A stretch of DNA of 64,000 nucleotides, taken from assembly GCF_041381155.1 (NCBI RefSeq), contig NC_091147.1, forward strand, positions 14,780,318 through 14,844,317. The letters run 5' to 3'. The position numbers and the translations under genes were made by a program. Shown piece by piece: positions 1 to 64,000 of the stretch. The stretch is from Argopecten irradians. Lineage: Eukaryota; Mollusca; Bivalvia; Pectinida; Pectinidae. The first letter of the stretch is position 1. Each line of letters opens with the position of its first letter. The notes beneath the pieces were generated by a model. The model was not told the origin of the DNA, ran no database searches, and saw nothing but the letters and a program-made list of their open reading frames with translations.

Positions 1-470
1 ATGGTTTTATTGAATCTTAAGGCAATTAAATGTAAATTAAAAAGATATAATTGACGTGGGGATGGGGGGTTCATTTTACCATGGCCATGATATTTTGAAC
101 CCACCCACCTTCCCCTTCTAAGTTGAAGTTCTCATAGTGATAGTTTTTTGCAAATAACATGTAATATTCATTAAATCATGATATATATGATTTTATTGAA
201 TCTTAAGGCAATTAAATGTAAATTAAAAAGATATAATTGACGTGGGGATTGGGGGTTCATTTCACCATGGCCATGGTATTTTGACCCCCCCCCCCTCCTC
301 AACCTTTTTCTAAGTTGAAGTTCTCATAGTGATAGTTTTTTGCAAATAACATGTAATATTCATTAAAATTATAATATATATGATTTTATTGTATTTTAAG
401 GCAGTTTAATGTGAATTTAAAAGACATAATTGGCGTGGAGATGGGGGGTCATTTCACCATGGCCATGGTA
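1..470. repeat. Tandem repeat, ~190-bp unit, about 2.5 copies
   Basis: The same block starts at positions 1, about 187 and about 380. Each unit has an AT-rich part (TTTTATTGAATCTTAAGGCA), the palindromic core CCATGGCCATGG, a C-tract after TTTTGACC, and a tail containing AAGTTGAAGTTCTCATAGTG. The third copy is more diverged and is cut short. The array lies in the UBAC2 intron that runs out of the left edge of the window. Confidence 0.85.
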
Positions 471-599
471 TTTTGACCCCCCCCCTTCCCCAAAAAAAAT
501 TAAAAAATGCCTTCCACATGCTAGCCATAGGTCTAACTTAATCCTAATTTGAAGTTGATCATAAATGAGAAGAAAATATCATGTTTACAAGTGTTATAA

Positions 600-712
600 T
601 AACTTTTAGAAGGGGGGTCATTTTACCATGGGGGGGGGGGTCATTTCACCATAATGGTATTTTGACCCCGGGGTCATTCTACCATGGGGGTCAAAATACC
701 ATACTACACCGG
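600..712. repeat. G/C-tract palindromic low-complexity block
   Basis: Short alternating pieces of GGGGTCATTTCACCATGG and its complement (CCATGGTATTTTGACCCC) are packed together with G-runs of up to about ten. The same words form the core of the tandem units at 1-470, so this looks like a degraded, rearranged continuation of that array. From here to 1209 I see no gene, only AT-rich intron sequence. Confidence 0.6.
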
Positions 713-1209
713 TAATAGTATTTCTCGAAATAATATTGTGACCTTCAATATTAAAAGTATCAATAATTTTGACCAGATCTGTTGGAAATGAACTTGTAGA
801 ATGGCTGCTATATATATTCATATCATTTTTTGACAGAATGGAATATTCAGCACCTGCTAGAAATGCTACATAATATCTATCAGCTGATAATAGCTAGGTG
901 CCATATTTACATATATATGGAAGTATATAAAGCAAGGACTTCTAATAATGTGATCTTAAACAAAATACATATGATCACCATATTAAGCCATTTTTTTTTT
1001 TTTAAATATAGCATTCTTCTTTACATATTATTTGACAGAATTGTATAATTTTTTATTTATTTATTTACAATTCTAACAAAAAAAATGTGTGGTGTTAGAC
1101 ATGGTAAGAATTTGCTGATTTCAATTTTACATTTAATTATTTTTTTGCCAGCATTTCAACTACGAGTCAATTTCCAACATAAATGAAGCAAAACCAACAA
1201 AGTACTTAC

Positions 1210-4200
1210 GGCCCTGATGGCAATAGCTCTATCTTAAACCCAAGCCATTTCAGGAAGAATGCAACACTCATCTCCAGGGCAGTCCCTGTTATAAATGTTG
1301 CCAACATGTGGGACTGCAACAATAATGGTTAATGTATTAAGTACCTTGTACATACCTGGTATGTACAGTGTCTAAGTTATAAGCCATCATTGGCTAGACA
1401 TACTTTATGTTTGAAAAGAATATTATTTTCATAATTTTTTTTATAATTTTATAATGATATTTGACACTTACAAAAAAAAAATAATGACAAATACCGTTTA
1501 CAAATGTAACTATATAAAATTATAAAAAAGAGAAATAAATAAAGGGGTGCTTACTCTTCACAACATTATTGCACAGAGTAAGTTATTAATTAATTTACAA
1601 AAGAAAGCTAGTGAAGAAACCTACAATTTTTTTTATATATGGTTTCAATCTGTACTTTAGTCAATGTAAGTTAAAGTAAGACCTCGAAAAGGGGGAGGGA
1701 CGCTAATACAATGGGTCTAATGCAATATCTTATGTTATATATACGACCTTCAGCTAATTAAATCACAAGATGTTTCAGGTCATGATCAGCAGAGAAAATA
1801 TCCCATTAGCATTGCTCTGAGATTGCTACATAACATATGTGCTGGATATTAGATAAATTTCATGTAAATTAGATATGCTTGTGAAAACCATAATAATGAT
1901 AATAAAACTATAGTTGTATGTTTCTTTATCAGTTGACAAGTTCAACTTACAGCAAATTTGCGAGACCCATAGCGACGCTCAAAGACTCTGAAGTAGTAAA
2001 TAAGAATTGAGCACACAAACAAGTCCTTTATATCCAGGAATGCAAGCTTGGAAGTAAACACACGCCAAAACTGAAATATTAGACAAAAAAAACATGACAG
2101 TTATAATTACATTATCATAGCATCACCGCTGTTTTGTATGAGTAAAGGAGGTTACCTTATGTATGTATATGCCTATATCCTGTACATGTTTTTTCATCGT
2201 CAATCAAAGGATAACTTAATATTTTTTTCATGTAATATCGGTACACTGTAATCTACATAACCAAATTCTTGACATTTTGATAGTCTCATATCTATAAGTG
2301 GTCTATTGTTCAACTTAATCACACACAAAAGTCAAAACATTTCAATTAACTTTTGATAGTCTCCTCTAATGTTCTACATAATTATATAATCATATGCTAA
2401 AGTCAAAGCTACTTAATGTCAAAAGTAAGAGAACTCCATTTTAAAGAGATTTTAAGTATAGCAAAACTCGAAAGATCTTGACTATATAATAGATGATCTG
2501 ATAAAAGATGGTATAATGTCCATAAATTTCAGTCCGTAAAATACTTGCATTAAAGCATGCAGCAGTCCATCTCTCTAACTTCATCACTAGAAACTTGAAA
2601 TGTGTGTAAAACTTCTGATTTTTCAAAGTTATTTCTCTTTGCTTCAATAGATGTCAGTACCGATGGAGTGAAACAAAGGGAAGTAATTATAACTTATAGA
2701 TCAGAATAGTAAAACATCCGCTTTCTCTCCTTACATCAAAGAATCGGAACAGGAGGGGACAGATGTTACACAGGCCTTTGGGGAATGGGAATGAAAATCT
2801 GAACCATCTCAGGGATTTATTTTTAACATGTGAATGCACATATTACTTTTTGTACTGTACCTGATGTCTCTCTACGATGGCTGCCTGGCTGTAAAGGAAC
2901 AGATGTCGGTGCTGATGAAGAGGGAAGTTCAACAGTAAGGAGGAGAGAAGGGATACGCCTAACAAACCTTTACTGACAGGTGTCTTGTCTGCAATAGACC
3001 AACAAATACTAACTGAAATACGTTCAATTTATTCAATATAAAATAATAATTATTATTTATGTTCTGATGTATTTTTAAATAATAACAAGAAACATTTCAA
3101 AAATAACAAGGAACAAGAGGCCCATGGGCCTTAACGGTCATCTGACTATTAGCACAACACAATGTAGTCGTTTAAAGATTTTAGCATATTTGACCTCTGT
3201 GACTTTGAATGAAGATCAAGGTCATTCATTTAAACAAACTTGATAGCCCTTCATCCCAGCATGTCAAAGGCCCAATATCAGGTCTCTAGACCTCCTACTT
3301 ATTCTAAAGAAGTCGTTTAAAATATTTTAGCCAATTTGACCCCTGTGACCTTGAATGAAGGTCAAGGTCATTCATTTTATCAAACTTGGTAACCCTTCAT
3401 CCAAGCATGCTGCAAGCCCAATATCAGTATCCTGGGCCTTTCGGTTCTTGAGAAGAAGTTGTTTAAAGATTTAAGCCTATATATGACCTCTGTGACCTCG
3501 AATGAAGGTAAAGGTCATTCATTTGAACAAACTTGGTAGCCCTTCATCCCAGCATGCTACATGCCCAATATCAGGTCTCTAGGCCTCTTAGTTATTCACA
3601 AGAAGTTGTTTAAATTTTTAGCCTATTTGATCCTGTGACCTTAAATGAAGGTCAAGGTCATTTATTTTAACAAACTTGGTAGCCCTTCATCCCAGCGTGC
3701 TGCAGGCACAATATGAGTATCCTTGGACTTTTGGTTCTTGAGAAGAAGTTGTTTAAAGATTTAAGCCTATTTGACCCCTTTGACCTTCAATGAAGATCAA
3801 GGTCATTCATTTGAACAAACTTGATAGCCCTTCATCCAAGCATGTTACGGGCCCAATATCAGGTCTCTAGGCCTCTTAGTTATTCACAAGAAGTTGTTTA
3901 AAGGATTTTTAGCCTATTTGACCCCTGTGACCTTGAATGAAGGTCAAGGTCATTTATTTGAATAAACTTGGTAGCCCTTCATCCCAGTGTGCTGCAGGCA
4001 CAATATGAGTACCCTGGGCCTTCTGGGTCTTGAGAACAGGTCGTTTAAAGATTTTAGCCTTTTTGACCCCTGTGACCTTGAATGAAGGTCAAAGTCATTC
4101 ATTTGTACAAATTTTGTTGCCCCTTGTCCCAGCATATGCATGCTACAGGCCAAATATCAGTACCCTGGGCCTTTTGGTTATTGAGAAGAGGTCGTTTGAA

Positions 4201-5829
4201 TGAAAAGTTTACGCACAGCGCACAGTGCACGACGACGGACGGTGCATGATGACAATAGGTCATCCCGACCCTTCGGGTCAGATGACCTAAAAATTATATA
4301 CTGACAGTTATCATTGATTGTCCATATATACAAACATTCTTGATACTCCAGGAGTTATTATCACAAACGTTATATCCACCCCTGTCATAATAAAACTAGA
4401 GGTAAGAGAACAGAACAGGTAATTTAGTCCCTTGATGTAGTACATCAAAAGAGCCGTATAAAGGTACTCTATGGTTGACTGTATGTGTGGCTTTGAAGTC
4501 TCTGTAGTCTTCAAAGGAAAAATTTGCAGGCCTGTGATTGGTTCAGATTTTTTTGTGAGCTTACCTCAGTTTTACTACGAGACAGTTCAGGGGTGGTTAT
4601 AATGTCAGTAATACTAGTTACCCCTGGAGTATCGAGGGTGAACCATTGAAAGACACTAATAAAATAATGTTAATTTTCAAATCCTTTGGTCTTAATTATT
4701 TTCTTTAATTATATATGTATTATCATATTGTTTGAGATATGAAAATAGATCGAGGCATGTTACCTGTCTAACTAAAAATTATTTATGTTTTCATCGATTT
4801 ATAAGAGCGCAGCTCTCTGCGCGGCCAAAGGTCGCGTAGAGCGAAGCTCTACTAACCATAACACGTGTGTGAGCATATAGATTCCAATACATTCCAGTAC
4901 CCCTTGGACTTTGAAATTGTGTCCCGCAGGAAAAGTCTCGCGCCTCCATGTAGGCAGCCATGTTTTAATTCTCGTTATCAGCACGACGAGATTTGAAATT
5001 TCTGTACTAGACTAAATGTGTTATGAGTATACACTTTAAAATTACTGTAAGAAGTTTTAATTTACACATATACAAGAAAAACGCAATAAATGTATTTGTC
5101 CAATATACACTGCATATGTTCTCAAGCGCACGGCACCATCAGCAGTGACGTCACAAAACCTGACGCCAAAGATGATGCCAAAGATTCGCGCGTATTTTTG
5201 ATAGCATGGTATGTTGCCAAGTTTTCTCTGCATCTGATAAAAACAAGATTGAAGTATATTGAACTATTCCATTTGGATTATTTTGAATTCTTTCTAACTA
5301 TCGATAGTTATGTGCATTTCAGTGAAATATTTTATTGTTGATCTTGTAGAAAAATATAGACAATATAAAGTTATGATGTTGTAATCTTTTACATGTAGCT
5401 GCGCTCTTCTGAGGCTTTGCCTTAAATTCATATTATTACAACAATACAATGGCAATGATGAAAATTGATTGAGGTTTTTTTGTTTGTTTTTTTTTTGTTT
5501 TTTTTTTTTTTTGTAATAAATTGCAGGCGATTCTTATTTCAGGTGGAAACGGATGTTTTCTGTAAATGGCTTTTGGATAAAAAATATGTCAAAACAAATT
5601 TGAAGCAATTACTGCAAAAGCAATGGATTAAATATATATATAAATATCAAACAGAAAGTAGCAAGGATGCATGGTGGAGTCATCATTCTGATGCCAGTTG
5701 ATGACTCCCATCGAAATTTAGACGTCAATACAATTATGACTATTGTAATAACTTAACAATACACAAATCAATTTGTATTAATCCCGTTGATAACTTACAA
5801 AAGCCTGAAGCGCTTTGCATTGGACCCAT
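1210..5829 (-). CDS. UBAC2: UBAC2, UBA domain-containing protein 2 (5' part)
   Basis: Rhomboid-like inactive protease of the ER membrane; in vertebrates it holds UBXD8 in the ER and takes part in ER-associated degradation and lipid-droplet control. Four minus-strand exons are visible: 5799-5829, 2861-2988, 1951-2070 and 1210-1313. All have GT/AG sites and consistent phase, giving 127 codons. Exon 1 encodes MGPMQSASGF and joins through a split TAC codon to YKTPVSKGLLGV, matching the human start MFTSTGSSGLYKAPLSKS. Exon 3 contains FERRYGSRKFA, nearly invariant in the family and placed after a TM-like stretch. Exon 4 is a hydrophobic helix ending in LPSG, as in the human protein. The rest of the rhomboid core and the C-terminal UBA domain lie left of the window. 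Intron 1 (2.8 kb) holds two mobile elements. The start was chosen for its strong donor (GTAAGT) and its match to the family N-terminus. Confidence 0.93.
3112..4292 (+). mobile_element. Helitron-like non-autonomous element with tandem units (HINE/pearl type), copy 1
   Basis: The element opens with the palindrome AGGCCCATGGGCCT followed by GGTCATCTGAC. It closes with a small hairpin (GACCCTTCGGGTC) and GTCAGATGACC, so it has 11-bp subterminal inverted repeats and a 3' hairpin. Between them lie about seven tandem units of ~145 bp, each with TGACCTTGAATGAAGGTC and TTGAGAAGAAGTCGTTTAAA words. This plan is known from Helentron-associated elements and bivalve 'pearl' elements; assignment to that group is inference. 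It sits in UBAC2 intron 1, and a second copy lies at 23963-25292 in the opposite orientation. Confidence 0.8.
4803..5410. mobile_element. Possible miniature inverted-repeat element
   Basis: AAGAGCGCAGCT near 4803 is mirrored by AGCTGCGCTCTTCT near 5397-5410. The left end continues with CTCTGCGCGGCC and GAGCGAAGCTC words, much more GC-rich than the surroundings. I could not define a target duplication. The interior contains a perfect TGACGTCA (CRE-like) palindrome near 5146. It lies in UBAC2 intron 1, about 0.4 kb from the first exon. Confidence 0.45.
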
Positions 5830-5986
5830 GTAGTTGTTCATCGATGATATTCGGTGGTTTCTTAATTTTTACCGGAACTCTGTTTTTGTTTTGGAGTTAC
5901 GTCCCCTAGGGGATGTAGTATCCCATAATGCATCAAATTATACCTCCATGTTGAATGTTTGGTAGAAACCGCACCGATCATCGAAA
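5830..5986. promoter_or_regulatory. Shared promoter interval between UBAC2 and DAW1
   Basis: Only 157 bp separate the two divergent start codons, so both 5' UTRs and core promoters must overlap here or lie inside the neighbour's first intron. The interval holds the perfect 12-bp palindrome TCCCCTAGGGGA (5902-5913) and no obvious TATA box. I did not find a convincing RFX X-box, which would have been expected for a ciliary gene. Bidirectional use is inferred from spacing alone. Confidence 0.6.
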
Positions 5987-8900
5987 ATGAAACTGAAGCG
6001 CTTTTTACTTCGTTATTATCCACCTGGTAAGTTGAATGACGCTTGACCGAACCAATGCAGCAGGATGGTTTCATTGAAACGTCGGTTTTTATTAGGAAAT
6101 TTCCTTTGGATGAAGGCGGTATACTGTTTTAGGCAGTCGAAGCATATCACTGAGTCAAATCACAAATGTCAGTCACTCTCGTGCGAAAATATATCATTCA
6201 ACGATAATGAATATGATCAATTGTCTCCATCAGCCAATAACTAATGACCATGTCTATAAACGTTACTTCTTGAAATGAGAGTTGCCTTAATTTATCCCCA
6301 CCCCTTACACACACTAATGCGACCCCCCCCCCTCATATTTTTGTCTCAAAAATTCAATTCTCTACAGTACCCTTGAAAGATCAATATTCGTCAGGGTAAT
6401 CAAATCTTCCGTATATCAACAAACCATCAAGAAATAAAATGAACCTATTTTATCAAAACAAATATATAATATTTTGTCTTACTTGTACAAAAAGTTGTCT
6501 ATCAATTTGTTTTTTATCCAGCGTGCCCCATTACGTACAGGTGTACGTGATTCACGCATCAAAAGTAATATGCACGTACACAAATTGGAAGCCGAGGGTA
6601 CACTGCACGTACGATAAAATGGGTGTAAAAGCTAATAAAATGGGTGTAAAAACTGAAAACAGTTGTTATTTGTAATTTATATATTAAAATTGTCGGAAGA
6701 AATGACAACATCGTCCTGATCTTTCTGTAAGCTGGTTGCTACTGGCAATTTCCCTGCATTTTGATTGGCTGATCATGACGACCCATCGATCTAGGTTATT
6801 TCCTAACCTGAATAATGTTTCGCTATTTGATTATGGGCGCTATCACACACTAGGGATCGTTAGGCGTAACACCAGTGGTGTTTACTTGTCCGATTTTGTA
6901 AACATGGAGCCGTCTAAAAAGCGTACGATTAGCGATTTCTTTGCGAGTCCTTCTACCACCAAAAGAAAATCCGTGAATGAAACATTGTCTGAAAACGTAG
7001 ATCAATGTAAGAAACGAGTAAAAAAGTTCCAACCCCAGTGGTTGAAGGAATTCTCATGGCTACAACGTGATGAGACTGCAGACACCATGAAATGTAATAT
7101 TTGTATTGACGGTAAATCTGTAGGCCAGTTTACCGAAGGCTGCTCTAATTTTCAAAGGAGTGCTCTTGTTAGACATCAAGATTCAAACCCACACAAGGCA
7201 GCGTTAGGTACTATCGCCGGAAGGCGATATATGGCGGCTGCACAAAAGGTGAGAATGCAGTAACTTCATTGCCTGCATTATAATAATAAAAGCCCAAATA
7301 AAGTGATACTGTTGTTGTGTTTAAAAATTACTAAAAATCCCAAACAATGTACAAGTAATAAACTGTTAATTAACACTACTGTAAGCCTGTTCTATCAGTG
7401 GTCTATTTGATTCAGCCAATTCTATTTTTTCTTTATACTTCTATGAATCTAATTAGTCCTTTCTAATGTATCCTCTAAACTCATACTTCTTATTTTATTC
7501 TCATTCCTGGCAGATCGTGAAAGAAAAACATAATGATACACTCATTGCTCAGCTGAGAACAGCCCTATTCATGGCAAAAGAAAACATCCCAGATAGAAAA
7601 TTTGGTGCATTGGTTGATCTTCAACTTTCTAATGGTGCCACTGCTTTCCATTCCGAGTCTGGCAGTGCCAAATGTGGCATATATACATCGCATCATGCTG
7701 TATCAGATATGCAGAAGGCATTAGCCAGCATTGCTAAAGAAAATGTAATTGCTGCTGCCCAATCCAGTCCCTTCATTGGACTTATGTTTGATGAATCCCT
7801 CGATGTTGCTATCAACAAAAAACTTGTCATGTACTGTAAAGTATTGCATCACGGGACAGTCAAAATCAGTTTCTGCGGAAATGTGGTAGTGCAAGATGGA
7901 AAAGCTGAAACAATATTTGACACAGTATCAAATTTTTTAAATGATAACAACATTCCTATGTGTAAAGTTTCTGGGCTAGGCACTGATGGTGCAGCTGTCA
8001 TGATGGGTAAAAAGGGTGGGGTTGGAAAGAGGTTTGTGGATGTTAATCCTAATATAGTCCATATTTGGTGTAGTGCACACAGACTTGCACTGGTATCTTT
8101 TTGGGCTGCAAAAAATGTACCAGCTCTGCAAAATGTTCAGCAAGTTTTGACAGAAATTTACAACTACTTTCATTATTCTGCACAGCGGTACAACCGAATA
8201 AAAGAGATGCAAAATGTTATGCATAGCTATGTTAAAAGGTTTAAAAAACCAAGTAGTGTCAGGTGGTTGAGCTTATTTGATGCTGTGTCTGTTGCTCATG
8301 AGTCATGGTCAGCCCTGGTGCTATCCATGGAACATGATGCAAATGATAGAGACCCGATAACCTCTACCAAAGCCAAAGGATTTCTGAAGAAACTTAAATC
8401 CTTCTCCTTCATTTCAACCCTGTCAACACTCAAAGACATCCTGGGACATTTGACAAGGGCAAGTAAATTTTTTCAGCGGGATGTCCTTGATGTTGGCCAG
8501 GTTGAAATGATGGTTTTGTCCCTTAAAACTTTATTTCAAGATCTATTACAGGCTGAGCACTCTCCAACTGTTCAGGATGTTTTACAGCAAATCTCTGCAG
8601 GCAATGCTTACTGTGGTATAGAACTTAATGTAAGTGAAAATATGAAAACTCATGCAAAAAATCTGAAAAACACATTTGTGAGAAATCTTGTCCAAGAATT
8701 AGAAACCCGTTTTGAAGAAAAAACTATGCATGTATTGTCGCATATGAATACCATTCTTGATCCAAGTAAACTACCACAGTCAGCAGCAGGTATTCAAACC
8801 CATGGCAGAGATGAACTGCAAAACATCCTAGACTTTTTCGACGGTAGACTGGATCATTCAGATGACGCTAGGGACTCTTTCCTGCAATACAAATATCTTC

Positions 8901-11900
8901 TTAATGTAAATAGAAACAAGTCTGTCTCTGAATTCTGCACCCTTCTTAGCAAAGACATGCATGTTCTCTTTCCTTTTTATGCTACTCTTGCAGAATTTTT
9001 CATGACTGTCCCACTTACATCTGTACCTTGTGAAAGAGGGTTTTCAAACCAGAACAGGATTCATACCTACGCAAGGAACCGAATGAATCCCCAAACCCTT
9101 GAAAATAAAATGTTTCTGACACAGGCAAGCAGTTCCCCTGATTATGATGAGAATGAGTTTCTCCACTTGGCAAAAAACAAATTCAAACCTACTAAATAGA
9201 TTTCACCCAAATTTGAATTGACTAGATTATGTTGTAGTCTACTGCAATGCCACTGCATTTAGTTTTGCTTAGTTAACTTTGGTTAATTTTGTTTTATGAA
9301 CAGTCATGGTCCCCACTTAAGATTATCGACAGATCGGATTTGGTAGTGTTACAGAGTGTGTATTTTGTAGTCACTAGTGATACATACTACAGTATCTGTC
9401 TCATGGATTTTTGATATTAATTAGAATTAAATAAATTTCAATATAGATTCTATTGAAATGTAATGTTTATGATGATTTGATTGGGAACACTATTAAAGTT
9501 CTTTAAAATCTACAGCTTTGAGTCTTTCAGTGTCATTTGCAGCATGATATTCGATGAATTGGAATTAGAAATGAAAGTAAAATTGCCCTTATGTCACCCA
9601 AGGAGTCGATAATTGAATATACTGGATTGTGTCATTGTCTTATGATCAAAGCTTGATGAAATGCTTCATGATTGTTTAAATTTTGCTTGTACCCCTAGAT
9701 TTATGCTTGTACCCCTCAAATTTTCAGAGGAGGGGTACACTTTACCCCTGATGAGAGAAAGTCAGGGGGCACGCTGTTTATCTATCGTGATACGAAAGAT
9801 TTCTACCTGTCGGTCGTTCGGTGATGGCGGACACAATAGGGACCTATTTTCGTCAGGGGGGCTGTTTGGCTTATTATGAAAATAATATAATTCCAAATAA
9901 ATGTTGAGCAGCAGGCGCTTGTGAGACAGTGTTAAAGCTGAAAATTTATTTTTGTTACATCGCTTTTAAGTATTTAAACCTCTTGGTCATGGAAAGTGGT
10001 GACCACCTCTGTTTACATAGAATAACGTTATGTTTTCAACAGTACCGTACCATAAATTTCGGGTACGTTGAATTGCCAAAACAAATTGTAATTTTCAAAA
10101 TCTGGGCTATGAATGACATGATCAGACACGTAACTTCCGGTACATTGTTGACATTCTGCTGATCAGTGCGCATGGACAGTCAAACGCTGATGGTAGGATT
10201 TTAAAGTTTCATTTAACATGGACTTAAGAAAATACCTTCATTTTGGGGTATATTGCTACTCTATTTTTTATAAAATCACTTGGTTATAGCACACAACCTT
10301 TTTTATGCAAGACAAATTTTCCTTAATCACATCTGCCTTGGCAGACGACACTCTTTATGAAATCACGCGATAGTTCATGAGATATAAGCAAAATTGAAAA
10401 CATGACGAAAATAGGTCCCTGGCGAATTTAGGACACTTGACCATAGACTTGAGTAAAATAATCTATTGACATTGTATATTTCAAGATGACTTTGACGGAA
10501 TGACTTTTCTTTATAAGTTACTTTAAATATACTTTATGAGTTTATAATTAATTAAACTTGATATCATAGTTAAATTTATTTTGACACTTACTTAGAAATA
10601 ATACCTTACAATACAATCGTGTAATTGTAAGAATTATTTAGACTTACCAAATATCTAGCTTAAATATCTCACTGACTTCTACATATATAGAGAATGATGT
10701 GGTAGCTTTGGCAGCAAAGGCAGATGTGTCAGGGTTAGTTATAAGAATGAGTTACAGAAAATCATGCAATAGGTACATCCAATCAGTGTCCAGAGTCAAG
10801 TCACAAGTCAACACATAAATACATTAAAACACAAGTCAAAGGTTATAGTCTTGTAAAATAGCTGACATCAGCACATTTCTACATAAACATTAAATATACA
10901 TCCTCACCAACTTTATTAATCAAAACACAATACTAATATTTAATAGTTTGCAAAAAAAGACAATCCACAATCTAGAAATATCCCATCACATTTATTTCCT
11001 CAGTTGATTGCCTCACGGAATTTTTATGTATCTGACACAGGTAATATTTAACATAAAGAGCTCTGCCTTTTAAGAAACTAATGTTGTTTTATTTATATTT
11101 TCAGGGATAATATTGGAGTACGAACAAGGAGGAAATGTTAAAACAAAATCTATAGACCTGCTGGACTTGAAACCAGAGTAAGTCATATTTAAGTTAGTTA
11201 TATATATGCATGTCTTCACAATAACTGTGTTGTATGAAAAAATGGGTATGCATAAAAAAAAAAAAAAAAAGTTACTATGCAGATACCAAGTAATGGATTG
11301 TAATACAAACAGGTTTTTAAAGTAAATTTCAAATGTAATCATGATTGATATTAAGAGACATGCATTATATTAGCTTTTGAACAACAATTAATTTAGAGAT
11401 GGAGGAGAGCATCTAGTAGCCTTCGGGCTGTGTGTAATCCTCGTTAAATAAATAAAGAATTAAATTAATTAATTTAGCAAATCTTACTTTGCAAAAAAAT
11501 AGATAGTGTTTGATGTTTGATTATCAAGGTATGTCTATTCATTTCCAGAACAAATGTAGATGCTGTGGTAAATGAAATTGCTGAGAAAGAACCACTCATC
11601 ACAGCCTCCAAAATGGACCAAGTCAAGAAGTTGGTTATTCGTATCCTTCACTATAAACGTCATGGTCCATTATAGTGTACTGAAAGCCAAGCTTTTCCAT
11701 GTGCAGTTCACATTTGCAATCAAGATAAATTCATAAAAGTTTATCTCTGAGAATTCATATCTGGTACAATTATATTGAAAGATCACTTTTTAAATTTGAG
11801 AAAGTTAGTCTTTGAGAAGTTAATTTGAAATGGTGAAATTTAGTGGCGAGAAAAAATGTTGATTTACAGTACTTGATCCAATACTCAGGCAGTCACTACT

Positions 11901-14900
11901 GATCTTGATCTTGCTGGTCCAGTGTACAGTCAATCACTGATATACTTGACCAAATACATACTTTCAAAAAATGAATGATTCTGTTGTCCAAATATATAGT
12001 CATAAGTTGTTTGGTTGTTAAAATATTTACAGATGCCAATGATATGGTTATCCCAATATCTAGCCATCATTGACCTTGATGACTCAATATGGTTTGAATT
12101 GATTCATTCTGTTATTTCATTGGTGTTATTCTCTCTCATTGATCTTAATTAATAATTTTCTTTAGTCTAAGCTTGTACTGCCTAAAGAAAGAATTTAAAG
12201 GCTTTATTTTCTAAGGGTGAATGCATTTGGCAAATCATGTCTTTAAAATGGAGTTAATAATAGTATTGTGGAAACGGTTTGGATTATTTCTTAACCTTAT
12301 GCAGGTTTGCAGGAAAAACTGAGTCAAAGAGACGATCATCATTTCTACCTATTTAAGGTTTGTACATAATTTTGATAAGAATGTATTGGGAACTAAATTA
12401 ACTTATCATCGTTTTTCAAAGACATAGCCTTTAGTTTTGCTATGTCATAGTCCAAGAGTGGATATTACGACTGTTATAGTACCCCTTTGAATGTCAAGGA
12501 TATTTCAGATAAAATTTATATATGAAATTTGTAAAATTTATGTAAAGAATAATTTAAAGTCTAGGGTCTTTCAGAGTGAGTCAAAGCATATGCATCTAAA
12601 CCTATTGCACAACCAGATCCAGATCCCAGGTTGCTTGACATATTTATTCATAACAAATACACAATGTGACTTCTTTGCAATGTGTACCATTTACATTGTG
12701 ACTTTTTCTAAATTCATAAAGAATTTGTTTCTTTGAGTTTATTTCATACTTTTCTTGTGAAATGTATTTTGATTGGTTGTTTTATTGAACATACATTTTG
12801 ATTGGTTGCTATATTGAACATGTACCAGGGTATACATGTATTCTGATTGGTTTACTTTATCCTACAGGTGCTAAGAGCTCACATACTGCCATTAACAAAT
12901 GTTGCATTCAACAAGTCGGGATCAAGGTAAACTTCGATTTTCACTTATTAAATCCTTTGAATGGATTACAAGTGTATCAGTTTGTATTTAACAGCAATCA
13001 TTTTTTTTTAAACAAACAAATTGATTTGGTTAAAATGTATGAATACTGTACGTGTAGTTGCATTACTCCTATTCAAGCCTTAGAATTCCCTGAAATGAAA
13101 ATTACCAGTACTTTAGAATTATCAAAATTTTTTGGATGAACTTAGATAGTTAAGGCTTAACTCTGTGTATTTGCTTCAGAAAAGTACATGAACTACATGT
13201 ACACAAAATAAATAATCCAATAATTATTCCTTATATTGATTAATTTATTTCAAATTTTATTTTGTTCCTCAAGTTTTGGTTTTGCCACATATGTTCCCAT
13301 ATGCACATTATCGGTAGTAAAAATAAGCCATGGAGTGACTTAACACTACCTAGTGTCACGATCAGTGTGTGTCTGTGACCAAGATATGGACAGTAGCCAT
13401 CAAAAGCTCTTAGTCAGCTAGAGAAATAAATATATGATGCTGCATTTAGCCCACTCACATTGCTTTGTTGCAGTTTTATCACAGGTAGTTATGACAGAAC
13501 ATGTAAAGTCTGGGATACTGCCTCAGGAGAGGAACTTCATACCCTGGAAGGACACAGGAATGTTGTTTATGCTATTGCTTTCAACAATCCATATGGGTAA
13601 GTATACTGCATCATATACAAGGGGTTACTTTCCTGAAATAACCCTAGTAGCTGATGGGACTTTGATTAAATATAAAATCAAACCAAATTTTATTTACTTA
13701 TTCACCCTCAGTGTCTCACAATCAAGAGTTACTCCTGTTAAATCTCATAGGAATTAAAATGCTAGTTTATCTCAAAATTATAAAGCTGAACTATAAAGAT
13801 ACTCCATAGGTTTGTTGAGATTTTGGTTAGTCTACTGAATAGATGTCAGTGGTCATAACCAATTAGTCATGGTTAGTTAAAGGTACAATAGAATAAATCA
13901 AGGTCATGTACAAATATGCTTAGAAAAGTAAGATACCTTAATTATAACTAAGTCTCAAGACTAATTAAATTTTACAGTGTGTGGATGTATATAGTGGAGC
14001 ATTAATTTCGCCCCTTTGGTTTTGTTATTTCAGTGACAAGATAGCTACTGGTTCTTTTGATAAAACATGCAAGTTGTGGAGTTCAGAGACGGGCAAGTGC
14101 TTCCATACATTCCGAGGTCATACTGCTGAAATTGTAAGTGGTTTACCAAAAGTGTCATGTCTTTGTATGTTTTGAGACCGTATGATTACACCTCCATCTC
14201 TTTTACCCCCGGTCCACCCCAACTGCGAACGATGCGTGTATATAAACCCCTACCGCTCTACCGCTGACTTGTATCGATGTATTGAATGAGTGTAGTTATT
14301 TATAGACTCCAGTACTGTCGCCAAATCCACAGGTAAACTGGTACTGGATGCTACGCTCGGGCCTCTCATCCAGCTTAACGAAACTGAATGGCTAGTTAGC
14401 TTAACCGATCTATATATCATCAACAATGCGTCTGTATCTACTTAAAAACAAAACAAATATTCTTCAAATTGCATAAAAATTCACTTGACTAGTATTTCTT
14501 AATTTTAGATGTTTTAACAAATCTTCATATTTCTAGTAAAACTGCATATGAAACTCCTTATAGATCTAGCTATGCTCATTACGTAGGGAACCGCCATAAC
14601 ATGTCCCGGCTGCAGGCCGTGTGCAAAAAGTCAAAACACACGTGGGATTTATAAGACGAGTCCTAAACTGTCCTATATTTAGGATTTTCAATAAGTGGTT
14701 TGTAATATTATTACAGCAAAACTGACAAGCTAGAAGGTTAGTGGCATTTTAACCGTACTGTTATATATAATTAGCCATCAGCTTGGATCTGGTGCCGTAC
14801 AGATAGTGAGTTCACTCACGATGTGATTATTGCAAGCCAACGTAAATGCTATCGGAATGCTCTTTAAAGTTTGTTAATGATCTCAAACACACTTAAAACT

Positions 14901-17900
14901 TATTGTGGCAATATTAAAGTAACTAAATTATAATATTTTCAAATAGTTCTGATAACTATTCATGTGTAATATCTCCAGACATTGACATGTGTACGGATCG
15001 AATACGGCGGACTGCCAATGTTTTTGACATGTTCTGCAAGATATATTTCACTGTTTCAGTTACGGTGGCCAATAAAAGAAAACAAGCACAGTGCAATTAT
15101 ATTATGTTATTTCTTCTAAATACAACACTTTTTGTGCAAGTTGTCAAGCATTTATTGTGAATGTTTTGCAATGAAATTACCACCTTTATAACACTGAATT
15201 TGTGGTTCCCCGGACATCGTTTTCCCCAAAATTTGAATGCGCAAAATATACCGATAGTAGATTTTTTTCAGTATTTAAAGCCATAAGAAAAATTACATGT
15301 GCAAAGTACACTGGTGTGTAAGTAACACAAGATTTTACGGTATTTGTAACATTTACGATTGTGTTTGGTATAGCTGATGTAGCCAGAGCGCCCCGCGATT
15401 TACCTGTGGATTTGGCGACAGTACTCGAGTCTAAAAATAGCCACGTTGTGTCGGTAGAGTGTTAGCGTTTATCGCTACACGGTACAGAATTTCTCGCTGT
15501 GTTACAAATCAATCGATTGACGGTAAGGAACTTCATAATATCTATCATTCGCAGTTGGGGTGGACCGGGTGTAAGCGTGAAATTGACATATTGATCAATG
15601 GCTCTGTCGCATGCTACCACATGACATTAGAAATTATTCTATTACCATTATGTTGTGAAAAATTATTTGAACCACTTTATATATGAATCAAATATAAAAA
15701 CAAAACTTTTGTTATCTGTTTGTGTAAATAGGACAACAAAAACAAACAAAATTTACATTCGTTGTAGTTTTAATCCTTATCTTGCCATTTCAATTTTATT
15801 TTATTCATGGTATAGACATATGAATAAAACACACTTATAAAGAGCTAGTGAGTTACCATTGTCTCTTGTACTTGTTATTGTTTCAATCTTTAGTTTCATA
15901 ATCATCAGTTAGGTTATTTTTTGTGTTAACTTAAAACATCTACAATGATAATTATACCTGTACTAATTGGATTTATTTTGTAACTAATAGGTGTGTCTCA
16001 GTTTTAACCCCCAAAGTTCTGTGATAGCCACCGGTAGTATGGACACCACCGCCAAACTTTGGGATGTTGAAACAGGACAGGAGAAGGCTACACTATCGGT
16101 AAAAACTTCTTAATTTGAGTTTATTCATATTTTTGAATTCAAACTATCGGTAAAAACTTCTTAATTCTAGTTTATTCATATTTTTGAATTCAAAGTACAC
16201 TTAAAGAAATTTGTTCCTTTGAATATAATTTTGTACTAAACCTTTATTTTGTAGAAGCCTCTCTTTGCTGTATTAGATCCATTCAACCATAAAAACATTT
16301 ATTCAGTAGAATAATTGTTTTAATGATGATGTTTCACAATTACCTAATATATTTGATCCATTGATTATAGGGAAAATATTTATACAGTATACATTAACAG
16401 TTGAATTTAAACTATTGCCTGTTTTCACAGTTGCTCTATAAGAGCAAGCTTTTAAAGCGCATTATGTCTCCATTTGATGTTAAAAATAAATTGATTTCAT
16501 TCATCAATCCTGGTTTTAAAATCCATGCCGCAATTTAAAGACTTATCATACTACAATTTATGATTACAAAATATGAAGAGATTGAATAGTGAGATAATCC
16601 TTGTATGTTATCAACCAATCTCTTTGACATCTTTTTTTTTCTTATTATGTGTAATATGTGTATATGTTTTACTTCTGTTTACAGGGTCATTCAGCTGAAA
16701 TCATATCCTTATCGTTCAGTTCTAATGGCCGCCAGCTCATCACAGGTTCATTTGATCACACAGTGTCTGTCTGGGATGTCACCAATGGAAAGTAGGTCAA
16801 AGTTCAATCAGTACAACATAGGTCAATGTCATTCCATTCTTATTCTGACACAGCACTCTTGTTGCATGTGAAGAGGGCGCTCTAGGGCTAATTTAGACTA
16901 TGCCAATTGTTATTGTATTTATTTAGCACCTGACAGTATCATATCCTGAAATCAAAATTACACTTGAATACTATTTATTAATTTCGAAGTGGTAGACGAA
17001 ATGCTTTAAATATGTCTATCTTTCTGTGATTTCAGGAAAATCCACACTTTGATTGGTCACAGGGCAGAAATCAGTAGTGCCCAGTTCAATTACGATTGTT
17101 CTCTCATTGCCACTGGCTCCATGGACAAAACATGTCGCATCTGGAATGCAAAAACAGGTAAGTGATGCAAACAATTAAAACAAATAACAAACAAAAATAC
17201 TGCTGCATGTTTTGTTCATTGTGCAGAATTTGTTGTTGACTTTGTGTTAGCTGTGAAACCATGAATATAAAAACAGCAACAATTTTGTTTTGAATATTAT
17301 TGTCTTTAATGCTCAATTCCGTCTTTGCATATTACAGAGTAAGCTCCCTTGCAGATGGGTATCAATTGTTATGTCATTATTTTGTGAGCGCAATTCATGT
17401 CGTTATCTCTGAAAAGTATGACATTACGCTCACAAACACATCAATACCTACCCGCAAGGGCAGATAACTCTGTAATGTGCAAATACAAAATTGGCTACCC
17501 ATGAATATCAAACTCTGAGTCACCAAAAAAAGTACACATGATGAATATTTAATGTTATACTGCAATAAAAACTTCACATTCTGTGGCTTAAATTCTGTTT
17601 CACACTCAATTTTTTGTCTGCTTTAAAATTTAACCAAAGTATTTCACCACTGTAGGTAAATGTGACGCTACATTACGTGGCCATGATGATGAGGTACTGG
17701 ATGTTGGGTTTGATTACACGGGGCAACACTTACTGACAGCTTCGGCTGACGCAACCGCTCGGGTCTACAATACCACAACTCACCAACTCATCTGTAAGCT
17801 GGAAGGCCATGAGGGCGAAATATCAAAGGTAAGCTGGAAGGCTATGATTGTGAAATATCAAAGGTAAGCTTGAGGGCCATGATCGAGGGTGAAATTTCAA

Positions 17901-19258
17901 AGGCATTCGAGATGAAAAAGGAAATGTTACCTAGATATACATGATGGCAAAATATGAAAAATGAGTATCAGAACAATGACCATGAAATATCAAAATGTAA
18001 GTTTGAGGGCATTGAGGTGAAAAATTGAAGTTAACTTAACCTTCAGGACCATGAGGGCAAGGTTACAAAAGTTTCATAAACTGTGTGGGCAAAATATCTG
18101 AAGTTAATATGGCCAATGAATGTGAAAAATAAGAAGATAATAGATGTTAATGAGTACAAAATATAATAGGTAGGGTAAATGGCAAATGAGGTAAAATAAA
18201 TTTTAGAAAATAACGAGAACTGTATGAGTACAAATTGATATTCCAGGTTTGATGTTCGTCAAAATATCAATATCATCAGGAAAGTTTTGATGTCGGTCGA
18301 AATATCAATATTGATATTGAAATGCAGGGGAAGGGGGCATGAGGTAGAAATATTGATATTGTATGCAAAGCGGGATAGAAAGACAAATAATGTGTCATTT
18401 CTGTCTTATTTATTTACAGATCTGTTTTAACCCACAAGGAACTTCAGTATTAACAGCAAGCTCTGACAAAACAGCGCGACTCTGGGATCCAGAAAACGGT
18501 TCTTGTAAACAAATTCTGGAGGGACACTCGGATGAAATATTCAGCTGTGCTTTTAATTATGAAGGAAATACAGTAATTACAGGTAGGGTGCTTCTTATTT
18601 ATTAAAGTATTTTAGTAATGCTGGATTTATACCTAGTCACATTTTATCTCACCTATTAATTAAACTATGTTCTATTGAACAAACAAGATACTGTATACAG
18701 TAAATCATGTTCATAACTACAACACTAACAATGAATTTATTGTTACTACATAATATTTTCCTTTCCCTGTCAAGGTTCCTGGACGTTGTCTTTACAAATT
18801 CTTATCTCAGCTCTCCTATTAATTCTGAAGGTTTTATGTGTGATAATATAGAATTTAAATTTACAATAAAATCAACAATTTAGTTATGCTTCCCGCAACA
18901 AAGTTAAGTTGGGGTATACTGGAATCAGGTTGTCTGTCTGTCGGTCCGTCTGTCAGTAGACACAACTTTGTCAGACAAACTCCTCCTAAACTACTTGACA
19001 GATTTTGATAAAATTTGGTACACAGAACCCTGACATAAAGGGGAGTTGAGTGAACTATGTAGGGTTCTGCAATGTCCCCTATTAATGGAGTTATTACTAA
19101 ATTTGTGCAGTGGGGATTATAAGTCGTCCACTCTGGTAAACGTTCTAGTTATTTCTGAATCGGTAAATTATATGATATTAAACCTAAAATTTCAATAAAA
19201 ATGATTTTACATTATTTTTGCAGGGAGTAAAGACAACACGTGTCGAATATGGAGGTGA
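5987..19258 (+). CDS. DAW1: DAW1 (ODA16/WDR69), dynein assembly factor with WD repeats
   Basis: Cargo adaptor that loads outer-arm dynein onto intraflagellar transport for motile cilia. Thirteen exons, all GT/AG and phase-consistent: 5987-6026, 11105-11177, 11549-11640, 12305-12357, 12868-12926, 13474-13596, 14034-14133, 15991-16098, 16685-16791, 17036-17157, 17656-17828, 18420-18582, 19224-19258. They total 1248 nt, that is 415 residues, the same length as human DAW1. The N-terminus is [14 protein letters not shown], and the next exon gives [10 protein letters not shown] as in the human protein. The WD propeller follows, with repeated GSxDxTxKLWD blocks (for example [11 protein letters not shown] and [11 protein letters not shown]) and GHxxEI turns; I count about eight blades. 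It ends DNTCRIWR before TGA. Intron 1 is 5.1 kb and contains a whole hAT transposon. Introns 8 and 11 begin with tandem copies of the preceding exon end and splice donor. No coding damage seen. Confidence 0.97.
6519..9776 (+). mobile_element. hAT-superfamily DNA transposon, structurally complete
   Basis: The ends are perfect 11-bp inverted repeats, CAGCGTGCCCC at 6519 and GGGGCACGCTG ending at 9776. They are flanked by an identical 6-bp duplication TTTATC (6513-6518 and 9777-9782). The single gene inside, 6904-9199, encodes a hAT transposase with all recognised motifs. hAT elements usually make 8-bp duplications; 5- and 6-bp subgroups are also known, and this copy would fit the latter. The insertion lies in DAW1 intron 1, same orientation as the host gene. 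Intact ends, an identical flank and an open gene suggest a young copy. Confidence 0.88.
6904..9199 (+). CDS. hAT transposase, KIAA1586/ZNF862-like, two exons
   Basis: Cuts and pastes its own transposon. Exon 1 is 6904-7248 and exon 2 is 7514-9199, joined in phase 0 across a 265-bp intron (GTGAGA...TGGCAG), giving 676 residues. Residues ~50-105 look like a BED/TTF-type zinc finger (CNIC followed by HQDSNPH). The RNase H-like core shows the first Asp in LMFDESLD, the second in [10 protein letters not shown], and the catalytic Glu in PCERGFS within the C-terminal dimerisation region ([17 protein letters not shown]). The insertion domain has the h[11 protein letters not shown] motif. The N-terminus [13 protein letters not shown] resembles a PCNA-interacting peptide. 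ATG at 6904 was chosen over an upstream in-frame ATG (6736) because the charged MEPSKK start fits relatives better. No internal stop seen, so it may be active. Confidence 0.88.
9835..10425. repeat. Widely spaced inverted repeat just outside the hAT element
   Basis: AGGGACCTATTTTCGTCA near 9838 is mirrored by TGACGAAAATAGGTCCCT near 10403, an 18-bp perfect inverted pair about 550 bp apart. The interior is unremarkable. It may mark the ends of another small element, but I found no flanking duplication. It lies in DAW1 intron 1. Confidence 0.4.
14206..15571. mobile_element. Non-autonomous TIR element with TA target duplication
   Basis: The ends CCCCCGGTCCACCCCAACTG and its complement (GGGGTGGACCGGGTG) are flanked by TA at 14204-14205 and 15572-15573. 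Inverted similarity continues inward for about 130 bp, including ACTGTCGCCAAATCCACAGG on the left and its complement near 15400-15420. No transposase is visible in the 1.37 kb. A TA duplication is typical of Tc1/mariner-type mobilisation; the family is not identified. It occupies most of DAW1 intron 7. Confidence 0.75.
16093..16194 (+). repeat. 51-bp tandem duplication spanning the DAW1 exon 8 donor
   Basis: CTATCGGTAAAAACTTCTTA occurs at 16093 and again at 16144, a period of 51 bp, with only two or three differences across the unit. The first copy contains the real exon end and splice donor (GT at 16099-16100); the second carries an identical donor at 16150. Reading into the second copy meets a stop within five codons, so use of the second donor would truncate the protein. 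Confidence 0.9.
17334..17483. mobile_element. Short palindromic MITE (TTTGCATATTACAG family), copy 1
   Basis: Begins TTTGCATATTACAGAGT and ends with the near-complement CTCTGTAATGTGCAAA. The centre also contains mirrored GAGCGCAATTCATG and ATTACGCTCAC parts. At ~150 bp it is typical of a miniature inverted-repeat element. Related copies lie at 20298, 22509, 28960 and 37169. It is in DAW1 intron 10. Confidence 0.75.
17794..17898 (+). repeat. 35-bp tandem triplication spanning the DAW1 exon 11 donor
   Basis: GTAAGCTGGAAGGC occurs at 17794 (inside the exon) and 17829 (the true donor), and GTAAGCTTGAGGGC occurs at 17864. The period is 35 bp, with the unit also containing GAAATATCAAAG. More degraded echoes continue for another ~200 bp of the intron. 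Each unit supplies a donor-like GTAAGCT; the central one restores the conserved [10 protein letters not shown] reading. Confidence 0.88.
18890..19145. repeat. Dispersed repeat fragment with GTCTGTCTGTCGGTCCG core
   Basis: Contains the pyrimidine-rich TGTCTGTCTGTCGGTCCGTC, then ACTACTTGACAGATTTTGAT and AAATTTGGTACACAGAAC. The combination resembles interspersed repeats common in mollusc introns. No termini or duplication found. It is in DAW1 intron 12. Confidence 0.4.
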
Positions 19259-20297
19259 TGTTAGCAGACAAAAGTCAATGACAGTATTACAACATTTTTA
19301 CCAGTACGTGTGATGACTGGTCCATAAATCATACCAAATTCTTCATCTTCATCAATAGACTCCAGTCATGTACTGCAAGAACTAGCTCATATTCAGCTCC
19401 AGGATATGGAACTCAGTGATGCACTTAAGCTTGCCTTATGGTTGATGTGTATTTGCTAGATATGGTCATCAATTTTGGAGTATTTATCAGATGATAATCA
19501 AGCTACAGTTATGCTGTAAAATTGGAATTGTTCGCAGCATGGAAATTTGCTTTTAATATATCAATTTAATTAAATTGTGGTGAATATATTTATATAAACA
19601 AGTGTAGAAATAAAAAAGCACAAATTCTGAAATATGAATAATTCCATCATAGGTGCACTGTATGAAACTTATTTTAAAACTGAAAAATATCCACATTTAC
19701 GTTATTGTTATAATTCAATTGCTCATTTCAAAAATGAATGTCTAAAATACAATAGTCATGTAGTATTAGAAAAACTTAAGAGAAGGGGACTTTGAGAATT
19801 TTTCACACTACACAGTCATCTATCCATAGGTCTGAGATGCTTATTAACTGTTACATTAAGTTATAGTTTTGCATGGAATTAACCAGTAGTGAATGCTTGA
19901 TTTGAATGAATTAAGTCACAAAAATAATGTATATATATATTGTATTTATCATATTTTGATTGAGTGATCGGTTATGTTAACGTTTTCATTTTAATGCATA
20001 TTTTGTTTACACTGTATCAAATACAGTAATCTCACATCTGACCAGTCAAGAAATAACTTCTGCTGCATTGTATCATCACTTTGAAGAATACTTTCTACAC
20101 TGACATTTGTTACCAATATTCAATCATTACTGTTGTTAGGTATTAGCATCATGATAGAACAAAGCCAGGAATACACCGTGATCAAGAATGTCTTATAGGT
20201 GGGATGAATTTTGAATTTAATTGGTGGCATTATGTACAAGTTTGTATGTGTGATGTAAGTGTTTGTTACTGAAGGGAAGCTCTAGATAGTCTCTGTC

Positions 20298-20453
20298 TTT
20301 GCATATTACAGAGTTACCTCCCTTGCAGGTATAGCTTTCAATCGTGAAGTCCTCATTTCATGAGCGAAACTCATGTTGTGCAAGTTTGATGTTATGCTAT
20401 TGCAAAATACATTACGTCAAAAGCTGTAAGAGCAAATAACTGTAATATGCAAA
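20298..20453. mobile_element. Short palindromic MITE (TTTGCATATTACAG family), copy 2
   Basis: Left end TTTGCATATTACAGAGTTAC, right end AACTGTAATATGCAAA, interior with CTCCCTTGCAGG and mirrored half-sites. It belongs to the same family as 17334-17483. It lies downstream of DAW1. Confidence 0.75.
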
Positions 20454-22235
20454 TACAGAATAATGAAGTCCGTTCGAATTTAACAAGGATTAAGTTATTA
20501 CATTGCCGTTTCTTGTGTCTTTAATATATCATGTTATGGATTCTGAAATATGTAAATTTCAATAATTATGACATTGTAGCTAGATTTGTATAAATCTATA
20601 TTTCTAATGCAGATTCAAGTTCATTATCTGAGTTGATACTAAGTGATGAACATCAAATAATTTTTTTTTTAGATTGAATGTCATTTACAGTAATTAGAAT
20701 CCAGAATTTATGGATTCTTAATGACATTCAATCAAATTAAAAATTTGTCTGAGTGTCTTTCTTGTCACTGATACTGTACAAGTGCTTGTTTTAATTTAAG
20801 AAATTATTATTGTTGTCTTCACATATAAAAATAATTCTTCTGTAAGTTTAATGAATTTACTTTGATATTTGAAGCATTCACCATGATAGGGAATTGTCAA
20901 ATTATAATCATTATATATTATGTAAAATTCCACTGATAAGTTAGATGCCTATGAATTCTTGATACAGTACTACACCAATGAGTATAATAAATAAAAAGTT
21001 TTTTCACAAGTGTGACTCAAACAGATACACCTCACACCCTTTCAAGTCCGATTGAATATATTTATTAACGGCCTAGCTAAAGATTGTGTTTTTCTAATAA
21101 ATGTATAACTGTGTGATGAATAGAAATTCATATTGATCAGACAGATCTATTATACATTGGTATTATAAACCAGTCAACAGTGTGACCATTTAATTTAGTT
21201 TCAAAATCAGAGACTCTCAGTTTGACAGTTAAAATTTGTGATTTTTCTTTAAAAAAAGAAACAGTACATGTACTAGATTTTTTACATGTTTTAATGTATC
21301 CAATACGTATAGAGTACTAGTGTCGTGACAGTAAAAGATAGATAATTTTATCTATTACCTGGTATTAGTTATTCTCTCATCATAAAATCTCCTATATCAC
21401 AATATAATTACAGATTAATAAATCTGCATAATAAAAAGCTGGAATAGGATCAGTTTAATTTGATTAGATTTGGGAATATTACCAATCCAAAAATGTTTTC
21501 TGTTACCATGATAAAATTGTTTTCATATTTACCATACATTGACCAATAGAAAAAAAAGGACGTTATGATATATGAATTTCCAGGTACACAATATAGTATA
21601 TTTATTGTTAATCCCATCCACTTTTAAACATGCTGTGTGATTGTATTTAACATTCCATATGATAGTTGATGAAATTTACATATAGAATCAACATTCCTTT
21701 ATTTATATACATCTATATTATATTTTTAATCTGATTTATTTATTGAAACTGAAATCCATCCCCAGTTTTCTCTCCGTCCTGAACTTGTGTTATATGATAT
21801 ACATGTACATGTATTTTTGAATAGATTAAGGTTTGTGTTCTGTGTATTTTTAATTTATTGTGAATTATATATTTTTTTAATGTGTATATATGCATGAAAG
21901 AGTCAGACCTGCAGAATCTGTGTGTATGATTAATTCTTATTTCACAATGTGATTCAAAATAGACATTAGTCAGCCATACATCTGCACACCATCGCCATTC
22001 CAATTCTGGTATCGACAGTCACCTTTGTTGGTTGTAAACTGTAGTTTGTTTGAGTCCCCCGGGCTTCAGAAATGAGAAGGTCTTGCATTTGGGAGATAAT
22101 CAGAATAGATTATTAAATTAAATGTTGTCCAATATATATACATTTTTTTATATATAAGTGCCTGCTAATGGAAGTTCTCTGTATATGTAGATTTGACTGG
22201 ATTAATAGAACTAATGCAAAAAAAAAATAATATGT

Positions 22236-22440
22236 CTGTTTAGGGTTACCTGACCGACCCTAATTTTTGACCCACGACCCTAATTTGTTTTCCATTTTTC
22301 TATGAAAAAAAATTAAAAGTCGGGATTTCAATCACAGACTCCAGTTCCCGCCATTATTTTAGAGTGAAAGACACACACACACAAAAAAGTACTCCCGACC
22401 AACCGACCCTATTTTTTTTTGCCAATGTAAACCTAAACAT
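22236..22440. mobile_element. Small TIR repeat with GACCGACCCTAATTTTT words
   Basis: TGTTTAGGGTTACCTGACCG at the left is mirrored imperfectly by GTAAACCTAAACAT at the right. GACCGACCCTAATTTTT on the left and AACCGACCCTATTTTTT on the right appear as a direct pair. Length is about 205 bp. A CACACACACA microsatellite lies inside. The family is not identified. Confidence 0.45.
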
Positions 22441-22508
22441 ATTTTTTTGGCCTAATGAAATAAAAGTTCAGCAATCATCTCAGATTTTATGATGACCATA
22501 TTTCGTTT

Positions 22509-22679
22509 TTCCATGTTACAGAGTTATCTCCCATGTGGTAGATAAATCGATTGTGACATCATTATTTTGTTAGCAAAATTCACATTTTTTTCTCTGAAAA
22601 ATATGACATGGTGCTTGCAAACACATGATAGCATAATCAATACCTTCATACAAGGGCAGATAACTCTGTAATATGCAAA
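22509..22679. mobile_element. Short palindromic MITE (TTTGCATATTACAG family), copy 3
   Basis: Left end CATGTTACAGAGTTATCTCCC, slightly diverged; right end AACTCTGTAATATGCAAA. The interior shows GTGACATCATTATTTTGTTAG and mirrored TGACATGGTGC pieces shared with the other copies. Confidence 0.7.
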
Positions 22680-23962
22680 GATGGAATAAAATGAGAAATG
22701 TGAGATTTGGAAGCAAACATTTATGAAATCCCTTTTGATGGAAAGTTAACCTACATTATCTCTGTCATGGGGACATTAAGGTCAGATTGATATGTTAATA
22801 CTGCTGAATATGTGCTTGTTCTTCTGACTTCTTATTTATCCCGTTAAACAGTTGTTTTGTCAGTCTTTTTAAGAAATAACCTAAAATATTTCTAGATCTG
22901 CTGATGAAATTAGAAAATGTGTTTAGAGCAGTTTAATTTGTTATTATCTACCACTACTAGGGCCAGTCTCACTTTGATGATTTTGAACCACTTTATTTTA
23001 TGAGATACCAGTTTTCTCATAAGCTCCTAACAAGAATCCAGATGTTTCACAAATTATTCTATAAAATGTATAAATGTAGGGGTTGTCAGTAATAGGCCTT
23101 GATTGCAATTTTATGTACTTGTAATCGCGAATATGGTTGTATATGTGAAAATAGGAGCTGTGGTGTATAAACTTTAGTAGTCAAAGAGTGGATTGAAATA
23201 TTTTACTTCAATATAATTGTAGTTCAGCTTGTCTTTCTTCTGAAGTAATTTTTGGTCATATCTGCATATTTTTATAAAACGAGATTCAGCTCCTAGAAGT
23301 TATCCATGAAGGCTGCTAAATAATAGGTTACAATCCAATTTATAATATGTGTTATTGTAATTCTACCAAGTGATTGTTGTTGACAAGTGTTTCATCATGG
23401 ATATGGAATATTTAGTGCATCATTAATTCTTCAAACAGAGAATTCCTGTTAGAATGTGTTTGTCGTAGTCTGTTTTAAGTTGTTGCAAGTTTAAATAATG
23501 AGAGAACAACATTGGTTCAGGTTGACGAGAAGACAATTAGATTTATGGTATTTTGTTATGTGTGTGCAATTCACGCTTTCAAACAAATAAATGAAAGTAT
23601 AATTAAAGAAAGGTGGGTTTTTTTTGTAATTTTTTGTTATTTTGAGCATGTCAATTGAGGAAAATCTGGAATATGTCTGAACCTTGATATATGTGAATTG
23701 TGCTTTGAATTACACTTAACATAAAGCCTCTGGACCCTTTGCCAGGAGCATATACATGTACTGTAAACGTGGATGTTTTCGCAAGTGACTTAATATCACG
23801 ATTTTCCTTCATAAATCTTTCATGGTGTTGTAATTTTCGCAATAGATACACTTTCATACTTTTAACGACAATTTCTATACATGTACAGAATTTTAAGAGT
23901 CCCAGATGATCAATTTAAACACATTTTGACCTTTATATCAAGACCAATTGGCTATAATGACC

Positions 23963-25292
23963 TTTTTAGGTCATCTGACCCAAAGGCTCAGGATGACCTA
24001 TCGTCATCATGCACCGTCCGTCGTCGTGCGCCGTCCGCCGTGCGTAAACTTTTTATTCAAACGACTTCTTCTCAATAACCGGAAGGCCCAGGGTACTCAT
24101 ATTTGGCCTGTAGGTTGCTGGGATAGAGGGCTACCAAGTTTGTTCAAATGAATGACCTTGACCTTCATTCAAGGTCAAAGGGGTCAAAAAGGCTAAAATC
24201 TTTAAATGACTTCTTCTCAAGAACCAGAAGGCCCAGGGTACTCATATTTGGCCTGTAGGATGCTGGGATGAAGGGCTACCAAGTTTGTACAAATAAATGA
24301 CCTTGACCTTCATTCAAGGTCACAGGGGTCAAATAGGCTAAAATCCATTAAACAACTTCATGTGAATAACTAAGAGGCCTAGAGACCTGATATTAGGCCT
24401 GTAGCATACTGGGATGAAGGGCTATCAAGTTTGTTCAAATAAATGACCTTGACCTTATTTCAAGGTCAAGGGGGTCAAATAGGCTAAAATTTTTAAACGA
24501 CTTCTTCTCAAGAACCAGAAGGCCCAGGGTATTGATATTGGGCCTGTGACTTGCTGGGATGAAGGGCTACCAAGTTTGTTCAAATAAATGACCTTGACAT
24601 TCATTCAAGGTCACGGGGGTCAAATAGGCTAAAATCTTTAAACGACTTCTTCTCAAGAACCAGAAAGCCCAGGGTATTGATATTGGGCCTGTGACATGCT
24701 GGGATGAAGGGCTACCAAGTTTGTTCAAATAAATAACCTTGATCTTTATTCAAGGTCACAGGGGTCAAATAGGCTAAAATCCTTTAAACATCTTCTTGTG
24801 AATAACTAAGAGGCCTAGAGACCTGATATTAGGCCTGTGGCATGCTGGGATGAAGGGCTACCAAGTTTGTTCAAATGAATGACCTTGATATTCATTCAAG
24901 GTCACGGGAGTCAAATAGGCTGAAATCTTTAAATGACTTCTTCTCAAGAACCAGAAGGCCCAGGGTATTGATATTGGGCCTGTGACATGCTGGGATGAAG
25001 GGCTACCAAGTTTGTTCAAATGAATGACCTTAACCTTCATTCAAGGTCACAGGGGTCAAAAAGGCTAAAATCTTTAAACGACTTCTTCTCAAGAACCAGA
25101 CCAGGACGGCCCAGGGTACTGATATTGGGCCCGTAGGATGCTGGGATGAATGGCTACCAAATTTGTTCAAAATAAATGACCTTGACCTTCCATCAAGGTC
25201 ACAGGGGGTCAAATAGGCTAAAATCTTTAAACGACTATGTTGTATTGTACTAATAGTCAGATGACAGTTAAGGCCCATGGACCTCTTGTTTT
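23963..25292 (-). mobile_element. Helitron-like non-autonomous element with tandem units (HINE/pearl type), copy 2
   Basis: Minus-strand orientation. The plus strand begins TAGGTCATCTGACCC and ends GTCAGATGACAGTTAAGGCC, mirroring both ends of the copy at 3112-4292. About eight tandem units of ~145 bp lie between, each with AAATGACCTTGACCTTCATT, CAAGGTCACAGGGGTCAAAT and CTTCTTCTCAAGAACCAGAA words. Units within this copy resemble each other closely, as expected if the array expands as tandem DNA. It lies between DAW1 and NDUFA1. Confidence 0.82.
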
Positions 25293-27483
25293 CTTTGTCT
25301 TTGTCCCTTGGGTGGTCGTTATTTTCCCATCGTTGGTTATAATTATCCATGTAATCATGATCAGTCTACACAAGGTCCAATAAACCAATTTGAAGCTTAG
25401 TGGAGTTAAGACACTGGTTTCCGAGAATGAATAAATCCTTAAGCTTGTATCGCTGAAATTGAAGTGTTGACCATGTGCAGTAAAGTTGCATTGATAAACT
25501 TGTAGCATTTAAATTTCCTACTTCAAACGACATCCAATGATTCTTTTATGTGTATACCCACATGCATATGTCTCTATAGATTTGTCACTATATAAGTAAT
25601 ACTGTGTCAAGGTCTATAACTCGTCTGCCCATATAACACTACCCAATTTACCCAATTATCGGAGGACACCACAGTGTCCGACCAGTTGAAATCTGGCTGT
25701 TTTCCAATGTTTCTGGATACCTCTAATGACATTTATACGGCACGATATAAATTGAATCATATACCAAATTAAAGATAAATTATCTGGCTCTCGATTGAGA
25801 GTATTCCCATTGTCACATCTTGTACGGTTTGGTAATAATCATACTTTTTCTGAAATTGGGTGGTGTACGTTATACGGCCAGGCGAGTTATAGACCTTTAC
25901 ACAGTATTACATGCATTGTATATATAGAGAGAGAAATGTCTATAGAGCCCATGTGTTCAGACTGTCTCCGTACAAATTATACACAAGAAACAGAGATGAA
26001 GTGATGGTTAAAAAATACTAAATAACATAAGGAAGTATGAGCAGTAACATGGCAGAGTACTATTTGTGACAATGATAACAGTACCAGTTCATCTCCAGCA
26101 TCAACTAATTGTCTTACACTTGCATTTATGTAATACTGAAAGATTGGTTTTGGCTGTATTAGTCCCATTACATATAATTAAAAGTCATGGTCATTTTAGG
26201 ATGTGCCAGGTTTGTTGTTAGAGGAATGCCAGAGTACCTAGAGAAAAACCACTGACAAGCAGTCAGTACCTGGCAACTGCCCCATCACATGGGTCTATTC
26301 AGACTTGCTACCCAGAGATGGAGGGCTTGTGGTTATTATAATATGGCGAGACATCTTTAACAACTTGGCCCGATAATGGGGATATACTGAAAGATGGGAG
26401 CCTGAAGAGAAATATGATCTGCTATAGAAGATACACACGTTCCCTGCCCCATCTCCGCTAGCCAAGTGTTACTAGCAAACATGTCCCTACCCAAACCGGG
26501 ATACTCCGGATACTTGACTGGTTAGAAAGCTAGAGAACTTTGAAGAGGAGTCGATGATTGTTTCAACCACTATGGATGGACAGCAGAAGTTTGGTGTGTA
26601 AGTATAAGATCTGATACCTATCAGTCTTCTTAATGGATTAATCTTAATTCCACAAGAAAAAAATTACTTTTGATAGAAAATGTACGATTTTACCCATTGT
26701 TAGCGACTCTTGGGTTTCTGACAATGATTTATCCATTAAAATACAATGGTAGGTCAATCCATAATGTCAGCCATACTTTAACTCTACTCATGATACATTA
26801 ATCTGTCACAGTAAACATGCATCTGCCTTCTATCCTTTATAACATTGTGATTCACATGTGAACATTAACAGCTCACAAATTCTTGTAATATAGGATACAA
26901 TATAAATGTCAAGGTTATAGGCATCTTTAAATCCATTGGATAGGGGGGGCATTTACAATGTCAACTCCTCCAGCAGTGTCGAGGGCGACAAATTACAGTG
27001 AATACAGTATATATATCACTTTCAAGATTTCAATTATTTAAGCAAAAATGAAAACATCCTCAGAATACTACTTCATTACAGTAATGTAGTATTATAAGAT
27101 TCGAATGAAAACTCAAAAGTATTTATAAAAGAAGGAGAAAAACAAATATAAAATCCTTAAATAATAAACCTTTTTATTTATCATACGTCACACTCCTTAT
27201 CATCATACTCAGTTTTTCCTCTGTAACAAGAAAACCTTGAATTTTGTTGGTGATGACAGAGAATGGCAGCGTAGTGTGACTGAATCCCTTCACAACATTC
27301 ATGGAGTTTTGTCAAATATAAATTCATCCAATATATGGTTTCCTTTATTACCACAAAGATGTTCTTCCTCCATCACAAACATCACAAGGACTATTAGAAA
27401 TCTCCAGTCGACAGCACATTTACAAAACATTTACACAGAAAGTCGTACTAAAATTTCCAGTCCCATTAATTTTTGGTAATATC

Positions 27484-30145
27484 TCAGTCCTCTGCCTTGT
27501 CCAATGCTTCAAGTCCCTGTAACATATAGAATTCTATTAAGTGACATAAACATCATGATCAAATACATACAGAAGATAGGAAAATCATTTCATAATTTGG
27601 TACATTCTTCTTATCTACATATACATTTATAAGCTTGAGGGCTACTTCCTTTCTCTTTGTCAGTAGTTTAACTCGATTTGCCCTCATCTACTTCTAAAAT
27701 ATAATTTCCGTTCTCTTGATTTGTAGCTCTCTTCTGCTTTTGGAAGCTCTTCCATCAATGAGGTGAAGATCTTCTGAGAAAACTTCACTTTTTAGAAGAG
27801 TGCCAATCGAGCTGGACTATTACACCATTCTGATCTAACAGAGTTACTTCCCTTTGCTTAACTGCTTTTCTATGGAGAATTTTAAGTTAAGGAATCCTTA
27901 ATTAATTTCAGGAATGTCTATGAAACTGGGCCCTGATCTATCAGAGTTACTTCCCTTTGCTTAACTTAAGTTTTTTCTTTAACTTCTGTAATGCTTTTCT
28001 ATGGAGAATTTTAATTTAAGGAATCCTTAATTAACTTCAGGAATGTCCATGAAACTGGGCCCTGATCTATCAGAGTTACTTCCCTTTGTTTCACTAGAGT
28101 CAGTACCTCATTCAGATCTATTTGAGTTACTTCAATGTTTTTCCTGGGTATTTTGGGAAATTGCCACCTGCTGAAAATTGGGAAATTTTGTGCGATATAA
28201 GAATGAAAAATTTGAACGGTGTTTATTGAAATTTTTGAAAAGGTAGAATAGACATTTATACTTTTCTAAGAAGCAAGTGTAAGAATGGTTACTAAAATAC
28301 GACGTTCAGACTTGGGATTTCCTGAATTTTTAAGTTTCGTCGCACAAAATACACGTCGACTCACTGATTTGGGAAATTTAGACATAGATTTGGGAAAAAA
28401 TAACAAGAAATACAATTAGGAATGGGGCCTTATTTCGGACCCAAATATATAGGCAGGAAAAACACTGTACTTCGTTTCACTCACTTTACGTGTACAGTAA
28501 AACATGGTTATAACAAACCTCTGGGGACCAATAAAATCACCTCGTTATGTTAGCATAGTTCCTTATACACATATATTACACAGATATCTTATACATGGGA
28601 ACCTCAAAAGGAAATGGAAATCACTATGTTACAACTATGAATTATGTTCAGTTTAAATGTGTTTAACTGTGCTAACTATTAAACAGTGTTATTACCTGTG
28701 GTTTATATAAGGATCCGAATTTGTAGATGTCACGTACATACAACTTATAATCCACAGGAGAGGCATGGAAATACCTCCGTGTATACTGCAAAACAAAGGA
28801 AGAGTTATTATATTTTTGTCGTATTAAATGAGAACTTTTTTTAATGTTCAAAATAAATACTTTTTGGGTATTTTCACAATAACTAGAGTACATAATGATA
28901 AAAGTATATCTACGTATACAAATAATATACTGGCCAATGTTTGGACAAATCAACATCATATGTTTGCGAGTGTAACATCATATGTTTCAGAGAAAACACT
29001 GTAAATTTCGCTCACAAAATAATGATGTCATAATGGATACCTAGCTACCGGCAAAGGAAAAAACTCTGTAATATGCAAAGATGGATTTGAAGTATCTTAC
29101 CCAGTTAATTAGGAGCTGCTTAATACTGCACGACAGACATTAACCAACAAGGTGTACATAACATCATCCTTGATATTCAAGAGATTACTATCACTGTCGT
29201 GATATCCAGGCCTGAACTGAACTGCCTTCAACATCAATTTGAGCTAGAGGTGGATATAACTTAACGACAGTGAAAGCAAGGACGTATATGAGAAGGATAA
29301 GTCACACTGGGTTTTGATGTTGGGCGACAACTTATTTTCCTTTGATATCCGCCGGCACAGCCTTACAGTAGCTTGAGGGTGCAACCGTTGCCATCTTACT
29401 TTCTGAAGCATGCTGCAATTTCATGAGCTGTCTTTTTTTCTAACGAAAATTTTAGACATTTATTCTAAATTTTCCGTCATTGTAGCAAGTACTAAACGTT
29501 GTGAAATTTAATTAACTTTACAATGGTGTTTCATTTGACTCGATAAGACAAGTATTTGTGTAGTCCGAATGATTCTGACTATCTATCCGCTTTTTATATA
29601 CTGACGTGGACGGATCATCCGCCCACATCAGTATATTAAAAGCGGATAGTCAGAATCATTCGGACTAGTATTTGTGGAGAAAAATGTTTTTTATTCACGG
29701 TTCATAGGCGTCACGCATGGTTTTTAGTAGTGTAAAGAGACAGTGACGAGTCCTTCTAACTTATACATGTGTCATGTAATGATGTATGTATAAATCCGTA
29801 GTGAAAGTAACCCCTGGAGTATCGAGGATGACATAGTTGAACATAAATACAGATTGTATTTAACATTTCTGAAAATAAGGTTTCATTTCGTTAGTATAAT
29901 TAACGTACAGAATCATAAAAATGTTTACATGAGTATAGACAACGGTTCTCTTCGGTTAGTGTTTGTACAGTTTGTAGACGAGAGTGATTTTGAACAGGGA
30001 TGTCCATGAAATCCATTGATATAAAAGTCAAAGCCTTTACCTTTCTATCGCTTCGGACGACCCATGCGACAATGGGAGGAACAACAAACGTTCCTGCCAT
30101 TAACCCGTATAAAATCACACCACTCGGTATGATATCGTACCACAT
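27484..30145 (-). CDS. NDUFA1: NDUFA1 (MWFE), complex I subunit
   Basis: Small single-pass accessory subunit of mitochondrial NADH:ubiquinone oxidoreductase, needed for assembly of the membrane arm. Three minus-strand exons, 30041-30145, 28696-28785 and 27484-27516, join in phase 0 to give 75 residues (human 70). It starts MWYDIIPSGVILYGLMAG, the MWFEILPG-type start of the family, followed by the membrane helix TFVVPPIVAWVV and a basic turn (RSDRK). Exon 2 gives RRYFHASPVDYKLYVRDIYK and exon 3 gives GLEALDKAED, matching the family's YxRD...GL(D/E)xI end. Start codon 30145 is the only one giving the MW start. Intron 1 carries a MITE fragment and a palindromic miniature element; intron 2 carries a hAT-type MITE and a tandem repeat. 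No damage seen. Confidence 0.95.
27825..28095. repeat. Tandem repeat, ~110-125 bp unit, nearly three copies
   Basis: CAGAGTTACTTCCCTTTG recurs near 27839, 27948 and 28070. The shared following parts are TTTTCTATGGAGAATTTTAA and CAGGAATGTCTATGAAACTG. The middle unit has an extra ~15 bp. It lies in NDUFA1 intron 2 and directly borders a hAT-type MITE. Confidence 0.85.
28133..28467. mobile_element. hAT-type MITE, 335 bp
   Basis: Ends CAATGTTTTTCCTG and CAGGAAAAACACTG are inverted with one mismatch. A 5-bp duplication TACTT flanks them (28128-28132 and 28468-28472). CA(G)TGTTTTTCC-type ends are known from hAT elements. The interior is AT-rich and non-coding. It lies in NDUFA1 intron 2, inserted into the end of the neighbouring tandem repeat. 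Confidence 0.7.
28960..29080. mobile_element. Short palindromic MITE (TTTGCATATTACAG family), copy 4, left end lost
   Basis: The right end AACTCTGTAATATGCAAAG and the inner parts TTCGCTCACAAAATAATGATG match the other copies, but the left inverted end is missing or very diverged. It lies in NDUFA1 intron 1. Confidence 0.6.
29561..29667. mobile_element. Near-perfect palindromic miniature element with 9-bp target duplication
   Basis: Starts TAGTCCGAATGATTCTGAC and ends with its exact complement. Almost the whole 107 bp folds on itself, apart from one 4-base duplication in the left arm and a few mismatches. GTATTTGTG flanks it on both sides (29552-29560 and 29668-29676). A 9-bp duplication is typical of Mutator-like transposases. 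It lies in NDUFA1 intron 1. Confidence 0.85.
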
Positions 30146-30769
30146 CTTTTAGTGATTCTGGCTTCCCAAAACGACCTTGATGAGTGAGCCGACCCAGGTG
30201 CCGTACGTTTCGTCCCAATTCTTGATTCGTCTAAAACAATCTCGCCCGATTGTTATTCATCTCACTCATCCGTTGCAGCTTTTACATATTCAGATTAATC
30301 GTATAAAATACAATGCAATTACAATGTGGGAGAAATGTGATTGGAAATTTGTGGTTTAATTTAATTACATGTCTGTTTTTTTTTAATTAAGAGAAAATTT
30401 GTAGCGAAATGGTTTTAAATTTTGGTCGAATTGTCTGTATTCGATAGAGCCAGTGATAGAAATTGTATTGCAGTTTCGTATTTTTCTCAATTGGTCGTAC
30501 AAAAAAATGGTGTTTCAAGGATGCATGACCAAAACAATTATAAAAATAATGAAAAGAATGATATCGAATTCATTATATACATTATATAGCATAATCATCG
30601 ATTAAATCTTAAAAAGAAAACTAAAACCAAACATTTTTGGGACGAAATATTTAACATCCGTTGCCGTAAAGCGTTTGAGTGAATAAGATTTCAAATGAAA
30701 ACAAACCGAAAGGACGGAACAAAATACATCGGGTCTGTGGGGATAATGTAGAAATTCCACCTGCGTACA
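30146..30769. promoter_or_regulatory. Divergent intergenic region NDUFA1 / UPF3
   Basis: 624 bp between the NDUFA1 start (30145, minus) and the UPF3 start (30770, plus). It is AT-rich with no recognisable TATA box near either start. Both 5' UTRs and promoters must lie here unless UPF3 has an upstream non-coding exon. Shared control is inferred from the head-to-head arrangement only. Confidence 0.5.
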
Positions 30770-33700
30770 ATGACTCATGATAAAAGCGACAGACAAAAGT
30801 CAGCATCTAAACGAAGGGACAAGGAAATACCCCCTTCGAAGGTAATTACATGATAACGATGTCGTCGATCGTCATTTTAACCACATTCATTGACATTGCC
30901 TCGTTCCTTGCACCCCTTATCAGCTCGATGGTCCAGAAGGCTGGTATCAGGAATCGAAGACTGATCATCTAGGAGTGTGACTTTTACAATCGTTTTGCAA
31001 AAAAAAAAAAAAAACACAAAAAAAAACCACCTCAATTTCTACAAAATAACAGTGCAAGAATGTATATGGCTAACATTTTAAAATGAATAGGTTAACAGGG
31101 GTTTGTAATGATAAACTAATGGCAATACAAGCATTGGCTTCCCAAAAAGCTAAGTGGTCTATGCGGTAGAACGAATAATCATACCCTGAATACAAATGGA
31201 ACTTAATGACGGTGTTGAATTGTGTTTTACTCGACGACCCACTCTACTTTTTTAAAACTCAGGTATTTTGGCGGGTGCCTGACACAACCCTAGAAGGCAT
31301 CTAACGAGGGTTGCGGGCTTGGAATACGTATACATGTAAGGCTCGCAGTTTTTCGCTACAGTTCTGTCAATTAGCATCTACGCATTGTCTGATATTTATT
31401 GTTACACAATAGGTGTTCTAAAAAAGAAATATATAAAAGTAATGTCTCGAACATGGTATACTACATATACTACATATCTATTTGTTCTGTCTGTTAATGG
31501 AACCAAAATTTCATTAAAAATGCGTGATTAATTTCTAGAAAATCCCTATTCAGAATACTTTTACCACGAATTCTTGTTCTACACTGAAATCTGAACGGAT
31601 GCAAGCGCTGATTTATCAGGAAGATGGCATCTAAATTAGAACAGGTTCAAGGCTGTTTCTGTAATTCATTTTAATATTAATATTATAACTTCAACAGGCA
31701 ATGCTTGTAACAGACGAATCAAGCTTAAGCGTCTGATTGAAGCTTTCTTGCTACAAGACTATCCTGCAAGATTGCGTGAAATGCTTATGAAACTAACTGC
31801 TACACCTCAAGCGGCATAGCAAAAAATAATATTAAGTTAACTCGAGATCATAAAAATATGTATTATTTTCACTTTCATTTTCATTCGTTTATCATTACAA
31901 ACCCCTGTGCTTTAATCTCAAACTCAACCAGATGGCCTGTCCGTGATGTTGCTCCCAAAGGGCAGCAGAGCACCAGCATCCCAATGTCAAACAGACGATA
32001 GCAAAAATAAAACAGTGGCCAAAAAGTGTTGAGAAAAACATTGATAGCCCAACACAGGAGGTCACAATAGAGTTAGAACCTTTATCGTTCATTCATACCT
32101 CGGGGGTATCGGGTCTGCAGTTTAGTGATCCAGAACCTTTCCCTAGAGCGACGCTTTGCCTCCGTCCAAGTGGGGCAGTGATCAATAGTTAAATGGAAAA
32201 TAACTGTTGATATTACTTCATTGACCTATATATATATTAATAAATTTGAACAAAAATCCTTACAGACGAAAAATATATACAAGATGAAGAAATAAAAACA
32301 ATAACGACTGACTAATGTGAGCACTTTTGCTCCATCCAAGGGAGCTCTTCAGACTGTTTATTTGAAGACTACATATATTATGACGTCATAGTTTACAACG
32401 TTATTTGCTTTAAAGGGACAATTCAGTCTAAGAGAACATTAAAATGTGTACATATATCGGAAACAAACCAGTTCTAATGGAAATTAGATCAGACTTTTTT
32501 CTGTGATATGCCAGAAAAGCCCATGGTTGTGAAATCCATGTGAAATGTTCAAACTCGCTCGCTGTCCGCCATTACATATTGTGGTTGAACATCTTGTATG
32601 CCGAACCCTGTCCCTTGCCCGTAGAGTAATGCAACTTTTGTCTAGACCTGCTCAAATCACTCTGACAGTAGTGTGTTTACCTTATTAGGTCACAGGTTTA
32701 TGACGCACAAAAAAAAAACAACTAAAAATACTGAAAAAAAATGCAGTATTTTAAGTATATACCGTATTTTTTTTTTTTCCCGTCGTAAACCTGTGATTAA
32801 GTGAATTGTCTTGCCTAAAAAATCTTTTTATCGCCTCCTCAGTGGTTATGTAGTTTGTTTGTTTAACGTGCGTGACTTTGGCTCGGGTATGGGTACAGCG
32901 TACATAATGTACCTGCTTAATCGTATTGATCAGCGATTTGTCATTACAACGGTATCAACTAAAATACTAAACAATGACATGCAATTTGTCAATAATTTGT
33001 GTTATATGTTTCATAAGAAATGTAGAACAATACATTTATACCATATTTGCTTCTTGGTTATGTAAAAGAATTAGCCTGAGTGAATTGTCTCTTTAAAGGG
33101 ACAATGTACAAACAATCAATGGAGTGCCATAGACAAAAAAACGGAAGGACATTCTTCATTAGAAGTTTCAAAAATGGAAGGAGATTCGTTGTCTTTCCGG
33201 TTTTTTTCCTATGAGTTAATAAACCCAAAAGAAATTAAGAATAATGCTTAAATATACAATATGCACCATACTGCCTTACAGCTAATCCTGTTTTCAGGAG
33301 CTTCTTGCACCATGTTATTATCACACTGTTGTATCACTATCACACTTTTATCATGCTAATTATATATAAATATAATGTTTCCTAGCTATAGTCCCTGCAC
33401 ATTGGTACAGTGTGCGATTCTTTTTATAGAAACTTAAGGATTGTGTTTTTGTATGTTTGTATTCATATCACCCTGTTTATTTATTCATTTGTTTATTCAT
33501 TCTTTCCACAGGTAGTGATTCGTCGTTTGCCACCAAGCCTTACTCCAGAATCACTCCTGGAACAAATATCTCCTCTCACAGAACATGACTTTTACTTTGT
33601 CAAGGCTGATATGAGGTATGATGGAGTGAATAAACTGATCAATATATTTAAAGTTGTTTTGAAAAATCTATTTTGATAATAATAAAAAAAAACATGTATG

Positions 33701-36700
33701 AGTGAGAATGTCTTTGGGAAAGAGTTCCTTTTGAACCCCCCATCCAAAAATAATTTATTCTTGCTTTAGTCAAGTGTCTGAAAAGGGTTGTTTTTAAGGG
33801 ATACCAATAACAATTGAGGCATGGTCTTTTTGGGGTTAAAATGAGAACAAACAAATTTTAAAAATCCAGAAAAAAACCTATTTGTATACATGTACCTACT
33901 TTCCTTTGTCGCATCCATACAACACTCATACATATTGCTTAGTTAAGTGACATGAAAGTTATAACAAGCGGATATAATCTTTTTGATTTATGTAACCTTA
34001 CTCTCGGCGAGATTTGAACCCACATTTACTGGACACTTACCATCGGCTCTGAAGTCTATCGTCTTAACCACTACACCACTTGGTCAGTTGGCGAACCAAA
34101 GGCAAAAAATTCTGTACAAAACTATGGCTTTAAAATTAATCCTGCTTAATTAATACAATGATAAATATGGAGTGTTTTTGTTTATTGAGTACATTTGAGA
34201 ATGAATGAAGAGGATAATTCATTTGTTTTCTCACCAAAAATTTGCTTTGTCATAAACATCTAGAGGGGGGTTCAAAAGGAACTCTTACCTGTCTGGGAAT
34301 ACATTTTGTATTCATCTTTATACCAGAATTTTTTAAAATTTGTTTTTAATTCCATATGCATATTTACCAATCGTCTTGACTCCTGTGAATTTAAAACCTT
34401 GTATATTTAATTGATCTTTGAAAAGAAATATCTGTATTTTTCAAATGAAAAATGTCTAAAATTTCAGCAATATACTATTAATAATTAATCATGTGATTTA
34501 GATAAATAATATCATGACATTATTCAATCAGTCTAAAAATATGTTTGTCCTTTTTTGTGACCTTTAACAGCCTAGGGGTCAATGCTTTCTCCAGAGCATA
34601 CCTGAATTTCCACAACCATGAAGATGTCTACAACTTCAGAGATCGCTTCGACAACTATATTTTCTTAGACAATAAAGGTGAGTATTTTAAGGGTTATCTG
34701 AAGTTCATGAATAGGGACAAATTTAAGAAAGTTCTATATTTTCTTTGATAAAGCATTACTGTAAGAGTCTCTGTGACAACTGCTTGTTCTTGGTCAATAA
34801 ATGTTTGTAAAATGAAATATGCATGCTATAGGTTAGCGAAATACATAGATACCTTTTAGTATTACATGTATTATCGTTTATAAGAATTTGTCATAAATCA
34901 TCATGATATGTTAAAAGTTATATTCCTTTCCTTTCTGATTCAGGAAATGAATATCCAGCTTTGGTGGAGTTTTCACCATTCCAGAAAGTTCCAAAGAGGA
35001 AGTCCAAGAAAACAGACACAAAGAAAGGAACTATAGACCAAGGTAAAGATCAGATATAATTAGGTCAGGTCAAGGTCAATGATATGACCTACTCTAAAAT
35101 TTGGTTTATTATATATTTAGGTCAAAGACAGTCTGATTCTTGACAACTTTTCGTATGTACGGATAATGTTGCTTAGTAATTATAATTACTTCTCTATAGA
35201 GAAGTTCTGCAACAAAGTGGTAGGAAACCTCAGATGTCGGAAGTTTTTCTTTGAAATTTGCATTACATTGTAACAGCTGTGTCGGCTTATCTGATGGTGA
35301 TGCGTCCCATATCACCCCATGATATGTAGACATTGGCATTTATGACCTTTTAAATATATTCTAATTTATTTATAATTCATTCATGTTTCGAATTCAGATT
35401 CTGACTATCTCAAGTTTGTGGAGAGTTTGGAGAATCCTGATGAAGAAGAAGTAGTCTCCATTGAAAGTTATCTAGAAACACTAGAAAACAAAGAGAAAAC
35501 ACTAAAAGGTAGTCAAACGAGCAGTCAGAATTACTATTGCTTATCACTACAAATCACATCAATTTATTTGGTTTTGTTGAATTTTAGATGTCTGACTATT
35601 GAATATGTTTTTATGCCACTGTCTTATTACTATATAAATTTTACTCAGAAGCAGATTTTTCACTGATATAAAAGGTACCGTCGATTAACCAACTTATTTT
35701 CATGGCAAGTAGATTTCTCATTTTCATTCCCAATGACTTTTCCAGAGAGAGTCAATTTTTAAATTATAGTCTTTTGGTTCCACTTTACCTGTGATATGAA
35801 CAGTTTGGCGGCAATTGATTTCTGTGATATGGTCGCAATATTTAATCACTCGTAAAATTTCACTTTGGAATTATGATATGTAGTTGGTTTTCATGACCTG
35901 AACAATCTTGATAAAGAATTTTTTTTAAATGTGACAGATTTTATTGTACCATGACAATGATGATATGATACCTAAATGTTTGTTTCTTTTTCTAAACTCC
36001 ATTTTGATATACATGTATAATGCTTGCATATATAATAGAAATTGCTCTTCATATTCAGTATTTCCCATTGATTTGTTATCTTGATGAAAGAAACATTTTT
36101 GCAAAAAACCATTGCAGCTTTAAGGAGACATATTACGGTAATACAAATGTATACATTACATTCTTACAAACAAAAACAATCTGAATATTGCAGCAAACCA
36201 TGGAAATCCCCATCTGTCTACACCGTTGATAGAGTACCTGAAGAAACGCCGAGAGGAGAAGAAGGCAGTCATCTTGGTGAGTTATCTCTTTTTAGTCTTC
36301 GTACTTCTTTCACTGCATAATTTAAGAATGAATAAATGCAGCATCTGTTTGTGTACAGGTTCTTTTTGCAATAAATTCTTCCCAATCACCTTTTTCTGGG
36401 ATCATTTTGCAATCCATTCAAGATTTTTTTGATTTTTGTTTTCTAAATTGATCTACAGTTTGAATATGTTTCATTAATGTTTGTGTTATTATTGAATATA
36501 AAGCTCTCTTGGAGAGAACTACATATGAAGTATAAGCAGTCTGTAGTTTTACCTTTTTTTTCCCTTTTGAAATAAATTTGATGAAATGAAACATTTGTCA
36601 GTGGTAAAAAGCCATGCATGTTAATTTAAAGATGGATTGTGTAACATTATGATGTCAATATATATAAGTAATATCAAATATTCTTAATTTAGAAAATAAG

Positions 36701-39700
36701 AGAAGAGAGGAAGAAGCGGGAACAAGAACGTAGAAAGGTGAGGGAGGAAGATAAGAAACGAAGGAAAGATAAAGAGCGAGAACGAGAAAGACAGAGGGAT
36801 AAAGACCCTGTGAAGGAAAAAGACAGAGCAGATAAAGATAAAAGTTGTAGTAAAGATCAGCCGATCAAGGTTGTAAGTTTTCTGGCCCCATGAGATGGAT
36901 CGATATTGTACAGCCATTGTAGTGGATTTCCCTTACTGATCAGTATTGTGTGTCTTTTGCATGATGTCTTAGATTGCACTTATCCAGTCATTTCAAAATA
37001 TTGTAACCAATATCCACCTTAGGAAAGAATTTATATAGGCATTGCCTGTTATTCAATCCTTTTGACTACAACATAATATCAATAAAATTTATTGAAGTGA
37101 AATCAGTGACACTGCGGGTAAATTAAGTTTCTAGTCCCTGAGGGTTACATGAAACCTATTCTATATTGGAATATTACAGAGTTATCTGCCCTTGCTGGCA
37201 GGTTTATGATGTCGTGTGTTTGCAGGCATAACATCATACTTATCAGAGAATTCAACGTGAGATCCACTCACAAAGTAATGGTGTAACAATAAATACCTAC
37301 GGGCAAGGGAGATAACTGTAATATACATGTACTTGAAAGGAATATTAGCTACCTGTAACGTTATATTTCATTCCAAAAGTGGCACTGGTTAGAAAACATT
37401 TATTGATACAGAAGTGATAATTACTGTTTTGCACTTCTAGTGTTAGATTCCTTTCTTTCTTACACAAGTTTCTGTGTTCTTTCTATTAACAGCTTTTTAG
37501 GTCCTTACAATTAAAAAAAGGACAATTCCTCTGTTTAGGGTTGTCAGATACATTGTGGCTTGACTATCTTACATTAAACCTTGTCAGAAAGGTAATAACA
37601 TGTGTTTCTGTAACCTGGCTAAGCTATACGAAATCACTAATTATTTGTCTCCCGCGTCTTACTAACAGTACTTCTGTGCATGTATTGTGTGCCCTTATCA
37701 GAGCCTGGTGATATAGGGTTTGGAGGAAGTTATGTTTAAATAGCATTTTTAAGATTAATTTCATAGTAAAATGCATGAGTGTACAGTCCTGTTAAGCCAA
37801 GCAATGATTTAGATATCAGTGTATTTTAACATAATCTTCATTATTTCTTTTAAATTATTTAAAATCTGAAATGATTATTAATTAAAGTCATTTTCACTAT
37901 GTGCTCTTTGCTTGTGGCATGATACCTTTAATAAGTGATGTTTTATTTGTAATAAATTATTAAAGCAATTGTGGCTAGAAATTATTCACAGCAACTAAAG
38001 ATATCAATATCTGTATAGTAATTTTGAACCTTGATGGTCATAATTTGAAGACCCTTTTTAATTCAAATTGTTAAATTATTGGTTTCAACAGAACTCCTTT
38101 CTGAAAAGATGCAAATATAATGAGTATTCTAATAACTTGAAAGATTTAATTAGTTAATAAGATGTGACTGTCTTGTGATGTAGAGTACCAGTATATTGCT
38201 GTGTTAATTATTATCTGAATTTGATTAACAATGTGTATCTTTTTACAGCTCCTGAAAAATCCTGAAAGAGACAAGGAGACTGAGAAGGAGAAACCACAGG
38301 ATGTGAAGCCTAAGGACACAGCCCGAGCACGGGAGGAAAAAGTATCAGACTCTAAATCCAAGGACAGAGAGAAACTGAGATTCTCTAAAGAGAACAGAGA
38401 ACGACAACGAGATCAGAAAAATGAGAAAGCTGCTGCTGAACGCCCTCGATCATCGCGAGATTCTCGTCCAGGAGACAAATTAAAGTCGGGAAAGGATGAC
38501 TACAGATCTGACAAAAAGGATGAGGACAGAGGTAAGGGAGGTAACTCTAGAGGTGGTTCGGACCGACCAAAATCAAGCAAGGATGAGTCACGACAGCAGG
38601 AGAGATATAAGTCAGGACGGGATCGAGACTACGACCATGATGCTGATTGGGACTACGATCGAAACAGGGATTATGATCGAAACAGAGAAGACAGAGATTA
38701 TGACAGGAATCGGGATAGAGGGTACGGCAGGAAAGATACGGACTCCGACAGAAGGTTTATATTTATTTTATCTGTATTGTCTTAATTGTTATATTCAATG
38801 AACATATCACTGATCATATACCTCATAATTCTTATTACGCTTGTAACTGACCCCCAGGGGCCTTAGAGGCGGGGTCAAAAGGGGTCAAATAGGCTAAAAC
38901 TTCAAAAATCTTCTTCTGAAATTCTGGATATGGTAAAATCAAATACCATTCATAAATAGAAAGGTCTTAAGGTCCTTTACAAAAATTGTGAATTATATGA
39001 CCCTCGGGTCTCACGTTCCCCCTGGGGAGGGGGTCAAGTTTACTATAGTTTATATAGGGAAAACACATTTATGAGCATTTTTTGCTCAATTTTCATTGGA
39101 AACGAGTCAAACTTGGTTAGACTTCTTAGCCTGAGATAGCATTTTAATATCATATCCACATTGGTTCTGGCCGACCCCCTGGGGGCAGAGGGGCGGGGCT
39201 AAAAAAGGGTCAAATAGGCTAAAACTTCAAAAATCTTCTTCTGAAATTCTGGAAATGGTAGAAACAAATACTTTTCACAAATAGAAAGGTCTTAAGGTCC
39301 TTTACAAAAATTGTGAATTATATGACCCTGGGGTCTCCTGTTTCCCCTTGGGGAGGGGATCAAGTTTACTATACTTTATATAGGGAAAACACATTTATGA
39401 GCATTTTTTGCTCAATTTTCATTGGAAACGAGTCAAACTTGGTTAGAATTATTAGCCTGAGATAGCATTTTAATATCATATCCATATTGGTCCAGGCCGA
39501 CCCCCTGGGGGGCAGAGGGGCGGGGCCCAAAAAGGTCAAATAGGCTAAAACTTCAAAAATATTCTTTTAAAATTCTGGAAATGGTATAATCAAATACACT
39601 TTATAGATATGAAAAGGTCTTAAAGTTTGTTTATAAAAATTGTAAATTATATGACCCTGGAGTCTCCTGTTTCCCGTTGGGGAGGGGGTCAAGTTTACTA

Positions 39701-42700
39701 TAGTTTATATAGGAAAAACACATTAATGAGCATTTTTTGCTCAATTTTCATAGGAAATGAGTCAAACTTGGTTAGAATTATTAGCCTGAGATAGCATTTT
39801 AATATCATATCCACATTGGTCCTGGCCGACCCCTGGAGGCAGGGGGGGGGGGGGGGCTAAAAACGGGTCAAATAGGCTAAAACTTCAAAAATCTTCTAAA
39901 ATTCTGGATATAGTAGAATCAAATAATTATAGATGGAAAGGTCTTCAGGTGTTTTATAAAAACTGTGAATTATATGATCTTGGGGTCTCATTTAACCCCT
40001 GGGGAGGGGTCAAGTTTACTTTAGTTTGTATAGGAAAAACATATTTGTGAACATTATTTGCCCAATTTTCATAGGAAATTAGTCAAACTTGATTATTTAG
40101 CCGTAGATATAGCATTTTTTATCCGTCTTGACCCCTTACAGGGTCAAATTGTTATAATTCAATGAAAAAATACTCTTTCACTGTATATATCTGCAACTTT
40201 TTGATGTCTTTAGCTGTTAAGGCCCATTGTCTTTCTTAATTGGCATCTGCCTTTTGATGTCTTTAGCTGTTTGGCATTTTTAGCATCATACTGGCACTAT
40301 CAAATTGTTCTGCATGGTTGTAATTCAAGTGATAACAAAGATTGATAACAATGCCTTTCTTGGAATGGTATTTCTGATGAACTGTAATAAGAAAGTATTT
40401 CTAGTCATTGATTAAAACTTCCAGACAGACAATACTTATGTGGTACAAGTCAGTTCACTTAAAAATATGCTTTAATTCTCTCTATTTTGAAGGTACGTAC
40501 TTGTACTGTTATCTTTTGTTTGACGAAATTTCATGACATTTTAGACTAATATTTCAAAGCTTATCACATGGAACTTGCTATAAGAAAAGACCATAGTCAC
40601 TGCCATATTTTCAGAAAGGTCCTTCCTAATTTAATACTGTTATTATATTATTAAATAATTTTGTTATTCAAGGGATGGATCTGCTCGTACAAGGAGAGAG
40701 CCGCCTAGCCATAAGTATGACAAACCCAAAGGAAAGGTATGCTAAAAAGCTAAAAAGTTTAATCAGCTGCACCAATATAAAGTCATATGTTTGCAGTACA
40801 TCACAAATATTTTCACTTATTTTCTAAATTTCATTTATAGAGACTATAAACCACTATGTTTTCATGCTATACAAATTTTCACATAATTTTGTGAGAGACC
40901 TTGAAAGGTAAATCCAAATGTTTTGCAAATAATTTAAAAAAAAAATTTGACCATATTCGACCCATTAATTGCCCATGTCTCTATAAGCGCCACTCTCCCT
41001 TTTTTCAGATGAAAATGCACAGAACAATGCAAGATCTACTTACCTTACACGCGATCAAGATTTTTTATTTTTGTTTAATAAGGAGATATTCATAAGAGAA
41101 GCGAAGTAACAGTTTATATAATATTCCTAGACTGCAAGATATTACTTTATTACCTATTTTACATTAGGAATATATTCTGTATATTTGGAGAGTTTATGGC
41201 GTTTTGGTTTACTGGCTATTTGACATCAGTATGCCCCAATAACCGTCCCCCTTTTTTTCACATTTTTGTGTCGCCTGCAACACAAAGGCGACATTTAGGT
41301 ATCACTATGTCGGTGGCGTCGGCATCTGGGAAACGGTTTCCGTGTGTTTACTTATTGTATTTATTGTATGATTTCAACCAAATTTGGTATATATCTTTAT
41401 ATTAATGAAGTGAAGAGTTTTATGTGCCGTGACGCTATATATAACGTTTCGGGGCACGAGCATATATATTGATATCTCGGAGTGGTTTTATACTTGTCAA
41501 AATCCATCAATATTTGCAAGAGTTACGGGACTTCATAACTTCACCTCATCAGTAACAATGTTTTCAAATGTAAATAGCTATTTTTTGTGATGCTGTGCAG
41601 GCGACACATCCACTTCCATGGAATTCTTATTTTAGTGTCCTGGCCACTTATTGGGTCAAATACAGTATATATGATTATGCAAAAATGTTGAAATTTTGAA
41701 TACACAAAAATAAAATGGTTTTTAGCTCTCAAATTATTTGAAATGGTTTATTATTCAATATACATCTAATAATAATTTAACAATGATAAAAATTAACTGA
41801 ATTCAGTTTAAGATGCTTCATTGCTGAAAAATGGTTATTTTTCTTAATCAAAAACAGTAGCAGATGATTTAGTAATTTTTTTTCAGTTACAAAAGTTACT
41901 CACTTTACACCATTACCACCAATTGAAAAGTTTGACCTTCAAATTTTACTTCAAGATAAAAATATCAAAAATAATTAATTGCATCCCGAAAAAATTCTGT
42001 GGCACAATGTCCTATATGGAATGCAGTACTGATTGCCAATACACCGAAAGCAAAATAAATCATTTTGAATTATTTTTTGTGTTAATTAGACATATATATA
42101 CACGATTAAACGCCAATTATTGCTCAAACGATGGGTATCATTTATGCTCTGTTTGCGGTGGAGTAAATTATTCTAAAAAAAGCTATTTGAAAATTTATTG
42201 ATAAAGTCAAGAAATGCCTTTAAAAGTTTGTTGAATGTCTTAAGTGATTACCAGCATATTTGAATTTTCATTTTGTTTACCAGGGTGATACCAAAGGAAA
42301 CCAAGATCCAAAATATCATGGGGATAGCAAATCCACAGGAGAAAGTAAATCACAATCCCGAACAGTCGAAAGTAAAAATGAAAAATCATCAGGAGACACA
42401 CAGACAGATAAAAAACCTGAGGACAAAAGCTCTGGCAACAAGAAGAAAACTGACCAATCAAAAGCAAGTACACCAGCTAGCCAATCAGATGGGTCAGGGA
42501 AGGAGGAAGGTGATGGGAAGTTGAGGAGTTCAGGGAAGGGGGATTGTGACAGGAAGTCAGAGGCTTCAGGGAAGGAGGACAGTCAAAATGACAGGAAATC
42601 AGACACTTCAGGGAACAAGGATGGTGAAAAAAATTCTGAAGAATCTGAGATGGAGGTTGACAAAAAGTCTGGTGCTTCAAGACGAGAAGATGGGAAAAAG

Positions 42701-44590
42701 TTAGAGAGAGCAGACTCTGGAGATGGGGACAAAGATGATAAAAGGAGGAAAAGAAGGGTTAGTATTAAGTTAAATCTCATTACCTACATGTAATTATCAA
42801 TTTCATATCCATACAAAAGGCCTTCTGATGTTACTAGTGTTTAGCAATAAATTGTGTTAATATTAGCATAGTAACTTAATATTTAAGTATGTCCGTAAAC
42901 AATTTACATTTTCGACTTCTTCTCAAAAACCTCTGAAGCAAATTCAATGAAATTTTGCACAAACCTTCTAAGGCATAAGGCAAATCAAAATTGTGAATTA
43001 TTTGGTCCCCACCCCCCTGGGGGCTGTGGGAGGGGCCAAAAGGGGTAAAATTGACTATAATTTCAAAAATCTTCTTCTCCACTCACAGATGTGGTGGAAT
43101 CAAATACTCTTCACAAATAGAAAGGTCTAAAGGTCTTTACAAAAATTGTGAATTATATGACCCTGGGGTCTCCGGTTTCCTATTAACAAATTTTCCATGA
43201 CTGTCTTCCAGGGGCCTTAGGGGTGGGGCCAAAAGGGGTCAAATAAGCTAAAACTTCAAAAATCTTCTTCTGAAATTCTGGAACTGGTAGAATCAAATAC
43301 TATTCATAGATGGAAAGGTCTTAAGTTCCTTTACAAAAATTGTGAATTATATGACCCTGGGGTCTCATGTTTCCCCCTGGGGAGTGGGTCAAGTTTACTA
43401 TAGTTTATATAGGAAAAACACATTTATGAATGTTATCTGCTTATTATTCATAGGAAATTAGTCAAACTGGGTTAGAATTATTAGCCTGAGATAGCATTTT
43501 ATCGTCATATCCATATTGGTCCTGGCTGACCCCCAGGTGGGGCCAAAAAGGGTAAAATAGGCTAAAACTTCAAAAATCTTCTTCTGAATTCACAGATTTG
43601 ATGGAACCAAATACTCTTCATAGATTGGAAGGTCTTAAAGCCCATTACAAAAATTGTGAATTTCATCTCCCTGGGATCTCAGAATTTTTCCCTGGAGAAG
43701 GGGTCAAATTTACTATAGTCTATATAGGAAGAACACATTTATGAACATTATTTGCTTAGTTTTAATAGGAAATGAGTCAAACTGGGTTAGAATTATTAGC
43801 CTCAAATAGCATTTTAACACCATATCCATATTGGTCCTGGCTGACCCCCAGGGACCAGAGAGGCAGGGCCAAACTGGCTAAAATTTCAAAAATCTTCTTT
43901 TGAATTCACAGGTTTGATGGAAGTAAATAATCTCCATAGATTAAAAAGTGAAATTTATAAAATCACTGACACTGATTGACTTCTAGTTCGGTTTTGTTGT
44001 TTAACGTTAGCAAAGCAAATTGGAATTTTAAGCATAAGGTTTGGTAACATAATACACTAACTATCAAAATGAAAAACAAAAAATAAAAATTTTAATACAA
44101 AAGTTTAACTTTAAAGTTTATTGTAATTCGTAAATAATTTTAATAGGTTTGAACCAAATTTGCAATGCAGCACTCAGGTGACCGTCAAGGCCTCTTGGGC
44201 CTCTTATTGTAATCTTGATATGATTTAATATTTTTGGCCGAAAGATAGGTGTAATGATAAAATAAAACAAGTTTACTGAGTACAGTTGTATTCTATTTTC
44301 TGTTTGCATTTTAGAGCTTTTAATATTACTTATAAAAAGTGAGTTTTTACTTATTTCAAAAGGTTCATGGCAGTATTTATTATGGAAAATGATCAACTGA
44401 TTAACTTAATCTTTTTTAACAGGAACGTCCTGAGAGAGCCATCTATGACCCAAGGAAAGCCTATGAGAAACGACAGCAGGGAAATAAACCTGCCACTGGA
44501 GGCAGCCAATCAGAGAAAGGCTCTGATAAAAAGTCAGAGGACAACAGTCCCAGAGACTCTGTCAAGTCATTGACAAGTGATGAGGGTTGA
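30770..44590 (+). CDS. UPF3: UPF3, nonsense-mediated mRNA decay factor
   Basis: Bridges the exon junction complex and UPF2 during NMD. Eleven phase-consistent exons: 30770-30841, 33512-33615, 34571-34677, 34944-35042, 35398-35508, 36194-36276, 36693-36872, 38249-38754, 40673-40736, 42284-42757, 44423-44590; 1968 nt, 655 residues. Residues ~25-110 form the UPF2-binding RRM-like domain, starting VVIRRLPPSLTPESLLEQI (human VVIRRLPPTLT) and containing FRDRFDNYIFLDNKG and ALVEFSPFQK. Then TPLIEYLKKRREEKK leads into a long basic/acidic coiled region, and Asp/Arg/Tyr repeats (YDRNRDYDRNR) occur near residues 390-415. The last exon begins ERPERAIYDPRKAYEKR, which matches the exon-junction-binding motif of UPF3B (RPAMQLYQPG). 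It is longer than human UPF3B (483) because of extra Lys/Ser/Asp-rich sequence in exons 8 and 10. AATAAA at 45003-45008 is a likely end signal. Confidence 0.95.
31096..31907. mobile_element. Degraded hAT-like MITE, ~0.8 kb
   Basis: CAGGGGTTTGTAATGATAAA at the left is matched by its exact complement at the right; CAGGGG-type ends are usual for hAT elements. The flanking 8-mers (TAGGTTAA and TGCTTTAA) agree at only five of eight positions, so the duplication is eroded or the boundary is off. No transposase is visible. It lies in UPF3 intron 1. Confidence 0.65.
32414..33092. mobile_element. TTAA-flanked TIR element (piggyBac/Kolobok-like MITE)
   Basis: AGGGACAATTCAGTC at the left and GAGTGAATTGTCTCT at the right are inverted and flanked by TTAA on both sides (32410-32413 and 33093-33096). 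The 679-bp interior has a smaller inverted pair (GTCACAGGTTTATGACG and CGTCGTAAACCTGTGAT) around A/T tracts. TTAA duplication is the mark of piggyBac and Kolobok groups. A related AGGGACAATGTAC starts directly after the right TTAA. It lies in UPF3 intron 1. Confidence 0.72.
33718..34288. mobile_element. Inverted-repeat element enclosing a tRNA-like SINE head
   Basis: AGTTCCTTTTGAACCCCCC near 33723 and its complement GGGGGGTTCAAAAGGAACT near 34265 form the ends of a ~570-bp element. Inside, the minus strand of about 34000-34085 reads as a class II tRNA-like sequence, with A box TGGTGTAGTGGTTAAGACG and B box GGTTCAAATCT. Either a SINE inserted into a MITE or the element captured a tRNA-like promoter. 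It is not a functional tRNA as far as I can fold it. It lies in UPF3 intron 2. Confidence 0.6.
37169..37326. mobile_element. Short palindromic MITE (TTTGCATATTACAG family), copy 5
   Basis: Left end GGAATATTACAGAGTTATC, right end GGGAGATAACTGTAATATAC, with mirrored CCCTTGCTGGCAGG and CTACGGGCAAGG inside. It lies in UPF3 intron 7. Confidence 0.7.
38845..40160 (+). repeat. Tandem array, ~325-bp unit, four copies
   Basis: Units start near 38849, 39172, 39498 and 39828. Each runs GACCCCCTGGGGGCAGAGGG, AAATAGGCTAAAACTTCAAA, GTGAATTATATGACCCTGGG, TCAAGTTTACTATAGTTTAT, then CCTGAGATAGCATTTTAATA. The last copy is the most diverged. The array is followed by AGCTGTTAAGGCCCATTG, similar to the end word of the Helitron-like elements. 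It lies in UPF3 intron 8; a related array is in intron 10. Confidence 0.85.
41267..41609. mobile_element. MITE with TGTGTCGCCTGCA ends
   Basis: TGTGTCGCCTGCAACACA on the left and TGCTGTGCAGGCGACACA on the right are inverted repeats. The interior includes GGCGACATTTAGGTATCAC and GGTGGCGTCGGCATCTG. The length is 343 bp. I did not define a duplication. It lies in UPF3 intron 9. Confidence 0.65.
41890..42168 (-). mobile_element. AAGATGTTCCACCG-family MITE, reverse partial copy
   Basis: The plus strand contains GGGTATCATTTATGCTCTGT and CACCATTACCACCAATTGAAA, the complement of the copies at 45278 and 47534. One inverted end is not recognisable. It lies in UPF3 intron 9. Confidence 0.65.
42895..44210 (+). 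repeat. Tandem array, ~325-bp unit, about four diverged copies
   Basis: Same family as 38845-40160: units begin near 43003, 43200, 43526 and 43844, with shared TTGTGAATTATATGACCCTG and AGTCAAACTGGGTTAGAATT. The first unit is shortened. It opens with CGACTTCTTCTCAAAAACCT and closes with CAGGTGACCGTCAAGGCCTC, suggesting a full element with defined ends. It lies in UPF3 intron 10. Confidence 0.82.
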
Positions 44591-45277
44591 AAACTTTACG
44601 ATAGCAATCAAATCTGACAGTAATGGTAAAAGGTAGACAACTGTGCTTGTAAAAGGGAGGTAATTGTGTTTGTTAAAGTGAGATAAATGTGGTCATGAAA
44701 GGAAGATAAATATGTCAGTTATGATAAGATAATTGATTTAAAGCTCTGTAATTAACTGAACATCAAAATAGCTGATGATCGCTGAAAAGAGAAAAAGTTG
44801 ATTAGGGACCGGAGAAACTGTTTTAATAGGTAAAGTGGCCAGTGTAATTATTGCAGAGCGTAAATAACTGTTGTCAGTAAGTTTTAAATCTAGTTGTTTA
44901 GCAAGCTGAGATATAGGCTATAAGCATCACAACATTATTGCTTTTGTTGTAGAGTTTTATTAGTGTGCAATAATTGTGATGATATGGGTAAATGTTGTGT
45001 TCAATAAATTGAAAATGCTGGAAGAAAAGTAAATATTTGTTTTGCTTTTGCAGTTAATTTATAGTGAATAAATGACATAAAAGTGTCATATCTCAATGTA
45101 TTTATTTAACTGCTCTGTAACACATGAATGGATTAAAACCAAATTAAGTGTGAAACTTCATAAAAAAGGATGATTACATTTAACATTAACAAGACTAATC
45201 CAACCCTAGAGATATAAGTGCCACAAAAGAAGGATGTTTTAAATCCTTTTCTTAATCTCATAGCACACAAATATAAT

Positions 45278-45862
45278 AAAGATGTTCCACCGCTGACAGA
45301 GCATAAACGATACCCATCATTTGAACAATAATTGATATCTAATTATGTATACATACGTGTCTAATTAACACAAAAATACATATAGAATTTTGCAAATTTA
45401 ATGGTACATGCACAATCAGTACTTTATTCTATGTAGGAAATAGTGCTGTGGATTTTTTTGGATGCAATTATTTATTTTCAATACTTTTATCATGAAGTAA
45501 AAGCTCAAACTTTTCAATGGTGGTAATCACTTGGTGTAGGCAGTACCACAGGGAAATTGCTTGTACGAGGGGGATGGAGGGAATGGCTATTTTAGGCAAT
45601 ATTAGGCATGTTCGGTTATGTTTTGGGATTTCTCCCTAATTATAGATAATATGTTATAAAATCATGTACGCCACAGAACATTAAGCTTATCCATATGCAT
45701 TTTTCAGTAGTTTTTTCCGCGAAAGACCAGGTAGTTTTCTTGGCAAATCCAGAAACATTTGTTGAGTAGACACATATCGGGGAATTGAAGAAAATTACTA
45801 ATTTGTCTGTTCCTGTTTTTGATACAGAAAAAATCCAACGTCAATGCTGTAGCATCTAAAAA
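45278..45862 (+). mobile_element. AAGATGTTCCACCG-family MITE, copy with internal extra sequence
   Basis: Starts AAGATGTTCCACCGCTGACAG and shares CATCATTTGAACAATAATTG and AAACTTTTCAATGGTGGTAA with the 47534 copy. It then has about 220 bp not present there, before a degraded right end (GTAGCATCTAAAA). Confidence 0.65.
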
Positions 45863-47083
45863 AAAATTTTTTGGTTATTCATCATGTAGAGAGTACAATC
45901 ATATTTGATAAAAATGATGCAGTTGTGTCTTTAAACAATTTACAAACTAGTAATCTATAATCCAGATAATTTTTTTATGGAATTCAAAATTTCAATATGT
46001 TTAAGATACTTTCGTAATACATAGGTTTCTGCATGAACATCTTTTAGAAAACAGGAAAACGCTGTGCACATATTGATTTAAGTTGAATATTGATTTGTTG
46101 ATAATGCCATACTTCTCAAGGCATATCCAGTTACGGTAAGTCTATCTATATTATGGTTTTGTTTAAAACAAGTGAAATATGATAGACTTAAAAGACACAT
46201 CACAGCAGCATACGTTCTATTGATAATGCGACAATGTCTATGGCTTTTTATTACAACATTCACATGATATCACTTGTTTGAGTGAAACAGAGTAAAATAT
46301 ATTACCAATTTTGATGGAGATGTAACCAACACTGAATGTCTTATCTTGATTAAAGAATGTGTTTTGGTTAAACCATGATGGTTGAAAATCAAACTTTTGA
46401 TTGTAGAACTCTGTTACGCCCTCATACAAGTGAATGGATCAATGGATTAAAGAAACAGAAATAGCACATTGTCAAATCTATACAAATGAAGTTACCTCGA
46501 ATGATATACAAATTGGCAAGACTTTTAAGTGTTCATATGAACGCATTGTCATAGCTATATTCTGGCCTATCATATATACATGTAAGATACAAAGCACATC
46601 AACAAAAGAAAGCATGAAAAAATGTAGGTACACAACCATTTGAACTATACTTTACACTCCGATAAGTTAAATGTCTTATGTTATCTACAATAAAATATTC
46701 ATATTTCCCCAATTACGCCTATAATAACATATAGTTAATAATAGTAAATAATGTAAAAACACGTAGTCCGTTCCTTTAAAAAAAAGTACACTATACTTAT
46801 ATTTCAAATCTTACAGCTAATAATTTAATTTAAAAGTGTTTAATGTGAATTGTGAATCCAACATTCATTAGAGAAAAAACAAGAATAAACTAATGTGTTC
46901 GTCTTTGAAACACTGTTGCAAATAGAAATACAACTTTACCGCAAAATTTGGATATTTTGGTATCGGGGAATTGGCATTTTCCCCCCAAAATCGGGTTGTT
47001 AAATATTGACTTTTCCATAGGCTTTGTCAAATTGGCCAATACAGATTAACATTATAATGATTTACCTATATTATACAGCTTAG

Positions 47084-47262
47084 CGATCCTTTTGTCATTT
47101 GGATCGGAGCACGTCTTACAAAACTCACGTGGACCTGGCACGAATTTCAAACCAACAGTATTTATAATACATGTATGTAAATACTGTTGGTTAGAAATTC
47201 GTGCCAGGTCCATGTGCTACAATTGCAACTGTGCTCCTAATCGCCGAACAGGCGATCAGTCA
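47084..47262. repeat. Large palindrome, possible foldback miniature element
   Basis: ACCTGGCACGAATTTC followed by AACCAACAGTATTTA is mirrored by TAAATACTGTTGGTT then GAAATTCGTGCCAGGT around a centre near 47174. Arms of ~45 bp are almost perfect, and weaker pairing extends outward to the GGAGCAC / GTGCTCC words. No target duplication was clear. Confidence 0.75.
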
Positions 47263-47533
47263 GAATTTTGAGGCTGCTAATTATAAGTTTTAGAGGACTA
47301 GTCCTGCGATACCCTGCCATTATCGAATACAGCAGATCTATATAAAGATGAGCCGAGAATATAAATGCCTATTACAAGATACATAACATAGAACATGGGA
47401 ATTGTTTACAGATTTATGAGATTCGAATACAAGCCCAATCTAATTAATATATCTAAACCTATCCGTCCCTGACAGTTTTCGTTACGTAATGCCCTTGGTG
47501 CAAATTTGATAATTACATAATATTATAAGCTAA

Positions 47534-47906
47534 AGATGCTCCATCGCCGTCAGGGTATAAATGGTACTCATCATTTGAACAATAATTGGTGTTTAATCAT
47601 GTATATATGTATGTGTGACTGTCTTATTAACACAAAATAATTTATTTTGATTTTGGTGCATGCGCAATCAGTACTTCATTCCATATTGAACATAGTGCCA
47701 CGGGATTTATTCAGGACGCAATTAATTACTTTTTAATATTTTTATCTTTTATTTGATTAAGTTAAATTAGAAGCTCAAACGTTTCAATGGTGGTAATGCT
47801 GTGAACTACGTAAATTTTGTATAACCGAGGAAAATACTAAAATTCTAATTCGTCTGCTCCCGTTTTTATTGAGAAAAAATGCTATTTGCCAGCGGTGGAA
47901 CATCTT
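47534..47906 (+). mobile_element. AAGATGTTCCACCG-family MITE, best-preserved copy
   Basis: AAGATGCTCCATCG at the left and CGGTGGAACATCTT at the right are inverted with two differences, and TA sits outside each end. The length is ~373 bp. It shares its interior with the copies at 41890 (reverse) and 45278. A TA duplication fits a Tc1/mariner-type mobiliser. Confidence 0.75.
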
Positions 47907-48279
47907 TAATATGTACGTTTTATTAATAAATATAATTAACTTTAACATGGTTAATGTAGTGATGTTTTAGATATTAACATTATGAATAATTTAAATAACA
48001 ATATATAGGCACAGATGTTATCAAATCACAGTTTCCTGTAGCATGAAAGCTATGCATGTAAATTATGCACACACTAAAGATGTGTAAAATCGATACAACG
48101 ATATCCTATTGAAACAAAATGTAATGAATGATGCACAAATGAGGTATTGAAAACATACATCTACAAATAATGAATCACATCATACAGTCTAACATATTAT
48201 CTAGGAGGACACGAACAAAATATAGTTTATGTATGTATGCTATCACTAATTCTCCTTTCTTCCCATCTTATTCATAACG

Positions 48280-48654
48280 CAATCTGATTAAAATACAGAT
48301 CCTTATTATCACTACGTTGGATAAGAGGATCTGAGAACATCCATTAGGGGTCACGTCAAGATGACCTTTTGAAATAGCACTGCCAGAATCTTGACTGGGG
48401 ACGAAAGAGTTTGAAAAAGCTGTCCAAATTATTTTCGTGTATGTAGTCATCTCGCCCGAAGTGCACAACAAAGCTAATTGCATAGGTATACTGGGGCGAA
48501 AAGACGATTTCAATTAATGCTGTAAGGTGTACAAACTGCATTTGCTCGGAAGTACACGTGGTATAAAGGTCATCTGGACGTGAACCCTTATGGAATATTG
48601 TCAGATCCTCTATTGAACGGAGTGGTTATAAGGATCTGTGTTTTAATCAGATTG
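48280..48654. mobile_element. MITE with ~90-bp inverted arms and 10-bp target duplication
   Basis: CAATCTGATTAAAATACAGA on the left is mirrored by TCTGTGTTTTAATCAGATTG on the right, and similarity extends inward through GAGGATCTGA and CACGTC/GACGTG words for about 90 bp. ATTCATAACG (48270-48279) and ATTCAAAACG (48655-48664) form a 10-bp duplication with one mismatch. This length suggests a Mutator-like mobiliser. Confidence 0.8.
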
Positions 48655-49557
48655 ATTCAAAACGATGATATCGCATAGCAACCTTACATGTTGATAACGC
48701 ACATCACAGTGTATCAATATTTGCCATTACGTGCTCATACAAAATCAGTTCTATTTGGTCAGTGACATTTGAAATCTGATTGGAAGATATATGCTTATTC
48801 TCACTGGTGAGAGGTCATTATGATAATGAAACGGAATCCAGGTACAGTTGTTCAAATGGTGATTTGACTAATCACAGTGTAACGACAATATTTTCAAATC
48901 AAGATTAAATTATTTGTTAAATTTGAAAAAAAAAGTTTTGAAGAACTGCATTATTTACCTACTTGGTAATTAAGACGAAATCATGAAACTTGTAACAAAA
49001 AAAATAATCACTAGTCATGTGTGAAAAACTTTGCCATTTTTAGGACTTTCACATAAAATTGTCATACTTTAAGCTTTAACCCATTGAACAACCGGACCAA
49101 TTTTGATTTCTGATTTTTGGCAAAGTAAATTGTAATTTAAAAAAAAAAAAAAAAAAAAATCAATGGTCATCGTTAATCTGACAGTTACTGACATCCTGTC
49201 CATTTATCAATAAATCCGTATGATTTATAGTGGGGTCAAGGGCGTAGCCGAGACTTGTACTTCTTTCTCCTGGCTTTAAAGGGAGTTAGTAACTGACCAT
49301 TCAACTATATAATATCACCATTGTTAAGTCATACACGAGTTCCATACCGCCATTACAGTAAGGTTGGTGGTTCGAAAGAAATGAAGTAGAATGTAATACT
49401 GTGAACCAACCAATTTTCGCGTGCGGAAATTCAAGGGCGGACAGAAATCGCGAAAATCCCAATGGAAACGCGAGATTGAATAGACGTGAATCAGCTGTTA
49501 GCCATGGAAACGTGAAATTGAATAGCATGGTTGACAGTAATTCGTTAAAAGTGTACG

Positions 49558-52500
49558 TTATACAATTTTCGTAGCTGTGACGTAGTCCTCAGTTTGTGCT
49601 GTTTTAGGTAAGTTCCGCCCCTGTGTGTGGCGGTTTTCATTTTCAGTAATAACGTAGTCCTCAGTTTGTGCTGTTTTAGGTAAGTTCCGCCCCTGTGTGT
49701 GGCGGTTTTCATTTTCAGTATTAGGTAAGTTCCGCCCCTGTGTGTGGCGGTTTTCATTTTCAGTAATAACGTAGTCCTCAGTTTGTGCTGTTTTAGGTAA
49801 GTTCCGCCCCTGTGTGTGGCGGTTTTCATTTTCAGTAATAACGTAGTCCTCAGTTTGTGCTGTTTTAGGTAAGTTCCGCCTCTGTGTGTGACGGTTTTCA
49901 TTTTCAGTATTAGGTAAGTTCCGCCCCTGTGTGTGGCGGTTTTCATTTTCAGTAATAACGTAGTTCTCAGTTTGTGCTGTGTTGCGGTTTTCATTTTCAG
50001 TAATAATGTAGTCCTCAGTTTGTGCTGTGTTGCGGTTTTCATTTTCAGTAATAACGTAGTCCTCAGTTTGTGCTGTTTTAGGTAAGTTCTGCCCCTGTGT
50101 GTGGCGGTTTTCATTTTCAGTAATAATGTAGTCCTCAGTTTGTGCTGTGTTGCGGTTTTCATTTTCAGTAATAACGTAGTCCTCAGTTTGTGCTGTTTTA
50201 GGTAAGTTCTGCCCCTGTGTGTGGCGGTTTTCATTTTCAGTAAGAGCTCTTATATCATTCTCAGAAATGTAGTCGTTGGTGTTCCCGGATGGAAGTAAGG
50301 GCTGTACTTCTCTGGTTTGGTTTTCATTATCGGACATAATATTATTTGCTTCGTTAGATGATAAAAGTGGTTCTTCGCATTGTTCATTGTTCTTATCAAT
50401 TCTAGAAATTTTGTCTTCACTAGAGCTATTTCTATTGTCAACAGTTTCAGTAATAAATCTTGCATCAATCTCGGAATTTAAGTCGTTGGGGTTCTTTGGT
50501 TTTAATAAAGACTGTCCCTCTGTGTCACGGTTTTCATTTTTGGGCATCATATCAGCATTTGTTTCATAACAACACCCTTCCTCGGATGTGCGATCTTCCC
50601 CTGATTTCTTGGAGTTCGATAGCTGATTATTAAATGTCTGATAAAGGTCATCTGTAGTCCAAGTTACTCGCACTCTGCTGTTCGAATTCGGTATGTCCAC
50701 CTTGTCGTATTCCCGGGCAGAAATGTCGATATCGTGCTTTTCATCGGGACTGCTTGAAGGGGTAGGTTGACACGGGCTGCATGCTTTCCCAATGGGGAAG
50801 CATTCATTTCGTCTATTTCCCGATGCATCGGTAAAAACAGATTCCGAACCCTAAATAAACAAAACGGACACATAAATAACTAGATGACCGATGGATGAAG
50901 GTACAGAGATAGTGCTGAAACAGATAAGCCATCACAAATCGGATTTTAAGGACATGCAAAGCCCAGTGGTTCTAGGGAGTAAAAATATACCTTATTGGAA
51001 AACTAATTTCAGAGGTATTTTTTTTTTACGTTCGAATGCTAAACTTTATCTCTCAAGATTTCTCATGGTTTCATTTTCGGACATAACATTATTCGTTTTG
51101 TTAAGATGAAAAAGTTGTTCATTGTTCTTATGAACTCTAGAAATTTGGCCTTGAATAGAGCTATTTCTTCTGTCAACATTTTCATTATAAAATCTTATTA
51201 AGCTATTACCGCAAACTTTTGTGTCATTGCATTAGTTTTCCTGTACGTCTTTCATAAAGCATTTCTTATGAATATGCGGATTTATCATTAATATATGCTT
51301 ATCCGTTCAAAACCACATTTTGCACTAGGCCTGAAGTTGTATTGTTCCAAATAATGATCGTGAAACTTTAGCTATTCTTGACATGGTACATGTACCTGGA
51401 TTGTAAAATTCACATAATAGTGTACTCTGATACTTATATTGGTTTGGTCCTTATTACTTACACTTTGTACATCACTAGGAATAAGAGGGACGTCTATCTG
51501 CTGCGTGTCCTGACGAACCTTCTTATAGTAGCCCCTGAAATGTAAAATCTTTGTAGTAAATTTTCAATAACAAAAGCCTAGGATCTTAAAAGTCCATTTG
51601 ATATTTTGACAGTTAGAATTATGTTTTGATAAAATTATGTATTTTATTTTACGGATATATCCATAGTCCATGTGTCCTGTTGTAATACATTTCATGTTTT
51701 AAATCACTTTCCCGGAATGTATGATATATCGAGAAACCAATATCTCATTGTTTTAATACCACTTTGTATTCTCATGTAAATCTCTTGACATTTTACTTGC
51801 TCCACTGCTTTTTGTTTTTGAATCTCCGTTTTGCTTTATTATTGCAATCTCTGATTTACCTAGTGTAAAATGTGTTACCCTCTTTACTTACAGGATTTTC
51901 TTGCAGGCAATAACTGTACCGATACACACTGTCACAGCACCAATTATAATACCGAGTAGCAGGAAGGTCAAGTAGGTTCCTGGAACTAAACACGTTATTA
52001 AATTATTAGGTACTTCAGTTGTAATTCAGGAATATTGACGACTGTTCTTATAGATGTTTAAGTAATGCGATATTATAGAATAATGTTCATAATTTGTAAG
52101 CGCGTTGTTAATTGATAATCGATTTGTATCAGTTTGATTTTAGTACTAGTGTGGTGGAGTCAAAGAAATAGCCCTGCTTAAATGACCTTAGTTGTTTTGA
52201 AATAGGACATTAAACTTACTCCACCATGTTTTAAAAATCGTAATTCAACTTTATGGCATTGTTTAAGCTGGTATCTTTCTCGAAACATGTGCATTTGTAA
52301 TGTGAAATTGAAATAGGATTTGACGTTAGCCTGTTGATACAATCTATTTTAAGGACCTCCACAAATAAGACGTGTCTTGTAATATGTATGATCATTACAT
52401 GCAGATCAATATCAAACGACGGTCTTATACGCAACAGTTTTCTATCAACTGTGCATGTACAATTTCATTGAGTTTGAAAGGACTGAGTAATCGATTTGTG

Positions 52501-55500
52501 AATACAATGTAGATATGGTATCGATACTTTTTTGTATGTCAGAAATTAAAAACATTTTTATAATCTTTCAACGGTTGCAGAATGCAATCGATGAAATCAA
52601 ACTATCCTCGGTGTCTTTACGACGTTTTCCGGTTTCATGAACTCACCGCTAATAACAAAGTTACGACCTTCACTAGGCCTACTCAGAATTCCATTGAAAT
52701 CCCCCTGGATCCACCAACGATAATGCCCAGCTGTTAGCTCTTTCACGAGGTACGACTTACTCTCCATAGAAACGTTCACTGTAAACAGAAAATTACGGTA
52801 AAAAAATCATGAAATATTTCACCAAAATTGACACTGCGCAAAATAAAAGTTTGCGTTTTTCATTTACTTTATAATCTCCCTTGGAAGGTCTCTTAAAACA
52901 GTTTTGACATTAGACATTTTCTAAGTCGTTTAGGTGCATAGATGATATGCTTTTTTGCAGTTTGTCCAAAGAATATCTTACGTCAATTCATTTGTTATTA
53001 CAATGTATTCTACTATCTTTTAACCATGAACTGTTGTAGATGTTTTGAAATGGATGTTTTTATATATGTTGACGTCATCGAGTTTGTAATACGAAATTGA
53101 AAAAAATCTTCATCAAAACAATGAACTGCATTATCATCTTTTCTCAAAGAGCACGTAAATTGACAAAATCTTGACACGCACCTGTCCTGTTGACCCCATT
53201 CTCATCCATGATGGTGATGATGGCATACTTGGCCAATCCGTAGTTAGGGTTACAGTCTGGGTATGGGACCCAGGAAAACAGGACACCATCGGATGGGAAG
53301 CTCATCGTAGTGTCCATTTTTGTTGTTGGAACTGTGAACGTAAATATTAAACATATGTAGTGATAAACTAGATTTGTAATAGTTCTATTACAATCAGTGG
53401 TGATCCTAATTATTCCATTTAAGGTAATTCGCTCCAGTTTACACTTCTAATGATATTTTGCACACCTTTAGGCTTTATATGCTTCGGGGCTTACATTAGG
53501 TATTTCTGTTAACTCGTACATATTGTTGTGCAACTTGTAAATTGTGGCAAAATATACGGAAAATGTACATTTTAGTAAATAAATCCATAGGGTTCGGAAT
53601 ACATTTCTCTCACCAAATATCGATTCCACTATATTTACTAGTTTCTGTAGCAGATCCAAGGAGCGTTTGTTTGACCGGATTCTACTTTACAAAATCATAG
53701 ATTTTCTCTCTGACAATCAATGCTTGTACACTGTAGCATTTTCCATGAACCAGCTGTTTGGTTAGTTCGATGTTCGTTATGATGCCCAATGTTTCAGTGG
53801 TTTTCAAGCCAGCATTTCAATATTTCTGAAAATTTAAAAATAGACTTACCGCCATATTCCGAGCGTGTGCACGTGCTCCATTTGATGCCCGAGCTAACAA
53901 GTCCTTCGTGTGTTTCCGCCTCTACGGATATTCCGAATCGGTAAAGTTTAAAAGGTCTTGGTAGGGTCAATAGCACACTGCTCTCGTTGGGATAGATCGT
54001 TCGGTTCGTAATTAAAGACTGAAATTGGAATATTGATAGTGTAAAGATTTTCTTATCATTGATATACAATCAAACTTGCCTGAAACGACCACGCAAGATA
54101 CCAGAGAAAAATGGCCTATACAGTCAAGCAGTTTTTATACATGTCAATCTGGGTTATAAATAACCATTTGGGACAACAAGTATTGTTAAGCAGGTGGTCT
54201 TTATACAATGGTGGTCGCTAAGGCAGGTTTCACTGTATAACTATTCTTCTGGACTCCAATAGTAACACACACAGGTAAAGATGTTTCCTTCTAGATGGTG
54301 TAAAACGATGAATCTATTTCAATCAACCCACTTATAAGTAGCGTTCAATATCAAAATGTGATTTCTAGATGTACGCTTTCCCCATAAAGGCATTACATAA
54401 TTTGCTTTTGATATAAACCAAAAAACCTCACCAAACATGTGTAGTTAACGGACGCCATACAATAATGTACGGTATATGCCGAGGCTTTCGAATGGACATC
54501 TTGCCAAGAGAGGGATACCGAAGTGTCGTTAAAGGCATCCACAGTCAATGAGGCCACCTTTTCTGGACCTTCACATAAGAAAGATTAGGCTTAATATTAC
54601 ATTCAAGTCGGCCATAAAATGAAATGAAAGCTTAAGAATGATTCAAAGAAGTATTTTTCAAAATCGAAGGTAACCGTTTCGCCACTGCCATCTTTCATGT
54701 GATGACGCCACAATAATTTGATACAAAAAAATATGCCATACATGGTATTAAAATAGTGACAGATGCAGACGACATTATATGAATAAAGTCACGGGATCAC
54801 GGGAACTACGTCATAAGCACAAGCAGGGGTTAATATATGTAAATATTTACGACTTACGCTCTTTAGAGACAATTACACGGCGGGTCGTGTCTCTTGAACA
54901 TCCAACACTATTACAGGCTTGTAGTAGGATTGATGAAGTTGCGTTTGGAATCGTAGGCAAACTGATTGAAAAACCCTCTGAAGAAATTACTTCCTTTGTT
55001 CCATTTTCATCACTGAGAGTGATATTGTAGAAAAAATCTGGCCCGTTCCGTTGGCAGTAGTTAAGTGGCTATAATAAACAAACAAATTATAGATAATGTC
55101 AGAATAAATTTTAGTGATTTTTCTATACACTACTATGGACATATATTAGATGGTGTCGTGCTCCCTACATTGTGTCCGCTGGGGAGTTATCGCCCTTCAC
55201 CGGATGTGAAGATGAAAAAGAACGCGCTGAATGCAGGAGGACAGCGTTAGTTGGAGAGTGACGGGGACAACGGCTCAAGGAGCGGTGTATCCATGAACTG
55301 TATGTATATGTGTCTTCGAAATGAACTGAAGGAGGTTGCCTAACGTCGTGAACGTGTGTATCAACTGTGATGTCGGTGCATAGGTATTTAGCACGCTGAT
55401 AAGTCAAAGACCCACTATAGACTAATATATAGCGAAAGGTAAGGAACTCCTCCGTGACGCAAAATTGGGTAATTTAGTTCAAAGTGTTGTAATAAATATC

Positions 55501-58500
55501 CAGACCAGATATTTCAACGGCTTTGGTCTTAATTGAAAGTTAAGATGTTACACTTCACGACGATAACAAGAAATCCTACTGAACTTGTCTACTTTTTTCA
55601 CAAACAGCCTCGAAACTTGAAAAATTGACGAATTTCCGTTAGTCGGACACGATCGAGAACATTTTTACAAACGAAAATGTCTATTCGCTACACTGAAAAC
55701 ACGGCAGCCTACAATTACCGGCTTTGACATAAACAAACAACAGGTGAAAACAAATGTATTTACTTGTTTGACGGTTCGTTCAAATCCCCCTCTCGTGGTC
55801 CTTATCTCGTTTTTCAGCGTTAATAGTTATCCGGGTCAGGTTGACTGCCATTTTGCCACTATCTTGAAAGTTATGTTTAGCCTAATCTCATTGGTCGGTT
55901 GGTTTTAGCTTAGCCAATGAGATTAGCTACCTTAACGATGAAAAACGAGATAAGGACCACGAGAGGGGGATTTGAACGAACCGTCAAACAAGTAAATACA
56001 TTTGCTTTCACCTGTTGTTTGTTTATGTCAAAGCCGGTAATTGTAGGCTGCCGTGTTTTCAGTGTAGCGAATAGACATTTTCGTTTGTAAAAAATGTTCT
56101 CGATCGTGTCCGACTAACGGAAATTCGTCAATTTTTCAAGTTTCGAGGCTGTTTGTGAAAAAAGTAGACAAGTTCAGTAGGATTTCTTGTTATCGTCGTG
56201 AAGTGTAACATCTTAACTTTCAATTAAGACCAAAGCCGTTGAAATATCTGGTCTGGATATTTTTTTACAACATTTGAACTAAATCACCCAATTTTGCGTC
56301 ACGGAGGAGTTCCTTACCTTTCTCTATATATTAGTCTATAGTGGATCTTTGACTTATCAGAGTGCTTAATACCTATGGTCGGTGTAATACGCGTGGAACT
56401 GTTGCGACGGCTGTGTGCATGTGTGCACCGTGTGGAAATTGGGTCACAGCGATTATAGTGTTATTGTGTTAACTCGACACCCCCTATTGTTTTGTTATTA
56501 TGTCTAATTAAATGTTAAATGTATCTCAACGTCTCTGTAGTCATTTCATAGTCCAGCTAACAAATATCTTCCAATATACCCAACGAAAGATCCCAAAATA
56601 AATTAGTCTAGGGATAAGGTGAGCGGAATCGTCTTTGGACGTGGTCTGTTTCGCCTCTGCCCCACACTAGATATTTATCTAGATCTTTTTCTCCTGACAA
56701 CTTGGGGGCTCGTCCGGGATATTTTTCATGGGTAAATTGTTGGACTATGAAAGTGACTACAGGTGTTGTACGTTTATATACCTATGCATTAGAATATATA
56801 GTGTTATATATTTGTATAGGTGTAGATAGTCGGTGTATCATGTCACCTCTCTACCGAAAGTTAGACATGAACCCTCAGTAGTAGCTGTAGACTAGCTGAT
56901 AGCATTAGAGAACCATTACAGAGTGTCAAAATAGGTCGGAGTGTATAATATTTATTATGCTATTATTCTGAGAGTCAGGATAGGTTGGGCATATTATTAT
57001 CAATTGTTATTTTGCACTAGAGTGTAGGTTGGTTGCTATGTGTAATCTATCATACTGGACAGGGTACATGTATACATGTCTATTTATAGAAATACTGTGG
57101 ATTTACTGTTATTCTAGACAGGGTAGAATAGGTCGGGTAATATACACAGATATTTTAGACATACTAGGATTAGCGCACAAAAGTGTTTGTGTTTTTTTAG
57201 AGTTCAAGTTCCAGAATTTGTGAAATTTGGATATTTTTGAGTAGAATCCTCATAACCGTGATTATTTGTGGTTTATTTTCCATACTTATATGGTGTAAGC
57301 GACTGGAAATATACCATGGATTACGAAAAGTGGTTAAGTATTGGGGAGAGGCTTGGTTATAAAGAAGCTGAATTACAGCAGTTTGTGGCAGCCAAGGAAA
57401 GGGAGTACTTAGAACGAGAGGAAAGAGCAAGGAGGCGTGAAAATGAGAAGGAACAAAAGGAGGAGGAGTTACGCAAGCGTGAACTTGAGGAAGTGGAGAG
57501 AGATAGACAGTTTCAACTCGAAAAGCTTAGAATGGAGAATGATGTAGAGATGACTAGACTTACGGCAGAACAGGAAAGGAACGAGAGGTCAAGGTCACAT
57601 ACAGAGGAGTCAAGGTCAATGTCATTGCGACCCAAGCTACCAAAGTTTGACGAACAAAAGGATGACATGGATGCTTTTCTTGAACGTTTCGAGAAGTTTG
57701 CTATAGCACAGAATTGGAGTAATGAAATCTGGGCTGTGAGCTTTAGCCCTCTGCTTACCGGAAAGGGACTTCAAGTCTATTCAAGCATGTCATCGACACA
57801 GATCAACGATTATGACGAGTTGAAGAAGGCACTCCTCAGAAGGTATGAGCTAACAGAGGAAGGATTCGTGTGAAATTTAGAGAAGGAAAACCTGAGAAAG
57901 GTGAAACTGCATTTCAGTTTGTGGCTAGATTAACTCGATATCTGACGAGATGGACTCAAATGTCAGAGATTGCGAAATCGTTTGAGGGATTAACAGACCT
58001 GCTAATAAGAGAGCAGTTTATCCAAGCGTGTTCGTCAGACATGGCACTTTTCCTCAAGGAGAGAGCACCTAAGGATGCTCGGGAGCTAACACGACTCGCT
58101 GAACAATATATGGAGGCCCATGGAGGAAATATTGGGAAGTCTAGCAAGGCCACATACAACTCGAGTAAGCCGAACCAACAAGTACGTAATAATAACCCCC
58201 AGCAACAGAAAGCGAATGACAAGACAACAGAAGTGAAAGGTCAGAGGACACGACTCTGTTTCATTTGTGAAGGTCATATCGCGAGAGATCATGCAGATAG
58301 AGGCAAGATAGGATCAAGGCCTAACAAAGGTGGTCAGAGTAAGGACACCAACAAGGCAGCACTTTGTAAATCTACACAGAAGGAGAGGGCTGTAACAGAT
58401 GATTGTATTAGGAGTGAGATTCACAGTAAGAAAGATTCAAGCACAGCGATAATGGGACGTATACGACTGGAAAACAGTGGAATGCCTGTTCAGCTTGGAT

Positions 58501-61500
58501 ACGTGGGAGATCACCCGGTGCAGGTTTTAAGGGACACAGGTTGTAGCAGCGCAGCTGTTAGGGAAGCACTCGTAAAGCCTGACCAGATGACCGATCGCGA
58601 ACTCTCATGTATACTGATTGGTGGAACAGAGCGGAAGTTCAGACTGGCTAAGATTGATGTTGATACCCCTTTCTATGTAGGAGAGTTAGAAGTAATGTGT
58701 ATGAAGGATTTAATCTACGATCTCGTGATCGGTAACGTGGACGAGGCAAAGTTAACAGCGGATGTTGATTGGAGGCCGCGTTCAGAGGAATGCAAGTCAG
58801 CTGCTGTAATGACCAGGACTGAAGCAAAGAAGGAGAAACAAGCTATAAGGCCGTTGAACGTCCAAGTGAAGGAGATTGAGCTTGTCGGACTTAAAGGACT
58901 AGAGAAAGCCCAAAAGGCAGACAAGTCACTGGCCAAGTGGCCGAGATAGCGAAAACCAAGGGAGACAACCCCGGTAATAAGTACCGAATGGAGATGAAGG
59001 ACAACATATTGTATCGTTTCTACAAACAGAAGAGAGGAGAACTGATTGAGGAGATACGACAGATTGCTGTTCCACAGACATATAGAGGGTAAGTCATGTC
59101 ACTTGCACATGAGTCAATTGTCGGAGGACATTTAGGTGTACAGAAGACTATCGACAGGGTTTCAACAAGTTTCTACTGGCCGGGTATGGTCAGCGATGTA
59201 ACACGCTACTGTCGATCTTGCGATATATGCCAAAAGACAACACCGAAGGGCAGGGTTACCAAGGTACCGTTAGGAGAAATGCCATTAATTGAGGAACCAT
59301 TCCAACGTGTAGCGGTGGATTTGATTGGTCCGATTTATCCGGCATTGGAGACTAAAAACCGTTACATACTGACAGTAGTGAATTATGCCACTAGATACCC
59401 TGAGGCGATAGCATTACCAAAGATTGAGACAGAGAGGATAGCAGAAGCGCTCCTGGAAATATTTTGCAGAGTTGGTTTCCCGCAGGAGATACTTAGTGAC
59501 AGAGGGACACAGTTCACCTCAGGACTAATGGAGGAGGTGTGTAGACTGGTGCCAGTCAAACAATTATTCACGACGCCTTACAATCCCAAATTTAACGGCT
59601 GGTGTGAGAGGATGAACGGAGTTCTGAAGAGCATGTTAAAGAAGATGTGTCAAGAACGACCAAAGGATTGGGACCGATATATCCCTGCAGTATTATTCGC
59701 TTACCGGGAAGTCCAACAAGCGATTACCGGATTCTCACCGTTTGAACTTTTGTATGGGAGAACAGTTCGCGGGCCCATGCAGGCGTTAAAAGGAATCTGG
59801 ACAGATGAGGCTAACGAGAAGTCTGAAACAAGGAACACTTACCAGTATGTTCTCAACCTTAGGGACAGGTTAGAAGAAACCTGCAAGATAGCTCGTGAGA
59901 GTTTACGCCAATCACAAGGATCGTACAAACACCACTACGACAAGAAAGCTAGGAATCGCCAACTTGAAGTCGGACAGAAAGTACTGGTGTTATTACCTAC
60001 TGACAACAACAAACTTTTGCTTCAGTGGAAGGGGCCATTCAACATAGTAGAAGTTGTGAACCAAATGAACTATAAAGTTGAGGTTGGTGGTAAAGTGAAA
60101 GTATACCATGTGAACTTGCTAAAGCATTATGTTGAAAGAAAGGACAGCAAAGAACAGAATGAGGCAAATAGTGAAGCAGGGTCAGCAGGAATATAGCAGC
60201 AGGGATAGCTGTTATCGAGGAGGAGGATGCAGTTGATTGCGGAGCAGTGGATGACGAAAATCTGTTAGAGCTTGGAAATTTCTCCGGGAAAGAGAATTTT
60301 AAAGATGTCCAGATAAGCGAGGACTTAACGGAGGAGCAGCGATCACAAGCGATTGCACTTCTAGAGGAATTTCAGGATATGTTCACCGATATACTTGGAA
60401 CGAAACATTTACAGGAACACCGGATCGAGACAACCTGTGATGATCCGATAAGAGTCAAACCGTATCCCATTCCTTATGCTAAGCGGAAAGAAGTCCAAGA
60501 AGAAGTAAGGAAAATGGTGGAAATGGGTATAGTCGAACCATCGACATCAGCGTACAATGCACCAATTGTCATTGTAAAGAAGAAGGACCAAACCAACAGG
60601 GTTTGTATTGACTTTCGTAAGTCGAATGCCATTACGCGATTTGATCCTGAGCCAATGGGAGACATTGAGGATATAATGACGAGACTCAACAAGGATAAAT
60701 TCTTCTCAAAATTCGACTTGAGCAAGGGTTACTGGCAGATACCAGTGGAGGAGAATTCGAGGCACATGACTTCCTTCTCGACCTCGGAAGGATGTTACCA
60801 ATTTCGGAAATTACCATTCGGTCTTGTTAACTCAGGAGCCACATTCAACCGTATGATGAGAAAGATGTTTGATGGAAGCAAGAACACCGACCACTACGTA
60901 GATGACATACTTGGTCACAACCACACCTGGAAGGAACACATTGAGGATCTACGGGATCTCTTTGCAAGGATTCGAGACGCGAATCTAACAGTTAGGCCTT
61001 CCAAGTGTATGATCGGCTACAGGACATAAGGATTTGTAGGACACACCGTGGGCGCAGGCACAATCGCCATGGAGGATGATAAGTTGGAAAAGATCCGCGA
61101 CGCTCAACAGCCAAAGACGAAAAAGCAAGTCAGAGCTTTCCTTGGACTCGCCGGGTATTACCGGAAATTTGTACCAAATTTTGCCGATGTCGCGAAACCT
61201 CTATCAGAACTCACCAAAAAGGACCGGCCGAATCAAGTGGATTGGGGACCACAAGAGAAAGACGCGTTCAGGTGTCTCAAGGACCTCCTTACCCAGGCCC
61301 CGATTGTACGGTTGCCAGGTCTTTTCAAAACTTTTATCGTGCAATCAGATGCCTCAGATACTGGTTTAGGTTGTGTTTTACTACTAGAACACGCTGATGG
61401 TATATTTCCAGTCGCCTACGCAAGTAAGAAACTACTTGATAGGAAAAGAAACTATTCAGTAATTGAGCGAGAGTGTCTTGCTATTGTGTTCGCTATTAAG

Positions 61501-63474
61501 AAGTTCCAAATGTACTTGTACGGTCGCGAGTTTATACTGTATACATGTACAGATCATAGGCCATTGGTGTTTATCCAAAAGAGTAAGATAGAACGTAGTA
61601 GAATCATGCGATGGGCTCTGTTCTTACAGAACTACAAGTTTCGCATTAAGGCAATTAAGGGGTCAGAAAATGTAGCAACAGATTATCTCAGTAGGCAATA
61701 TTAGTTTTGTCATTCTGTTCCCTACTAAAAGTTGTCCTTGTAGATATGTTAGAATTTAAGATAGGATTTTTGTATATATGTATGCATTTATTCTTAGTGT
61801 TGTGAAAATACATAAAGCTAAGTATTTTCAGAAATAGGGGGTTGTCAGAATAAATTTTCGTGATTTTTCTATACACTACTATGGACATATATAAGATGGT
61901 GTCGTGCTCCCTACATTGTGTCCGCAGGGGAGTTATCGCCCTTCACCGGATGTGAAGATGAAAGAAAACGCGCTGAATGCAGAAGGAGGACAGCTGTATG
62001 TATATGTGTCTTCGAAATGAACTGAAGGAGGTTGCCTAACGTCGTGAACGTGTGTATCAACTGTGATGTCGGTGTAATACGCGTGGAACTTTTGCGACGG
62101 CTGTGTGTGCACCGTGTGGAAATTGGGTCACAGCGCAAGAGGCAATAGACTGTTGGTATAATTATAGTGTTATTGTGTTAACTCGACACCCCCTATTGTT
62201 TTGTTATTATGTCTAATTAAATGTTAAATGTATCTCAACGTCTCTGTCGTCATTTCATAGTCCAGCTAACAAATATCTTCCAATATACCCTACGAAAGAT
62301 CCCAAAATAAATTAGTCTAGGGATAAGGTGAGCGGAATCGTCTTTGGACGTGGTCTGTTTCGTCTCCGCCCCATTCTAGATATTTATCTAGATCTTTTTC
62401 TCCTGACAGATAAACATTGCGAGTATTGCAGTTTGGGACCTTCACCCTGATCTTACAATGATGAATCTCCAACTAGCACCATATCCTTTTTAGTTTATAT
62501 ATGGGCCATATTACCTTGACTAATTCTAACAATCCTGAACACCTGTGAAAGATTGTTGATGCTTTAAATAGGAGTGATTTATTCACAAAATTGTATAGAA
62601 ACCAGCATTTGACGGAGAAATATCTATCTGTACCAACAGCGACATTTATAGATAAGCTGAAGACCCCAATGTCGATCTTTTCCCCTATTTTTACGTTACA
62701 AACAATAATAAACAATGTTTCAAATAACTCAATCAATCGTTTTTGAATTTATAATCTGAAAACAAATATCCGAACAAACAGACAAAAAGGGAGTTCCCAC
62801 TTTCGGTTTCAATCAGTATAACAGGATAAAATGCATACTCACAATCCAGGAAACCTGTGTTCGGTTACTATTGTCCTCCGGGTAAAACGACCCGGGATGA
62901 ATGTACGGGTTGATTTGTGGAACTGAAAATGTTCAAATAATATATGTCTTATGTTACTTTTATGGGAAAATATATATGGAATCATTATGGAGCTATGGAA
63001 ATATCTTTCTTAACTCCAACAGTGATAAATAATTAAGCTCTTATTACTGACGTTTAATTTTTTCAAAAAGAAGTTCATAATGAAAATCAACAGAACAGCC
63101 GTGAATGAAATATCTATACGATATTTCTAACTATTCTTATCTAAATATCACATTATCATATCTTTGTTCGAATGGATCAATTGTCTCGCGAAGTCTAGAG
63201 GAAGGGAAATGAGGACTCCTTAAAAAAATGTCTTCATATCCATTGTAATGTTTTAGATTAATCAGACAGGCTAACAAAATAAGAGATCAGCTCAATAAAG
63301 ACATACATTGAGGATACACGGACGACAGACATACTTACCATCCGCTGCTGTGGTAAGGATGATAGAGACCGGATCACTCTGATGCTCCACTGTCTGGGCG
63401 GTGACGTCAAATGTATAGTTAGCGAATGGTCTCAAACCAGTAATAGTTATCGATGTGCGGTTGGTCGACAAGTT
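49558..63474 (-). CDS. Class I cytokine receptor, gp130/Domeless-like (3' part, ten exons)
   Basis: Cell-surface receptor expected to signal through JAK and STAT. Exons, 5' to 3': 63339-63474, 62843-62922, 54858-55068, 54432-54568, 53850-54018, 53182-53331, 52647-52778, 51892-51985, 51462-51534, 49558-50850. All have GT/AG sites and matched phase; earlier exons lie to the right of the window. Extracellular part: the end of one fibronectin III domain (LRPFANYTFDVTAQT), then three more, each coded by two exons. The module SAYTVHYCMASVNYTCL to SSGIKWSTCTR resembles the gp130/LIFR/Domeless pattern (xxxWC...C, SSGMxWxxC). Membrane helix: YLTFLLLGIIIGAVTVCIG. Juxtamembrane GYYKKVRQDTQQIDVPLIPS contains a Box1-like IxVPxIP. 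The last exon encodes 430 residues with a repeated tyrosine array. Many N-glycosylation sites occur. The intron between exons 62843 and 55068 holds an LTR element. Domeless orthology is likely, not proven. Confidence 0.8.
49575..50245 (-). repeat. Coding minisatellite in the receptor tail, eleven units
   Basis: Three modules recur in frame: A = TENENR, B = HTQGRNLPK, C = TAQTEDYVI. Reading from the N-terminus the units are ABC, AC, ABC, AC, AC, AB, ABC, ABC, AB, ABC, ABC, of 72, 48 or 45 bp, all multiples of three. Module C gives nine tyrosines in an acidic context (TE(D/N)Y(V/I)(I/T)). Units are nearly identical at DNA level, so the array is young and probably varies in copy number. Confidence 0.92.
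51055..51205 (-). pseudogene. Degraded duplicate of part of the receptor tail exon
   Basis: In the intron before the last exon, the minus strand of this stretch reads like the tail segment at about 50315-50465. RNSSIQGQISR and KNNEQ resemble RNSSSEDKISR and KNNEQ of the real exon, and both are followed by NNxMS(D/E)NE. It has diverged, has no clear splice sites, and is probably a decayed internal duplication. Confidence 0.75.
55097..56699 (+). repeat. Left LTR, enlarged by a nested element
   Basis: Matches the right LTR outside the 1-kb insertion at 55379-56377. It also differs from the right LTR by a segment of about 60 bp present only here and one of about 35 bp present only in the right copy. 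It begins 28 bp upstream (in gene orientation) of the receptor exon at 54858-55068. Confidence 0.9.
55379..56377. mobile_element. Foldback element nested in the left LTR
   Basis: 999 bp, composed of two nearly identical inverted arms of about 440 bp (55379-55820 and 55936-56377) around a ~115-bp centre. Ends are CATAGGTATTTAGCAC and GTGCTTAATACCTATG. The 7-bp GTCGGTG flanks it (55372-55378 and 56378-56384). The right LTR shows the uninterrupted site GATGTCGGTGTAATACG, which fixes the boundaries. No coding sequence; the mobilising family is unknown. If transcribed it would form a long hairpin RNA. Confidence 0.9.
61843..62408 (+). repeat. Right LTR
   Basis: 566 bp from TGTCAG to CTGACA, preceded by a G-rich purine tract. 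It is the uninterrupted counterpart of the left LTR. GATAA follows directly as the target duplication. Confidence 0.92.
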
Positions 63475-64000
63475 CTTAAAATAAAGAGTTGATTATGTCA
63501 TTTATGAAATTAATCTTTTATGCAGTTTGATTTGCTACCATTTATTCGCTTTGAAAAGCCATATTGGCTGGCGAAATGCTGGTAAACGTTCTTATGAAAT
63601 GGACGTTTTATGAAAAATATTGAAAATAATGAATTATTTTCTCGGTTTCCCCAAGCTTTATAATGCCTTAATGTTATTCTGGTTATTGAATACAAACACG
63701 CCAAAGAAACCAAATCCCAAAATAATAAATTGCGTAGTTTCTTTAATTTTTATTAATACAACGCGACTAGCGGTTGTATTAATGCTATCCGGTTTACTAT
63801 TGATGTGTAAGACTGAGTAGGACTTGCCCTACAATGACATCTAGTGGTGACCTCTTGAACCATTTCATTCATAAACTTCCATTCATAAATTCCCTATTCA
63901 TTGAATAATATTCCTTTGGACCAATCAGTAGTCATGGGAAGACTGCCTACTGATTGGTAGAATAAACAGAGTGTGTATAGAATACACAGAGTGTGTATAG
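63475..64000. other. Receptor intron running out of the window, with small palindromes
   Basis: No exon recognised. ATTAATACAACGCGAC and its mirrored GCGGTTGTATTAAT (about 63754-63784) form a small hairpin. ACCAATCAGTAG and CTACTGATTGGT (about 63921-63959) form another around 15 bp. The last bases repeat AGAGTGTGTATAG with a ~22-bp period. Confidence 0.5.

What the first reader, a model, noticed from the sequence alone, without database searches (positions are those of the whole stretch)
49575..50245. Nine-fold tyrosine array made by a coding minisatellite in a cytokine-receptor tail
Eleven in-frame units built from modules A (TENENR), B (HTQGRNLPK) and C (TAQTEDYVI) fill half of the cytoplasmic tail. 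Every C module presents one tyrosine in the same acidic context, nine in all. In this receptor class tail tyrosines are docking sites for SH2 proteins, so copy-number change would tune docking valency. The motif (Y-V/I-I/T-T) is not the classic YxxQ STAT3 site, so the partner is open. This is the strongest candidate here for something undescribed.
Basis: partly seen in the sequence, partly recalled or inferred. Interest (0 to 1): 0.85.

Follow-up and report, generated by a model that had tools for sequence, protein, structure and literature searches.

The report
Tyrosine repeat array in receptor tail
The last exon of an apparent invertebrate relative of the gp130 cytokine receptor contains a young in-frame DNA repeat that copies one possible signalling tyrosine nine times, which would be a natural dial for signal strength if those tyrosines are used, but nothing seen here shows that they are.

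Summary
On the minus strand, 50241-49558, 11 A, 8 B and 9 C modules form units of 72, 48 and 45 bp, all in frame: 227 of 459 cytoplasmic residues, nine tyrosines. A spliced model (11 exons, phases chaining, one terminal stop) places it in the last exon of a single-pass receptor with FN3 stalk, box1-like exon and, upstream, Ig-like and CRH-like exons: gp130/IL6R-type by architecture, but no WSxWS was found.

The array is young (six variants, four non-synonymous), so its invariant tyrosine is uninformative. Of two older units upstream, one keeps the tyrosine. Tandem arrays are common in this genome (28% of a 50-kb sample, 6% of the window). A likely paralogue has an unrelated tail. The tail has no YxxQ, YxxM, YxN, ITIM, ITSM or NPxY. 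Published SH2 preferences fit TEDpY[V/I]IT partly to SOCS2/SOCS4, so a negative-regulator platform is my preferred guess, barely ahead of a neutral spacer. No orthologue, allele or transcript could be examined. New variant of a known kind (compare DRD4 VNTR, CagA EPIYA-C); interest moderate.

The parts
49558..50241 (-). coding minisatellite: 11 A, 8 B, 9 C modules, units of 72, 48 and 45 bp, nine tyrosines, then TATKIV and stop
49558..50850 (-). last exon (430 codons), nearly the whole cytoplasmic tail; acceptor TTTATTTAG before 50850, phase 0
50255..50339 (-). older diverged unit 2 (NENQTREVQPLLPSGNTNDYISEN); its tyrosine codon aligns with that of the array
   Evidence: DNA local alignment score 21; 0 of 500 codon shuffles reach it
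50499..50562 (-). older diverged unit 1 (around NADMMPKNENRDTEGQSLL); no tyrosine at the aligned place, where the alignment is gapped; a tyrosine (CCYETN) lies five residues upstream of it
   Evidence: DNA local alignment score 23; 0 of 500 codon shuffles
51069..51196 (-). relic copy of a tail-exon segment (110 of 127 aligned bases identical to 50461-50322) inside the intron between box1-like exon and tail exon; by eye no listed splice sites frame it as an exon
   Evidence: (L016)
51462..51534 (-). box1-like juxtamembrane exon, GYYKKVRQDTQQIDVPLIPSDVQS
51892..51979 (-). transmembrane exon, GTYLTFLLLGIIIGAVTVCIGTVIACKKIL
52647..52778 (-). second half of the last FN3-like domain (by eye)
53182..53331 (-). 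first half of the last FN3-like domain (by eye)
53850..54018 (-). second half of an FN3-like domain (50% identical over 38 residues to a place on C6, E 0.07)
54432..54568 (-). first half of that FN3-like domain (Pfam fn3 E 0.0024, below the family's cut-off)
54858..55068 (-). second half of an FN3-like domain
62843..62922 (-). candidate first half of that FN3-like domain, separated from it by an LTR-type element in the intron; picked by eye from 26 listed candidates because phases and FN3 pattern fit
63339..63474 (-). FN3 exon (Pfam fn3 2.5e-6); its partner exon and the Ig-like and CRH-like exons lie beyond 64000

Best explanation
A young coding minisatellite in the last exon of a gp130/IL6R-type receptor has copied one unit, already holding a tyrosine, into nine near-identical tyrosine sites on a tail end that is probably disordered. 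SHOWN: repeat, frame, consistent splice model, two older units beside it. INFERRED: it arose by slippage or unequal exchange, as tandem repeats do elsewhere in this genome, with translation keeping only in-frame length changes. Most likely mechanism, all inference: after ligand binding a JAK held at the box1-like exon phosphorylates the TEDY[V/I]IT sites; these bind SH2 proteins of the SOCS2/SOCS4 or SHP2 class rather than STATs; sites 16, 24 or 39 residues apart allow multivalent capture, so copy number would set how strongly the receptor is damped.
For: Repeat and modules. Frame: 10 of 10 spacings are multiples of 3, with three distinct lengths, against 27 of 51 in an intronic array of the same gene and 3 of 17 in four other, presumably noncoding, arrays of the window. 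Splice model of 11 exons, all AG/GT, phases chaining, 871 residues and one terminal stop. Ig-like and CRH-like exons upstream, by eye; one stalk stretch matches oncostatin M receptor beta, E 1.3e-5. STAT_bind matches at 2 places and SOCS_box at 49 places in the genome, some on small contigs that may repeat others. Tail modelled with mean pLDDT 34 and almost no secondary structure in the array (single sequence, so weak evidence). PMC2225448 section 7: SOCS2 and SOCS4 SH2 domains prefer I/L/V at +1 and +3 (leucine excluded at +3), SOCS2 also D at -1, SOCS4 accepts I, V, S, T, G at +3. PMC3296744 passages: SOCS2-like genes in molluscs, a SOCS4/5 intermediate in protostomes. Valency precedent: EPIYA-C duplication in CagA raises SHP2 binding more than a hundredfold (PMC4623810 passages).
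Against: No purifying selection visible: 4 of 6 substitution variants are non-synonymous, share expected 0.65 for transitions without selection. A 24-residue stretch of the rest of the tail holds a tyrosine in 42% of positions, so a tyrosine in the amplified unit is no surprise. One of two older units lacks it at the aligned place. Against the SH2 preferences: T at -3 (both SOCS2 and SOCS4), T at +3 (SOCS2), D at -1 and E at +4 (SOCS4) do not fit. The likely paralogue tail has no such site. The JAK profile found nothing, but it rang in no control either. The C-terminal FN3 part matched receptor-type tyrosine phosphatase F, not a cytokine receptor (E 5.8e-4). No phosphorylation, expression or allele data.
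Confidence: 0.45

Rival explanations
1. Neutral or nearly neutral disordered spacer: a minisatellite expanded in a tolerant tail end; the tyrosines were carried along and are not needed.
For: Tandem arrays are common here: 14112 of 50000 sampled bases and 4002 of 64000 in the window, with arrays in introns of the same gene and of the likely paralogue; 4:2 substitution ratio; no predicted order; array at the very C-terminus; one of two older units lacks the tyrosine; paralogue tail unrelated.
Against: Frame strictly kept, which shows translation but not use of the tyrosine. The older unit nearest the array kept its TAC codon while much of the unit diverged, one observation only.
Confidence: 0.4
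2. Activating platform: the sites dock STAT or another positive effector and nine sites raise signal gain.
For: Receptors of this class signal through tail phosphotyrosines, STATs among the partners (PMC3296744 passages); STAT domain matches at 2 places.
Against: No YxxQ in the tail; but the STAT preference of this animal is unknown.
Confidence: 0.1
3. The array does not reach the protein as drawn: pseudogene, alternative 3' exon, or wrong assembly of the repeat.
For: No transcript data; an LTR-type element in one intron ends 28 bases from an acceptor; one exon was picked from a candidate list; arrays are hard to assemble.
Against: The whole model is open with consistent phases; frame kept over 684 bases in contrast to other arrays.
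Confidence: 0.05

Closest known systems
gp130 / IL6R-type receptors, with molluscan IL6R-like and arthropod Domeless
   Same: Ig-like, CRH-like and FN3 exons, single TM, box1-like exon, long tail; PMC13203501 passages give Ig, IL6R domain, three to four FN3, TM and tail for IL6R and gp130, and trace IL6R to Mollusca
   Different: No WSxWS found, no YxxQ, half of the tail is one minisatellite; the word 'repeat' does not occur in that paper's main text
DRD4 exon 3 48-bp VNTR
   Same: Coding minisatellite in a cytoplasmic part of a receptor, encoding the third cytoplasmic loop (PMC7031506 passages); 48 bp is also one of the unit lengths here
   Different: G-protein-coupled receptor; proline-rich SH3 motifs (recalled) instead of tyrosines; polymorphism known there, not examined here
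CagA EPIYA-C repeats
   Same: Duplicated segments with one tyrosine each; duplication raises SHP2 binding non-linearly (PMC4623810 passages)
   Different: A bacterial effector, not a host receptor; binding is measured there. Offered only for how valency can work, not as kinship

Membership tests
gp130/IL6R-type (class I) cytokine receptor | Ig-like + CRH + FN3 stalk + one TM helix | tested here: inconclusive
   fn3 met (Pfam 2.1e-19); TM exon present; Ig-like and CRH-like exons read by eye, their Pfam and PDB sequence searches gave nothing significant; OSMR match on one stalk stretch, fibronectin matching better elsewhere, phosphatase F on the C-terminal part
gp130/IL6R-type (class I) cytokine receptor | WSxWS motif in the second CRH domain | tested here: not met
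   no WS.WS in the 871-residue model, the Ig-like piece or the D3-like piece; the D2-like pieces were only looked over by eye, and the D3-like border is not fixed
gp130/IL6R-type (class I) cytokine receptor | proline-rich box1 near the membrane | tested here: inconclusive
   IDVPLIPSDV begins at residue 18 of the 459-residue tail (sequence); likeness to box1 judged by eye; likely paralogue has KEIEVPEVDKEK
coding VNTR of the DRD4 kind | in-frame tandem units in a cytoplasmic receptor segment | tested here: met
coding VNTR of the DRD4 kind | copy number polymorphic among individuals | not testable with these tools
   the tail was found once in the assembly; no relatives or reads are held
SH2 docking array | tyrosines phosphorylated and bound by SH2 domains | not testable with these tools
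   only motif comparison possible

The most novel reading that the evidence does not exclude
A host cytokine receptor whose shut-off (or gain) is set by the allele length of a coding minisatellite: each repeat adds one SH2 site, so individuals differ in receptor valency, a receptor-borne counterpart of CagA EPIYA-C scaling.
Probability: 0.15. Interest if true: 0.85.

Novelty: new variant of a known kind. Interest (0 to 1): 0.45.

Why it matters
If the sites work, the SH2 valency of one receptor would be a naturally variable, countable trait, so the relation between docking-site number and cytokine signal could be tested in one animal population. If they do not, it is a clear example of a minisatellite building half of a receptor tail without visible selection, a caution against reading repeated tyrosines as function.

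Tried and rejected
Genome pattern search with a back-translated guess of module C found nothing; the codons of the array differ from the guess. Tail search of the whole genome: six matches, one is the locus itself; four of the others are unrelated tandem repeats and one is a single-residue match. Likeness of the middle of the tail to the unit: protein windows starting at residues 110 to 140 reach the observed score in 46 to 283 of 500 shuffles, so I count no further old units there; the windows at 100 and 160 gave 0 of 500, the one at 150 gave 5 of 500, and the whole pre-array part 5 of 2000. The 51-kb relic as an exon: listed acceptors and donor do not frame it, by eye. JAK profile uninformative. 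The sigma-70 scan was empty and means nothing in an animal. The structure model was too poor for a fold search, so none was run.

Papers. Searches for minisatellite + coding + tyrosine + cytokine receptor gave five papers, off the subject by title and abstract; for tandem repeats + cytoplasmic tail + SH2 + repeat copy number + tyrosine + receptor none; for domeless + bivalve + cytokine receptor + STAT together none; for four of five terms cytokine receptor, oyster, JAK, STAT, domeless 212, of which I saw 12 listed. I found no description of this array, within those searches only. Seen as passages: PMC13203501, PMC4623810, PMC7031506, PMC3514216 (56, not used), PMC3296744; PMC2225448 passages and section 7 (54, 55). 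Other papers were seen as listings only.

The likely paralogue rests on a 38-residue, 50% match with E 0.07 plus nearby Ig-like, FN3-like, TM and box1-like frames read by eye; its tail (C6:6430836-6431336) was assigned by eye from an ORF list, without a splice model.

Full report
What was checked. The window lies in an unnamed 846-Mb genome, contig C14. The finding's array is on the minus strand at 50241-49558. Parsed codon by codon it holds 11 A, 8 B and 9 C modules in 11 units and ends with TATKIV and a stop. Units are 72, 48 and 45 bp long, that is ABC, AC and AB.

Gene model. Minus-strand exons 64830-64682 (just past the window), 63474-63339, 62922-62843, 55068-54858, 54568-54432, 54018-53850, 53331-53182, 52778-52647, 51979-51892 (TM), 51534-51462 (box1-like) and 50850-49558 (tail) all have AG and GT borders and chain in phase to 871 residues with one terminal stop. 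Exon 62922-62843 was picked by eye from 26 listed candidates because it completes an FN3 pattern. Further upstream are an Ig-like exon and CRH-like exons, recognised by eye; their borders are not all fixed. Pfam finds fn3 (2.1e-19). One stalk stretch matches oncostatin M receptor beta with E 1.3e-5, while another stretch matches fibronectin better (1.5e-7), and the C-terminal FN3 part matches receptor-type phosphatase F (5.8e-4). The Ig-like and CRH-like pieces match no family or solved structure significantly, and WSxWS is absent from the parts searched. I call it gp130/IL6R-type by architecture, not a proven member.

Is it coding? Another minus-strand frame of the array is open too, as can happen when all units are multiples of three, so openness alone proves little. 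The 203 residues before the array in the same exon are open in the frame used, splice phases agree, and 10 of 10 spacings in the array are multiples of three, against 27 of 51 in an intronic array of the same gene and 3 of 17 in four other arrays of the window (the window's remaining arrays were not measured). The ten spacings hold only three different lengths, so the chance figure is about 1 in 27.

Age and selection. Six substitution variants separate the modules, four non-synonymous and two synonymous, all transitions. Junction residues between modules were not counted. The share expected without selection is 0.65 non-synonymous, so this is what neutrality would give, and the invariant tyrosine codon says nothing. 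Two older units stand upstream in the same exon (0 of 500 codon shuffles each). In the nearer one the tyrosine codon is aligned and kept; in the farther one the aligned place, which is gapped, has none, though a tyrosine lies five residues upstream of it. A relic of the tail exon, 110 of 127 bases identical, lies in the preceding intron, so this part of the gene has a history of duplication.

Genome background. Five 10-kb samples hold 14112 of 50000 bases in arrays of period 20 or more and three or more copies: 0, 6411, 3555, 239 and 3907. In the window the figure is 4002 of 64000. The sample is small and uneven, but tandem arrays are plainly common.

Paralogue. A likely paralogue on C6 has an Ig-like frame, FN3-like frames, a TM and a box1-like stretch, and a tail candidate with five tyrosines in unrelated contexts. 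If that reading is right the array is not shared by the two genes.

Function. The tail has no YxxQ, YxxM, YxN, ITIM, ITSM or NPxY; YxxPhi occurs three times, all outside the array (motif names recalled). In PMC2225448 (section 7 read) the SOCS2 and SOCS4 SH2 domains prefer I, L or V at +1 and +3, leucine excluded at +3; SOCS2 prefers D at -1; SOCS4 slightly prefers A at -1, accepts T at +3 and selects against acidic residues at +1 to +4; both favour I, L or V at -3. TEDpY[V/I]ITE fits at +1 (both), -1 (SOCS2) and +3 (SOCS4), and does not fit at -3 (both), +3 (SOCS2), -1 and +4 (SOCS4). SOCS2-like genes are reported in molluscs and a SOCS4/5 intermediate in protostomes (PMC3296744 passages); that this genome is molluscan is my recollection of its repeats and was not tested. 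SOCS_box matches lie at 49 places here; not all need be SOCS genes. Tandem sites can raise affinity steeply: more than a hundredfold for CagA and SHP2 on duplication of the segment (PMC4623810 passages). On this basis a negative-regulator platform is the most likely signalling role, at about even odds with a neutral spacer.

Verdict. It is a new variant of a known kind: a coding VNTR in a receptor's cytoplasmic part, here multiplying tyrosines.

Noticed in passing
joined coordinates 74777-71126 (L002 and L001, G000:C14 just past the window end): A 69-bp, 53-copy intronic minisatellite whose unit resembles the 3' end of the first CRH-like exon plus its 5' splice site; the consensus unit carries GTAAGTAAA (intact donors not counted). 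A human interferon-induced gene with a minisatellite of splice donors is recalled as precedent; one search did not find it.
   Followed up: partly
G000:C6:6418875-6419876 (L022): The likely paralogue has a 60-bp, 17-copy array whose unit resembles the 3' end of an FN3-like exon plus its donor (TGTAAG then GTAAGG): the same kind of array, seeded on an exon-donor junction, in a second receptor gene.
   Followed up: partly
joined coordinates 70160-70030 and 69931-69816 (L001): The second CRH-like half exon has an 81% identical copy about 100 bases further on; possible alternative exon or dead copy.
   Followed up: no
window 55097-62408: LTR-type retroelement in an intron with the integrase frame upstream of reverse transcriptase and RNase H, an order recalled for Gmr1-type elements; the left terminal repeat is interrupted by a palindrome of about 1 kb (55379-56377), and one end lies 28 bases from the acceptor at 55068.
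   Followed up: partly
window 49558-50241, plus strand: On the opposite strand AGGTAAGT occurs 8 times, as often as there are B modules, and TTTTCATTTTCAG 11 times, as often as there are A modules: consensus-like donor and acceptor sequences. Probably chance; no antisense gene was sought.
   Followed up: no
window 57849-58949: This frame of the element matches the Pfam SCAN domain (2.1e-9), in line with the recalled retroelement-capsid kinship of SCAN.
   Followed up: no
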